This document shows positions 1 to 64,000 of a stretch of 64,000 nt of DNA, one piece after another; position 1 is the stretch's first letter; each line of letters starts with the position of its first letter. Made by a program: the position numbers and the translations under genes. The stretch is taken from NCBI GenBank assembly GCA_902617895.1, contig CACMYJ010000003.1:62001-126000 (forward strand), given 5' to 3'. The notes beneath the pieces were generated by a model, which had not been told where the DNA came from, searched no databases, and worked only from the letters and a program-made list of their open reading frames with translations. Source of the DNA: an uncultured Pelagibacteraceae bacterium (GTDB lineage: Bacteria; Pseudomonadota; Alphaproteobacteria; Pelagibacterales; Pelagibacteraceae).

Positions 1-1067
1 AGACTTTTAGACGATTCTAAAGTGGACCAAGCTGCAGTAACCCCTTGAGTATTATTTCTAAAAGCATTTTCTAGTAGTAATTTTTTCATTCCTTTAACTT
101 GAAGATTTTTATTTATATTAGACTTATTCTTTCCTCCGAATTGAAATGGCCAACTTACAGTTGCTTGTAGTACATCTTTTTCTCTTTCATCATAAGTTGC
201 GCTTAGATCATCAGTATATGATCTTTCAAGAGAAAGTTTTGCTGTCGGAGATAAATCTGATCTTGCAATTTTAACATCTAATTCAGACTGTCCATATTCT
301 ATTTCAGCAATAATAAGATTGGGACTTTTTTGTTCAGAAATCTTTTTTGCATCAACTAAACTTGAAGGTAATGGAACTTCAGAATTATAAATTTTTTTTA
401 ATTTTTCATTGCTGCTGATTGGTCCAATTATATTTTCATAAGCTAATTTGCTGGTTACTATATAATTTTGTGCTCCAATGTAACCTGCTTGTGCCCCTGA
501 TAAAGAAGATTGGGACTGTGCTAAGTCAGTGGCAGTTATTTGAGCTCTAGATAGTCTTGCATTATCTATTTCGAATTGTCTTTGGAGAAGGTTAACATTT
601 TCTTCATTAATACTTAGTTTTTCATATGCAAGGATTAAACCTGTATAAGCCTCAATTGCTTTCATAAAAACATCTTGCTCTTTTTTAATAAGTTGTGCTT
701 CAGATAAGTTTAGTCCTAATTTACTTTTTTCGTATTTTGTACCACGTTCACTACCATCTAAAAGTGTTTGTTCTAACTTTACAGAAGATGTCATTGGATT
801 TGTATTAGTTATAGAAGCATCAGTACCATCTTGATTTGTTAATTTATTGGTTTCTTCAAAACTTTTAGTGCCTGAAAGAGTTAAAGTTGGAAAAAAATCA
901 CTTTTAGAAATATTTAAGACTTCCTTTTGAACTTCTAAATTTTTTCTCTCAGCTTTGAGCTCTAAATTGTTCTGGAAGGTTTGTTTTAATGCATCACTCA
1001 AAGTTGCAGCATTTACTGGTAGTACAAAAGCTATTAAGCAAAAAGTGATTAGAGTGATTATTTTCAT
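1..1067 (-). CDS. TolC-family outer membrane efflux protein (C-terminus beyond window edge)
   Basis: Own translation of minus strand from CAT at 1065-1067: MKIITLITLFCLIAFVLPVNAATLSDALKQTFQNNLELKAERKNLEVQKEVLNISKSDFFPTL...; signal peptide plus TolC-like coiled-coil pattern; open to window edge. Confidence 0.85.
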   Translation of the reverse strand, partial: MKIITLITFCLIAFVLPVNAATLSDALKQTFQNNLELKAERKNLEVQKEVLNISKSDFFPTLTLSGTKSFEETNKLTNQDGTDASITNTNPMTSSVKLEQTLLDGSERGTKYEKSKLGLNLSEAQLIKKEQDVFMKAIEAYTGLILAYEKLSINEENVNLLQRQFEIDNARLSRAQITATDLAQSQSSLSGAQAGYIGAQNYIVTSKLAYENIIGPISSNEKLKKIYNSEVPLPSSLVDAKKISEQKSPNLIIAEIEYGQSELDVKIARSDLSPTAKLSLERSYTDDLSATYDEREKDVLQATVSWPFQFGGKNKSNINKNLQVKGMKKLLLENAFRNNTQGVTAAWSTLESSKS

Positions 1068-1990
1068 TGATTATATTTTATTGATTTAATTTGATGATTT
1101 CTATTTAAATTTAATACAATTGAAGAATATTTTGGAGCAAATTTAAACATATTTTGTGTGACCCTTTGGTAAGTCTGCATAAATGTTAATACCTCGTTTT
1201 TACTCATAACCTTGCTATTTGCCTTATTTTTTGAGTTTAATTTTAGTAACGCTTCCTGTTTAAGCCTCCAGTTCTGCAATAATTTAAAATTACCTGCTTT
1301 TAAAAATAACAAACAGTCTAATTTAGAAAATAATTTTTTATATTTTGTTTGTAGTTGACCATTTACATATTTCCTCCATCTTAAATTTTTATCTGCTGTT
1401 CTTTCAAGAGAATTAATCGATTTTTTTAAAGTAGCATTTTTTTCTGCTCTAGCTCCTACACACCATCCTTCAAAGATTATAACATCTGGTACCTTTTTAA
1501 CTAGATACCAGGACTTTCTTTTTAATCTATCATCTATTGCCTTATTAAACTTAGGAAGTCTCTGTTGATTGAATTTCTTTCCCTTTGTTTTTTTTAGAAG
1601 ATCAAAAATAAAATTTATGTCGTGGGTGCCTGGAACGCCTCTGGTCATTAATAAGGGATGAATTTTTTTTGATAATTTTATTCTATCTTTTCGGGTTTTA
1701 TACAAATCATCAATTGATAATTTAAAAACATTTAACTTAAAATATTTTGTTAAAATGATTCTTAGAATAGAGCTAATTGTTGTTTTACCAGTTCCTTGAC
1801 CTCCTGCTAAGCCTATTAAGTAAGGTTTAGATTTATTTGTTCTATTATTGATCCAGAAACTAATTGGAATTAGAAAAGATTTAATCATCTTTTCTTTGTT
1901 TTTAAATTTTTCCTTTGTAGTTTCTTGAGATCTTATAAACTCAAAACAGTCTTTATTAACTTTTTTATAACACTCAGTAATTGATTGCAT
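1064..1990 (-). CDS. D-glycerate 3-kinase-like P-loop kinase
   Basis: Walker A GLAGGQGTGKTT, SIDDLYKTRKDR, RGVPGTHD and IIFEGWCVGAR motifs; 4-nt overlap with the downstream TolC ORF. Confidence 0.8.
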   Translation of the reverse strand: MQSITECYKKVNKDCFEFIRSQETTKEKFKNKEKMIKSFLIPISFWINNRTNKSKPYLIGLAGGQGTGKTTISSILRIILTKYFKLNVFKLSIDDLYKTRKDRIKLSKKIHPLLMTRGVPGTHDINFIFDLLKKTKGKKFNQQRLPKFNKAIDDRLKRKSWYLVKKVPDVIIFEGWCVGARAEKNATLKKSINSLERTADKNLRWRKYVNGQLQTKYKKLFSKLDCLLFLKAGNFKLLQNWRLKQEALLKLNSKNKANSKVMSKNEVLTFMQTYQRVTQNMFKFAPKYSSIVLNLNRNHQIKSIKYNQ

Positions 1991-1997
1991 AAAAATT

Positions 1998-2366
1998 TTA
2001 TTGTTTTTGATCCAATGGATGATTTTTGCCGTCGTTCACTGGCACATCTTCAATTTCAAATGGCTCCACACCCTCTATACAAGCAATATTTACACCGAAT
2101 AATTTTGGATTACTTCTAGGTCTGTTATGAGTATGAATTCCACAAATTGAGCAAAAGTAATGTTTAGCAGTTTTAGTATAAAACTGGTAAAGGGATAGTT
2201 TATCTTCCCCTTTTGTAAGTTTAAAATCATCAGGACCAAGTACACCTATAATATAACCTTTTTTTTTGCATATTGAACAATTGCAACGCATGATTTTTTC
2301 AATACCACCCAAAGGCATCTTAACTTCTGCTTCTATTGCACCACAATGACAGGATAATTTTTTCAT
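1998..2366 (-). CDS. GFA family (glutathione-dependent formaldehyde-activating-like) zinc protein
   Basis: CHCGAIEAEV, CNCSICKKKG and YFCSICGIHTHNRPRS cysteine pattern. Confidence 0.85.
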   Translation of the reverse strand: MKKLSCHCGAIEAEVKMPLGGIEKIMRCNCSICKKKGYIIGVLGPDDFKLTKGEDKLSLYQFYTKTAKHYFCSICGIHTHNRPRSNPKLFGVNIACIEGVEPFEIEDVPVNDGKNHPLDQKQ

Positions 2367-2385
2367 GTTTTAATCTCCTAAAAAT

Positions 2386-2868
2386 TTATCTTTTATTATC
2401 TTTTAAATAATTTTTATATCTTTCGTAACTTTCTTTTGGCCAAGTATTTTTTAAATCATACATTTTTTCAAAACAATTTGCATCATCAGTAAGTTTTAAC
2501 CATGGATCTTTATCTTTTGTAAATATATGCGCTTCAGGAGGAAAGTTTTCGGAATTATCTAAGGTTTTAGTTCTAACTGTTGATCGACCAACTGCAGTAG
2601 CATAATCTGTATAAATATAAGTACCACATTTGTTACAAAAATAAGCTCTTGAGGTAGCTCCACTACCTGTTTTAAGTTCAGTTGACGAAATATCACCCTC
2701 TATAATTAATGTATTGTCTAGAACGCTAGTATTAATAACATAAGAAGACCCAGTTATAATTTTACAATCTTTGCAATGGCAAGCTTGGGTGAATAGAGGC
2801 TTTTCTGTAATTCTATATCTAACCTGACCACAAATACATCTTCCTGTTAAGCTTTCGTTTTTTTCCAT
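2386..2868 (-). CDS. GFA family protein (second copy)
   Basis: GRCICGQVRYRI, CHCKDCKIITGSSY, YFCNKCGTYIYTD motifs. Confidence 0.85.
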   Translation of the reverse strand: MEKNESLTGRCICGQVRYRITEKPLFTQACHCKDCKIITGSSYVINTSVLDNTLIIEGDISSTELKTGSGATSRAYFCNKCGTYIYTDYATAVGRSTVRTKTLDNSENFPPEAHIFTKDKDPWLKLTDDANCFEKMYDLKNTWPKESYERYKNYLKDNKR

Positions 2869-2902
2869 TTATTATCTTCAAACTATTTATGGTTAAAGTT
2901 AT

Positions 2903-2923
2903 CCACATGTATACAACATGTGG
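2903..2923. repeat. Perfect inverted repeat CCACATGT-ATACA-ACATGTGG
   Basis: 8-bp arms, 5-nt loop, in the divergent intergenic region between GFA and umuD. Confidence 0.8.
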
Positions 2924-3015
2924 TTTCGATGTTCACGTTTTGATTCACTTTTGATTCAGTTACAGACTCAAAATACAACCTGATTGACACTATTAAATAA
3001 CTTAGATATTAATTA

Positions 3016-3030
3016 GAACAAAATAAGAAC
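3016..3030. promoter_or_regulatory. Putative LexA/SOS box GAAC-AAAATAA-GAAC
   Basis: Matches the alphaproteobacterial LexA operator GTTC-N7-GTTC in reverse orientation; 4 nt before the umuD start codon. Confidence 0.8.
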
Positions 3031-3034
3031 ATTT

Positions 3035-3430
3035 ATGAAACTAACTATACCTTACTATTTACACAAAGCTGGCGCGGGTTTTCCGTCGCCTGCCACAGAC
3101 TATATTGAGGAAGATATTGATTTAAATGTTCATTTAATCAAAAACGTTCCGGCAACTTTCATTATAAGAGTTCAAGGAAAATCAATGGTGGATGTGGGAA
3201 TTAATGATGGCGATCTATTAGTTGTTGATAAGAGTTTAACACCAAAAAATTTCTCAACAGTTATTGCAAATGTTCATGATGAACTAGTTGTTAAAAGTTT
3301 AGTTCAAGAAAGAGATAAAAAATTTTTAACATCAGGTTCTAAAGAATTTACAGATCGAATTTTAATTAATGAAGATGAGGATATATTTATTTGGGGAGTT
3401 GTAACTTATGTCATCCATTCAGTATACTAA
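3035..3430 (+). CDS. umuD: UmuD-like S24 autopeptidase
   Basis: [15 protein letters not shown] cleavage region, VQGKSMVD serine motif, ELVVKSL lysine; followed by umuC. Confidence 0.93.
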
Positions 3431-4685
3431 AAAAATAGCACTTATTGATTGTAATTCTTTTTATGTTTCTTGTGAAAGATTATTCAATCCTAAAATAAGA
3501 AAAAAACCTGTTGTAGTTTTATCTAACAATGATGGTTGTATAATTTCAAGATCAACTGAAGCCAAAGCTTTAGGTATTAAAATGGGGGAGCCTTACTTTA
3601 AAGCAAAAGATATTATCATTAAAAATAAGGTTAATGTTTTTTCATCTAATTATTCTTTGTATGGAGATTTGTCTAGAAGAGTGATGAGAACACTAAAAAG
3701 ATTTAATTCTGCTATTGAAGTTTATTCTATTGATGAAGCATTTTTAGATTTGTCAAATTTTCCAGATAACGAAGTTGAAAAAGTTGGAAAAGAAATTAGA
3801 GAAACAGTTTTAAAATGGACAGGTATTCCAACTAGCATTGGTATTGCTAAAACAAAGACCCTAAGCAAAGTTGCAAATCATATTGCAAAGAAAAAAAAAT
3901 CAGGTGTAACAAGTTTAATAGGAATTGAAAATATTGATCCCATATTAGAAAAAGTTGAAATTAATGATGTATGGGGTGTTGGAAGACAACTAACAAAATT
4001 TTATCATAAAAATGGAATTTATAATGCCAAGCAACTTAAAAATAAATCTAATACATGGATAAAGAAAAACTCCAATGTTTTAGGTTCAAGAACTGCAATG
4101 GAGCTAAGAGGAGTTCCTTGTATCGATTTAGAAACAACACAAACAAAAAGAAAAAGCTGTGTTGTATCTCGTTCTTTTGGCCAAAGAATTGAAAAATATC
4201 AAGAATTAAAAGAAGCAGTTGCAAATTATTGTTTGAATGCGTCTGAAAAAATAAGATCTGAGTCTTTAATTGCAAAGTCAATTACAGTTTTTGTTAGAAC
4301 AAGTCCTTTTCAAAGTAGATTTGGATATTATTCGAACTCAAAGACAATAGATTTTGCAATTTCAACAAATAATAGTATTGAAATAGTTAAAACTGCTTTG
4401 GTTGCTTTAGACTCTATCTTCAAAAATGGTTACCGTTATCAAAAAGCAGGTGTAATGCTTACTGGTTTATCCAATGAAGATCGTAGTAAGAACCTATTTT
4501 ATTCTGAAAAAGACGAGAAAATTAAGGGTTTAATGAAATCTATTGATAATACTAACTATCGGTACGGAAGATCTACGTTAAGTCTTGCTAGTGCTGGTGT
4601 TCAAAAAAGATGGAACATGAGAAGAGAGCATTCATCTAAAATAGATACTGCAGATTTTTACTTACTGCCAACTATTAGGGCTTGA
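3408..4685 (+). CDS. umuC: DNA polymerase V subunit UmuC (Y family)
   Basis: [50 protein letters not shown] motifs. Confidence 0.95.
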
Positions 4686-4690
4686 TTTAC

Positions 4691-5704
4691 TTATTTTAAA
4701 TTTAAATTTTTTGTTGAACCATCTTTATAAGTAAACTCTACTTCTTTTTTTGAAATAGATTTTATTGATACAAAGCCATCATACTCAGAAATAAATTCGT
4801 TTAATTTTTTTCTATTTTTCTTTGACATTTTTTTACCTGGTGCGTTTACACCCACATCAATTATTAATTCTGCTCCACTTAAAAAAGCATTTACATAAGC
4901 TTTTATTGGGGGACCACAGGTCATAGCCTCTGTCAACCAAATTGGTTTATCAACATCAACACTTTTTAATAAATCAGCAAATTCATCTACCCATAGCTCT
5001 TTATCACACTGTCCATCTGGACCGCTTATATGGTGAATATTTGCAATATCAAAATGATCCTTAATTTTTGGCAAAGCTGATTTCCAATATTTTTTATTTT
5101 CTGGAAACATTCCTGCAGCACCAGCCATAACAATAACTGCATCTGGTTGCTGTTCTTTAATTACTTTTGAAGAAAAATTAAAAATTTCAACAAAATCTTC
5201 CTCACTTCCTTTAAAAAACATATCAAACTCAGGTTCATTCATCACATCCCAATATACAATTGGTTTTGTTAGCCCAGGCATATCATTTGAACCATCTCCA
5301 TCATAACGGTCCACTAATTTTACAAGAAAAGTTTTATAATCTTCCATTGAACAAGGTTTGCTTAAATACTTTGTAAAACGTTTTCCAAATGGACTTCTGG
5401 CCTTTTTTCTTTTGCAAGATTTTTGATCCCAATTTGTATGAGGCCAGATAGTAGCTAAAATTGTTTGGTTGTGATTTTGAGCATATACAACGTACTTATC
5501 TACATCTTCCCAAAAAAATTTACCTTTTTCGCTTTCTATATGATTCCAAACGAAAGGTCCTGGATGAGGTCTTACCCATTGACCATCTTTTCCACGCATT
5601 TTTTTGTCTCTCATTTCAGTTAATTCGCCAAATCTAGATTGTGAATATGCAAGATTTGTTAAAAGTAAAAAAGATAATAGAATTAATAATAATCTTTTCA
5701 TCAA
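4691..5704 (-). CDS. Secreted glycoside hydrolase-like TIM-barrel protein (clan GH-A-like)
   Basis: N-terminal signal peptide; WDVMNEPEF (acid/base Glu) and PIWLTEAMTC (candidate nucleophile Glu); 4-nt overlap with upstream DUF1501 gene. Confidence 0.7.
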   Translation of the reverse strand: MMKRLLLILLSFLLLTNLAYSQSRFGELTEMRDKKMRGKDGQWVRPHPGPFVWNHIESEKGKFFWEDVDKYVVYAQNHNQTILATIWPHTNWDQKSCKRKKARSPFGKRFTKYLSKPCSMEDYKTFLVKLVDRYDGDGSNDMPGLTKPIVYWDVMNEPEFDMFFKGSEEDFVEIFNFSSKVIKEQQPDAVIVMAGAAGMFPENKKYWKSALPKIKDHFDIANIHHISGPDGQCDKELWVDEFADLLKSVDVDKPIWLTEAMTCGPPIKAYVNAFLSGAELIIDVGVNAPGKKMSKKNRKKLNEFISEYDGFVSIKSISKKEVEFTYKDGSTKNLNLK

Positions 5705-6858
5705 CTTTTAAACAATTTTTCAGATAAGTTTTGAAGCTTATCACCCCAAAAAACTTCTTTCTGAATTCTTTTAAAGTCAATATCAAAAACGGTAGACATA
5801 GCTGATGCATAAACAGATCTTGAATCAATTGTTGAATTCAAGTCTCTTCCCTCAAATAATTCTTTTCTCTTAAGCCCTGGCCAATCAGTATAAACTTGAG
5901 ATTTTTTTATTAAGCCTCCTGCCATAAAAATTGCAGATCCATAGCCATGCTCTGTTCCACGTCCTCCATTTTGTTTAATAGTTCTGCCAAATTCCGTTAA
6001 GGTTAACACCAAAGTGTTTTCTATCTCTGGTCCCAGACCTTTCTCTAGACTTTTAAAAATTGAGTCCATTTCAATCAAACTATCAGAATGTGAACCATTC
6101 ACGCCTCCTTGTGCAGCATGTGTATCAAAACCATCAACTTCAAAAACAGCAACCCTTGGACCATTTATTTTTTTTAATTCTAAACCTGCTTTATAAGCTA
6201 AAGATGAATTCTTTCTAGACATAGAGGTACCCCCATTATTCATCATAGATCTGTTGGCAATTATCTCCATCATATTAGCTAAGTCATGTTCGGATTTATC
6301 TGTATAAACTGATTTTAAAAGTTGTAAAAGTTCTGTTCTTGGAAGTCTTTTTTTTGAAGGATAAAAATTATCATTACTAGGAATTCCTCTTAGTAATAAA
6401 GGCATCGGTAAAGCTAATGCAAGACCATCACCTTTTAATTCTGCTAATTCCATTCCTCTTCCTAACCATCCAGTTTTTATGGAGTAAGGTATATGGCCTC
6501 CTGTTTCCATTAAGTTTTGTCCATCAAAATGGGATCTTTTAGTATATGGAATATTAGTAGCGTGAACGATTGCCCCTAAATTATTTTGCCACAAATTATG
6601 AAAATTCTTTAGTTTGGGATGAAGTGCAAAATCAGAATTTAACTTTATTGTTTCATCTAAAATTAAATCTTTTCTTTTCTTTTCAAAATTCTTGTCATCA
6701 ATTATTGGAACAGCACATAAACCATCCATCCCACCTCTTAACATTATTACTACAAGGTTTTTTTTCTTGTCCGTATTTGCTAAAACAGGAAAATTAAAAC
6801 CTGCTAAAAATAATGTAGTGGCTGAACCTTTTAAAAAATTTCTTCTTGATATCTTCAT
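5701..6858 (-). CDS. DUF1501 family protein with Tat-type signal
   Basis: MKISRRNFLKGSATTLFLAGF twin-Arg signal; VVIMLRGGMDGL, FEVDGFDTHAAQGG, LTEFGRTIKQNGGRGTEHGYG motifs. Confidence 0.88.
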   Translation of the reverse strand: MKISRRNFLKGSATTLFLAGFNFPVLANTDKKKNLVVIMLRGGMDGLCAVPIIDDKNFEKKRKDLILDETIKLNSDFALHPKLKNFHNLWQNNLGAIVHATNIPYTKRSHFDGQNLMETGGHIPYSIKTGWLGRGMELAELKGDGLALALPMPLLLRGIPSNDNFYPSKKRLPRTELLQLLKSVYTDKSEHDLANMMEIIANRSMMNNGGTSMSRKNSSLAYKAGLELKKINGPRVAVFEVDGFDTHAAQGGVNGSHSDSLIEMDSIFKSLEKGLGPEIENTLVLTLTEFGRTIKQNGGRGTEHGYGSAIFMAGGLIKKSQVYTDWPGLKRKELFEGRDLNSTIDSRSVYASAMSTVFDIDFKRIQKEVFWGDKLQNLSEKLFKS

Positions 6859-8282
6859 GATTTAAGTGTCTCCGGTAAATTAAATAAAATAACATGTTTA
6901 TGAACAAGCTCTCTATGCTGATTTAGAATTTTTAAAATTTCACCTGAATTATCATAATTTTTTTCAATCATTTCTTCATAAAATTCGGGTGTTTGCGACT
7001 TACCTGACTTTCTATAGTAAGCTTCTCTTGCATAAACAAGCCTTCTAATAAGTAATTCTGGCGACATCCAATCCTCTGAAATATCTGACCATCCATTTGG
7101 TTGTTTTGCTAAATAAGGATGTTGTCCAAGCTCATCCATTAAATATTCTAAAGCTCTTTGATCTCTTATCGGTTTATTTCCAAGTTTATAAAGATCCATA
7201 AATGCAGGTGATGGAATTAAATCAACATCAGCCATTTTACTCATTTGCAGTAGCCAGTTTTCTGGATTCTGAAATTTATTGTATTTATCAGAATAATTGA
7301 AAGCAACCTCTATTGCAGCTTTGTGAACCTCTGGCAAAAAACCGTCTGATTTTTCCCAAGCTTTTATAATTGGTTCCATCATTTCATTAGTTGGGTTATC
7401 TGTGATTAAATATCTACAGAGTTTCATTGCAATAAATTTTCTACATGAAGGATGATTAACAAGATCTGTAATGGCAACTGATAAACTTTTTCTACCTCTT
7501 TTATATTTTTTACCTAAAACTATTTTAGTACCAGGCTCATGAGCATCAGGATTGAAATGGACATCACCTGTCTCTAATCTTTTCTTTCCCCACTCAGGTC
7601 TCCACCCACTCATTATATATGCCATTTGGATTACATCTTCTTGCGTATATCCACAATCTGGGGACACAGTGTGAAGTTCTAAGAGCTCCCTTGCATGATT
7701 TTCATTTACACCTTTTGTTTTTCCTTTTTCTTTCGCCCATTTAGCTTCTTGGCTTTTTGGCCCTACATTCTGATCATTATCTAGGTGATGTATCATTGAC
7801 CAACCGATAGTTGCTTCTTGAGCCATTTTTTCAAAATTTTGACTCATGTTAGCTCTAATAATTTCTCTCTGATATGCTCCGGTAGTATATTGTGCTAAAA
7901 AATCTTTTTCACTAATTGCAAAATGGTTACCCCAAAAATACCAAAGCTTAGCTAAAACTGGTGTTTCACTTTTTAATGCCTCTGAATACCTTATGCAAAG
8001 TTCAAGGTTCCACCAAAACTTTTGACCTGTTTCATGTCGTAACTTATTTTTTTCTCTTTTGTAGCCATCTTTATCATTTTTAAATTTTTTTCTTAAAACT
8101 TTTCTGTCTCCATAAACGTAATCTCGATAATAATTTCTAAGTTCTTTCTCTGGTAAAATTTTTCCCTTCCAAGAAAATTCAGGAATATCATTCAATTGGT
8201 TTTTTGCCCATTCTAATGGATCGGAGGATACCTTTTCATCGGGTCCTAAACCAAAAGCAACTTTACGATAAAAATTTTTCAT
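6855..8282 (-). CDS. DUF1800 family protein
   Basis: KLWYFWGNHFAIS, NENHARELLELHTV, GYTQEDVIQMAYIMSGWRP motifs; overlaps DUF1501 start by 4 nt. Confidence 0.88.
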   Translation of the reverse strand: MKNFYRKVAFGLGPDEKVSSDPLEWAKNQLNDIPEFSWKGKILPEKELRNYYRDYVYGDRKVLRKKFKNDKDGYKREKNKLRHETGQKFWWNLELCIRYSEALKSETPVLAKLWYFWGNHFAISEKDFLAQYTTGAYQREIIRANMSQNFEKMAQEATIGWSMIHHLDNDQNVGPKSQEAKWAKEKGKTKGVNENHARELLELHTVSPDCGYTQEDVIQMAYIMSGWRPEWGKKRLETGDVHFNPDAHEPGTKIVLGKKYKRGRKSLSVAITDLVNHPSCRKFIAMKLCRYLITDNPTNEMMEPIIKAWEKSDGFLPEVHKAAIEVAFNYSDKYNKFQNPENWLLQMSKMADVDLIPSPAFMDLYKLGNKPIRDQRALEYLMDELGQHPYLAKQPNGWSDISEDWMSPELLIRRLVYAREAYYRKSGKSQTPEFYEEMIEKNYDNSGEILKILNQHRELVHKHVILFNLPETLKS

Positions 8283-8301
8283 AAAATTATTTTAAAATAC
8301 A

Positions 8302-9171
8302 CTATTTTAAATTGTCAATATCTGAAATATTTGTTAAAGAATTATTAAACTCAGTCATATTTTCTCTTCCCGATATTTTTAAAATTACTAGACCAAAAAT
8401 AATGATTAAAGCTAGAGGTATTGCTGTTATTACGCTTATATATTCAGCAATAATTATTAAATAAATCGCATAAAATGCTATTGATCTAAAAATTACAGCT
8501 GACTTAAATACAGAGATTATTGCTAAAGAATGCTTTATCAAATTTAAAAAGCTCATTTTTGAAGGGCCAAAGTATCTTGTGCCTCTTATTGATGGTGAGT
8601 TAATTAAATTACTTTCAGTTTTTGCTAATGATCCTGAAAAACTACTCCAAGTTGCTTTTTCCTCAATTAATTTTTTAACTATCTGCTTTGAAAGACAAGT
8701 AAAATTTCCAAATTTTATAAATTTGCCTGTAAAAGTGTAGGTAATTATTTTATGTAAAAAATAACAAATTTTAAAAATAATACTTTCTGATCTTTTCACT
8801 CTTTCCCCAACAATTGTACTGTTTGGATTATCCTTAATTTTTTCTAGAAAGTTTCTTATTTCCTCAGGTCTATCTTCTCCATCACCATCCATTGGGATTA
8901 CGTAGTCAAATTGCTCATTTTCTGAGATATGTTTTAGTCCTGCCGCAATGCATCTTGTGTGACCTGTATTATTTCTCATATTTATTAATTTTAGGGATTT
9001 AATATTATTTAAATTTTTTGTTTCTAAGATTTTTTCCTCAGTTGAAGCATCATTCACTACTATTACTGAAAATGTAACTTTAAGTTCAGAAATATTTATG
9101 TCAATTTCTTCAATTAATTTTGTTACAGATTTAAAGTCATTAAAGACTGGTATTAATATTATAATATTCAT
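8302..9171 (-). CDS. Glycosyltransferase family 2 (dolichol-phosphate mannosyltransferase/GtrB-like)
   Basis: IILIPVFNDFKSV, VVNDASTEE, DYVIPMDGDGEDRPEEI; C-terminal TM segments. Confidence 0.85.
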   Translation of the reverse strand: MNIIILIPVFNDFKSVTKLIEEIDINISELKVTFSVIVVNDASTEEKILETKNLNNIKSLKLINMRNNTGHTRCIAAGLKHISENEQFDYVIPMDGDGEDRPEEIRNFLEKIKDNPNSTIVGERVKRSESIIFKICYFLHKIITYTFTGKFIKFGNFTCLSKQIVKKLIEEKATWSSFSGSLAKTESNLINSPSIRGTRYFGPSKMSFLNLIKHSLAIISVFKSAVIFRSIAFYAIYLIIIAEYISVITAIPLALIIIFGLVILKISGRENMTEFNNSLTNISDIDNLK

Positions 9172-9296
9172 TAACTGACTGAACCTATTAGTCTAAATAA
9201 AGATGCAAAAAAACCGTATCCTGAAAGTTCAATTAAAACTACAATCCCTATGATGAACAAAAGCCTTTTGTTTTTTTGATTTAATTCAAATTTCAT
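9171..9296 (-). CDS. Small 41-aa single-TM membrane protein
   Basis: Own translation: MKFELNQKNKRLLFIIGIVVLIELSGYGFFASLFRLIGSVS*; start overlaps the upstream GT stop (ATGA) and stop overlaps the downstream GT2 start; below ORF-track length cutoff. Confidence 0.6.
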   Translation of the reverse strand: MKFELNQKNKRLLFIIGIVVLIELSGYGFFASLFRLIGSVS

Positions 9297-10606
9297 TTAT
9301 ATTTAATACATTTCATATCTTTATTGCACAATTGAACTTCACTTGAGCTATAAATCCATTTTGGTCTTTCAGAAAGATGGTAAGATATATTTCCTGCAAT
9401 CCATTCATTACCCTTAATATATTTCATTTTTCCAAGATCCTTACCTTCGGTTTCATAAAAAACTTTAGCCTGCTGAGCTAACTTTTTACCGTCAAAATCA
9501 GTTCTTTTATCATTTTGACTAATTGAAACATAAGAATACAAAATTGGAGATAATAAGAATAATATCAAAAAGATTGAAGAAAATGCTTTCATTTTTTCAA
9601 AATTAATTTCTGACTTCAAAATATAAACAAATAACAAGCCAAAGCTTATATAAAATGGCGTCATCCACATAGTTCTAATTTTTACACCCATAGTAAATGA
9701 TGTAAGAAAAATAAAAAAAATTGGAATTAAATTAATTGACAATAAAAACAAAAGTTTTTCGTCATTTAAATTAATATTTATTTTAAATTTTTTAACTAAA
9801 ACAAAAATCATTAGTAAAAACGGCAATAATATAGCAATTTGCTTAACTAAAAATATCGTAGGATGTTTTATGTGGTTTAAAATACTTGCTTCTTCTGATC
9901 CAGTTCTGAGAAGTCCATAAGTAATAGTTACATAATTATTCTCAGTTAACCAAATAATGTGTGGTAATAAAATAATAATAAAAGGAACGAAAGAAACTAG
10001 ACACTTTAAATTTAGTCTTTTGGTATAAATCATATAAATTAAAAGTACATCTATTGCTAAACCTAAATAGACAAATAAATACTTAGATAGAAACCCAAGT
10101 CCAGCAAATATACCGAGTAATAACCAATCTAATATTTTATTATTCTTAATTCCTCTCCATAAATAAAAAACCGAAAGAGACCAAAAAGGAATTAAACAAA
10201 CATTTACGTTAAATTCAGGTGTAGTGAAGTTATAGAAGTATATTCCTTCCAATAATAAAACAGATAGTAAACAATAAATTTTGTTATCAAAAAAATCTTC
10301 GGCTAGCTTAAAAACTACAAGGAACGAAACTACGATACAGATTTGACTTAACAAATAATAAGCCCAGTTTTGAGGTCCAAAGATTTGGTAAAATATTTCA
10401 GGTAAAAATGCACTCATTGGCGGATGCTTATTAAATCCCCAATCTAAATTACTACCCCATGCTAAGGCCTCTATAGTATCAAGTGGTAAATTATTATTTG
10501 TTAAACTTGGAACCAATGTCCAGATGAATAAGTGAGCTGAAATAAAAATATAAAATAAATTACTTATATTTTTTTTATAAATAGCCATTTTTATTAATTT
10601 ATACAA
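9293..10606 (-). CDS. Glycosyltransferase family 39 / ArnT-like integral membrane protein
   Basis: Many TM helices; LDTIEALAWGSNLDWGFNKHPPMSAFLPEIFYQIFG (PMT/ArnT-like acidic loop and HPP motif). Confidence 0.8.
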   Translation of the reverse strand: MYKLIKMAIYKKNISNLFYIFISAHLFIWTLVPSLTNNNLPLDTIEALAWGSNLDWGFNKHPPMSAFLPEIFYQIFGPQNWAYYLLSQICIVVSFLVVFKLAEDFFDNKIYCLLSVLLLEGIYFYNFTTPEFNVNVCLIPFWSLSVFYLWRGIKNNKILDWLLLGIFAGLGFLSKYLFVYLGLAIDVLLIYMIYTKRLNLKCLVSFVPFIIILLPHIIWLTENNYVTITYGLLRTGSEEASILNHIKHPTIFLVKQIAILLPFLLMIFVLVKKFKININLNDEKLLFLLSINLIPIFFIFLTSFTMGVKIRTMWMTPFYISFGLLFVYILKSEINFEKMKAFSSIFLILFLLSPILYSYVSISQNDKRTDFDGKKLAQQAKVFYETEGKDLGKMKYIKGNEWIAGNISYHLSERPKWIYSSSEVQLCNKDMKCIKYK

Positions 10607-10666
10607 TTAATCCATTCTTGACACTCAATAAATGATGAATATATTCTCAAATTCATAAATTTAGAC

Positions 10667-11083
10667 ATGGTAAAGATCTCTAAAAAATATATCCCAAAAG
10701 AAACTGAAAAATACATGTGTGCAAAACATCTTGCGTATTTCAAACAAAAATTAATGGAGTGGAAAATAGATCTTAAGAGAACAAATAATGAAGCAATATT
10801 TAATGCTTCAATGGATGACAATAGTGCGTCAGCGGATATTGTTGATCAAGCAAGCTCCTACACTGAAAAAAATGTAGAAATGAGAGCAATCAATAGACAA
10901 ATAAAATTAATTACTAAAATTGATGGTGCTTTGAAAAAAATTCAAGATGGAACATATGGTTTCTGTGAGGAAACAGCAGAACCAATTGGTCTTAAAAGAT
11001 TAATGGCAAGACCAGTTGCAACTTTATGTATTGCTGCACAAGAAAAGCACGAAAGAGAAGAAAAAGTTTACGCTGATATTTAA
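10667..11083 (+). CDS. dksA: DksA/TraR family RNA polymerase-binding factor
   Basis: DNSASADIVDQAS coiled-coil tip region and GTYGFCEETAEPIGLKRLMARPVATLCIAAQEKHER. Confidence 0.9.
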   Translation: MVKISKKYIPKETEKYMCAKHLAYFKQKLMEWKIDLKRTNNEAIFNASMDDNSASADIVDQASSYTEKNVEMRAINRQIKLITKIDGALKKIQDGTYGFCEETAEPIGLKRLMARPVATLCIAAQEKHEREEKVYADI

Positions 11084-11706
11084 GGGTAATCTATTTCAGC
11101 ATTTTTATTTAATACTTTAAATCCTTTGATAACCGCTGGACGTTTAGCTATATTAACATACCACCTTGATAAACCTTTGAAGTTTTCTAATCCTATGTCA
11201 TGTCTTTTATGTCTTGCAATCCAAGACCATGTTGCGATATCTGCTATTGAATACTCTTTGCCTGCTAAATAATCACTCTTAGAAAGCCTCGCTTCTAAAT
11301 CTTCATAAAGTTTTCTTGTAATCTTGAAATATCTTTCTTCTCCCCATTCACTTTTGCCTTGATGGTAATAATGAAACTGATGATGTTGTCCTATCATCGG
11401 ACCAATCAAACCCATTTGGGCCATTAACCATTGATTTATCTCTAGTCTATTCTCTTCAGGATAAAGCATTTTACTTTTTTCACCTAAATACATCAAAATC
11501 GCACCTGACTCGAAGATTGATTTATTATTTTCGTGATCGGTTATTACTGGAATTTTGTTAAATGGACTGATTTTTTTGAATTCTGCTTTATGTTGTTCAC
11601 CTTCAGATAAATTTATCTTTGTAATTTTATAATCAAGTTTTATTTCTTCAAGCATGATACTAATTTTCCAACCATTCGGAGTATCAGCGGTAAATAGCTC
11701 AATCAC
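11080..11706 (-). CDS. Glutathione S-transferase family protein
   Basis: ELFTADTPNGWKISIMLEEI, SPFNKIPVI, FESGAILMYLGEK, SIADIATWSW. Confidence 0.9.
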   Translation of the reverse strand: MIELFTADTPNGWKISIMLEEIKLDYKITKINLSEGEQHKAEFKKISPFNKIPVITDHENNKSIFESGAILMYLGEKSKMLYPEENRLEINQWLMAQMGLIGPMIGQHHQFHYYHQGKSEWGEERYFKITRKLYEDLEARLSKSDYLAGKEYSIADIATWSWIARHKRHDIGLENFKGLSRWYVNIAKRPAVIKGFKVLNKNAEIDYP

Positions 11707-12718
11707 TATTTTACACCCAATCTGTCTTTGATAGTATTAGATGCTGTTGTAAATTCAAATCTATATTTTTCGTTAGGTCTTGCGTATTTAAAACAGCCTC
11801 TTGCTGCTAAAGCCCCCTCATGAAACCCTGAAAGTATTAGTTTAAGTTTTCCTGGGTAATTACATATATCGCCAATTGCAAATATACCTTTCTTATTAGT
11901 TTCAAAGTTTTCGGTATTAACTGGGATAGTTTTTTTATCTAAATTAAGCCCCCATTCTGCTATTGGACCAAGTTGCATTATCAAACCAAAGAAACCTAAA
12001 ACATAATCAGCTTTTAATATTTTACTCTCCCCTTCTTCACTCTTAATTTCTACTTCTTCTAAAGATCCATTTCCTTTAACATCTTTAATTGAGTATTTGG
12101 TAAATAAATTAATTATATTTTTTTCACTTAATTCTTTAATTTTTTGAACACTCGCAGGTGCCCCTCTAAACTCATTTCTTCTGTGAATTAGTGAGACCTT
12201 GGAAGTATTAGAAAGTTCTATCGCCCAATCTAGAGCACTATCTCCTCCACCAAATATCGCAACATATTTATCTTTAAAAATAGTTTTGTCTTTAATTGAA
12301 TATAAAACTGAAGTGCCATCAAACTTTTCTGCACTTTTTGTAGGAAACTTTCTTGGCTCAAACGAACCCACACCACCTGCTATCACAACATTAGGTGTAT
12401 GAAATTCTTTTCCATTTGTTGTTTTAACAATCCAGTTTTCATCTTCATTCTTTAGTTCTTGAACTCTGTCATTTAAGTGAAAATTAAAGTTAAATGGTTT
12501 AATTTGTTCTATTAGATTATTTGTAAGCTCTTCTCCAGTACACTTTGGAAGCGCAGGAATATCATAAATTGGTTTATCTGGATAAAGTTCAATACACTGA
12601 CCACCTATTTTATCTAAGTTGTCAACTATTTCACACTTCAATCCAATAATCCCAAGTTGATGAGCGCAAAATAGTCCTGTTGGACCTGCTCCAATAATAA
12701 CAACATCAGTTTTAATCA

Positions 12719-12719
<1 letters not shown>
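11706..12719 (-). CDS. Ferredoxin-NADP reductase (thioredoxin reductase-like type)
   Basis: VVIIGAGPTGLFCAHQLG, GGGDSALDWA, GIFAIGDICNYPGKLKLI; adjacent to ferredoxin. Confidence 0.88.
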
Positions 12720-13095
<376 letters not shown>

Positions 13096-13116
13096 ATATT
13101 TCGTAACTAATTGTTA

Positions 13117-13881
13117 CTACGCTCTTCTTGTAGAGTTAGATACTGCACAAGACCAGATAATTAAACCAAATGCGATTTTATTAACAAAGTCTGCTAAGTT
13201 ATAGATAACGTTTAACGCGTTACCATCTATTCCACCTGTTAGGTAACCAAAAATGTAACCTAATGGGTAAATAGCCCAACCTACAGTAACAATCATTCTT
13301 AAAGCTCCAAATGCAGTTACTAAAGATTTATTTCCAGATTTAGCAGCAACTTTTCCTGCTTCTCCTGAAAAGATTTCATAAAGAATGTAAATCCATCCAG
13401 CCATACCGATTATGAAACCTAGTGTAGCGTTAATGAATCCAGCTTCTCCAAGATATCCACCTATTAACATAACTAGTGAACCGATTAAGATTCTCCAGAA
13501 TATGTTTGTGTCAACTTTTCGTACTGCTGAAAGAATTAAGTAAAATTCTACTAGCTGTAGTGGTACAGTAATTAACCAGTCAATGTATCTGTAAACAGTT
13601 GGAGTATCACCTGTTTCGATCCAAACCGCTCTCATATACATATAGTGAATAAATGCTATACCTGTTACTAATCCAGCTACGTTTACTGATTTTCTCCATT
13701 GTGAACTGACGTTAGCCTGTTCCATAAAGAAAAACGCTGTAGCTGCTAACATACCCATTGATATTAACCAAAACGAAATACCTACGAAATCGTCTGTAGC
13801 TAAAAAGGCTGTTGCTGCGTTAGCTGCTGTAGTTGCTCCGAAAAGCACTGCCGCTAATGCTAACATTTTCATTGTCTTCAT
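13117..13881 (-). CDS. Proteorhodopsin, predicted blue-absorbing (Gln at position 105)
   Basis: Seven TM; YRYIDWLITVPLQLVEFYLIL (D97, Q105, E108), GIAFIHYMY (H75), NLADFVNKIAFGLIIW (retinal Lys); AGGGAG RBS suggests start at 13881. Confidence 0.96.
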   Translation of the reverse strand: MKTMKMLALAAVLFGATTAANAATAFLATDDFVGISFWLISMGMLAATAFFFMEQANVSSQWRKSVNVAGLVTGIAFIHYMYMRAVWIETGDTPTVYRYIDWLITVPLQLVEFYLILSAVRKVDTNIFWRILIGSLVMLIGGYLGEAGFINATLGFIIGMAGWIYILYEIFSGEAGKVAAKSGNKSLVTAFGALRMIVTVGWAIYPLGYIFGYLTGGIDGNALNVIYNLADFVNKIAFGLIIWSCAVSNSTRRA

Positions 13882-13911
13882 AAAAAACTCCCTCATAGTT
13901 AGTTTTTTTAT

Positions 13912-13961
13912 TAGTTTAAATTTAAACTACAGACTAATCTAATGATTAGCCTAAAGTTAGG
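13912..13961. promoter_or_regulatory. Three consecutive inverted repeats upstream of proteorhodopsin
   Basis: TAGTTTAAATTTAAACTA (13912-13929), CTAATC-TAAT-GATTAG (13934-13949), CCTAA-AG-TTAGG (13950-13961). Confidence 0.6.
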
Positions 13962-14096
13962 GGTTAGATAGCAAAAAAATTTACTTTATTGAAGGGTTTT
14001 TGACCTCTAAAAAGTATTGATTTTACTTACTTTGTAAAATTAAATACAACCTATTACATAAAATCATTAAAAAAGTGAGTCAAAAAACAAATCACT

Positions 14097-15995
14097 ATGA
14101 CAAATTATTTTAATAAAATTTATCAAGAATCTATTCAAAATCCTGAGGAATTTTGGAAAAATGTATCTGATGATGTCTTCTGGTTTAAAAAACCTACTAA
14201 GATTTTAAACAAATCTAATCCTCCATTTTATAAATGGTTTGAAGATGGTGTTACAAACACGTGTTACAACGCTATTGATGTTCATATTGATAAAGGCAAC
14301 GGTGAGAAGATTGCTTTAATTTATGATAGCCCTATAACTAATAGTAAAACAAAGTATACATACAATGAATTAAGAGAAAAAATATCAAAATTCGCAGGAG
14401 CACTTGATAATCAAGGTATTAAAAAAGGTGACAGAGTAATAATTTATATGCCAATGATACCTGAGGCAGTTATAGCAATGCTTGCTTGTGGAAGAATTGG
14501 TGCAATACACTCGGTAGTCTTTGGTGGATTTGCTTCAAATGAATTGGCAAGCAGGATTGATGACAGTAAAGCTAAAATTTTAATCACTGCTTCTTGTGGG
14601 TTTGAGCCAGGAAGAACCGTTGAATACAGACCATTAGTAGATGGAGCATTAAAACTTGCAAAACATAAAGTTGAGAGAGTTATTTTTTTTCAAAGGAAAG
14701 ATCATGAAGTAAAACTCAACTCTCCGCTTGAAATCAGCTGGGAGGAAGCACTTGTTGATGCCAAAAATAAAGATTGTGTTGAGATTGGAGCAAATGAGTT
14801 CGCATATATTTTGTATACCTCAGGCACTACAGGTATTCCAAAGGGTATTGTAAGAGATGTAGGAGGTCATATCGTGGCTCTTAAATGGACTATGAAAAAT
14901 ATTTACAATATCGAAGAAAATGATGTGTGGTGGTCTGCTAGTGATATTGGTTGGATAGTAGGACATTCTTATATCGTTTATGCTCCATTATTCAAAGGAT
15001 GTACTACTGTTTTATTTGAAGGAAAACCTGTTGGAACTCCTGATGCAGGGGTTTTTTGGAGAATAATTTCAGAGTACAAAATTAAATCTTTATTCACAGC
15101 TCCAACAGCATTTAGAGCTATTAAAAAAGAAGACCCAGATGGAAAGTTTTTCTCTAAATATAATTTAAGTTCTTTTAAATCTTTATTCCTGGCTGGAGAA
15201 AGAGCTGATCCAGATACAATAAAATGGGCTGAAAATCTTTTAAATGTTCCCGTAATAGACCACTGGTGGCAAACTGAAACTAGTTGGGCAATAAGTTCAA
15301 ATTGTACTGGGATAGAAATGCAAAAAACTAAGTATGGTTCTGCATGTAAAGCAGTTCCAGGTTATGATGTAAAAATAATTAAACCAGATCATTCAATCGC
15401 AGAACCTAATGAGATGGGTGATATAGTTGTAAAATTACCATTACCACCAGGTACTTTTCCTACGCTTTGGAATGCTGATAAAAGATATGAAGAAAATTAT
15501 ATGAGTAATTATAAGGGTTACTATCAAACTTATGATGCAGGACACATTGATGAAGATGGATATATTTGGATTATGTCACGAACTGATGACATTATAAATG
15601 TTGCTGGTCACAGATTATCGACAGGTGCAATTGAAGAGGTATTATCTGAACATCAATCAGTTGCAGAGTGTGCTGTTCTTGGAATTGCGGACAAATTAAA
15701 AGGACAATTGCCTATTGGTTTAGTTGTTTTAAAATCTGGTGTTGAAAAAGACAATGAAACTATCTCAAAGGAATGTATTAAAATGGTAAGAGATAAAATT
15801 GGACCAGTTGCTGCTTTTAAAGTTGTAATAGTTATAAAAAGATTACCGAAAACAAGATCAGGAAAAATATTGAGAGGAACTATTCGTAAAATTGCCGACA
15901 AGGAAGATTATAAAATGCCAGCAACAATCGATGATCCAGCAATTTTAGAGGAGATTACTCAAAGTTTAATAGAAAATAAAATTCTGATTAAATAA
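14097..15995 (+). CDS. prpE: Propionyl-CoA synthetase-like acyl-CoA synthetase
   Basis: ILYTSGTTGIPKGIVRDVGGH, WWSASDIGWIVGHSYIVY, DHWWQTETSW, PKTRSGKILRGT. Confidence 0.9.
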   Translation: MTNYFNKIYQESIQNPEEFWKNVSDDVFWFKKPTKILNKSNPPFYKWFEDGVTNTCYNAIDVHIDKGNGEKIALIYDSPITNSKTKYTYNELREKISKFAGALDNQGIKKGDRVIIYMPMIPEAVIAMLACGRIGAIHSVVFGGFASNELASRIDDSKAKILITASCGFEPGRTVEYRPLVDGALKLAKHKVERVIFFQRKDHEVKLNSPLEISWEEALVDAKNKDCVEIGANEFAYILYTSGTTGIPKGIVRDVGGHIVALKWTMKNIYNIEENDVWWSASDIGWIVGHSYIVYAPLFKGCTTVLFEGKPVGTPDAGVFWRIISEYKIKSLFTAPTAFRAIKKEDPDGKFFSKYNLSSFKSLFLAGERADPDTIKWAENLLNVPVIDHWWQTETSWAISSNCTGIEMQKTKYGSACKAVPGYDVKIIKPDHSIAEPNEMGDIVVKLPLPPGTFPTLWNADKRYEENYMSNYKGYYQTYDAGHIDEDGYIWIMSRTDDIINVAGHRLSTGAIEEVLSEHQSVAECAVLGIADKLKGQLPIGLVVLKSGVEKDNETISKECIKMVRDKIGPVAAFKVVIVIKRLPKTRSGKILRGTIRKIADKEDYKMPATIDDPAILEEITQSLIENKILIK

Positions 15996-16001
15996 ATTAG
16001 A

Positions 16002-17312
16002 TTAATTAACAAACTTGATGGGCTTACCTGATGCTTCTCCAAGGATTTCTCCATCTTTCATTTTAATCTCTCCATTTATGATTGTATAAACTGGAGTTCC
16101 CTTAAACTTATGTCCATCAAAGGGTGACCATCCACACTTACTCTCTATTTTGTCATTTTTGATTTCGATAATTTTATTCATATCCACAATTGTAAAGTCT
16201 GCATCATAGTCTTCCTTTATATAACCCTTTCCTATAATACCAAATATTTTTGCCGGATTTTCACAAACTAGATTCATAAGCTGAACTAAAGTTAGTTTTC
16301 CATCATTTACATGGTTAAGCATTACAGGTAATAAGGTCTGAACTCCTGGCATTCCTGAAGGAGTATCTGGATATTCTTTATCTTTATTTACTCTCAGATG
16401 AGGAGCGTGATCTGAACCGATAGTATCATTATAATTATTTCTTACGGCATACCACAGCCTGTCGTAATGACTTTTTTCTCTAATAGGTGGATTCATCTGA
16501 GCATAAGTTCCAAGTTTATCGTAACAATCTGGAGCAAACATTGTTAAATGCTGTGGGGTTATTTCAAAAGTTATGTCTCCCTTATTCTGAGATAAAAAAT
16601 CAATCTCCTGTTTTGTAGTAATATGCAAAATATGAGCTTTTTTACCTAATCTTTTTGCAATTTTAACAATTTTTCTAGTAGAGGAAATTGCACACTCTTC
16701 ATCTCTCCATATAGGATGAGAATGAACATTACCTTTTTCTCTTAATTTTTTTCTAAGATTTAAAATATCTTCATCTTCTGAATGTACTGCAACAATTTTA
16801 GATGTGCTTTCAAATACTTTTTCAATATCTTCTTCTTTATGGACTAGTAAAGTTCCCGTGGAAGAGCCTGCAAACAGTTTTACTCCACAACATCCGTCTA
16901 AACCTTTAAGATCAGCTAATTCACTTTGATTAGTGGGAGTTGCTCCAAAATAAAATGCATGATTACAATACATTCTATTTTTTGCTAAATCTATTTTTCT
17001 TTGAAATTCTGCTTTGTTTGTAGTTGCAGGATTAGTATTGGGCATTTCAAATACTGAGGTTATACCTCCAACAATTGCTGCTCTACTTCCAGAAGCTAAA
17101 TCCTCAGTGTCTGTTGAACCTGGTTCTCTAAAATGCGTCTGAGTGTCAATACAGCCAGGAAGAACAGTAAGTCCAGTTGCATCTATTGATTGACTTGAAT
17201 CTTCATCTAACTTACCAATTTTTACAATCTTACTGTTTTGAATGCCTATATCAACATCTTTGAGGTCTTTATCAATATAACACTTCCCATTTTTGATTAT
17301 TAGGTCTAACAT
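16002..17312 (-). CDS. pyrC: Dihydroorotase (class I)
   Basis: VLPGCIDTQTHFREPG, GSDHAPH, HILHITT motifs. Confidence 0.88.
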   Translation of the reverse strand: MLDLIIKNGKCYIDKDLKDVDIGIQNSKIVKIGKLDEDSSQSIDATGLTVLPGCIDTQTHFREPGSTDTEDLASGSRAAIVGGITSVFEMPNTNPATTNKAEFQRKIDLAKNRMYCNHAFYFGATPTNQSELADLKGLDGCCGVKLFAGSSTGTLLVHKEEDIEKVFESTSKIVAVHSEDEDILNLRKKLREKGNVHSHPIWRDEECAISSTRKIVKIAKRLGKKAHILHITTKQEIDFLSQNKGDITFEITPQHLTMFAPDCYDKLGTYAQMNPPIREKSHYDRLWYAVRNNYNDTIGSDHAPHLRVNKDKEYPDTPSGMPGVQTLLPVMLNHVNDGKLTLVQLMNLVCENPAKIFGIIGKGYIKEDYDADFTIVDMNKIIEIKNDKIESKCGWSPFDGHKFKGTPVYTIINGEIKMKDGEILGEASGKPIKFVN

Positions 17313-17354
17313 TTGTAAAAAAACTACTTATATCATTCGTTATAATATTACAAT

Positions 17355-18236
17355 ATGAATAGAAATAATATTTACATCCTAGAGGATAGGGGTCTTCTTT
17401 ATATTAATGGGGATGATGCTAAAGAATTTTTACAAAATATAATTACAAACAATATTGAAAATGTATCAGATGATAGAAGTTGTTTCTCAGCCCTACTAAC
17501 CCCACAAGGCAAATATCTTTACGATTTTATAATTATAAAACATAAATCAGGATATTTTTTGGATTGTGAAAAGAAAATTATTGAAAATTTATATAAACAG
17601 TTAAATTTATACAAGCTTAGATCTAAGGTAGAAATTTTAAATCTAAGCAATGAGTTTGTTGTTGCAAATTTAACAAAGGAAAAATTTCTAGAATTAGAAA
17701 ATTCTAAAGATGAGATGGGTTTTACTATAAAATTTAGAGAAGATCCTATTCTTTTAGATCCAAGGACTGATAAATTAGGAGCTAGATTAGTGATTAATTT
17801 AGAAAAATTATATCTTTCTATAAAAAAATTGGGATTAAAAGTTTCTGATATTAATGAATATTATAATTATAGTCATGAATTAGGAATTGCTCAAATTGAT
17901 ACAAATAATTTGCAAAATAAAATATTTGGAATTGAATGTAATTTTGAAGAACTAAATGGAATTGACTTTAGAAAAGGATGTTATGTAGGGCAAGAAAATA
18001 CAGCTAGAATAAAACTTAAAGATAAACTTAATAAAAGATTATTTGCAATTAAAGTTTTAGATGGAAAAATAAATAGTGAAGAAATTACTTCTGAAAATAA
18101 AAATTGTGGAAAGTTATTGATCAATAATAAAAATCCATTTGCTTTACTGAAACTAGAAGATAAAAGCTTTAATTTTGATAAAAATCTAAAGTGTGGAGAT
18201 GCAAAGATAAAAGTGTTAAAACCAAATTGGATATAA
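17355..18236 (+). CDS. ygfZ: YgfZ/GcvT-domain folate-binding protein
   Basis: KGCYVGQENTARIK signature; N-terminal GcvT-like ALLTPQGKYLYDF. Confidence 0.88.
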   Translation: MNRNNIYILEDRGLLYINGDDAKEFLQNIITNNIENVSDDRSCFSALLTPQGKYLYDFIIIKHKSGYFLDCEKKIIENLYKQLNLYKLRSKVEILNLSNEFVVANLTKEKFLELENSKDEMGFTIKFREDPILLDPRTDKLGARLVINLEKLYLSIKKLGLKVSDINEYYNYSHELGIAQIDTNNLQNKIFGIECNFEELNGIDFRKGCYVGQENTARIKLKDKLNKRLFAIKVLDGKINSEEITSENKNCGKLLINNKNPFALLKLEDKSFNFDKNLKCGDAKIKVLKPNWI

Positions 18237-18237
18237 A

Positions 18238-18609
18238 TTATTTAACAAATTTTGATAAATCTGGTTTGAAATAGTCTGGTCCTTTCATAACTTTTCCGAA
18301 CTCATTATATATTGGTTTGCCATCTTTTCCCAATTTACTCATGTTAGATTTTTGAACTTCCTCAAAACACTTATCTAAATTAATACCAAAGGCATGCCCT
18401 GCACCATACGTGACATACAAAATATCTGTAAGTGCATCTGCAACCTCGGTTAAATTTTTTTCTGATATTGCCTGCTTTAATTCATCTAACTCCTCATTGA
18501 TCAATGATATCCTAAGCGAATTAATTTTATCTGTGCTTAGGCTTGATGAATCTTTTACATCTTGATTAAAAGTTTTCATGAATATTCCAACCTTTTCAAA
18601 ATTTGTCAT
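18238..18609 (-). CDS. MazG-like/PRA-PH-type nucleotide pyrophosphohydrolase
   Basis: LINEELDELKQAISEKNLTEVADALTDILYVTYGAGHAFGI. Confidence 0.82.
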   Translation of the reverse strand: MTNFEKVGIFMKTFNQDVKDSSSLSTDKINSLRISLINEELDELKQAISEKNLTEVADALTDILYVTYGAGHAFGINLDKCFEEVQKSNMSKLGKDGKPIYNEFGKVMKGPDYFKPDLSKFVK

Positions 18610-18676
18610 TTTACTCCTATATGATTTTATTATTTTTTAATGTATAAGTGGATAAATATACTCTCAAAATTAAAAT

Positions 18677-20065
18677 ATGAAATTCAGAAAAGAATATGAC
18701 AGTATTGGCTCAATTAATGTGCCTGTGGATAAGTATTGGGGAGCATCAACTCAAAGATCAAAAAAATACTTTGATATAGGAGACATATTGGTCAGTCCAA
18801 AGTTAATAAAATCTATAGCTATTATAAAAAAAGCGGCAGCTGTTACGAATTATAAAAATAAGGATATTAGTTCAAAAGTTTATAAATCAATTGTACGAGC
18901 TTCTAATGAAGTTATGGCAGGAAAATTAGATAATCATTTCCCACTTAAAGTTTGGCAAACTGGTTCTGGCACTCAAACAAATATGAATGTGAATGAAGTT
19001 ATTTCAAATAGAGCCATTGAAATGCTTAAAGGGAAAATGGGTACAAAAAAACCTGTTCATCCAAATGATCATGTCAACAAATCTCAATCAACAAATGATG
19101 TATTTCCTACAGCAATGCATATTGCTATTGCTATAGAAACTAGAGAAAAACTATTACCAAGCTTAACATTGTTAAATAAGGAATTAAAAAAGAAAGTAAA
19201 AGAATTTAAAAAAATAATTAAAATAGGGAGAACACATTTGCAAGATGCAACTCCTCTATCATTAGGTCAAGAATTTTCTGGCTACCAATCTCAACTAGAT
19301 GAATGCATTAAAAGAATTGAAGTTTCACTAAATGAAGTTTATTATTTAGCACAAGGTGGTACAGCGGTAGGTACAGGTATTAATACAAAAAAGAATTTTG
19401 ATAAGAAAATAGTAAATGAAATAAAAAAAATAACTAAGTTACCTTTTAAGCCAGCTAAAAATAAGTTTGCTGCACTTGCTGCTCATGATGTGATAGTAAA
19501 TTATTCAGGTACATTAAACACAACTGCAGTATGTTTAATGAAAATAGCAAATGATATTAGATTTTTAGGTTCTGGACCGAGAGCTGGATATGGAGAATTG
19601 ATACTGCCAGAGAATGAACCTGGGTCATCAATTATGCCTGGTAAAGTAAATCCAACTCAATGTGAGGCTGTGACAATGGTATGTGTGAAAGTAATTGGTA
19701 ACCATAATGGAATTACAATGGCTGGTTCACATGGTCACTTTGAACTTAATGTTTTCAAACCTTTAATAATTCATAATGTACTTCAATCAATCCAAATTCT
19801 CTCAGATAGCACAAAAAGCTTTGCAAAATATTGTATCGCTGGACTAAAAGCCGACAAAAATAGAATTAAACACTTGTTGGATAACTCTTTAATGCTGGTA
19901 ACTGCCTTATCTCCAAAGATTGGCTACGATAATGCTGCAAAGATTGCTAAGAATGCATTAAAAAATAAAACTACTCTTAAAGCTGAAGCACTAAAATCAG
20001 GGTTAATAAATGATAGAGAATATAATAAAATTGTTGATCCTAATAAAATGATAAAACCAGACTAA
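18677..20065 (+). CDS. fumC: Fumarate hydratase class II
   Basis: [33 protein letters not shown] signature. Confidence 0.95.
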
Positions 20066-21435
20066 TTATTAATAATATTTTTAACTAAAGATTTAAGCTC
20101 TTGTGAATTTTTAATATTATATTCAGATTTAACATTTTTTTTGCCATACTTGACATCTTGATTAATTTTTATATCAAATATTGATACTAATCCGGTGTTA
20201 ATATTTTTTTCAATTTTAAAATTGATCACATTAATATTCTTAACTTTATCTAATTTTAACTGGAATTTTTTAGCAAACTGATTTTTATTTTTTATTGATA
20301 AAGAATTTGATGAACTAAATATTGTATCACCATTTTCCTCACTATATTTTATTTGAGTTTTAATTGAGCCAATATCACCAATATTTAATAAAACATCCCT
20401 TAAATTGATAGTTTTTTGACTTATATTAAAACTTACACTGCCATTTCTTATAAGTTCGTGCTCAATATTAGTCAAAAGGAATTTGATATCTCCATTAAAA
20501 TTACCTAATAAATCAGGACTTAAATTCAAAATAAAAAATATTAATTCATCAATCAAAAAATTTAAATTTTGTTTGTTCAATGTTATATTCGAATTGAGAT
20601 AAAACGGTGATAGCTCTATTTTCGTGTCAAATTTAATCTTATTAGTATTATCAGGTGAATTTAAACTAATTAAATTATTTTTAAGCTCATAATCTACTTC
20701 AATATTTTGATTTAAGAAATTTATTATTACTGATCCTTTTAAGTCAGTGCTACTTTTATAATTTAATTGATTTTTTAATATAATATTAGGATTTTCAAAA
20801 TTTACTTCTAATTGTGAATTCATTTGTGATTTATATTTTTTTTTCCATAACGATTTAAAATTTAAATCAAACAAATTTCCTTTGATATTTAATTTTTTGA
20901 AATTATCTAGTTTAGAGGTAGTAAAATTAATTTTTTCTATTGGAGATATAATTAAAGTTTCATCATTATCGTCTATAATAAATACTTTACTTTTTTTAAT
21001 AGAAAAAGGTTTACTTTTACTAGTATGAAAATAATTTCTCAAAATACTATATTCTTTTTGTCTTAATAAAAAATTAGTACTTTGTATCTCAAATTTTTCA
21101 AAATCAATTTTGGATTTTGGATATAAACTATTAGATAATAAAAATATCTTAAGATTCTTAATATCTACCAACATGTCTTTACCATTATTTTCATTTATCA
21201 ATAACGATGAATCGCTAATTAATAAATGAGGTTTTGGAAGTAATTGATACTTTATGTCACCATTTATATTTAGGTTAATATCAAAATCAGAATAAAACTT
21301 ACTTTCAATGATGTTTTCTATGCTTTTATAATTAAATAAAACTGGTATTGATAAATAAATGCCAAAAGTAAAAAACAATGCTATTAATACGAAAATCCCT
21401 TTAATAAATATTGGTACTTTCTTAGTTTTATTCAT
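20062..21435 (-). CDS. AsmA-family-like membrane protein
   Basis: N-terminal TM followed by [29 protein letters not shown], AsmA-like beta-rich architecture. Confidence 0.65.
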
Positions 21436-21468
21436 TAATTTAATATCGCCTAAATTAAAAAAAAATAA

Positions 21469-23499
21469 ATGATGAATTTAGATTATTTAACAAATCTTAA
21501 TAAAAATCAGGAAGAGGCAGTTTTACATTTAAATGGGCCTCTGTTGATTGTTGCTGGAGCTGGGTCAGGAAAAACAAGGGTTCTTACAGCTAGAATTGCT
21601 CATATTGTTAAACAACATAAGGCATTTCCTAATCAAGTCTTGGCAGTGACATTTACAAATAAAGCAGCAAAAGAAATGCAATTAAGAGTGTCTAAATTCC
21701 TGAGAAAAGAAGCAACTGGTCTTCCATGGTTAGGGACATTTCACTCAATTAGTGCAAAAATATTGAGAAAACATGCAGAAGCGGCTGGGTTAAAATCAAA
21801 CTTTTCAATTATTGATCAAGACGATCAAGTAAGATTAATAAAAAATATCTGTAAATCTGAGAACATAGATACAAAAAAAATATCTCCAAGATATATTTTG
21901 GCAGTAATTGATAAATGGAAGAATAAAGGCTTTTACCCTGACGAAGTTGTACTAAAGCGTAAAGACATATTAGAAAAAAACTTCCTAGGAATTTACAAAA
22001 TTTATCAACAAAAATTAATAGACTTAAACGCTGCTGATTTTAGTGACTTAATACTTCATACTGTTAAAATTTTTGAAAGACATAGTGATATATCAAAAAT
22101 GTATTCTAAAAAGTTTAAATATATTTTAGTCGATGAATATCAAGATACAAACTTTATTCAAAGTGAATGGCTAAAATACTTAGCAGAACATAATCAAAAT
22201 ATTTGCTGTGTTGGAGATGATGATCAGTCAATATATAGTTGGAGAGGAGCAGAAATTAAGAATTTTCTTCAATTTGAAAATGTTTACGAAAATACCAAAA
22301 TAATAAGATTAGAAAAAAATTATAGATCAACTCAAAATATTTTAAATGTTGCATCTAATATTATTGAAAATAATCAAAATAGAGTTGGAAAAAAACTTTT
22401 TACAGATCAAGAAGATGGAGAGCTTGTAACATTAAACTGTTTTCGAAATGTAAAAGATGAAGCGACTGAAATAGGCTCTAATATTGAAGATTTCAAAAAT
22501 AGATTTTCTTTAAATGAAGTTGCAATTCTTGTGAGAGCTATTTTTCAGACTAGAGAATTTGAAGAAAGGTTTTTAAAAATTGGTGTTCCATACAGAATTA
22601 TTGGTGGAATTAAATTTTATGAAAGAGCAGAAGTAAAAGATTGTGTTGCATACTTAAAAACAGTTTTTCAACCTCAAGACGACTTAGCTTTTGAGAGAAT
22701 TTTAAATGTACCAAAAAGATCTATAGGAGATACAACGGTAAAAGCTATTAATAATTTTGCCAAATTAAATAAATGCTCATTAGAAGTTGCCTCAAAACAT
22801 TTAATTGAACAGAACAAAATTAAACCTAAAACAAAATTAGGTTTAAATTCTCTGCTAAATCTTTTAGCCAAATGGAGAGGTGATTTAAAGAATAAAGTGA
22901 ATCATAATAAATTATTACAAACAATACTTGATGAGTCTGGATATAGTGAAATGCTTAAAAATAAGAAAGACTTAGAGAATGAAAATAGATTAGAGAATAT
23001 AAAAGAATTATTAAGTGCAATGAAAGAATTTGATAATTTGGAAAGTTTTTTAGAGCATGTTGCTCTTGCAACATCACTTGATCAAGATTGGCAGAGTGAA
23101 AAAGTTAATTTAATGACAATACATGCTTCTAAAGGACTGGAATTTGATGTCGTATTCTTACCAGGGTGGGAGGAAGGTTTATTTCCACATCAGAAAAGTA
23201 TTGAGGAAAAAGGTGAAAGTGGATTAGAGGAAGAAAGAAGATTAGCTTATGTTGCAATTACTAGAGCAAAAAAACTAGCAAAAATATCATTTTCTATGAA
23301 CAGGTTCTATCAAGGAGATTGGATTGACAGCATGGCTTCAAGGTTTGTAGATGAACTACCAGATGAATATATTAAAAAAAATAATAATTTTATAGATGAA
23401 AAAGAGGAAGATTTCGAATTCAACCAAGATATAGATTTTGATACTGATAGTGAAATTAGAAGTCCTGGTTGGATCCGTTATCAAAAAAAATTAAAATGA
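21469..23499 (+). CDS. uvrD: UvrD/PcrA-type DNA helicase II
   Basis: LIVAGAGSGKTRVLTARIAHI, VDEYQDTN, GDDDQSIYSWRGA, MTIHASKGLEFDVVFLPGWEEGLFPH. Confidence 0.95.
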   Translation: MMNLDYLTNLNKNQEEAVLHLNGPLLIVAGAGSGKTRVLTARIAHIVKQHKAFPNQVLAVTFTNKAAKEMQLRVSKFLRKEATGLPWLGTFHSISAKILRKHAEAAGLKSNFSIIDQDDQVRLIKNICKSENIDTKKISPRYILAVIDKWKNKGFYPDEVVLKRKDILEKNFLGIYKIYQQKLIDLNAADFSDLILHTVKIFERHSDISKMYSKKFKYILVDEYQDTNFIQSEWLKYLAEHNQNICCVGDDDQSIYSWRGAEIKNFLQFENVYENTKIIRLEKNYRSTQNILNVASNIIENNQNRVGKKLFTDQEDGELVTLNCFRNVKDEATEIGSNIEDFKNRFSLNEVAILVRAIFQTREFEERFLKIGVPYRIIGGIKFYERAEVKDCVAYLKTVFQPQDDLAFERILNVPKRSIGDTTVKAINNFAKLNKCSLEVASKHLIEQNKIKPKTKLGLNSLLNLLAKWRGDLKNKVNHNKLLQTILDESGYSEMLKNKKDLENENRLENIKELLSAMKEFDNLESFLEHVALATSLDQDWQSEKVNLMTIHASKGLEFDVVFLPGWEEGLFPHQKSIEEKGESGLEEERRLAYVAITRAKKLAKISFSMNRFYQGDWIDSMASRFVDELPDEYIKKNNNFIDEKEEDFEFNQDIDFDTDSEIRSPGWIRYQKKLK

Positions 23500-25175
23500 G
23501 TGTAGAAATAAATAATATTATTTTATCTAATAATTTAGATGGATATATTTTACCAAAAAATGATAACTATTTCACCGAATATTCCAAAATAAATAATCTT
23601 AAATCAATTACAAATTTTTCTGGGTCTGCAGGTTTTGCTATTTTCTTAAAAAATAAAAAATATTTATTTGTTGATGGAAGATATACTATTCAAGCAGAAA
23701 AAGAGGTTGGAAAAAATTATAAAATTTGTGAAATTCCTTATGTGTGGCCAAAAGATATATTGAAGAAAAAAATTAAAATTGGGTTTGATCCACATCTTTT
23801 TACTTGGGAAACTCTAAATAAATATTTTGGGATTGAATACTCATTAATTCCTTTAAACATAAAATTTCAAAAAAAAACTAATAAAAAAGATATTTATCCT
23901 TTCTTTAGTCTCAAGACAGCTATAGCAGGTGAAAGTGTAACAAGTAAAATAAATCGATTAATTAAAATAATGAAAAAAAAAAAAATTGATTACAATTTCA
24001 TAAGCTCGGGTGAAAACATTTGCTGGCTTCTTAATATAAGAGGAAAAGATCTCCCAAATTCTCCAATTGCAAATTGTAAAATGATATTAACTAGAGATAA
24101 AAAAATTTATTTTTTTTCAAGTAAAAATAAGATAAAAAAAATAAAGTTAAGTCATAAAAAATTAAAAATGCATTTTTTAAATGAAGATAATATTTTAAAA
24201 TGCTTAATAGGTCTCAAGAATGGAAATTTTTGTATTGATAGTAAAACTTGTTCAGTATTTGAAGAAAGCCTAATTAACTACAAATTTAAAATTGTTGATA
24301 AAGAGGATTCCCTTTATGCTTTAAAATCTTTAAAAAATAAAACTGAAATTAAAAATATGGTAAATGCACATATTGAAGATGGCGTTGCTTTAACTAAGTT
24401 TTTATATTGGATTAAAAATCTTAATATTAATAACCTTACAGAAAAAAAAATTGAGAAGAAAATAGAGAATTTTAGAAAAAGTAGTAAAAATTATTTATAC
24501 CCAAGCTTTGATACAATTGCTGGATCTGGACCAAATGGAGCAGTAATTCATTATAGATCTGATAAATTTTCAAACAGAAAGTTAAAAAAAGACGATCTAC
24601 TATTACTCGATTCTGGTGGTCAATATAAATGGGGAACTACAGATGTAACCAGAACTGTATGTTTTTCTAATGTCTCAAATAAAGTGAAAAATACATTTAC
24701 AAGAGTTTTAAAAGGTCATATTGCAGTTGCTTTATCAAACATAAAAAAAGAGAAAAATGGCCATAATATTGATAAAATAGCAAGAAAAAGTCTCAATTCT
24801 ATTGGTCTTGATTATCGTCACGGAACCGGTCATGGAGTTGGAGCATTTCTTAATGTACATGAAGGACCACAAGGAATTTCAAAAAATAATTATGTAAAGC
24901 TCAAAGAGGGAATGATTTTAAGCAATGAACCTGGTTTTTACAAAAAAAATGATTTTGGAATAAGAATTGAAAATTTGGTTTTCATAAAAAAGGTTAAATC
25001 TAAACTTTTTTTTAAAAATTTAACAATGGCGCCAATCGATACTGATCTAATCAATCTTAAAATGCTTAATAAAAAGGAAAAGAATTATTTATTTAAATAT
25101 CACTTTGAAGTTTACAATAATATTTCACCATTTTTAAATACAAATGAAAAAAAATGGTTAGCTAATCTAATCTAA
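23496..25175 (+). CDS. pepP: Xaa-Pro aminopeptidase (M24B)
   Basis: LLLDSGGQYKWGTTDVTRT, HGTGHGVGAFLNVHEGPQ, NEPGFY; ATG overlaps uvrD TGA. Confidence 0.9.
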   Translation: MSVEINNIILSNNLDGYILPKNDNYFTEYSKINNLKSITNFSGSAGFAIFLKNKKYLFVDGRYTIQAEKEVGKNYKICEIPYVWPKDILKKKIKIGFDPHLFTWETLNKYFGIEYSLIPLNIKFQKKTNKKDIYPFFSLKTAIAGESVTSKINRLIKIMKKKKIDYNFISSGENICWLLNIRGKDLPNSPIANCKMILTRDKKIYFFSSKNKIKKIKLSHKKLKMHFLNEDNILKCLIGLKNGNFCIDSKTCSVFEESLINYKFKIVDKEDSLYALKSLKNKTEIKNMVNAHIEDGVALTKFLYWIKNLNINNLTEKKIEKKIENFRKSSKNYLYPSFDTIAGSGPNGAVIHYRSDKFSNRKLKKDDLLLLDSGGQYKWGTTDVTRTVCFSNVSNKVKNTFTRVLKGHIAVALSNIKKEKNGHNIDKIARKSLNSIGLDYRHGTGHGVGAFLNVHEGPQGISKNNYVKLKEGMILSNEPGFYKKNDFGIRIENLVFIKKVKSKLFFKNLTMAPIDTDLINLKMLNKKEKNYLFKYHFEVYNNISPFLNTNEKKWLANLI

Positions 25176-27179
25176 TAAATTAAGCCATTCTTTTTGTGAT
25201 AAAATTTTTATTCCTAACTCTTTAGCTTGTTCTACTTTTCGGTTAGTTGGTTTTTCGCCAATTATTAAATATTTTAATTTTTTATTGACTGAGCTTACAA
25301 CAGATCCTGAATTCTCTTCAATTAAAGATTTTGCTTCAGCTCTACTCATATTTGATAATTTTCCAGTGAACATAAATGTATTGTTTAAAAGTTTACCGTT
25401 TTTATTTAATTTGAGATCAGAAATATTTAAAATAGAAGACAACTTTTCGATTATTTTATAATTTGACTTATTTTCAAAAAAAGTTTTCAAAGAATTTATT
25501 TGAGTTTCGCCAATTCCATCTATGTCTAAAAATTCATTCAACTTATCTTTTTTTACTAAAATTATAAAATTTTTTATAGACTTTACATGTTCCGCCAAAA
25601 GTTTTGCATTTTCAATTCCAATATGTCTTATCCCAATAGCATACAAAAATTTATCCAAAGAAACTTTTTTTGATTGATCAATAGAGTATTTTAAGTTTGA
25701 AACTGATAGATCTCCCCATCCATCTAAATTTGATATTTTATTATAATCTAAATTATAAATATCTTGTGGAAATCTTATTAAATTGAGATCCCAGAAATTT
25801 TCTACAACTTTTTTTCCAAGACCATCAATATTCATAGCATCTTTTGATATAAAATGTTTAATTTTTTCAATTGCTATTTTTTCACAATCATAACCTTCAT
25901 TTGTACATCTTCTTACAGCATCATGTTTTTTTGTTGTTTTATTAAATTCTTTTATTGTTTCTGAACCGCAGGAAGGGCAATTATTAGGAAAAATAAATTT
26001 TTTGGATTTTTTTTCTCTTTTTTTAAAATCGACTGAAACAACATGAGGAATAACATCACCTGCTCTCTCTACTTTTACAGTATCACCAAGTCTTATATCT
26101 TTTCTTATTATTTCATCTTCATTATGAAGTGTTGCACTAGAAACCACCACACCGCCAATATTTACTGGCTTTATTCTTGCTACTGGAGTTAAAGCGCCTG
26201 TTCTACCAACCTGAATATTTATGTCTTTTATTATAGAATATGCACTATCTGCTGAAAATTTATGAGCTATAGCCCACCTAGGAGAATTTGCTGTAAATCC
26301 TAATCTGTTTTGAAGATCAAGATTATTGATTTTATAGACTAAACCATCAACATCATACTTTAAATCAAATCTATCATTCTCAAATTTTTTGTGAAAACTT
26401 TCTAATTCTTTAATTGTTTTTAAAACCTTATTATGCTCATTTACTTTAAAACCCCATTTTTTCAATGAACTTAAAAAATCAGACTGTTTTTTTATTTTAT
26501 CACTTTCAAAATAACCATAAGTATAAGCTACAAAGTGAAGTGGAATTTTTTTAGTTTCTAGTGGATTTTTTTGTCTTAGTGAACCTGATGCTGCATTTCT
26601 AGCATTGGCAAAATCATTTTTTAATTTATTAAAATCATCTTTTTCTATAAAGACTTCACCTCTAACATCTATATCTTCTGGGAAATCTTTGTTTGTTATT
26701 TTATGAGGTATATCTTTAATCGTTTTTAAATTTTCAGTAATTACCTCACCTGTAGTACCATCTCCTCTTGAGGTACCCATGACTAATATTCCATTTTTAT
26801 AAGTTAATGATGCAGAAATTCCATCTATTTTAGGTTCAACACTATATTCAACATCAATTCTCTTGTTGAGGAAATTAAATATTTTCTTTTCAAAATTTAG
26901 TAAGTCCTCTTTATCAAAAGCGTTCGATAATGATAACATTTTAACTCTATGTCTAGATTTTATAAAATTCTTTGAGGGCGTAAATCCCAATGATTTTGAA
27001 GGGGAAAAGGTACTTTTTAAAAAATTATAATTTTTTTCTAAATCAAGTATCTCTTTTTTAATGTCATCATATTGTTTATCTGAAATTTTTGGAGAGCTAT
27101 CCTGAAAATATGATTTATTATGTATTTTTAGTTCTTTAATTTTTTTTTTATAGTATTTTTTTATTTCAATTTCTTTCAT
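25167..27179 (-). CDS. ligA: NAD-dependent DNA ligase
   Basis: EPKIDGISASLTYKNG, zinc finger Cys, HhH and BRCT domains. Confidence 0.96.
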   Translation of the reverse strand: MKEIEIKKYYKKKIKELKIHNKSYFQDSSPKISDKQYDDIKKEILDLEKNYNFLKSTFSPSKSLGFTPSKNFIKSRHRVKMLSLSNAFDKEDLLNFEKKIFNFLNKRIDVEYSVEPKIDGISASLTYKNGILVMGTSRGDGTTGEVITENLKTIKDIPHKITNKDFPEDIDVRGEVFIEKDDFNKLKNDFANARNAASGSLRQKNPLETKKIPLHFVAYTYGYFESDKIKKQSDFLSSLKKWGFKVNEHNKVLKTIKELESFHKKFENDRFDLKYDVDGLVYKINNLDLQNRLGFTANSPRWAIAHKFSADSAYSIIKDINIQVGRTGALTPVARIKPVNIGGVVVSSATLHNEDEIIRKDIRLGDTVKVERAGDVIPHVVSVDFKKREKKSKKFIFPNNCPSCGSETIKEFNKTTKKHDAVRRCTNEGYDCEKIAIEKIKHFISKDAMNIDGLGKKVVENFWDLNLIRFPQDIYNLDYNKISNLDGWGDLSVSNLKYSIDQSKKVSLDKFLYAIGIRHIGIENAKLLAEHVKSIKNFIILVKKDKLNEFLDIDGIGETQINSLKTFFENKSNYKIIEKLSSILNISDLKLNKNGKLLNNTFMFTGKLSNMSRAEAKSLIEENSGSVVSSVNKKLKYLIIGEKPTNRKVEQAKELGIKILSQKEWLNLLD

Positions 27180-27188
27180 TAAACTTCT

Positions 27189-28028
27189 TTATTGAAATAA
27201 GTCTTTAAATCTTTTAAGCAAGGATTTTTGTTTGTTCAGATCACTTTTGATTTCTATCTTTTTATATTCTTTATTTAAAATTTTATACGACCTTTCATAC
27301 CAGTCACTCGATTGGTAGTTATATCCTAACATAATTGCATATTTTTTTGATTCATTCTCAAGGCCTAATTTATAATTTAATTCAACAAGTCTATACAAAG
27401 CTTCTTCTACAAAAATTGTGGTATCATATTTATTTACAATTTTTTTATATCTATTCATTGCTGGTATCCATTTTTCTCTATCAAGATAATAATTAGCTAG
27501 ATATAACTCTTTAGAAGCAAGTATTTCCTCAATTAATTCAAGTTTAAATTTAGCATCTTCAGAAAAGTCAGTATTTGGATATCTATTTGTTAATAAAGTA
27601 AAATAATCTTTTGCCTTAATTATTTCTCCTAAATCTTTTTTTTCGTCAATTATTTGATTGTAATGACATATGCCTAATAAGTAATAAGCATAATCTGTGT
27701 CTGGGTGATTCTTATATTTATCAAGAAATCGCTCCAACTCAAATATTGCATCATTATAATATAATTGAGAGTAATATGAATATGCAGCCATCAACGTTGA
27801 TCTTGGTGCCCAGACAGATTGAGGATATAAAAGCTCAACTTCATTAAATTTTTTCGCTGCAAAAAAAATATCACCTCTGTTAAGCTCTTTTAATCCCTCA
27901 TTGTAAGCATCTATCATCTGCATCTCCAAATTATTTTCTTTGATCAATGAAACTTGTTCATCTTTTTGAGAACAAGAAACTAAAATAAATAAAATGAACC
28001 AACAAAATATAATTTTTTGAATTTTCAT
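27189..28028 (-). CDS. bamD: Outer membrane assembly lipoprotein BamD
   Basis: Lipobox LVSC; TPR-like YPQSVWAPRSTLMAAYSYY; downstream of lpxC. Confidence 0.9.
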   Translation of the reverse strand: MKIQKIIFCWFILFILVSCSQKDEQVSLIKENNLEMQMIDAYNEGLKELNRGDIFFAAKKFNEVELLYPQSVWAPRSTLMAAYSYYSQLYYNDAIFELERFLDKYKNHPDTDYAYYLLGICHYNQIIDEKKDLGEIIKAKDYFTLLTNRYPNTDFSEDAKFKLELIEEILASKELYLANYYLDREKWIPAMNRYKKIVNKYDTTIFVEEALYRLVELNYKLGLENESKKYAIMLGYNYQSSDWYERSYKILNKEYKKIEIKSDLNKQKSLLKRFKDLFQ

Positions 28029-28066
28029 TTAAAAATTTTAACAGAATTTTTTTAAAATTCTAATTA

Positions 28067-28990
28067 TTATGCAATTGATTTTAAATTATGGCGATTATTA
28101 ATTAATGTATGTGGTAAATTTTTACCTTTAATTTCTAACAAGGAATAATTTTTATTATCGCTGAATACTTTTCTAAGTAATTGATTAGTTAAACTATGGC
28201 CACCATGTCTACATTTTAATGATCCTATGAGTCTGTAACCAACTAAATAAAGGTCTCCCATACAATCTAAAATTTTATGATTTACAAATTCCTTTTCATT
28301 TCTTAGTCCATTCGGATTAAGAATTTTATCATCTTTAACGACAATTGCATTTTTTAATGATCCGCCTTTACCTAAACCGAGTTTCTTAAGCTTTTCAATA
28401 TCTTCAAATAAACAAAAAGTTCTAGAGTTATATATATCCTCTAAATTATCCTCGAATACATTAACTTTATTATTTTGACGTTTAATAATTTTATTTTTAT
28501 AATTTATTTCAAAATCTATTTCTAGAGTTGTATTAGATTTGTTTAAAGAGATGTATTTATTACCCTCTGCTATTTCAACATGATTATTAATTTTAATTAA
28601 TTTGATTGGAATATCGCTAGTTTTCAAGCCTATATCTTTTAAAAGTTTAACAAAATCTTTTGCTGAACCGTCAAGAATTGGAACTTCCTGCCCATCTAGC
28701 TCTACAATGGCATTATCCACACCTAAACCAAAAAAAGCAGCCATTAGGTGTTCAATCGTTGATACTTTTACCCTGAATTGATTTGATACAGTTGTGCAAA
28801 GAGTAGCTTCACTAACATTTTCAAAATTTGGTATGACAACATTATTTTTCTTTAAATCTACTCTTTTGAAAACTATTCCTGAGTTTGGTGATGCAGGCAA
28901 AATATTCACATTCACATTCATTCCTGTATGGATCCCTACCCCTGAAAATGAGACTTTATTTGCTATGGTTGACTGTGAAAGTACTGACAT
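28067..28990 (-). CDS. lpxC: UDP-3-O-acyl-N-acetylglucosamine deacetylase
   Basis: GVGIHTG, STIEHLMAAFFGLGVDNA, HKILDCMGDLYL; likely start at internal Met (MSVLSQSTIA). Confidence 0.95.
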   Translation of the reverse strand: MSVLSQSTIANKVSFSGVGIHTGMNVNVNILPASPNSGIVFKRVDLKKNNVVIPNFENVSEATLCTTVSNQFRVKVSTIEHLMAAFFGLGVDNAIVELDGQEVPILDGSAKDFVKLLKDIGLKTSDIPIKLIKINNHVEIAEGNKYISLNKSNTTLEIDFEINYKNKIIKRQNNKVNVFEDNLEDIYNSRTFCLFEDIEKLKKLGLGKGGSLKNAIVVKDDKILNPNGLRNEKEFVNHKILDCMGDLYLVGYRLIGSLKCRHGGHSLTNQLLRKVFSDNKNYSLLEIKGKNLPHTLINNRHNLKSIA

Positions 28991-29051
28991 AAAATAAGTA
29001 TATAAAATTAAGGAAAGTTTTGTATTCAAGTAATATTACAAGAAAATACGA

Positions 29052-30218
29052 TTATTTAGAAAATAGATTAAAAAATTTCTCAAAAAGTCCTATTTTTTTT
29101 ATTTTTTTTGAGTTTTTAATGAGTAATCTTTCATCACTTTTGTGATAATGCATAGCTGCTTCGCAGATATCCGAATCATTTTCGTTAAAAAAAATTAATT
29201 CAGAAAAATCTTTATTAAAATCAAAATTAAAGTTCTTTGATAGTAACTTTGAACCACCTCCAATAAAAATTATAATTGGTTTACTAACACTAGTATAATT
29301 TTTAAAAAAATTATTTTGAGTAACCGCTAATTTTATAATTTCATTTATTCTTGCTTCAATAATTTGTTTCAACAAATTAATTGAAATATTTTTTTTAATT
29401 AATTCACTATATAGATTAATATCACTTAAAGAATTTTTATTAAAAGATATCTCATTCTCGTCTTTGTTAAATTTCAATTTCAAATCTTCAGAATAGTTAA
29501 GATCTAGATTTAAAACTTTTGAAATATCTTTAGTAATATTATTTCCACCGATTGGAATAGATTTTAAAAATTTAAATTTTTTATTATGAAAAAAAAATGC
29601 ACTAGATCTTTCAAAACCTATATCTAAAAATATCAAATTATTTTTATTTTCAAAATTTTTTTTATACAATTTAGATTTAACGTAACTTGAACAGTAGATA
29701 TTTAATATATTTAAATTATTTTTTTTAAATTTATTTGATAAATTATTAATTGAAGATTTTTTAAGGCAGATAAATTTTAATTCTAATATTAAAGATTTAG
29801 TTTTCAAATTATCCAAATCATTTTCTAATTTTTTATTATCATCTACGATCATATTATTTATGCTGATGTGTAAAATCTTGTCTTTAAAATTATTTTCAGA
29901 AACAATGAAATTTGCTTCTTTGATTAGACTTTTATAATACTTTGAAATTAAAATAGGTTGATCAAAAGACTTTTTTATTGAAAGATCGACAAAATTAAAT
30001 TTAGAAGAGTCGTATAATACATTTACATCAACCAAGTGTGTTGATAATTTTTTTTCTGCATCTCTTATCAACTTATTTAGAGAATTGTCTAAATTTTCAC
30101 TTTCAAAAACTTCAGTAGTTTTAATATTTGAAGAATAAATTATTTCAGAAGATTGGTTAAATACGCCTAATCTTAAATTTTTAGACCCAAAGTCAATAAC
30201 GGTATCTAAATTACTCAT
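29052..30218 (-). CDS. ftsA: Cell division protein FtsA (divergent)
   Basis: DTVIDFGSKNLRLGVF, FLDIGFERSSAFFF, IGGNNITKDIS, FIGGGSKL; C-terminal amphipathic helix; position after ftsQ. Confidence 0.85.
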   Translation of the reverse strand: MSNLDTVIDFGSKNLRLGVFNQSSEIIYSSNIKTTEVFESENLDNSLNKLIRDAEKKLSTHLVDVNVLYDSSKFNFVDLSIKKSFDQPILISKYYKSLIKEANFIVSENNFKDKILHISINNMIVDDNKKLENDLDNLKTKSLILELKFICLKKSSINNLSNKFKKNNLNILNIYCSSYVKSKLYKKNFENKNNLIFLDIGFERSSAFFFHNKKFKFLKSIPIGGNNITKDISKVLNLDLNYSEDLKLKFNKDENEISFNKNSLSDINLYSELIKKNISINLLKQIIEARINEIIKLAVTQNNFFKNYTSVSKPIIIFIGGGSKLLSKNFNFDFNKDFSELIFFNENDSDICEAAMHYHKSDERLLIKNSKKIKKIGLFEKFFNLFSK

Positions 30219-30906
30219 TATTATTTGTCATTATAATCTGATCAATTACTCTAAGATCAATAATTTTTGTTTTTGTTAAATAATCATTATCTGATAGTTT
30301 TTTATAAATTTTAATTGAATTTATGATATTTTTAGATGGTAACTTTAAAATTAATCCATTAGAGAATACCAGATCCCATCTTCTATTTTTAAAAAAATAA
30401 TATTGTTCTATATTATCTATTTGTAACTGTTGATTATTTAAAATATTATACAAATTTAGAAATTCCTTTATTTGAAATTCCCCAAATACTGTTGGGGTAT
30501 TATATTTTTCATAGATTTGATTTGAATTTATAAATTTTCCATTTTTACCAATGTAGAACTTTTCTCCATTAATAAAAGTTTTTCCAAGGATTGATGTTTT
30601 TGATAAATTCACGTTTATAGAGGAAGGTATAATTTTCTTAACATTTATACTTTCAATAAAATTGAATTTGTTTAATTTTTCTAAAACTTTTTTATCTCTT
30701 ATTTTAAAAATGTTTGTATTTTTTAAGTTATTTAATTCCTCTTCAATATTTTTTTTTTCGTTGTAGGATACTCCATTTATATTAATAGTTTTTAAACTAA
30801 ACTTATCTTGATAATGTTCTAAAAATTTGAAATTAAATATTGAACTTAAAAAAATTAGAAAAAACAAATAAAGGTATAATTTATATTTACTTATTAATGG
30901 AAGCAT
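30211..30906 (-). CDS. ftsQ: Cell division protein FtsQ
   Basis: N-terminal TM, POTRA-like domain; between ddl and ftsA. Confidence 0.8.
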   Translation of the reverse strand: MLPLISKYKLYLYLFFLIFLSSIFNFKFLEHYQDKFSLKTININGVSYNEKKNIEEELNNLKNTNIFKIRDKKVLEKLNKFNFIESINVKKIIPSSINVNLSKTSILGKTFINGEKFYIGKNGKFINSNQIYEKYNTPTVFGEFQIKEFLNLYNILNNQQLQIDNIEQYYFFKNRRWDLVFSNGLILKLPSKNIINSIKIYKKLSDNDYLTKTKIIDLRVIDQIIMTNNNE

Positions 30907-31807
30907 CTCTCATTATTTCTTCAATAAGCTCTATAAAACTTATATTTTTGTATTTTGCAATTTCAGGTACAAGAGAAAGTGAAGTCATACCTGGCTGAGT
31001 ATTAAGTTCTAATAAATAAAATTTGTTATTGTAAAATCTGAAATCTGACCTTGAAACTCCCCTACATTTTAATAATTTGTGCGCTTTCATGGCGATTGAA
31101 TTAACTTTATTAAAATTTTTTAAACTCAAGTTGACTGGTATTATATGTTCAGTTTTTGCATTAGCACTGTACTTAGCCTTATAATCATAAAATTTCCTTT
31201 TGGGTTTAAGCTCAATAATGCCAAGTTTTTTTTTACCTAATATAGCAGCTTGGATTTCTCTTCCTGGTATATATTTCTCAATTAAAATATCTTTAAATTT
31301 TTTTAATTTTATTAAATCACTAGTAAAATTTTTTTTGTTACAAATATAAACACCTACACTAGAACCTTCATTAATAGGCTTTAAAACTACAGGAAATTTT
31401 AATTTTTTATCAATTTTATCTGTTATACTTTTAACATTAAAATCATTTTTAAAAGAAAATTTAATATAAGGGGGTGTTAGAATATTATTTTTAGTAAAAA
31501 TTTTTTTTGAAATTTCTTTATCGATTGCAAGAGAAGATGATAAAACACCAGAATGAGAATATCTTATCTTTTCTGACTCGAGTATCGACTGAATATAACC
31601 ATCCTCTCCATACCTCCCATGTAGCAGGTTTAAAACTAAATTTGGCTTAAATTTTCTTAATTTTTTGACAAAATTCCCATCTGGTTCGATTAATAAAAGT
31701 TTATATTTTTTAATTTTTTTTAATTCGTTGATTACACTTTTAGCTGTTATTAAGCTGATCTCTCTCTCATTTGAATATCCTCCTGCCAATATTAAAATTT
31801 TGTCCAT
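30887..31807 (-). CDS. ddl: D-alanine--D-alanine ligase
   Basis: LLHGRYGEDGYIQ, PVVLKPINEGSSVGV, LELNTQPGMTSLSLVPE. Confidence 0.95.
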   Translation of the reverse strand: MDKILILAGGYSNEREISLITAKSVINELKKIKKYKLLLIEPDGNFVKKLRKFKPNLVLNLLHGRYGEDGYIQSILESEKIRYSHSGVLSSSLAIDKEISKKIFTKNNILTPPYIKFSFKNDFNVKSITDKIDKKLKFPVVLKPINEGSSVGVYICNKKNFTSDLIKLKKFKDILIEKYIPGREIQAAILGKKKLGIIELKPKRKFYDYKAKYSANAKTEHIIPVNLSLKNFNKVNSIAMKAHKLLKCRGVSRSDFRFYNNKFYLLELNTQPGMTSLSLVPEIAKYKNISFIELIEEIMRDASINK

Positions 31808-32745
31808 TATTCGACCACCACAATTTCTAATTCTAATTTTACTCCTGTCTGGTCTTTTACTTTTTTTTTAACAAAATTAATTAAAGACTTCATATCTTCA
31901 GATTTTGCATTTTTTTTATTTACAAAAAAATTAGCATGTTTCTTTGATATAAATGCATCCCCATAACTCGTTTCATTAGGGACACATGATCTAATTAGTT
32001 CCCATACCTTTCTGTCTGTTTGATTAATGGGATTTTTAAATGTACTACCACTTGTTTTAATTTTAGTTGGTTGAGCCATATTTTTAACTGTATTTAATTT
32101 CGTCATATAATTACTTATTTCATCACTTTTTTTTTCATTTCCTTTAAAAGTCGCACTTAAAAAAATTAAATCTTTAGGTAATTCTATTGATCTATAATTG
32201 AAATCAATTTTATTTGCAGGTAAACTTCTTACTACACCTTTAAAATCAACTAATTGAATAGAAATAAGAATATCTTTAAATTCTTTTTTAAAACATCCAG
32301 AGTTCATTCTTATACCTCCACCTATAGAACCTGGAATACACGACATAAATTCTAATCCAGAAATATTGTTATCCTTTGCAAATTCTGAAACTTTTTTTTG
32401 CGAAGCTGCAGTCCCGGCAATGATTGTCTCGTTATCAAGCAGCGTAATATTTGAGAAGCTTTTGCCTAATTTAATTACTGTCCCTTGATAAGTATCATCA
32501 TCAAATAATACATTTGACCCATTCCCTAAAATAAATATTTTATTTCTCTCTGCATAAAGTTTAAGATAGTCTATTAAACCTTTAAGAGAGCTCGGTTTAA
32601 AAAAAATTTTGGTTTTTCCTCCAATATTAAACCAATTAAGATTTTTAATGCTTCGATCAAAAAAAATATCCCCATCTATTAATAATGCTGATTTTTTTAT
32701 ATCATCTATTTCCATTAAAAAATATTTTCTAAATTTTTCATCCAA
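31807..32745 (-). CDS. murB: UDP-N-acetylenolpyruvoylglucosamine reductase
   Basis: NWFNIGGKTKIFF, LGNGSNVLFDD, FMSCIPGSIGGGIRMNSG. Confidence 0.95.
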   Translation of the reverse strand: MDEKFRKYFLMEIDDIKKSALLIDGDIFFDRSIKNLNWFNIGGKTKIFFKPSSLKGLIDYLKLYAERNKIFILGNGSNVLFDDDTYQGTVIKLGKSFSNITLLDNETIIAGTAASQKKVSEFAKDNNISGLEFMSCIPGSIGGGIRMNSGCFKKEFKDILISIQLVDFKGVVRSLPANKIDFNYRSIELPKDLIFLSATFKGNEKKSDEISNYMTKLNTVKNMAQPTKIKTSGSTFKNPINQTDRKVWELIRSCVPNETSYGDAFISKKHANFFVNKKNAKSEDMKSLINFVKKKVKDQTGVKLELEIVVVE

Positions 32746-34118
32746 TTTGATATAGATCCTGCGCCCATACCAATGTAAATTTTTTCACCAAATACATTCT
32801 GTTTAATAAATCTTTGTAATTGTAATTCATCTTCAACCTGTATTAATTTAACATTAGAATTTTTTATTATTAATTTTGCAAATGAATGATATGTAAAATT
32901 CAGTCTTAGTTTTTCATTAGCTTTATAAATGGGACACAATAAAACTGTATCTGCCATTTTAAAACATTTTGAAAACTCTTTTTTCAAATTTATTACTCTT
33001 GAGATTCTATGAGGTTGAAAAACACAAATAATTTCTTTGTTTTTGTAGACATTTCTAACACCATTTAGAACTGAACATATTTCTGTTGGATGATGAGCAT
33101 AATCATCATAAAAACCTATGTTGTTATGATTGAATATGTGAGAAAACCTTCTCTGAACTCCTTTAAAATTGTATAGTCCAAGTTTAATATATTTTTCAGG
33201 TAGTCCAATTGTAAAAGCTAAAGAAATTGCTGCGGTTGCATTTTGAATATTATGGATTCCTATCATTGGAATTTTAATTCCTTTAATTTTTTTTTTTTTA
33301 CTTGGTATATTTATTTTGACATCGAAACTAGAAAAATTAGATGATTGTTTAATATTTAATATTTGAAAATTAGACTTTTTATTTTTACCATATGTATAAA
33401 AATTTTTGTTTATCGATTTTTTTTGAACATTTTTAAGATTTTGATCATCAATACATATAAACCCTTTACCTACTGATGGTATTTTTTCAATAAATTCAAG
33501 AAAACTTTTTTTAAGATTATTAATATTTTTATAAAAATCTAGGTGCTCAGAGTCGAGATTAGTAGCTATAGAATACGTAAAGGGGATCTTTAAAAAGCTC
33601 CCATCTGACTCATCAGACTCTGTAACACACCAATTGCTTTTGCCCAATTTTGCAGAATTACCAAATGAATTTAATACACCACCATTAATTATAGTTGGGT
33701 CTAATTTAGCTGCTGTAAATATACTAGATACTAATGATGTTGTTGTTGTTTTTCCATGTGAACCAGTTACCACAACATTCCTCATGAAAGATACTATGTG
33801 ACCCAACATATCTCCTCTTGTATAAATAGGTAAATTTTTTTTGTTAGCCTCAATTAATTCTGGATTATTTTTTTTTATAGCTGATGAAATTACCAGAACA
33901 GTTGTATTTTTTAAATTTTCTTTTTTTTGATTTAAAAATACCCTTATTTTTTTTTCTTTTAATCTTTCAATATTTCGATTATCAGCAATATCGCTTCCTT
34001 GAACTTTGTAACCTAACCCATTCATAATCAATGCTAAACCACTCATACCTATTCCTCCAATACCAACAAAATGGATAAGTTCATTTTTTCCCAAGTCAAT
34101 ATTCATTAATAAGCTCAA
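32715..34118 (-). CDS. murC: UDP-N-acetylmuramate--L-alanine ligase
   Basis: HFVGIGGIGMSGLA, VVTGSHGKTTTTSLV, FYDDYAHHPTEI, CVFQPHR. Confidence 0.96.
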   Translation of the reverse strand: MSLLMNIDLGKNELIHFVGIGGIGMSGLALIMNGLGYKVQGSDIADNRNIERLKEKKIRVFLNQKKENLKNTTVLVISSAIKKNNPELIEANKKNLPIYTRGDMLGHIVSFMRNVVVTGSHGKTTTTSLVSSIFTAAKLDPTIINGGVLNSFGNSAKLGKSNWCVTESDESDGSFLKIPFTYSIATNLDSEHLDFYKNINNLKKSFLEFIEKIPSVGKGFICIDDQNLKNVQKKSINKNFYTYGKNKKSNFQILNIKQSSNFSSFDVKINIPSKKKKIKGIKIPMIGIHNIQNATAAISLAFTIGLPEKYIKLGLYNFKGVQRRFSHIFNHNNIGFYDDYAHHPTEICSVLNGVRNVYKNKEIICVFQPHRISRVINLKKEFSKCFKMADTVLLCPIYKANEKLRLNFTYHSFAKLIIKNSNVKLIQVEDELQLQRFIKQNVFGEKIYIGMGAGSISNWMKNLENIF

Positions 34119-35172
34119 TTAGTTTAGATTTATTTTTTTCCCAGGTATTTTCTTTAGTTAGTTTAATTAAATTATTTTTTTTTGAAAAATATTCATTTTG
34201 ATCTTGAAATATTTTCATAATCAAATCTGTAAAGTTATTTTCGTCAATATCTTTTTGCATAATTAGCCAGCAAGATTTATTTTTTTCATAAAATTTTGCA
34301 TTGTAATATTGATGATTATCTTTAGCATATGGGTAAGGAATTGCCACAAATGGAATATTTAAATAACCTAATTCTGAAATTGCGGATGCTCCGGAACGTG
34401 TAATAGCTAAATCATAATTAATAGCTTTTATTATTAAGTTGTCATCAAAGTGAAATAACTCATGCTCTATGTGGTTTTTTTGATAGAGTTCTTTAATATT
34501 TTCTCTCGAATTTGTATTAATTACCTGTTGTAAAACTTGGATTTTCTGAGTTTTTGAAAGTTTTATAATAATTTTAGTTATAAATTCATCAAAGAAATTT
34601 GCTCCCTGACTTCCTCCAATAATTAATATTTTTTTTTTTCCTGTAACCACCATCTTTTCGTTTTTTTTATATTTATAAATTTCTTTCCTAAGTAATGGCT
34701 TAACTAAATAAATCTTATTTGAGAATCTTTTAGAAATACCTTTTAAATTTTTTTCATAACAAATAATTCTTTTAGCAAAAATTAGCATTAATTTGTTCGC
34801 TCTTCCTAGGACAGAATTTGGTTCAAAAATATAAATTTTTAAATTCAATAAATTTGAAGCCAAACATAAAGGTAAGGACATATATCCACCAGTACTAATT
34901 AAAATATTAAAATTATTTGATTTTATGTATTTGTAAGATTTTATTATTGATATAAAAAATTTAATTAAATTGTATGGAAGTAATAGTAAATTTGAAAATA
35001 AGTTTGGTACATCAATTAATGAGTAATCATAATTCTTATTATTAATGAACTTTGATCCCCTTAAATCTGTTGAAATTTTTACTTCATAATCTTCTTTTAA
35101 AGCATCATATATACTTAAAGATGGGATTACATGTCCACCAGAGCCACCTGTTGCAATTAGTATTTTTTTCAT
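34096..35172 (-). CDS. murG: UDP-GlcNAc transferase MurG
   Basis: IATGGSGGHVIPSL, IIGGSQGANFFDEF, ITRSGASAISELGYLNIPFVAIPYPYAKDNHQ. Confidence 0.95.
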   Translation of the reverse strand: MKKILIATGGSGGHVIPSLSIYDALKEDYEVKISTDLRGSKFINNKNYDYSLIDVPNLFSNLLLLPYNLIKFFISIIKSYKYIKSNNFNILISTGGYMSLPLCLASNLLNLKIYIFEPNSVLGRANKLMLIFAKRIICYEKNLKGISKRFSNKIYLVKPLLRKEIYKYKKNEKMVVTGKKKILIIGGSQGANFFDEFITKIIIKLSKTQKIQVLQQVINTNSRENIKELYQKNHIEHELFHFDDNLIIKAINYDLAITRSGASAISELGYLNIPFVAIPYPYAKDNHQYYNAKFYEKNKSCWLIMQKDIDENNFTDLIMKIFQDQNEYFSKKNNLIKLTKENTWEKNKSKLIELINEY

Positions 35173-35175
35173 TAT

Positions 35176-36285
35176 TTAGTCTAATTTTCTTTTGGTTAAA
35201 TTCAAAATTAATCCTGATAAAATAGCTGTACTCACTATAGATGACCCGCCATAACTTAAGAAGGGTAAAGTCATTCCAGTAGTAGGGAGAATTCTTATAT
35301 TAACACCTACATGAATAAAAGTTTGTAACAAAATTAACGTAACACACCCAGTCAAAATAAGTTTTGATGAATCTTCGTTTAGAAAATTGATTTTTTGAAT
35401 TATTCTATATGAGAAAATTAGATATAAAAATAATATTCCTATTACTATAATTGCACCAAACTCTTCTGATATAACTGAAACTATATAATCCGTATGCGCT
35501 TCCGGGACTCTTGAATTTAAAGTACCTTCTCCAATACCTTTTCCAAAAAAGCCTCCATTTATAATTGCGTCACTCGCTTTATCAGCTTGATAATTATTAC
35601 TCGAATTTGAGTCTAAAAATGCAAAAAGTCTTACTTTGATATATTCAAATTTTGGAATAAATAGCACCAAATAACTTAAGGTTGAGCCAACAATAAAAAT
35701 GAATATAAAAAAAATAAAAACACTTATACCAGAAATAAAAATTAAAGCTAACCAAACCATTGCCAACAGCACTGTTTGTCCAATGTCTGGTTGATAAACA
35801 AGTAACATTAATATTGGAAGAGTGAATAAAGTGCTTAAGAAGTATTTAAAATATAATCTTCTAATTTGAGAAGTTATCATTAATGATAATGTTACAATAA
35901 AAAAGGGTTTAACAATCTCAATAGGCTGAAATCTTGGTAAAAACATCAAATCTAGCCACCTTTTTGATCCTTTTACTTCAATTCCAAGAAAAGGCACTAA
36001 CAGCAAACATAAAAATGCAACTAAAAATAAAATTAATGAAAATTTTGTCAAAAATTTTTGATTTAAAAATGAAAATATAATCAAAATCATTATTGCTAAA
36101 GCTATATAAGCCAAATGCTTAAAAAAAAAATAATATGATTTTGTATCTAATTTTTCTGACGCTATAAGTGAAGTTGACACCAAAGAAAAGAAGAGACCTA
36201 ATAAAAATAAACTTAAAATTAAGAATAATAAAAATTTATCTATGTTTTTCCACCAGTCATAAAAAGTATCTAAATATTTATTCAT
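35176..36285 (-). CDS. ftsW: Lipid II glycosyltransferase/flippase-family protein FtsW
   Basis: SEDS family; YLVLFIPKFEYIKVRLFAFLD, PEAHTDYIVSVISEEFGAI, PFLSYGGSSI. Confidence 0.95.
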   Translation of the reverse strand: MNKYLDTFYDWWKNIDKFLLFLILSLFLLGLFFSLVSTSLIASEKLDTKSYYFFFKHLAYIALAIMILIIFSFLNQKFLTKFSLILFLVAFLCLLLVPFLGIEVKGSKRWLDLMFLPRFQPIEIVKPFFIVTLSLMITSQIRRLYFKYFLSTLFTLPILMLLVYQPDIGQTVLLAMVWLALIFISGISVFIFFIFIFIVGSTLSYLVLFIPKFEYIKVRLFAFLDSNSSNNYQADKASDAIINGGFFGKGIGEGTLNSRVPEAHTDYIVSVISEEFGAIIVIGILFLYLIFSYRIIQKINFLNEDSSKLILTGCVTLILLQTFIHVGVNIRILPTTGMTLPFLSYGGSSIVSTAILSGLILNLTKRKLD

Positions 36286-37587
36286 ATTTCATTTTTTTTT
36301 AACATTACTCTTATAATATTATTGAAGAATTTTCCCCGTTCTTCAAAATTTTTGAATTGATCAAATGAAGCAGCACATGGACTAAAAATAATTACTTTTT
36401 TAGTATAATCATTTTTAATATTTTTAATTAGATTTTTCATAATCACTTTAAGTGTTACCGAGGTTTTATAAAAAATTTGATTTGGTAGTGATTTAATAAA
36501 AAAATTTCTATCTTTTCCATAAATATAGGCTTTAATATTTGAAAAATATTTTTTTTTTAATTTAAGTTTATCTCCCTTTTTAGCAAGTCCTCCTAAAATC
36601 CAATAAATATTTTTATAACTTTCAAGTAATGGGACTGTTGACGAGAAACTAGTGGATTTTGCATCATTGATAATTAATATTTTTTTTGATTTATAAATTA
36701 TTTGTTGTCTATAATCTAAACCCCTAAATTTGTTTGCAGTTCTTATAACTTTTTTTAAATCGATTTTTAATATCTTTGCTATACTAATTACAAAGCTAAG
36801 ATTTATTCTGTTACTAGAATTATTAAAGTAAATATTATCTATTTGTCTAAAGTATTTATTATATTTTAAATAATTAATTTTTATAACTTTTGATTTAATT
36901 TGATTATTTATGATTAGTTTATTTAAAAAATTATTTTTATTCTCAATAAAAGCATATTCTTTTTTTTTTTTGAGATTTAACTATTTTGAATTTTGCCTCT
37001 GCATAATTTTTAAAAGTTTTATGTCTTTCAAGATGATCTGGGCTCAGATTAAGTATGATCGAATATTTAGATCTAAAGTATTTGCTGTAATCAAGTTGAT
37101 AAGAAGATGCTTCGATTACAAAAATTGTATTTTTTTTAATTTTTTTCTCCAATAAAAGCGGAAATCCAATATTTCCAGTTAATCTCACATCTTTTTTTGT
37201 ATCTTTTAGAACTTCATAGAGAAGTTTTGAAGTAGTAGATTTACCATTTGTTCCAGTAATTGTGATTTTATTTATGTTTGGATAACTAATTTGAAATATA
37301 TCAAGCTCAGAAATAATTTTAGAACTATGTTTTCTTAAATAACTAGAAATTCTACATTTATTAATATCTATACCTGGACTCAAAACAATAAAATCAAAGT
37401 TTATAGATGATAATTTACGGATATTTATTAAATTTTTCTTAAACTTAGCTGATATATTTTTTTTATTATCATCAAATATTACACAGATATTATTTTTTTT
37501 TAAAAATTTAAAACAAGCAGCACCAGACTTTCCAAATCCATAAATTAAAATTTTTTTATTTTTAAAATAAATTTGTCTTTCATTCAT
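36282..37587 (-). CDS. murD: UDP-N-acetylmuramoylalanine--D-glutamate ligase, split by a 1-nt frameshift at an A12 tract
   Basis: N-terminal part in ORF 36943-37674 (ITGTNGKSTTSKLLYEV, NLSPDHLERH); C-terminal part in another frame (EYAFIENKNN..., INDAKSTSFSSTVPL, IIFSPCAASFDQFKNFEERG); total length 1306 nt = 3n+1. Confidence 0.88.
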
Positions 37588-38672
37588 TATCTTAGTTTTA
37601 ATGTTGCTAGTCCTATCATTGCTAAAATAATTGATATGATCCAAAATCTTATAACCACAGTTGACTCTGGCCACCCCTTTTTTTCAAAATGATGATGTAT
37701 TGGTGCCATTTTAAATATTCTTTTACCAGTGAGTTTGAATGATATAACTTGTGCAATTACAGAAACAGCTTCTAAGACAAACAGTCCCCCTGTAATTGCA
37801 AGGACAATTTCATGTTTAGTAATTATGCCAACTGCCCCTAATGATCCACCTAATGCTAATGACCCAGTATCTCCCATAAATATCTTTGCTGGTGGAGCAT
37901 TAAACCATAAAAAACCTAAACAAGAACCTATTATTGCTCCACAAAAAATAGACGCTTCTCCTACTCCAACAATGTATGTTATTTGTAAATATCCTGAAAA
38001 AACTATATTTCCTGTTACATAACTAATAAAGGCAAAACATGCTGCAACCAATATTACAGGTACTGTAGCTAAACCATCTAATCCGTCAGTTAAATTAACT
38101 GCATTCGAAGAACCAACGATAACAAATATATAAAATGGAATAAAGAACCATCCTAAATTAATTATTAAATTTTTGAAAAATGGAAAATACAAATTCTCAA
38201 TCTCATTAGACCCACTGTAAAAATAAAGAAAAAAAATTCCAACTAATGCTAAAATAATTTGAATTATGATCTTTAGTTTCGAAGTTATACCATTTGAATT
38301 TTTTTTTTTTATTTTCTGATAATCATCATAAGCTCCTAATAATCCAAAAGATCCAGCTATATAAATTAAAAACCAAATATAGGGATTTGAAAAGTCACCC
38401 CACAAAAGAACACCTGAGAAAATACCGAGTAAAATCATTAGACCTCCCATTGTAGGTGTTCCTATTTTTTTTACTATATGATCGCTTGGTCCATCTTCTC
38501 TAATTGGGTCGTGAATTTGATGAGAAGAAAAATAGTTAATAAGTGGACCTCCAACTAAAAAAACTACTATCATTGATGTAAACATTGATAGACCAGTTCT
38601 TACAGTTAAATATTTAAAAACATTAAGAAAACTAAAAATTTCAACTAAGTTAGAAAATAGACTAAAAAGCAT
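37587..38672 (-). CDS. mraY: Phospho-N-acetylmuramoyl-pentapeptide-transferase
   Basis: GTPTMGGLMILLG, NLTDGLDGLA, FMGDTGSLALGG, PIHHHFEKKGWPE. Confidence 0.96.
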   Translation of the reverse strand: MLFSLFSNLVEIFSFLNVFKYLTVRTGLSMFTSMIVVFLVGGPLINYFSSHQIHDPIREDGPSDHIVKKIGTPTMGGLMILLGIFSGVLLWGDFSNPYIWFLIYIAGSFGLLGAYDDYQKIKKKNSNGITSKLKIIIQIILALVGIFFLYFYSGSNEIENLYFPFFKNLIINLGWFFIPFYIFVIVGSSNAVNLTDGLDGLATVPVILVAACFAFISYVTGNIVFSGYLQITYIVGVGEASIFCGAIIGSCLGFLWFNAPPAKIFMGDTGSLALGGSLGAVGIITKHEIVLAITGGLFVLEAVSVIAQVISFKLTGKRIFKMAPIHHHFEKKGWPESTVVIRFWIISIILAMIGLATLKLR

Positions 38673-41508
38673 TAATTTTACCTACTTTTAAGCTTTTGCT
38701 TATTTTATTGAGTCCTGTGGAGTTAGAACCTTTAATCATCAGATATTCACCATTCTTAATATCATTTATCACAAAATTTAAGATATCTTTTTTTGAATTT
38801 AATATCATGCCCCTTTTTTGTGGTTTAATTTTGTTAAATGTATCAATAATGTACTTTCCATATACATAAACTTTATCAATTTTAGTACCATTAATAAATC
38901 GAGCGGCTTCTATATGAAGTTTTTTTGAATATTTGCCAAGTTCCAGCATATCACCTAAAAGAATTAATTTTCTTTTAGATTTAGAATTTAAGTTATTCAA
39001 TTTTTTTAATGCAAATTCAAGAGATAAAGGGTTAGAATTATAACTTTCATCAATTAAATTAATTTTTTTTTCTTTTAACTTTATTATCTTTAAATCTCCT
39101 CTTCCTTCAGGAAATTGATAGTCATTGAAAAAATATTTGTCTAATTTTTCCAAGTCAAAATACACAGATAATACTGCTAAAGTTGATAAGATATTGTAAA
39201 TATAATTTTCTAAATTTTTTTTAATAATAAATATTAATTTTTTTTTATTATATTTTATACGAATAATTGAACTAGATTTCCCTTTTTTAAAATTTATTAA
39301 ATTCACATCTGATTTTTTTTGGATTCCAAATGAGATTATATTTAATTTTTTTTTAATAGATTTATGTTTAAAAAATTTAAAAAATTTATCATCTGCATTT
39401 AATATAATTGTACCATTTTTAATAATGTTGTTAATTATTTCTGATTTGGCAGAAGCAATGCCTTTAAGATTTTTAAAATTTTTAATATGTGCATATGAGA
39501 TATTAGTAATAACACCAACATTAGGCATAATCTTTTTTGTTAAAAAATCGATTTCCCCCTTTTTATCCATTCCAACTTCAAAAATACCGAATATGTCATT
39601 TTTTTTAATATTAAATAAAGAAATCGGAACTCCATATTTGTTATTAAATGATTTTTTAGAATAAGATGTTTGACATATTTTATTCATCATTTGCCCCAAC
39701 ATCTCCTTTAAAGAAGTTTTACCTGAGGATCCTGTGATCGCTATTGTTGAAATATCAGATGATACCCTTACTAATTTAGCAGTTTCTGAAAAAGTCTTTA
39801 ATGAGTTTTTTACATATATTTCATTTTTGAGTTTATTTTTTTTTTTATTTTCATTAATTGAGATAGAGGCTCCATTATTAAAAGCTTGACTGACAAATTT
39901 GTTACCATCAAAGTTTTTTCCTTTAATGCCAAAGAAAATATTATTTTTTTTAGTTTTTCTTGAATCAATAGAGGCTTCATTGATATAAACATTTTTTTCT
40001 ATTTTTTTTTTGGTTATCTCTGAAATAATATTTGATTTCCAATTTCTATTTAGAGATTCATTTTTAATCTTAATAAATTTTTTAATACATTTTTTATCTG
40101 AAAAGAACTTTCTAGAAATATATTCTTGATAGACCTCGTGTCCTTTTCCAGCAATAATAACTACTTCATTTGACTTAATGTTCAAAATTGCTGATTTTAT
40201 TGCACTTTCTCTTGAAGGTATTTCTAATATTTTATTCTTGGAAATATTAGACTTTATTTCTCTTCTTATTTTTTTTGGATCTTCACTTCTAGGATTGTCA
40301 TCCGTTAAATATATTTTATCGCAATATTTATTAGCAATTTTGCCCATTATTTTTCTTTTGGGCCTGTCTCTCTCTCCTCCACATCCAAACACTAGATTAA
40401 TTTTTCTTAATTTAAATTGCTCCTTCACATTTATAATGCAAGTTTTTAATGCATCTGGTGTATGGGCATAGTCAAGAATAACAACACCATTATTATAAAG
40501 CTTTCCAATTTTTTCTAATCTACCATTGACTGGCTTTATTTTTTGAGTAATTTTTAAAATTTTCTCTAATGGGATTTTACTTTTTATTGCAGCCATAATT
40601 GCCATTAATAAATTTTGAATCTGAACTCTTCCAATTAATTTTGTTGTAAAGCTGTATTTCTTTTTGTTAAATCTGAATGTTATTTTCTGCCCATTTTTCA
40701 AAAATTGATGATCTAATATTGTAATACTTGATTTGGTATTTCCTATTGTAAATTTTTTAATTTTATTCAATTTAGTAATTCTCTTCAATTTTGATGAAAT
40801 TTTTAAATTATCATCAAAGATTGCATAAGACTTTTTTTTTAATAATTTTTTAAATAATATTAATTTTGAATTAAAATAATTTTTATATGACTTGTGATAA
40901 TCTAAATGATCTCTGGATAAATTTGTAAATATACCAATGTCAAATTTTAATTCATCTAATCTATTTTGATTTAATCCATGACTAGAGGCTTCCAAAATAA
41001 CATTTTCAATTTTTTTTTCTTTTAATTTTTGTAAGATTTTATTTATTTGTATTGTGTCAAATGTAGTATTTGAAAATTTGTTTCTTATATTTATACCATT
41101 AACACCTAATGTTCCAATCGAAGCTACTTTAATTTTATTTAAATTCAAAATTTGAAAATAAAAATTTGCTATTGATGATTTGCCATTTGTGCCAGTAATA
41201 CCTATTAAGTTGTTTGGTTTTTTTTTAAATATTTTAGAGCTAAATTTAGCTAGTAAATTTCTAGGATTTTTATAGTTTAAAAATAATACTTTATTTTTCC
41301 AACTATTTATTTTAAATCTATCAGTTATTATAATTTCAGATCCATTTTTAATAGCATCTTTTATAAATAAATTCCCATCTGTATTGTTTCCTTTTAATGC
41401 AAAAAAGATGTAGCCCCTTTTAACTTCTTTAGAATTAAAAGCTATCCCTTTAAAACTTAATTCGTGATATTTTTTATGTAAATTTGGAAAGTAGTTTTTG
41501 AGTAACAT
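38662..41508 (-). CDS. murE/murF: Fused MurE-MurF ligase (948 aa)
   Basis: Single ORF with two Mur ligase modules: GITGTNGKSSIANF...DNPRSEDP (MurE, meso-DAP type) then IAITGSSGKTSLKEM...DESYNSNPLSLEFAL (MurF). Confidence 0.93.
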   Translation of the reverse strand: MLLKNYFPNLHKKYHELSFKGIAFNSKEVKRGYIFFALKGNNTDGNLFIKDAIKNGSEIIITDRFKINSWKNKVLFLNYKNPRNLLAKFSSKIFKKKPNNLIGITGTNGKSSIANFYFQILNLNKIKVASIGTLGVNGINIRNKFSNTTFDTIQINKILQKLKEKKIENVILEASSHGLNQNRLDELKFDIGIFTNLSRDHLDYHKSYKNYFNSKLILFKKLLKKKSYAIFDDNLKISSKLKRITKLNKIKKFTIGNTKSSITILDHQFLKNGQKITFRFNKKKYSFTTKLIGRVQIQNLLMAIMAAIKSKIPLEKILKITQKIKPVNGRLEKIGKLYNNGVVILDYAHTPDALKTCIINVKEQFKLRKINLVFGCGGERDRPKRKIMGKIANKYCDKIYLTDDNPRSEDPKKIRREIKSNISKNKILEIPSRESAIKSAILNIKSNEVVIIAGKGHEVYQEYISRKFFSDKKCIKKFIKIKNESLNRNWKSNIISEITKKKIEKNVYINEASIDSRKTKKNNIFFGIKGKNFDGNKFVSQAFNNGASISINENKKKNKLKNEIYVKNSLKTFSETAKLVRVSSDISTIAITGSSGKTSLKEMLGQMMNKICQTSYSKKSFNNKYGVPISLFNIKKNDIFGIFEVGMDKKGEIDFLTKKIMPNVGVITNISYAHIKNFKNLKGIASAKSEIINNIIKNGTIILNADDKFFKFFKHKSIKKKLNIISFGIQKKSDVNLINFKKGKSSSIIRIKYNKKKLIFIIKKNLENYIYNILSTLAVLSVYFDLEKLDKYFFNDYQFPEGRGDLKIIKLKEKKINLIDESYNSNPLSLEFALKKLNNLNSKSKRKLILLGDMLELGKYSKKLHIEAARFINGTKIDKVYVYGKYIIDTFNKIKPQKRGMILNSKKDILNFVINDIKNGEYLMIKGSNSTGLNKISKSLKVGKINAF

Positions 41509-41519
41509 GATTTACGCTC

Positions 41520-43172
41520 TTAATATTTTGTGGCTAAAATTGGCCCGATCTTTTCTATTATCTGACCGGCTACCCAGACAGTGGTCCAACCAGCTGTATT
41601 TCTCCAATTCCCCTTATAAGGATATCTATCATCTCTATAATGATAGACAAATTCTCTATTTGCTTTAGGTTCATCCAACATTACTGCTAATACAAATTTT
41701 GGGTCTGATGTTGGAAAAACTGATGCAAAAGTGTTAACTTTCTTTTTAGAATATCCACCCATTGAAGGTTGATCAGCAGTGCCAGTTTTTCCGCCTATTT
41801 CGTAACCCTTTACATTAGCAAAACCTGCTGTTCCATCTTTTGTTGATACAATTTTTCTAAGAATAGGATTAATTGTTTCTGATAAGTTTTCATTGAGTAT
41901 TCTTTGTCTTTGTAATTTTTTCTTCTTTAATAGTGTAGGTGTTATTTCATATCCTCCATTACTTATAATTGAATAGCCTTTTGAAAGTTGTAATAAAGTT
42001 GTGGCTATCCCATGGCCAAATGCAACTGTTGCAAGTTTACATTTACCCCATCTACCTAATTGAGTTGTGCCTACTTCCTGTATATCGAATTCTAAATTTG
42101 ATATAATTCCAATAGTTTGAAGAAACTCATTATAATTTTCAATACCAACTTTTTCAGCTATTCTAACAGAACCAATATTGCCTGATCTAATAAGAATCTC
42201 TTCAGCTGTTAAATCAGACGGTATTTTATCATCATATTCAGATATAGAATTTCCTGCACATGTAATTTTTTTTTTAAGGTTTTTAAATTCTGTTTCTGGC
42301 TCAACCACACTGTATTGTAACCCTGCAGCCAAAGTAAAAGTTTTAAAAACAGATCCAAATTCATAAACACCTTTTGTTGCTCTATTAATATATTTTACAT
42401 CATTTATTTTTTCTCTTTTATTAAGATCAAAGTCTGGAAGAGATACCATAGATAAAATGTTACCATCATTAATATCCATCAAAATTGCAGCACTTCCAAT
42501 ATTTTGAAATATATCTTTGGATTTTGATAACTCTTCTTTAATTAAATATTGAAGATCTTTATCAAGGGTTAATTTTAAAGGTTCTTTTGTGGTTGTTAGC
42601 TCATAATCAAAAGTTTTTTCGATTCCTGATATACCATTATTATCATTATCGATTTGACCAATTACATGACTAAATAAATTTCCATTTGGGTAAACTCTTG
42701 CTATGCTATCCTCTTGAATAAAGGATTTGTCTCCTAAAAGAAGAACTTGCTTAAGTTTTTCAGGACTTATTTTTTTTTTTACATAAAAGAATTTTTTTCC
42801 ATATATTTCTTCATCAAAACTTTTATCAGGAAAGATCAACTTAAGAGAAATTAACAATTTTTCTTTGTTAATTACTAAATTAGGGTTAATCCCTATATTA
42901 ACTACTGGAACGCTTTTAGCCAAAATATTTCCTTCATTATCTAAAATACTAGATCTGAAATTATCTTTTTTAACTATTTTTTGAATTTCAGGGATTTTTT
43001 TTATACTCAATAATATTACCTTAGATGAAAAAATAATTGATAAAATAAAAAATACAAAAAAAAGAAATGCTATTCTTTCAAAAGATATTTTAAGATATGA
43101 TTTATTTTCTTTATATGAAAAGCTATCATTAAATTTATCAGAATTTTGAGAGTGATTGTATAATTCACTCAT
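41520..43172 (-). CDS. ftsI: Peptidoglycan transpeptidase FtsI/PBP3
   Basis: KGVYEFGSVFKTFTLAAGLQ (SxxK), GGKTGTADQ, ARVYPNGNLFSHVIG. Confidence 0.95.
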   Translation of the reverse strand: MSELYNHSQNSDKFNDSFSYKENKSYLKISFERIAFLFFVFFILSIIFSSKVILLSIKKIPEIQKIVKKDNFRSSILDNEGNILAKSVPVVNIGINPNLVINKEKLLISLKLIFPDKSFDEEIYGKKFFYVKKKISPEKLKQVLLLGDKSFIQEDSIARVYPNGNLFSHVIGQIDNDNNGISGIEKTFDYELTTTKEPLKLTLDKDLQYLIKEELSKSKDIFQNIGSAAILMDINDGNILSMVSLPDFDLNKREKINDVKYINRATKGVYEFGSVFKTFTLAAGLQYSVVEPETEFKNLKKKITCAGNSISEYDDKIPSDLTAEEILIRSGNIGSVRIAEKVGIENYNEFLQTIGIISNLEFDIQEVGTTQLGRWGKCKLATVAFGHGIATTLLQLSKGYSIISNGGYEITPTLLKKKKLQRQRILNENLSETINPILRKIVSTKDGTAGFANVKGYEIGGKTGTADQPSMGGYSKKKVNTFASVFPTSDPKFVLAVMLDEPKANREFVYHYRDDRYPYKGNWRNTAGWTTVWVAGQIIEKIGPILATKY

Positions 43173-43470
43173 CAGTTTTACCCATTTTATTAATTTTTAA
43201 ATTATCGCCTAAAAATTCAATTTTGCTTAAATTTTCTATTTTCTTTTGAACAAATTTATCCTCAAAGTAAAATTGTTGATACTCCATTAGTTTTTTTGGT
43301 GAAGTTAAAATACTATAATCAAGTAAAGTCAGTTCATAACGATCTTCTAATATTCTAATATTTTCTTTTAATTGAAAAATTTCTTTATCGAGTTTTTTTG
43401 TTGTGTTTTTAGTTAATGTTGTTGCAAATATTAAAAAAATTATAGGCACAAAAAAAAATAATTTTTTCAT
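43165..43470 (-). CDS. ftsL: FtsL-like cell division protein
   Basis: Short, N-terminal TM plus coiled coil; position between rsmH and ftsI. Confidence 0.7.
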   Translation of the reverse strand: MKKLFFFVPIIFLIFATTLTKNTTKKLDKEIFQLKENIRILEDRYELTLLDYSILTSPKKLMEYQQFYFEDKFVQKKIENLSKIEFLGDNLKINKMGKTDE

Positions 43471-43474
43471 TTAA

Positions 43475-44470
43475 TTATCTCAAATCCTCAATATTTATTA
43501 AATTTCTAAATTTTTCTTCAAATTCGCTAAAATCACATTTATCATTAGTTTTAATTCCATACCTTAATTTAGCTGATCTTGAAGGTGGGTTTTTTTTTAT
43601 CTCACTTGAGCTTGGTAAAATAGGTTTTTTATCTATTAATTTAAAGCATTTTTCTGGGATCTCTGTTTCAGGTAAATATCTTGAGGAATTTCTTTGCTCA
43701 GAGTAGTGTTTAAAAAAAAATTTGACAATTCTGTCCTCTATTGAGTGAAAACTAACTACAGCTATAATGCCGCCTACGGGAATTAAATTAAATGAATTAA
43801 TCAAGCCATTTATTAATTCACTAATTTCTTTATTCACTAAAATTCTTAAAGCCTGAAAAACTTTAGTGGAATTATGTATTTTTGTTTTTTGATATTTTTT
43901 AACATTATCTATAATTTGAACTAAGTCCTCTGTTTTTATGGTTTTATCTTTTCTTTTTTCTACTATTTTTTTTGCTATTTTTTTTGAATATTTTTCATCG
44001 CCAAATACTTTAAATACTTTAGCAAGGTTATTTTCATCCATATTGGATATAACCTCATTTGCTGAAAAATCATTTATACCCATTCTCATATTTAGCTTTC
44101 CTTTATCAGAAAATGATAAACCTTTTCGAGAATTTTTAATTTGGTTAAATGAATATCCTAAATCAAAAATAATTCCTTTTATTTTATGATTTTTTAATTT
44201 GATTTGATTTATTTGAGAAAATTTTAGATTATAAAATTTAAATCTTTTATCATACTTTTTTTGGAGTTTTGATGTGCTGCTTAAGACATCTTTGTCCCTA
44301 TCCAACGCAATAATATTGTTTTGTTTATTTTCAAGAATTTTTTCTGAATATCCCCCTTGACCAAAAGTACAATCGATAAATGTGCCACCATAAAGAGGGG
44401 AAATAATGCTAATTAATTCTTTTAGCAGAACTGGAAAATGTTTGTTTTCCAGATTTATGGTGGCATTCAT
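43475..44470 (-). CDS. rsmH: 16S rRNA m4C1402 methyltransferase
   Basis: HFPVLLKELISI, GTFIDCTFGQGGYSEKIL, KVFQALRILVNKE, VVSFHSIEDRIVKFFF. Confidence 0.95.
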   Translation of the reverse strand: MNATINLENKHFPVLLKELISIISPLYGGTFIDCTFGQGGYSEKILENKQNNIIALDRDKDVLSSTSKLQKKYDKRFKFYNLKFSQINQIKLKNHKIKGIIFDLGYSFNQIKNSRKGLSFSDKGKLNMRMGINDFSANEVISNMDENNLAKVFKVFGDEKYSKKIAKKIVEKRKDKTIKTEDLVQIIDNVKKYQKTKIHNSTKVFQALRILVNKEISELINGLINSFNLIPVGGIIAVVSFHSIEDRIVKFFFKHYSEQRNSSRYLPETEIPEKCFKLIDKKPILPSSSEIKKNPPSRSAKLRYGIKTNDKCDFSEFEEKFRNLINIEDLR

Positions 44471-44488
44471 TTATTTTTTTGAAGACCA

Positions 44489-45952
44489 TTAATTTTTTTG
44501 TCTTCTCAAAAATGCTGGAATTTCTAAATCATCTTCTTCTTCTCTTGTTGTGCTTGTTTCAGTTGATAATGATGTTTCTTCTTCAGTTTCACTAATTGAT
44601 CCATCAGAATTAAATAGCTCAGGTGTTTCTTCATCAAAATCAAAATTCTCCAATCCATTTGATGGAGATGAGTTACTTTCATCTGTTTCAAAAGACTGCT
44701 CGGAAGCTGTGGATGCTTCATTCTCTACAGTATTTATTTCCTCCGCAATATTTGTCGAACTTACTAATTCTTCTGAATTATCAGTTTCAGATTTTGCTTG
44801 ACTTTCAGTTTCAGCTTTAATCTCTTCTTCTATTTTAAGAGCATTTGCCCCATTAGTCATGATTGAGCTGTTTTGGTTAGAAAATGTAAAAGCTTGAGAA
44901 GAACCTGTGTTAGAAAAATCAGAATATCCAGGATTTCTATTTTGTATTCTATGAACCATATTAATGACTGATTTTGGCTCTGGTTGTTGGCCATCCAGAG
45001 AAGTAGCTACTATTGAAACTCTCATTAAACCATCTAGACTCTCATCTGTAATTGCTCCAATTATCAGTTCTGCTTCTGGATCTACTTCAGCTCTAACTTT
45101 ATTAACAGCTTCATCTACCTCAAAAAGTTTAAGATCCTTTCCTCCAGTGATATTTACTAATAATCCTTTAGCTCCTTTTAATGTGTAGTCGTCTATAAGA
45201 GGATTGCTAATAGCCATCTCCGCAGCTTTAACTGCTCTACCTTCGCCTTCGGCCTGACCAGTACCCATCATGGCCTTACCCATCGAACTCATTACTGTTT
45301 CAACATCAGCAAAATCTAAATTTATTAATCCAGGTCTTACCATTAGATCAGTAATGCTTTGAACTCCATGCTTTAGTACATCATTAGATAATAAAAACGA
45401 TTCTTCAAATGTAGTTTGTTCACTTGCAATTTTGAATAAATTTTGATTTGGAACTACAATTATAGTGTCTACATGTTTTCTTAATTCCTCAAGACCTTGA
45501 TTTGCTTTTCTCATTCTTGAAGGACCTTCATATAAGAAAGGTAGGGTAACAACTCCAATCGTTAATATATTTAATTCTTTAGCAGCACGAGCAATAACAT
45601 GGGCAGCACCCGTTCCAGTTCCACCACCCATCCCTGCAGTTATGAAAACCATATTAGATCCTTGAAGAACATTAACAATTTCATTTAAGGATTCATCAGC
45701 AGCAGCTTCGCCTATATCTAATTTTGCTCCAGCACCTAATCCTTTTGTTAAATTTAATCCCATTTGGATTTTAGTTTGTGCATGGCTTAGTCTTAAATCT
45801 TGCGCATCAGTATTTACAGCTATGAACTCGACTCCTTGCAAACCTGATTCTATCATTCCATTAATTGCATTTCCTCCTGCTCCTCCAATCCCAAGAACTA
45901 ATATTCTAGGTTTTAACTCTTTTATATCTGGTGTTTTAAAATTAATTGTCAT
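44489..45952 (-). CDS. ftsZ: Cell division GTPase FtsZ
   Basis: [18 protein letters not shown] tubulin signature; acidic Ser/Glu-rich linker; C-terminal peptide [11 protein letters not shown]. Confidence 0.98.
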
Positions 45953-45962
45953 TTATCCCCCG

Positions 45963-46418
45963 TTAGTTATTAAGTTTTTGCTCCCATTTAAGGTTAGCCC
46001 TATTAATGTTAGATTTTTTTCTAGCAGTGACCCTAAATTTTTCAAAACTTGTTGGTTCCCATATTTGGAAGGTTTTTCCCTGACCAACAAACAACATACT
46101 ATTTTTTATTTTTGCATGTCTTAATAATTTTTCTGTAATGAGAATTCTTCCCTCGCTATCAAATTGTAAGTTAATACTTTCTGACAGTATTGAGGTTGCA
46201 AAATAATCTTTCTTATCCTCAAATGGACTTAAAGTGTCTATTGCATTAGAAATTTTTTCAATTCGATCTTGAGGCCAAGCCTCAATTGACTGATTATTAA
46301 ATGATGGAAAACATACGATTCCGTTGTATCCCATATTGGAGAGATAGCTTCTAAAACTAGCAGGCACGGACACCCTTCCTTTTTTGTCTAATTTGTTTTC
46401 GTATGTAGATAAAAACAT
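45963..46418 (-). CDS. mraZ: Transcriptional regulator MraZ
   Basis: MFLSTYENKLDKKGRVSVPASFRSYL; two SpoVT/AbrB-like repeats. Confidence 0.95.
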   Translation of the reverse strand: MFLSTYENKLDKKGRVSVPASFRSYLSNMGYNGIVCFPSFNNQSIEAWPQDRIEKISNAIDTLSPFEDKKDYFATSILSESINLQFDSEGRILITEKLLRHAKIKNSMLFVGQGKTFQIWEPTSFEKFRVTARKKSNINRANLKWEQKLNN

Positions 46419-46437
46419 AATCCATAAATTCCATATT

Positions 46438-46480
46438 TGGGATTTTATGGGATATTATGGGTTTTAAATTTAATCGTCAA
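46438..46480 (-). promoter_or_regulatory. Putative mraZ (dcw) promoter overlapped by a triple TGGGN MraZ box
   Basis: Minus strand TTGACG (46475-46480)-N17-TAATAT (46452-46457); plus strand TGGGA-N5-TGGGA-N5-TGGGT at 46438-46462. Confidence 0.8.
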
Positions 46481-46597
46481 CACCTAATATTATATTATAG
46501 TCGAGTATTCTTGATTTGTTCTAAACTTCTGCAATGCAGCTAAATAGAAATTTTGATTTAATTTAATAAGAGATAAGAATTATAAGGTTGTGATTTT

Positions 46598-46953
46598 GCC
46601 AGATAAAATATAAGCCGGGTTCTGTCATTTAAACTTATCATTTCTCTAGACCTCAAATCACTTTGAGGTTCAAGCAACTAACCCAGATGACTAGCCAAAG
46701 ACTGCTTTTCGTTATTTCTAACAGTGTCATCTCTACTCAGTCTTGCTCCCAGTGGGGTTTTCCATGCGCTAGCTGTTACCAACTTAGCCGGTGTGCTCTT
46801 ACCACACCTTTTCACCCTTGCCTTGATAAGGCGGTTTATTTTCTGTGGCACTATCCCTAGGGTCGCCCCCGCCAGCCATTAACTGGCACTGTGTCTTTGT
46901 AGAGCCCGGACTTTCCTCTTTAATAAATTAAAGCGATAAGTCTTTTATCTGGC
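46598..46953 (-). ncRNA. rnpB: RNase P RNA (bacterial class A)
   Basis: Minus strand AAAGAGGAAAGTCCGGGCTC..., GGCGGGGGCGACCCTAGGGATAGTGCCAC, ACAGAACCCGGCTTATA; P1 pairing GCCAGATAAAA/TTTTATCTGGC. Confidence 0.95.
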
Positions 46954-46994
46954 TTGTGCACAATATTAATTTTTTAGTAAAATTCAATTATTTA

Positions 46995-47738
46995 TTATTT
47001 AAGATTTTTAAGGGATTTTGCTATTATAAAGCATTCTAAATCTAGTTTTCCATCTACTTTCTCAGGTCTAAATCTCATCTGGAAAACTTTAGTCAATTGT
47101 TTTATTTGAAAGGATTTCGAATAGTTAATCCTATAGCCTATTTTGGTTAAATACTTACTAAACTTTTGTAAGTCAAATTTTGGTATTTTTTTCATTAAAA
47201 ATTTTTTTTTATAATTAATATCATGCCACATGCCAATTTTGTTTTTACTCAAAAGTTTCCAGGGAAATTTTTCTCCTGGATCTACTTTTCTTGAAGGGGC
47301 TATATCTGAATGGCCTAGTATATTTTTTTTATTAATTTTATATTTTTTAATTAAGGTTTTTGAAATATTAATTAAAGTTTTAATTTGTTTATCGTTAAAC
47401 TTTCTATATCCATGTTTATGACCGGGATTTGAGATTTCAATACCTATTGAGTTGTGATTTAGAGATTTGTCATTTCGCCAATTTGACTTACCAGCATGCC
47501 AAGCTGTATATAAATCTGGAACCATTTGTATTAATTTACCTGATGAAGTTATATAATAATGACAACTTACATTAGAATTAAAACTTGTTAATTTTTTAAT
47601 TGCTAATTTATCATTTTTCATTCCAGTATAATGAAAGATTAAATACTTTATTTTATTTTTATGTCTTTTTTTTAAATCAAAATTTGGAGAGTAATTAATG
47701 GTCATTTTTTCAACATTTTTTTGCATTATTTCAAACAT
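46995..47738 (-). CDS. N-acetylmuramoyl-L-alanine amidase (AmiD/AmpD type)
   Basis: KYLIFHYTGM, VSCHYYITSSGKLIQMVPD, AWHAGKSNWR, ILGHSDIAPSRKVDPGEKFPW. Confidence 0.92.
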   Translation of the reverse strand: MFEIMQKNVEKMTINYSPNFDLKKRHKNKIKYLIFHYTGMKNDKLAIKKLTSFNSNVSCHYYITSSGKLIQMVPDLYTAWHAGKSNWRNDKSLNHNSIGIEISNPGHKHGYRKFNDKQIKTLINISKTLIKKYKINKKNILGHSDIAPSRKVDPGEKFPWKLLSKNKIGMWHDINYKKKFLMKKIPKFDLQKFSKYLTKIGYRINYSKSFQIKQLTKVFQMRFRPEKVDGKLDLECFIIAKSLKNLK

Positions 47739-47778
47739 TTAAATCTTTTAATTAATATAAGATATAATATAAACGTCA

Positions 47779-48585
47779 TTGATGAAAAAATTTTTAAAAG
47801 TATTCATAATCTCAATAATTTTTCAAGTTATAACACTAAATGTTTTTGCTGGATCTGATGGTACATTAGAAATAAATAATAAAACTAAAGACCAAAATGT
47901 TGAGGTTAAGGATTGTTTTGAAACTGTAAACAGAGCTATTTTTAGCTTCAACCAAGGTCTAGACAAAGTTTTTTTTAAACCTATTGCAAAAGGTTATCGA
48001 TACTTACCAAAACCAATAAGATCAGGAACGGGCAATGCTTTAAATAATTTATCAAATCTTGTGACCATTCCTAACAATATATTGCAAGGTCAATTTAAAG
48101 AAGCTGGTGTAAATAGTTTAAGATTTTCAATTAATACCACGCTTGGTATTGCCGGAATTTTTGATGTCGCTTCATATTATGGGTTAAATAAGCTTGACAA
48201 AGAAGACTATGGCCAAACTTTAGGGTCTTGGGGTGTAAAAGAAGGATGTTATTTTGTATTGCCAGTTTTAGGTCCTACAACTGTAAGGGACTCGCTAGGT
48301 TCAATTGTTAATTTAGCCGGTGGAGATCCATGGTACAATGTTACAATAGGAGCTGATACAAAATTTTTTGAAAATTCAGATTACTATTATTCAAGATTAA
48401 CCTCTGGTGTTAATTTTAGAGCAAAAAATTTGGAGGCATTTGATAACCTTGAAAAAAATTCATTAGATCTTTATGCATCTGTAAGGAGTTTATATTTACA
48501 AGATAGACAAAGAAAAATTCAAAATTCGGATGAAATAACAGAAACAATGAATGATGATGATTGGGAAGAAATAGATATCCAATAA
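47779..48585 (+). CDS. mlaA: MlaA/VacJ family lipid-asymmetry protein
   Basis: ETVNRAIFSFNQGLDKVFFKPIAKGYR, DYGQTLGSWGVKEGCYFVLPVLGPTTVRDSLG. Confidence 0.93.
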   Translation: MMKKFLKVFIISIIFQVITLNVFAGSDGTLEINNKTKDQNVEVKDCFETVNRAIFSFNQGLDKVFFKPIAKGYRYLPKPIRSGTGNALNNLSNLVTIPNNILQGQFKEAGVNSLRFSINTTLGIAGIFDVASYYGLNKLDKEDYGQTLGSWGVKEGCYFVLPVLGPTTVRDSLGSIVNLAGGDPWYNVTIGADTKFFENSDYYYSRLTSGVNFRAKNLEAFDNLEKNSLDLYASVRSLYLQDRQRKIQNSDEITETMNDDDWEEIDIQ

Positions 48586-48591
48586 TTATTA

Positions 48592-49182
48592 ATGTTTCAA
48601 ATCAAAAAAATTCTAATTATTTTTTTAATTACTTCTTTGACTACTCCTTTAGCATCTAAGGAACCAACTATATTAATAACAGAAATAGTCAATGAAGCAT
48701 CTATGATTTTATCTAGTAACGATCCAGTCGAGTCTAAAATAATTAAATTAAACAATATTGCTGAAACCAACGTAGATATTGAAGGTATTGGAATGTACAC
48801 GTTGGGAAAATACCGTAAAAATTTAAATGAAAATCAGAAAATTAAATATAAGAAACTTTTTAATAGTTATTTTTTGAAAAGCTTTTCAAGTAGATTAGTT
48901 GATTATTCAAATCCAAAAATTAGCATAGTTTCTGAAAAAAAAATAAATGAAAAATATACGATTGTAAATACTGTTTTAGAAGCGACTGCAAAAAATCCTG
49001 AAATAAAAATTGACTGGAGAATTTACACAAAAAATCCAGAGAGACCTTTAATAAGAGATCTTATAGTTGAGGGTTTGAGTTTAGCAAGAACTCAAAAAGA
49101 AGAATTTAAATCAATACTACAAAATAATAATGAAGATATTGATTATTTATTTAAATCTCTTGAGGAATTTATTATCAAGTAG
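48592..49182 (+). CDS. mlaC: MlaC/Ttg2D family phospholipid-binding protein
   Basis: Signal peptide; GMYTLGKYRKNLNENQKIKYKKLFNSYFLKSFSSRL; adjacent to mlaA. Confidence 0.88.
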   Translation: MFQIKKILIIFLITSLTTPLASKEPTILITEIVNEASMILSSNDPVESKIIKLNNIAETNVDIEGIGMYTLGKYRKNLNENQKIKYKKLFNSYFLKSFSSRLVDYSNPKISIVSEKKINEKYTIVNTVLEATAKNPEIKIDWRIYTKNPERPLIRDLIVEGLSLARTQKEEFKSILQNNNEDIDYLFKSLEEFIIK

Positions 49183-49259
49183 TGGTGGGCCCGCCAGGAC
49201 TCGAACCTGGGACCAATACATTATGAGTGTACTGCTCTAACCAACTGAGCTACAGGCCC
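49183..49259 (-). tRNA. tRNA with CAT anticodon (elongator Met or Ile2)
   Basis: Minus strand GGGCCTGTAGCTCAGTTGGTTAGAGCAGTACACTCATAATGTATTGGTCCCAGGTTCGAGTCCTGGCGGGCCCACCA; full cloverleaf, encoded CCA. Confidence 0.95.
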
Positions 49260-49356
49260 TAAATTGAAGGTTTTTTACAATAACTATTGTGCTCTAGCAA
49301 GAAATAAAACTGAATTTAAAAATTTTAGTTTTTTAACTAATTAAGTATAGTTATTT

Positions 49357-50973
49357 ATGGAAAAATCAAAGGGCAATTTCTTAGCAAAAGAAATAAATAA
49401 AATTTTGAATTTTTATAAGTTAGGTGACTTTCACTCAATTGTGAGTATATCAAAAAAACTTTTAAAAAAATATCCAGAATTTAGTCCACTTTATAATTTT
49501 TTAGGCATAAGTTACAGACAACTTGGAGACATAAAACTTGCTGAGAAAATACTTTTGGAAGGTTATTCAAAAGATCCAAAAAATCCTGGAATATTGACGA
49601 ATTTAGGATCGATTTACAGAATAAAAAAAAATAAAAGAGACTCATTAAGATACTTTGAAGAGTCTTTTAGAATAAATCCTAATGATATTGCGCTTTTAGT
49701 CAATTATGCAAATGCATTAGGTGATTTTAATAAAGTTCAAGATTCAATTAGTCTTTTAGAAAAGGCTAGGCTTATTGACAAAAATAATCAAACCGTACTG
49801 ATCAATCTTGCGAGTTTCTATCAAAACTTAGGAAGATTTGAAGACGCAAGAAATTTATTAATAGAAATTATTCAAAAATTTCCAGGTTTAACAGTTCCTC
49901 ACAAATTGCTTTCCGATATTACTAGATATAAAGTTAACGATAAACATCATTTACAAATGCTTAATCATGCCGAATACATGGATAAAGACAATCAAAAATA
50001 TACCGATGAATTAAAATATCCTTTATATTTTGGACTTGCAAAATCATTTGAAGATCAAAAAGATTATAAAAATTCATTCAAATGGTTAAAAAAAGGAAAT
50101 GATATAAAAAAATTGCTAATTACACAAAATGCTAAAAGATTAAATCAAAAAAATCCAATTGAAAAAGAAATATATTTTTTAAATACTGTAAAAGAAATTT
50201 TTCAAAATATTGATATTACAAAGTACGATAATGAAAACAAAAGTGGAAAAAATTTAATATTTATTCTTGGATTACCTAGATCTGGAACAACATTAACTCA
50301 TCAAATTATTGCATCTCATTCTAAAACTTTTGGCGGTGGAGAACTTAATTTGCTTACCCGCGCAGTATATGATAATATAGATAATCCAATATTCTTGGAT
50401 ATTTTCAAAAAATATAATTTTCAAAAATTAAAAAATTTAGTTGAAAATTATAACAACAATTGCAGAGATTTAAGTAATGAAGGGAAAATTATAGTTGATA
50501 AATCTCCAATGAATTTTAGAATGCTTGGATTTATTAGAATGCTGTTCCCACAGTCTAAAATTATTCATTGTACTCGTGAAGCTAAGGATAACTGTTTATC
50601 CATTTATAAAAATGTTTTTTATGAATCAAATATTCCATGGAGTTATGATATAAGTGATTTAACAACATATTACGGGGAATACAAAAAAATAATGAACTTT
50701 TGGAATACAAAAATGCCGGGTTTTATTTTTAATTCGAGCTATGAGTTATTGGTAAAAAATCAGGAGACTCAGTCTAAAAAAATGTTAAATTTTTGTAACT
50801 TAAATTGGGAAAAAGAAACATTAAAATATTACCAAAAAAATATTCCAATACAAACCTTAAGTATAGAACAAGCAAGAAATCCCGTTTACAAAACATCTTT
50901 AAAAACTTATGAAAATTATTCTGAGTTTTTAAATTTCAATGAAATAGATAAGATAGAGAAAAAATATACTTAA
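49357..50973 (+). CDS. TPR-repeat sulfotransferase-family protein
   Basis: TPR units (PKNPGILTNLGSIYRIKKNKRDSLRYFEESFRINPND); PAPS-binding LIFILGLPRSGTTLTHQIIASH. Confidence 0.88.
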   Translation: MEKSKGNFLAKEINKILNFYKLGDFHSIVSISKKLLKKYPEFSPLYNFLGISYRQLGDIKLAEKILLEGYSKDPKNPGILTNLGSIYRIKKNKRDSLRYFEESFRINPNDIALLVNYANALGDFNKVQDSISLLEKARLIDKNNQTVLINLASFYQNLGRFEDARNLLIEIIQKFPGLTVPHKLLSDITRYKVNDKHHLQMLNHAEYMDKDNQKYTDELKYPLYFGLAKSFEDQKDYKNSFKWLKKGNDIKKLLITQNAKRLNQKNPIEKEIYFLNTVKEIFQNIDITKYDNENKSGKNLIFILGLPRSGTTLTHQIIASHSKTFGGGELNLLTRAVYDNIDNPIFLDIFKKYNFQKLKNLVENYNNNCRDLSNEGKIIVDKSPMNFRMLGFIRMLFPQSKIIHCTREAKDNCLSIYKNVFYESNIPWSYDISDLTTYYGEYKKIMNFWNTKMPGFIFNSSYELLVKNQETQSKKMLNFCNLNWEKETLKYYQKNIPIQTLSIEQARNPVYKTSLKTYENYSEFLNFNEIDKIEKKYT

Positions 50974-50982
50974 ATTTCAAAT

Positions 50983-51057
50983 TGGTGGGCCGTGTTGGTT
51001 ACGCTCCAACTACCCCTGCAATGTCAATGCAGTACTCTACTATTGAGCTAACGGCCC
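50983..51057 (-). tRNA. tRNA-Val(GAC) with noncanonical D- and T-loops
   Basis: Minus strand GGGCCGTTAGCTCAATAGTAGAGTACTGCATTGACATTGCAGGGGTAGTTGGAGCGTAACCAACACGGCCCACCA; all four stems pair, encoded CCA. Confidence 0.8.
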
Positions 51058-51058
51058 T

Positions 51059-52909
51059 TTAACTTTCTAGAAAACTTTTTAGTTGCTTTGATCTACTAGG
51101 GTGTTTTAACTTTCTAAGCGCCTTCGCCTCTATTTGACGAATTCTTTCCCTAGTTACAGAGAACTGCAACCCAACCTCTTCAAGGGTATGGTCTGTATTC
51201 ATGCCAACCCCAAAACGCATTCTTAAAACTCTTTCTTCTCTTGGAGTTAAGGTTGATAAAATTTTTGTTGTTGCTTCACTTAAATTTGATTTAATAGCTT
51301 GTTCAAGAGGAGCAAGAGCTTTAGTATCTTCAATAAAATCTCCCAAACTACTATCTTCTTCATCTCCAACAGGTTTTTCAAGCGAAACTGGCTCTTTAGA
51401 AATCTTAAGTACTTTTCTTACTTTATCTAATGGCATTCTTAATTTCTTTGCTAATTCTTCTGGAGTCGCTTCTCTACCAAACTCACTTAAAATCAGTCTT
51501 TGAGTTCTAACTATCTTGTTAATTGTTTCAATCATGTGAACTGGTATTCTTATTGTTCTAGCTTGATCTGCAATAGATCTAGTTATTGCCTGCCTTATCC
51601 ACCAAGTAGCATAAGTAGAAAATTTGTAACCCCTTCTGTATTCAAATTTATCAACTGCCTTCATCAATCCAATGTTTCCCTCTTGAATTAAATCTAAAAA
51701 TTGAAGACCTCTATTTGTATATTTTTTTGCTATTGAAATTACTAGTCTAAGATTAGCTTCAACCATTTCTTTTTTTGCGATACGAGATTCTTTTTCACCT
51801 TTCTGTACTCTGCTAACTAGTTGTTTGAATTCTGTTACTGAGAGACCTAGTCTGTTACTTATTTCAATTAATCTATCTTTAATATTTTTAAATTCAACTT
51901 TATATTTTTGAAAGAATTTCTTCCAAGTTTCATTAGTATCTAAGAAATTTTTTAAATTAGGATTTATTTCATTACCTACATAAAATTTTATAAATTCTTC
52001 TCTCGGAATTTTGTCATTTAAAGCAAGTCTTAACAGGTTACCTTCAAGGGAAATTATTTTACGATTTTCAACATAGTGTTTTTGTACCAATTCTTCCAAA
52101 ACTGAGGGTGATAATTGAAGTGTTTTTATATTTTCCAATATATCGTCTACAATTTTTTTATAATTTTTTTCTTTAGAGGGTGAAAATTGTCTTGATTTTA
52201 AAACACAGTCTAGCTTTTCATTCTGATATTTTGTTAATTTATTATAGTCTTTAGTTAAATTATAAATTGTTTTTAAAACTTTTGGTTTAATTTCAGTCTC
52301 CATCGCTGCAAGTGTTGGATTAAATTCGTCATCTTCAACGTTATTTCCATCATCTTCACTTTGATTATTATTATCTTCAGACTTTTTTTGTTTAGCACTT
52401 TGACCAGTATCTTCGTCTTCCATATAGTTAGTATCTATATCTATAATTTCTCTCACTAAGATCTCATCGTTTTGAAGTTGTTTATTCCATTCAAAAAATT
52501 GTTGAGCAGTTATTGGACTTTGGGATAATGCATTTAACATTACATCTTTACCCGCCTCTATTCGTTTTGCGATTGCAATTTCACCCTCTCTTGAAAGCAA
52601 TTCAACTCCCCCCATCTCTCTTAAATACATTCTAATGGGATCATCACTTTTTTCGATAGATTTACCCTCATCTTTTAATCCATTTTCTTTTTTTCGAAGT
52701 ACTTTAAAGTCAGCTTTTTTTTCAACTAAAATTACTTTTTCATCTAGGATATGTATGAAAGCTTGCTCGAGATTTTGATTCGATAAGTTTCTTTTTCCTA
52801 AGGATTTATTTAATTCTTCATAGGTTATAAAACCTCTATGGACACCTCTGCCCATTAACCTTGCAAATGATTTTGTAATTATACGTTCCACAATAAAAAA
52901 GTTCAGCAT
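51059..52909 (-). CDS. rpoD: RNA polymerase primary sigma factor (sigma-70)
   Basis: [81 protein letters not shown]. Confidence 0.97.
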
Positions 52910-52956
52910 GTATATAATGCTAAAATTAAAAAAATCTACGGGATTCTGATTGTTAT

Positions 52957-54732
52957 TTAATTGATTTTTTGCAGTTTTTTAAGCTCTTTTAACTCATTAA
53001 ATGTTGCTTCACTCAGATCCTTTGAAAATCTTGATTCTAAATCTACAATTCTTAATTCAAGCTCATAATTTTTTAGGTCTCTTATTAGTTCAGATAAGAT
53101 TTCAAGAATTTTTTGGTCATCTTTTAAGTTTTTAACTAATATATGCTTGATAGATGCATATTTATACACCCTATCAATCAAATTCATATCAACATTTAAA
53201 TTTTCAAAATCATAGTTTTCAAAATTGTTAGTTTGATTTATTATTTCTTCAAATAATAATTTATTTTCACTCGTAAATAGTTTTACATTTTCAATGAGAT
53301 TAATGTTATCTCTTATAAGATCAGGTCTTTTTAATAACAAATATAAAAAAGAAAATTCCTTAATATCAATTGCTTTTAAAGACTTTGTTTCATTATAATA
53401 GTTTTGGGTTGATTTAAGTGACTTTGTTGGCTTCGAGTAATTATTTTTAAATTTAAGATTTGTATTAGGAGTTAATTCAGAAATTTTTCCTAGAAAATAC
53501 TCTAATACATACTTTTTAATAAATTCATCTTTAATAGTTGATGAAATTAATCTTAATTTTTTTTCAAAAATAGCTCGCGATGAAGGGTTGTCATCTAAAT
53601 CTTTAGAATAGTGATTAAATAGAAATTTGTGAATTGGAACTGAATTATTTTTTGAAAAAACTTCAAAAAAATCTTTTCCCTTTTCATTTACAAAACTATC
53701 TGGATCATGCTTGTCGGGTAGAAATAAAAAAGAAATTTCTTTTTCAGGTTTTAACTCGACAATAGAGTTTTCTGCTGCTCTTAAAGCTGCTTTATATCCG
53801 CTATCATCTCCGTCAAAGCAAACAATAATATGCTGAAAAAATTGATTAAGAGTTAATATTTGTCTTGTAGTTAAAGAAGTACCTAGATTTGCAACTACAT
53901 TATCTACTTTATTCTTACTAAGACCCACAACATCCATATATCCTTCAACAAGATAAATATTGTTAATATTGTTTGAAAGTTTCCTAGTATAATCTAAATT
54001 ATAAAGATTAGATCCCTTTTTAAAAAATGGAGTTTCTGGTGAGTTAATATATTTAGCAAGATATTTATTATCTTTTAAAATCCTACCGCCGAGAGCTATT
54101 GGATCACCTGAAATATTATTAATAGGAAAAATGACTCTATCTCTAAACCTATCTATATATTTTTTTTTATTTTCATCAAAATAAAATAACCCTGTATCTT
54201 TGATCTCACTTTCAGAAAATTCTTTAAATATATCCTCTTTAAAATTTTCTTCATCTGAGACATATCCAATTTTAAATTTCTTTACTTCATCAATTGTTAA
54301 ACCTCTATTTTTTAAATAATCTTTAGCATTTTTTGCTACTGGATTTTTAAAAAGATCTTTATGATAAAATTCAACGTATTTTGCATATATCAATTTATAC
54401 TTTGTCCACTTTTCTTCTCTGATCTGATCCTCCTTTGAAAATGTATAAGGTCTCATTCCTGCTAAATTTGCTAGATACTTAACTGACTCACCAAATTTAA
54501 AGTTTTGAGTTTTCATTACAAAGTCAAATATATTTCCGTGTTCAGCAGTACTAAAACAGTGATAAAATTCTTTTTCGTCATTTACTGTAAAAGAAGGTGT
54601 TTTTTCTGTTTTAAACGGCGAAAGACCAACATATTCTTTTCCTCTTTTTTTTAAACTAACAGTTTTGGAAACTACAGTTGAAATTTTTAATCGAGTTTTA
54701 ATTTCTTGTAAGTACTCTTTGGGGTATTTCAT
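52957..54732 (-). CDS. dnaG: DNA primase
   Basis: [57 protein letters not shown]. Confidence 0.96.
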
Positions 54733-55193
54733 TTTTGATTTAATAATTGTTTTATAATGGCTCCTGCTTTGGAAAAATCAATACTGTCCGCATTATTTTT
54801 CTTTAGCTCACCCATTACTTTTCCCATGTCTTTTATTGAGTTTGCACCTGTGGATTTAATTACTTCTTCACAAATTTTCTTAGTATCCTCTTCACTAATT
54901 TGTTTAGGTAAATATTGACTAATTACTCCCACTTCTTGTTCTTCTATATCCTGAAGATCCTTACGATTATTTTTTTTATACAATTCAATTGATTCGCTTC
55001 GTTGTTTAATCATTTTTTTTAGTAACTTCTTAATATCTTCATCATCCGTTTCTTTTTTTTCCGTCCCAGATCTATTGTTAATATCCAAATCCTTGATGCC
55101 AGATAATATTAACCTGTAAGTTGATATTTTATTTTTATCTTTAGCTTTTAAAGCTGTTTTGTAGTCTGACTCTATACTTTCTCTCAATGACAT
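54729..55193 (-). CDS. yqeY: GatB/YqeY domain protein
   Basis: EQEVGVISQYLPKQISEED, DMGKVMGELK; likely start at internal Met (MSLRESIESDYKTALKAKD). Confidence 0.9.
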   Translation of the reverse strand: MSLRESIESDYKTALKAKDKNKISTYRLILSGIKDLDINNRSGTEKKETDDEDIKKLLKKMIKQRSESIELYKKNNRKDLQDIEEQEVGVISQYLPKQISEEDTKKICEEVIKSTGANSIKDMGKVMGELKKNNADSIDFSKAGAIIKQLLNQK

Positions 55194-55316
55194 ATTTAAT
55201 TTTAGCGTATTAAGAATATTCTTCAAAAAGAAAAATATTTTTTTTACAAAATATACATTAGATGTGTTGCGCAAAAAAAGGTTTTATTGTATAGACCTTT
55301 AACTCATGAGTTGTAA

Positions 55317-56510
55317 TTGAACAAAAAACAAAAAAATAAAATTGCAATTAAACATCAATTTCCAACAGGTATTTTAGTTTTAGATAACAAGATAGTTTTC
55401 AAGGGTATTGGTCTTGGATATCAAGGTACAGCAACTGGAGAGGTTTGTTTTAACACTTCTTTAACTGGATACCAAGAGATTATATCGGATCCTTCGTATG
55501 CTGGTCAAATTATTAATTTTACATTTCCTCATATTGGAAATGTTGGAACTAACAATGAAGATTTAGAGTCTGATAAAATTTGGACAAGAGGTGCAATATT
55601 TAATTCGGAGATTACTTCTCCCTCAAATTATAGAGCTTTAAAAACCTTAGATGAATGGCTTAAAAAAAACAAAATAGTTGGACTGACTGGATTAGATACA
55701 AGAGGCTTAACAAATTTTATTCGTGATAAAGGTGCTCCAAAAGGAACGATATCAAATAATAAAAAAGGTAAATTTAATATAAAAAAATTAATTAATAATT
55801 CAATTAAATGGCCTGGACTAGATGGTCTTGATCTTGCAAAAGCAGTTTCAACAAAAAAAACTTATTCATGGAAAGGTTTTAAAACTTGGAGAAAAAAGAC
55901 TGGGTATAAAAAAAATAACAAAAAAATATTTAGGATAGTTGCAATTGATTATGGAATAAAAAAAAATATTTTAAGATATTTTTCTGATTATAATTGTGAT
56001 GTAAAAGTGGTTTCTTGCAAGACAACCGCTGAGGAAATTTCAAAATTAAAACCAGATGGAATTTTTTTGTCGAATGGGCCAGGTGATCCAGCAGCAACTG
56101 GTAAATATGCAATTAAAATAATACAAAAATTAATTAAAAAGAATTATCCAATATTTGGTATCTGCTTAGGCCATCAAATTTTAGCTTTGGCATTAAATGC
56201 TAAAACAAAAAAAATGAAATTAGGTCATAGAGGTGCCAATCATCCAGTCAAAAATTTAATAAATAATTCAGTTGAGATCACAAGCCAGAATCATGGTTTT
56301 GAAGTAATAGAAAAAAGCCTACCAAAAAACGTACAAATAACGCACAAATCACTTTTTGATAAAAGTATTGAGGGAATAAGATTAAAAAAGAGACCAGTTT
56401 TTTCAGTTCAATACCATCCTGAAGCAAATCCAGGACCACAGGATAGTCAATATTTATTCAAAAATTTTATTCAAGATGTAAAAAAATATGCCAAAAAGAA
56501 AAGACATTAA
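55317..56510 (+). CDS. carA: Carbamoyl-phosphate synthase small subunit (TTG start)
   Basis: [52 protein letters not shown]. Confidence 0.96.
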
Positions 56511-59500
56511 AAAAATATTAGTCATTGGTGCAGGCCCAATAATAATTGGACAAGCATGCGAATTTGATTATTCAGGTACTCAAGCTTGTAAGGCACTTAA
56601 AGATGAAGGTTTTGAGGTAGTATTAATAAATTCAAATCCTGCAACTATTATGACAGATCCAGGGGTTGCTGATAAAACTTACATTGAGCCTATTACAATT
56701 CCAGTTCTTGAAGAAGTGATTAAAAAAGAAAAGCCTAATGCAATTCTTCCTACTATGGGTGGCCAGACAGCTTTAAATTTAGCAATAAGTGCAGAAAAAG
56801 CTGGTCTACTTAAAAAATATAAAATTGAACTAATTGGAGCTAAATCAAAAGCAATTGAAAATGCTGAGGACCGGAAAAAATTCAGAAAAAATATGTCTAA
56901 CATTGGTTTAGATTTACCGAAGTCAAGGATAATAAATAATTTTAAAGATGCATCAAAATGTTTAAGAGAAATTGGTTTGCCCGCAATTATAAGACCTTCA
57001 TTCACATTGGGTGGATTAGGTGGAGGAATTGCAAAAAGTAAAAAAGAATTCTTTAAACTTGTTAGAAATGGAATGAATGAGTCACCTCAAAATCAAGTTT
57101 TAATTGAGGAGTCTTTAGAGGGATGGAAAGAATTTGAGATGGAAGTTGTTAGAGACAGAAATGACAACTGCATAATTATTTGTTCTATAGAAAATGTAGA
57201 TCCAATGGGAATACATACTGGTGACTCAATTACAGTAGCACCAGCATTAACACTCACAGATAAAGAGTATCAAGTAATGAGAAATGCATCGATAGCTTGT
57301 CTTCGAAAAATAGGTGTAGAGACTGGAGGATCGAATGTTCAATTTGCAATTAACCCTAAAAATGGAAGAATGGTAATAATTGAGATGAACCCAAGAGTGT
57401 CAAGATCCTCGGCATTAGCATCTAAAGCTACTGGTTTTCCAATTGCAAAAGTAGCTGCTAAACTTGCAGTTGGTTATACTCTTGATGAATTAAAAAATGA
57501 AATAACAAAGGTAACTCCAGCTTCATTTGAACCAACAATTGATTATGTGGTAACGAAAATACCTAGATTTACATTTGAAAAATTTTCTGACACTAGAGCT
57601 GTGCTTGGGACTTCTATGAGATCTGTGGGTGAAGCAATGGCAATTGGTAGAAACTTTAAAGAATCTTTACAAAAAGCTCTAGTTTCTTTAGAAACTGGAT
57701 TTTCTGGATTAGACAATATTTTCAACTACTCTAAAAAAAAAATTTTAAAAAATTTAAGAGTTAGTATTCCAAATAGACTAGTATTAATTGCTGAAGCTTT
57801 TAGGAATAATATTCCCCTAAAGACAATATATAAATTGTCTAAGGTTGATCCATGGTTCTTAAATCAAATTAAGGATCTAATTGATGAAGAAAAAAATATA
57901 ATTAAAAAAGGAATTCCTAAAACTTATAATGAATTTAATAGAATAAAATCTATTGGATTTTCCGACAAAAAATTATCAAAATTAACTGGAATTAAAGAGA
58001 AAATTGTAAGATCAAAAAGAGTTGCCCTTAAAGTTTTACCTGTTTTCAAAAAAGTAGATACTTGTGCAGCTGAATTTAAATCCTTTACTCCATATATGTA
58101 TTCAACATATCAGAGAAATTTTTCTATAAATACTGAGTGTGAAGCTAATCCTACTAATAAGAAAAAAATAATTATACTTGGAGGAGGTCCAAATAGAATT
58201 GGTCAAGGAATAGAGTTTGATTATTGCTGTTGTCAGGCAAGTTTTTCATTAAAAGATGCTGGATTTGAAACAATTATGGTTAATTGTAACCCTGAAACTG
58301 TTTCAACAGATTATGACACTAGTGATAGGCTATACTTTGAGCCTCTTATAGAGGAATACGTTCAAAATATTATTCTAAAAGAAAAATCTAAAGGAAATCT
58401 TATTGGAGTTATCGTTCAATTTGGAGGTCAAACTCCAATTAAGTTGGCAAAATTTTTACATGAAAATAATTTACCAATACTTGGTACTCAATACAATTCA
58501 ATTGATTTAGCAGAGGACAGAGATAGATTTAGAGATCTTTTAATCAAATTAAATCTAAAACAAGCAGAAAGTGGAATTGCTAACAAATTTGATCAAGCAA
58601 TTAAAATAAGTGAAAAAATTGGACTACCTGTTGTTGTTAGACCTTCATATGTTTTAGGTGGAAGAGCAATGGAAATTGTTCATGATAAAAGCCAACTTAA
58701 AAAGTTTATTAATGAAGCTTTTAAAGCTTCAGAACAAAATCCTATTTTAATTGATAAATTTATAGATCAAGCAATGGAAGTTGATGTGGATGCTATTTCT
58801 GATGGTAAAGATGTTTATGTTGCGGGTATCATGCAACACATTGAAGAGGCGGGAGTACATTCTGGAGACTCTGCTTGTTGTCTGCCCCCAGTTTCTATCA
58901 AAGATAATCTTTTAAAAGAAATTAAAATCCAAACTAGAAAATTAGCATTAGCACTAAAGGTAAAGGGGCTTTTAAATATTCAATTTGCAATAAAAAAAGA
59001 TGAAATATTTGTAATAGAGGTAAATCCCAGAGCAAGTAGGACAGTGCCATTTGTGTCAAAGGCTAATGGGGTTCCGCTTGCTAAAATTGCATCCAGAATA
59101 ATGGCAGGAGAAAAACTTTCAAAGTACAAATTAAAATATAAAACTAATAAAAAATATGCAGTAAAAGAAGCAGTATTTCCATTCAATAAATTTCCAGATA
59201 GTGATCTATTGCTTGGACCAGAAATGAAATCTACTGGAGAAGTAATGGGCTTTGATGATGACTTTGGTATGGCAATAGCCAAAAGTCAAATAGCTGCAGC
59301 AAATTCATTACCAACAAAAGGTTTAGCATTTTTATCAGTCAAAGACTCTCATAAACAAGAAATTGTTGGAGTTGCACAGAGATTATTAAAACTTGGATTT
59401 ACACTATGCGCAACTAAGGGAACTGCAAATATTTTAATTAAGAATGGTATGAGATGCAGAAAAATTAACAAAGTAAGTAGCGGTAAACCTCATATTGTAG

Positions 59501-59712
59501 ATATCCTAAATTCAAAAAAAATATCATTGGTAATTAATACTGGTGGAGGAAATAGTGAAAATAGAATTAGTGATGCAAGAGCACTAAGAAGAGGAACTTT
59601 AGCTAATAAAATTCCTTATTGCACTAACATGTCTACAGCATATTCATTTTTGGAAGCAATAAATGCATTAAAAACAAAAAAACTTAAAGTAAAAGCTCTC
59701 CAAGAAAATTAA
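56488..59712 (+). CDS. carB: Carbamoyl-phosphate synthase large subunit
   Basis: Duplicated ATP-grasp halves; [42 protein letters not shown]. Confidence 0.98.
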
Positions 59713-60371
59713 TCAACTTTCCAATCTGTTTTAAATGTTACATAATTTACTTGGAGGCATCTTCTCTCTTTAATTATTTCTTTCTTTTCCATACCGTGCC
59801 AAGTATTGGGTCCACTGGAAAAAAAATATCCATAATTATCTTTATAAGGTAATGTTTTAATTAACTTCAAATCACTATCATAAAAATCTGTTCCAAGCTC
59901 TTCACTTTCATCATGTTTATTCACAAACAATAAGCATGACATTAGTTTTTCTTTAATATCACAGTGTGGTTTTAGCCAAAAACCCTCTCGATCACATATT
60001 ACCTCAACTCTCACAAAAGAATTTGATAAATCTTTATTTATCAATTTAGAGATTTTGTGATGGGTTTCTTTGCTCTGAAGTTCTTTAATAAGACCAGTTA
60101 ATCCTGGAAATTCTTTAGTATTTTCATGTGTTATAAAACATCTAAATTTTAAAGCTTTTCCACCATTTGAAATTCCTTCTCTAAATTTTCCTTCTCCACC
60201 ATCGATGGCTCTGGTGCCATCATAATTAAGATTATGTTTTGCTGGGTCAGATATATCTGCACTTATTATCTCATTTATTTGATCATCGGTAAGGGGTTTA
60301 TTTAATTCCCAATGTTCAAATGGATTATCAAATTTTTTTGAGTCGTTAAGTATTGAATTTAAAAGTGACAT
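59709..60371 (-). CDS. 2OG-Fe(II) oxygenase-like protein
   Basis: [20 protein letters not shown] (HxD) ... [24 protein letters not shown] (distal His/Arg). Confidence 0.7.
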
Positions 60372-61315
60372 TAATTATTTATTTTTTCTTTTATAATTTT
60401 TGCAACTCTATTAGTTTCATCAAGATTTTGGTAGCTCCAATTTTCTATATCTTCTCCAAGATTTCTTGTGATATTTAATTCTCTAAATAAATTTCTAAAT
60501 TTCTGAAACCTAATATCATTTTTTTTAGGTAAAATATTTGCAATATAAATAGGCTTTCCTGTTAAAGCAGCCTCAGAAATCATTGAACTAGAATCACAAG
60601 TAACTGTAATTTTTTCTGAAATAGCTAAAGCAGATAAGTAAGCCTTTTTATCAACGTCCATGATGACTGTATGATTTTCACCAAAAAATTCTTTTGCATA
60701 ATGAATAGTATTTAATGGGGTTCTCATTGACGGGATTATAACAAGTTGAAAATCATGTTTCTTTAAAAGCTTGTAGAAAATTGAGAAAATATGTTTCATA
60801 TTTTTTGTTGAATAATCGTAGTATTTTGTGGGTCCGCCTATAATTAAGCACCAAATTTTTCTGTCATCTTTTTTTATAAATGAGTTTAGATAATTCTTAT
60901 TCTCCTCTATGTCAGCTTTTGTAAGATAATGAATTGCTCCTTTAGTATTTATTACATTTTGACCATTAATTCCGTCATGTTCAGGCGCTACTATAAAATC
61001 AAAATAATCAAAGTTAATTTTGGGATCTTGTATATGAATATTAAAAACTTTTTTATTTGAAATACTTTTTAAATGGATTGATGGAATTATACTTTTTCTT
61101 CCACAAGAAATTATTATATCAAAATCTAAATAATTTATTTTTTTGTAAACATTTTGAGAAATTGGAGTAAATTTTGGCGGAATCAAACTCCATAAACTTT
61201 TTAGTTCAACCATGTGGTGAGTAAAATCAATATCAAGAGCTTTAGCTAAGCCCTCTACTTGGCTAAGCATGCCATGCATGCCCTCAGTCAATAATATACC
61301 TTTTAATTTGCTCAT
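60371..61315 (-). CDS. ELM1/DUF1022-like protein (nucleoside-diphosphate-sugar epimerase-type annotation)
   Basis: EGMHGMLSQVEGLAKAL, IISCGRKSIIPSIHLK, HIQDPKINFDYFDFIVAPEHDG, VTCDSSSMISEAALTGKPIYI. Confidence 0.82.
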   Translation of the reverse strand: MSKLKGILLTEGMHGMLSQVEGLAKALDIDFTHHMVELKSLWSLIPPKFTPISQNVYKKINYLDFDIIISCGRKSIIPSIHLKSISNKKVFNIHIQDPKINFDYFDFIVAPEHDGINGQNVINTKGAIHYLTKADIEENKNYLNSFIKKDDRKIWCLIIGGPTKYYDYSTKNMKHIFSIFYKLLKKHDFQLVIIPSMRTPLNTIHYAKEFFGENHTVIMDVDKKAYLSALAISEKITVTCDSSSMISEAALTGKPIYIANILPKKNDIRFQKFRNLFRELNITRNLGEDIENWSYQNLDETNRVAKIIKEKINN

Positions 61316-61335
61316 TATTTACTATATAGACCTGT

Positions 61336-62283
61336 ATGAGTGAAAAACCAACTAAACATACAAAAGTGTTAATAATTGGATCAGGGCCAGCGGGTTATAC
61401 TGCTGCAGTTTATGCTGCGAGAGCTATGCTTAAACCAATGTTAGTTGCTGGTATGCAACCGGGTGGCCAATTAACTATTACAACTGATGTTGAAAACTAT
61501 CCGGGCTTTGCTGATGTAATACAAGGACCATGGTTAATGGAACAAATGAGGGAACAGGCAAAGGCAGTTGGAACCGATTTAGTTGAGGATCATATCCAAT
61601 CAGTGAATTTAAAATCTAAACCGTTTGAGGCAATTGGTGATGGAGGACAAAAGTATACTGCTGACTCAGTTATAATTTCAACTGGTGCTCAAGCAAGATG
61701 GTTAAACATTGAGTCTGAAGAAAAATTTAAAGGATTTGGGGTTTCGGCATGTGCAACATGTGATGGTTTCTTTTTTAAAGATAAAACAGTTGCAGTAGTT
61801 GGTGGGGGAAATGCTGCAGTAGAAGAAGCTATGTTTCTTACAAAATTTGCATCAAAGGTACAATTAATTCATAGACGAGATGAACTTAGAGCTGAAAAAC
61901 TATTGCAAAAAAAATTAATGGAAAATAAAAAAATTGAGATTATTTGGGACTCTGTTGTTGAAGAAGTAATAGGTGATGATGAGCCAAAAAATGTAAAAGG
62001 ATTAAAAATTAAAAATGTTAAAACTAATGAAATGTCAGAGCTAAAAATTGATGGTTTATTTATAGCTATTGGTCATGACCCTGCTACTTCACTATTTAAA
62101 GATCAATTAGAAATGGACAATACAGGTTATCTGATTACAAAAAGTGATTCTACTGAAACAAATGTTCCAGGTGTTTATGCTGCTGGTGATGTCAAAGACA
62201 AAATTTTTAGACAAGCAGTTACAGCAGCAGGAATGGGCTGTATGGCAGCTCTAGAAGCAGAAAAATATTTAGCTTCAAATTAA
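61336..62283 (+). CDS. trxB: Thioredoxin reductase
   Basis: VLIIGSGPAGYTAAVYAARA, GVSACATCDGFFF redox motif, VPGVYAAGDVKDKIFRQAVTAAGMGCMAAL. Confidence 0.97.
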   Translation: MSEKPTKHTKVLIIGSGPAGYTAAVYAARAMLKPMLVAGMQPGGQLTITTDVENYPGFADVIQGPWLMEQMREQAKAVGTDLVEDHIQSVNLKSKPFEAIGDGGQKYTADSVIISTGAQARWLNIESEEKFKGFGVSACATCDGFFFKDKTVAVVGGGNAAVEEAMFLTKFASKVQLIHRRDELRAEKLLQKKLMENKKIEIIWDSVVEEVIGDDEPKNVKGLKIKNVKTNEMSELKIDGLFIAIGHDPATSLFKDQLEMDNTGYLITKSDSTETNVPGVYAAGDVKDKIFRQAVTAAGMGCMAALEAEKYLASN

Positions 62284-62307
62284 TTTAAGATCATTTATAA
62301 GTTATTC

Positions 62308-62691
62308 ATGGAAAATATAGTAAAACAAATCCAATTAATAGCTTTGGTAATTATACTTGCTGCTACAATTATAGCATTTGGTATTGAGATATATCAAATG
62401 ATAGTTGTTCAAAAAGTTACTTTGGCTGATTTGCTTTTACTTTTTCTTTACCTAGAAGTTTTAGCAATGGTAAGAGTATTTTGGGAAAGTCAGTCAATTC
62501 AAATAACTCTCCCATTATTTATTGCTATTACTGCTCTATCTAGATTTATAATTTTACAAGGAAAATCAATTAATCCAGAAGTATTATTATATGAAGCAGG
62601 TGCCATTGTTTTAATCGCTATAGCAATACTTGTTTTAAGATTTAGAAACTCTCCAGTATTTGGTTTAGAGAAAAAGAAAAAAACTAAATAA
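62308..62691 (+). CDS. PsiE-like phosphate-starvation-inducible membrane protein
   Basis: Four TM; LADLLLLFLYLEVLAMVRVFWESQSIQITLPLFIAITALSRFII. Confidence 0.8.
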   Translation: MENIVKQIQLIALVIILAATIIAFGIEIYQMIVVQKVTLADLLLLFLYLEVLAMVRVFWESQSIQITLPLFIAITALSRFIILQGKSINPEVLLYEAGAIVLIAIAILVLRFRNSPVFGLEKKKKTK

Positions 62692-62702
62692 TTTTCAAAT
62701 AA

Positions 62703-64000
<1,298 letters not shown>

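Follow-up and report, generated by a model that had tools for sequence, protein, structure and literature searches.

A tRNA-Val(GAC) with an A18/G55 elbow in SAR11 bacteria and its counterparts among phage tRNAs

Can a tRNA gene that has lost near-universal bases of its elbow still encode a working tRNA? Pseudouridine 55 has been called universally conserved in a review (PMC4810234), and the U55–G18 contact is treated as an invariable element of the elbow (PMC7912444). The window analysed here, a stretch of 64,000 nucleotides from an uncultured Pelagibacteraceae bacterium, carries a tRNA-Val(GAC) gene with an encoded CCA at 50983–51057 on the minus strand, in which neither U55 nor G18 is found. 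ARAGORN and Rfam (RF00005; 53.6 bits, E 1e-8) agree on its position and strand; a gene on the opposite strand was ruled out, as the CCA and both gene callers point to the minus strand. From the 5' end its segments are GGGCCGT TA GCTC AATAGTA GAGT A CTGCA TTGACAT, followed by TGCAG GGGTA GTTGG AGCGTAA CCAAC ACGGCCC ACCA. All 21 of 21 stem pairs form, bearing out an earlier note on this DNA, which had proposed a tRNA-Val(GAC) with folded stems and CCA. The minimum-energy fold is the cloverleaf (-28.6 kcal/mol, z -3.3), and none of 200 shuffled sequences folds as well. The anticodon GAC (51023–51025, minus strand; ARAGORN) lies within the loop TTGACAT, which is invariant across 12 distinct SAR11 genes, and together with A73 it satisfies the definition of a tRNA-Val(GAC).

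The D-loop AATAGTA (51038–51044, minus strand) reads A14 A15 U16 A18 G19 U20 A21, with A18 at 51041 and G19 at 51040, and the T-loop AGCGTAA (50999–51005, minus strand) reads A54 G55 C56 G57 U58 A59 A60. In place of the canonical G18/U55 and U54/A58 the gene carries A18/G55 and A54/U58, and G19–C56 is retained despite both swaps; the earlier note had numbered these bases (A18, G19, A54, G55, C56 and U58) correctly. It had not recorded two further changes. The variable loop GGGTA (51011–51015, minus strand) contains A48, giving A/A at the Levitt pair 15–48 instead of R15–Y48, and position 60, which is usually a pyrimidine in tRNAs, is A. Canonical bacterial tRNA-Val(GAC), as found in the sister SAR11 family (AGTGGTA / TTCGATC), shares the cloverleaf, the TTGACAT loop, A73, G19–C56, U8–A14 and G53–C61, but has G/U at 18/55, U/A at 54/58, and pyrimidines at positions 60 and 48.

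The source genome (1.17 Mb, 22 contigs, about 84% complete) contains 28 further tRNAs by ARAGORN, all with the T-loop TTCRA, including a canonical Val(UAC). The earlier note had reasoned that a second, canonical Val(GAC) gene would mark the unusual copy, if unexpressed, as a pseudogene; none was found in this 84%-complete genome, and complete relatives likewise carry only one such gene. In the long open reading frames of the window, GUU and GUC account for 493 of 874 valine codons, and the tRNA should therefore see heavy use. Its neighbour is rpoD (51059–52909, minus strand), an open reading frame that stops one base ahead of it. With only that base (51058) between the rpoD stop and the 5' end of the tRNA, RNase P cleavage of a shared transcript would define the 3' end of the rpoD mRNA; in most genus members the distance is about 1–35 bases. 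The usual next downstream gene in relatives is tRNA-Met(CAT), which lies here at 49183–49259 on the minus strand and has the normal elbow that the earlier note had ascribed to it. Between the two tRNAs, on the opposite strand, is an open reading frame (49357–50973) with, by eye, TPR-like repeats and a sulfotransferase-like part; in several relatives the two tRNAs are only about 50–75 bases apart. Elsewhere, a partial tRNA-Gly(GCC) copy (L030, G000:C9:27493-27559) is separated from the intact gene by about 1.6 kb; GTGTCGAGATT repeats stand close by, and the copy may mark an integrated element.

Almost the whole genus has the unusual elbow as a fixed trait. BLAST recovered the gene from 11 of 13 genus genomes, with eight copies identical. 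A scan of the whole order, using a Val(GAC) pattern that left the T-loop nearly free, matched 193 of 247 genomes with one gene per genome, and among the matches listed nearly all those from the genus have the T-loop AGC[G/A]TAA. Every match listed from the sister family f2 is of the canonical type (AGTGGTA / GGGTT / TTCGATC or TTCGATT), and other genera of the source organism's own family mostly have the canonical elbow; the unusual type also occurs, away from rpoD, in two genomes of genus g6 and one of g7. A scan of GTDB species genomes gave, among the matches listed, only titles naming Pelagibacteraceae or Pelagibacterales. In a sample of 385 alphaproteobacterial genomes the elbow was confined to this genus, and in 399 sampled Pseudomonadota genomes a tRNA with A18 and G55 was found in the source genome only, by a scan that required a 7-base D-loop and an encoded CCA.

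Among 12 distinct SAR11 versions of the gene, 12 of the 21 stem pairs differ without a single mismatch, the pairs always being standard. In contrast A18, G19, A48, A54, G55, C56, G57, U58 and A60 are invariant (T-loop AGCGTWA in 12 of 12), as are G52–C62 and G53–C61. Compensated variation in the stems alongside constant elbow bases indicates selection on both. The earlier note's proposal of a coordinated elbow change, not decay, gains support from this pattern, from the recurrence of the elbow in unrelated phage tRNAs and from the covariation of positions 18 and 55, both described below.

Two readings would deny the gene an ordinary place in translation. That it is a pseudogene in decay or an artefact of assembly is scarcely credible: near-universal bases have indeed been lost and its Rfam score is among the lowest of the full tRNA genes in the genome, most of which reach about 58–75 bits, but the same loops are present in well over 100 genomes, single-contig assemblies included, no replacement Val(GAC) gene exists among those found, and the compensation of every stem change already refutes decay. 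It is also very improbable that the tRNA serves a non-ribosomal use of valine and is shaped to evade EF-Tu or the ribosome. An unusual elbow in a bacterial tRNA would suit such a role, and the specialised peptidoglycan tRNA-Gly of S. aureus (PMC4810233), likewise a bacterial tRNA with unusual features, provides a precedent. That tRNA-Gly, however, is an extra isoacceptor, and a specialised tRNA of this kind is expected to have a canonical partner that shares its anticodon, whereas the SAR11 tRNA-Val is the sole GAC reader with no canonical twin. Furthermore, apparent reversions to the canonical elbow occur among orthologues at this locus, and the phage version of the elbow is spread over many isoacceptors, as would suit a role in translation better than a single dedicated pathway.

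The apparent reversions come from the rpoD locus itself, where four genus members have a fully canonical elbow: G186 (ATCGGTTA / TTCGATT), G055 (ACCGGTTA / TTCAATT), G168 (ATTGGTTA / TTCGATC) and G217 (AATGGTA / TTCGATC), the last sharing its anticodon and T stems with the unusual form. According to the earlier note, TTCGA in relatives at this locus would betray a sequencing error. A few genus members do carry TTCRA there, but the inference of error fails, since positions 18, 54, 55 and 58 are canonical together in these genomes, as in a switch. A tree of rpoD proteins, built by a quick method with SH-aLRT support, places G055, G217 and G168 inside clades with the unusual elbow, so that these look like reversions, while G186 is unresolved; apparently at least three of the four canonical elbows arose in this way. 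A SAR11 intermediate, G201, combines A18 and G55 with U54/A58. To judge from these sequences, the elbow seems to change either as one unit or in two steps, with 18/55 and 54/58 as separate sets. In the rpoD alignment, the G055 gene (L231, G055:C2:52360-54195) has an in-frame TAG.

The enzymes that modify the T-loop bear on how such a change could be tolerated. TruB is the pseudouridine-55 synthase. Its family (PF01509) is absent from all 20 genus genomes examined, several of them single-contig (G000, G012, G022 and 17 more), and six g7 and g8 genomes lack it too, whereas g4, g5, g6, f2 and 14 of 14 control genomes have it. In 12 SAR11 genomes TrmA was not found and no TrmFO match rose above the cut-off; the sub-threshold TrmFO matches are of about 620–640 residues, the size expected of MnmG. 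U54 and U55 are thus probably unmodified in every tRNA of the genus, as far as gene content can indicate, and in the absence of these enzymes the loss of U54 and U55 costs no modification. Loss of TruB is not required, as two g6 genomes carry the unusual tRNA although g6 has TruB; it is a permissive condition and not a cause.

The same elbow is present in viral tRNAs. A scan of IMG/VR for the unusual Val(GAC) matched seven contigs, six of which hold true tRNAs from four lineages; the remaining match, L252, is not a tRNA. A scan for any isoacceptor added more tRNAs that have AGCRTAA and A18, among them Val(GAC), Val(UAC) and Met(CAT), and ARAGORN identified Ile(GAU) examples on the same viral contigs. 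With looser patterns, in which only positions 18 and 55 were fixed and 54/58 left free, A18 with G55 was found on at least 120 contigs, whereas the entire collection yielded A18 with U55 on six and G18 with G55 on two. Among the matches listed, the A18/G55 set comprises 84 distinct sequences, whose stem pairs are 97% standard and whose anticodons include CAT (37), GAA (8), GAC, TAC and TGG (7 each) and GCC (6); Val, Met, Phe, Pro, Gly, Thr, Ile and other isoacceptors are represented. Like the SAR11 gene, these phage tRNAs combine A18 and G55 with a retained G19–C56, and some also have A54/U58 and A60. Unlike it, most (67 of the 84 distinct sequences among the matches listed) keep U54/A58, the others including seven with A/U and seven with G/G. 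The G54/G58 tRNAs, mostly GGCAGCA, represent a third combination closing the T-loop.

Two named isolates have the A18/G55 type in their tRNA-Met, namely Brevundimonas phage Kikimora (AGTCCAGTA / TGCGAAT) and Erwinia phage Cronus (AGTAGTA / TGCAACT). Other BLAST matches, to Streptomyces phages and to DSS3_MAL1, DLP6, Atu_ph07, RiverRider, DSS3phi2 and phiEa21-4, lack A18/G55, and similarity alone therefore cannot identify the class. BLAST of the SAR11 tRNA, or of the tRNA on viral contig L257, against phage records gave no match. PHROG matches for hallmark genes were weak on three viral loci, so the attribution to phages rests on the IMG/VR label, on dense tRNA clusters and on the two named isolates.

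Positions 18 and 55 covary strongly in viral tRNAs. When ARAGORN was run on all of these viral loci and the tRNAs matching the search patterns were removed, the 591 bystanders comprised 523 with GG and U55, 58 with AG and G55, six with AG and U55, and four with GG and G55 (Fisher p=3e-68). All four of the last group have AGG, which allows the alternative reading A18 G19 plus a further G. Every contig entered the set through one tRNA that fitted a search pattern, in nearly every case A18/G55, and the bystanders therefore overstate how frequent A18/G55 is; this selection should not, however, produce the link between 18 and 55 itself. Kinship among the tRNAs means that the p value overstates the number of independent events. 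A54/U58 is found not only beside A18/G55 but also beside G18/U55 (T-loop ATCGTNA), which indicates two linked yet separable modules, and in viral tRNAs A54 is in most cases accompanied by A60.

How the elbow came to be fixed in SAR11 is less certain. A phage origin is supported by the frequency of A18/G55 in viral tRNAs, isolates included, by its restriction to the source genome among the Pseudomonadota sampled, and by the best core identity between a SAR11 gene and a phage tRNA, which is 91% over positions 8–65 (L187 against L257). As the type is otherwise missing from sampled chromosomes, transfer from phage to SAR11 is plausible. The acceptor stems of that pair differ, however, and the shared loops inflate the figure; only 58 bases are compared, so that no reliable tree can be built and the direction of transfer is not shown. 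The phage connection is probable but unproven. The stronger proposal, that the elbow is a phage adaptation hiding tRNAs from host enzymes that read it, such as modification enzymes or tRNA-cutting defence nucleases, and was later captured by SAR11, appears unlikely, though not negligible: it has no enzyme data behind it, many tRNAs of the same phages retain the canonical elbow, and convergence or host-to-phage transfer would account for the sharing too. Neutral drift to a near-equivalent elbow, without benefit, after loss of the T-loop modification enzymes is a serious possibility, though still a doubtful one. It would follow from the lack of TrmA and TrmFO in the SAR11 tested and of TruB in the genus, and it suits the repeated apparent reversion within the genus; against it, the 28 other tRNAs of the source genome have kept TTCRA, and two of the unusual genes occur in the TruB-bearing g6.

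Whatever its origin, the gene very probably encodes a working elongator tRNA-Val(GAC) that decodes GUU and GUC with an elbow built on alternative tertiary contacts, although there are no data on expression, charging or structure. The sequences show that base 18 and its partner 55 shift together from G18/U55 to A18/G55 while G19–C56 stays, and that the closing pair 54/58 flips from U/A to A/U along with A60 and A48. In the mechanism proposed, A18 may still intercalate and touch G55, and A54/U58 may still close the T-loop, preserving the L-shape; neither geometry has been modelled. Though lacking m5U54 and pseudouridine 55, the tRNA would then undergo normal processing, charging and use, with charging by valyl-tRNA synthetase and ribosomal use inferred from its sole occurrence and its conservation. 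Fixation would have been possible because TrmA and TrmFO are lacking in the SAR11 tested and TruB in the genus, and the sequence itself may derive from exchange with phages.

The recurrence of the 18/55 swap in many phage tRNAs makes it look like a second working elbow and not a broken gene. On balance we favour the view that 18/55 has a second natural form, A18/G55, present in many phage isoacceptors, that a tRNA encoded on the Pelagibacter chromosome has taken it up and alternates between the two forms as one unit, and that no earlier work describes it as a pair that covaries in nature. No report of A18/G55 was found in the titles or abstracts brought up by targeted searches of the open-access literature, which does not exclude a prior laboratory observation, for instance in work on the 54–58 pair in suppressor tRNAs. 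A natural covarying alternative, fixed in a bacterial group that ranks among the most abundant in the sea and common in phages, reveals what the elbow requires and offers a natural test of the roles of m5U54 and pseudouridine 55. Genes of this type may be under-scored by tRNA finders.

A comparable linkage is described in eukaryotic tRNA-Ala(AGC), where R15/A48, A54/A58 and a purine at 60 are linked, a set said by the authors to be absent from bacteria (PMC7566577). By analogy, the movement of purine 48 and purine 60 with A54 resembles that linkage, and A54, purine 60 and R15/A48 co-occur in the SAR11 gene as in this tRNA-Ala and in the eukaryotic initiator tRNA. The set is not met in full, as the SAR11 gene has A15/A48 and A60 but U58 where tRNA-Ala has A/A at 54/58, and no change at 18/55 is among the unusual pairs reported for tRNA-Ala (PMC7566577). 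In the viral loci L253, L258, L270 and L264, ATCGTNA T-loops with A54/U58 and U55 kept occur in phage Ile, Val, Thr and Tyr tRNAs. The same loci carry Glu and Asp tRNAs with A54/A58 (ATCGAAA), a pair known from eukaryotic initiators.
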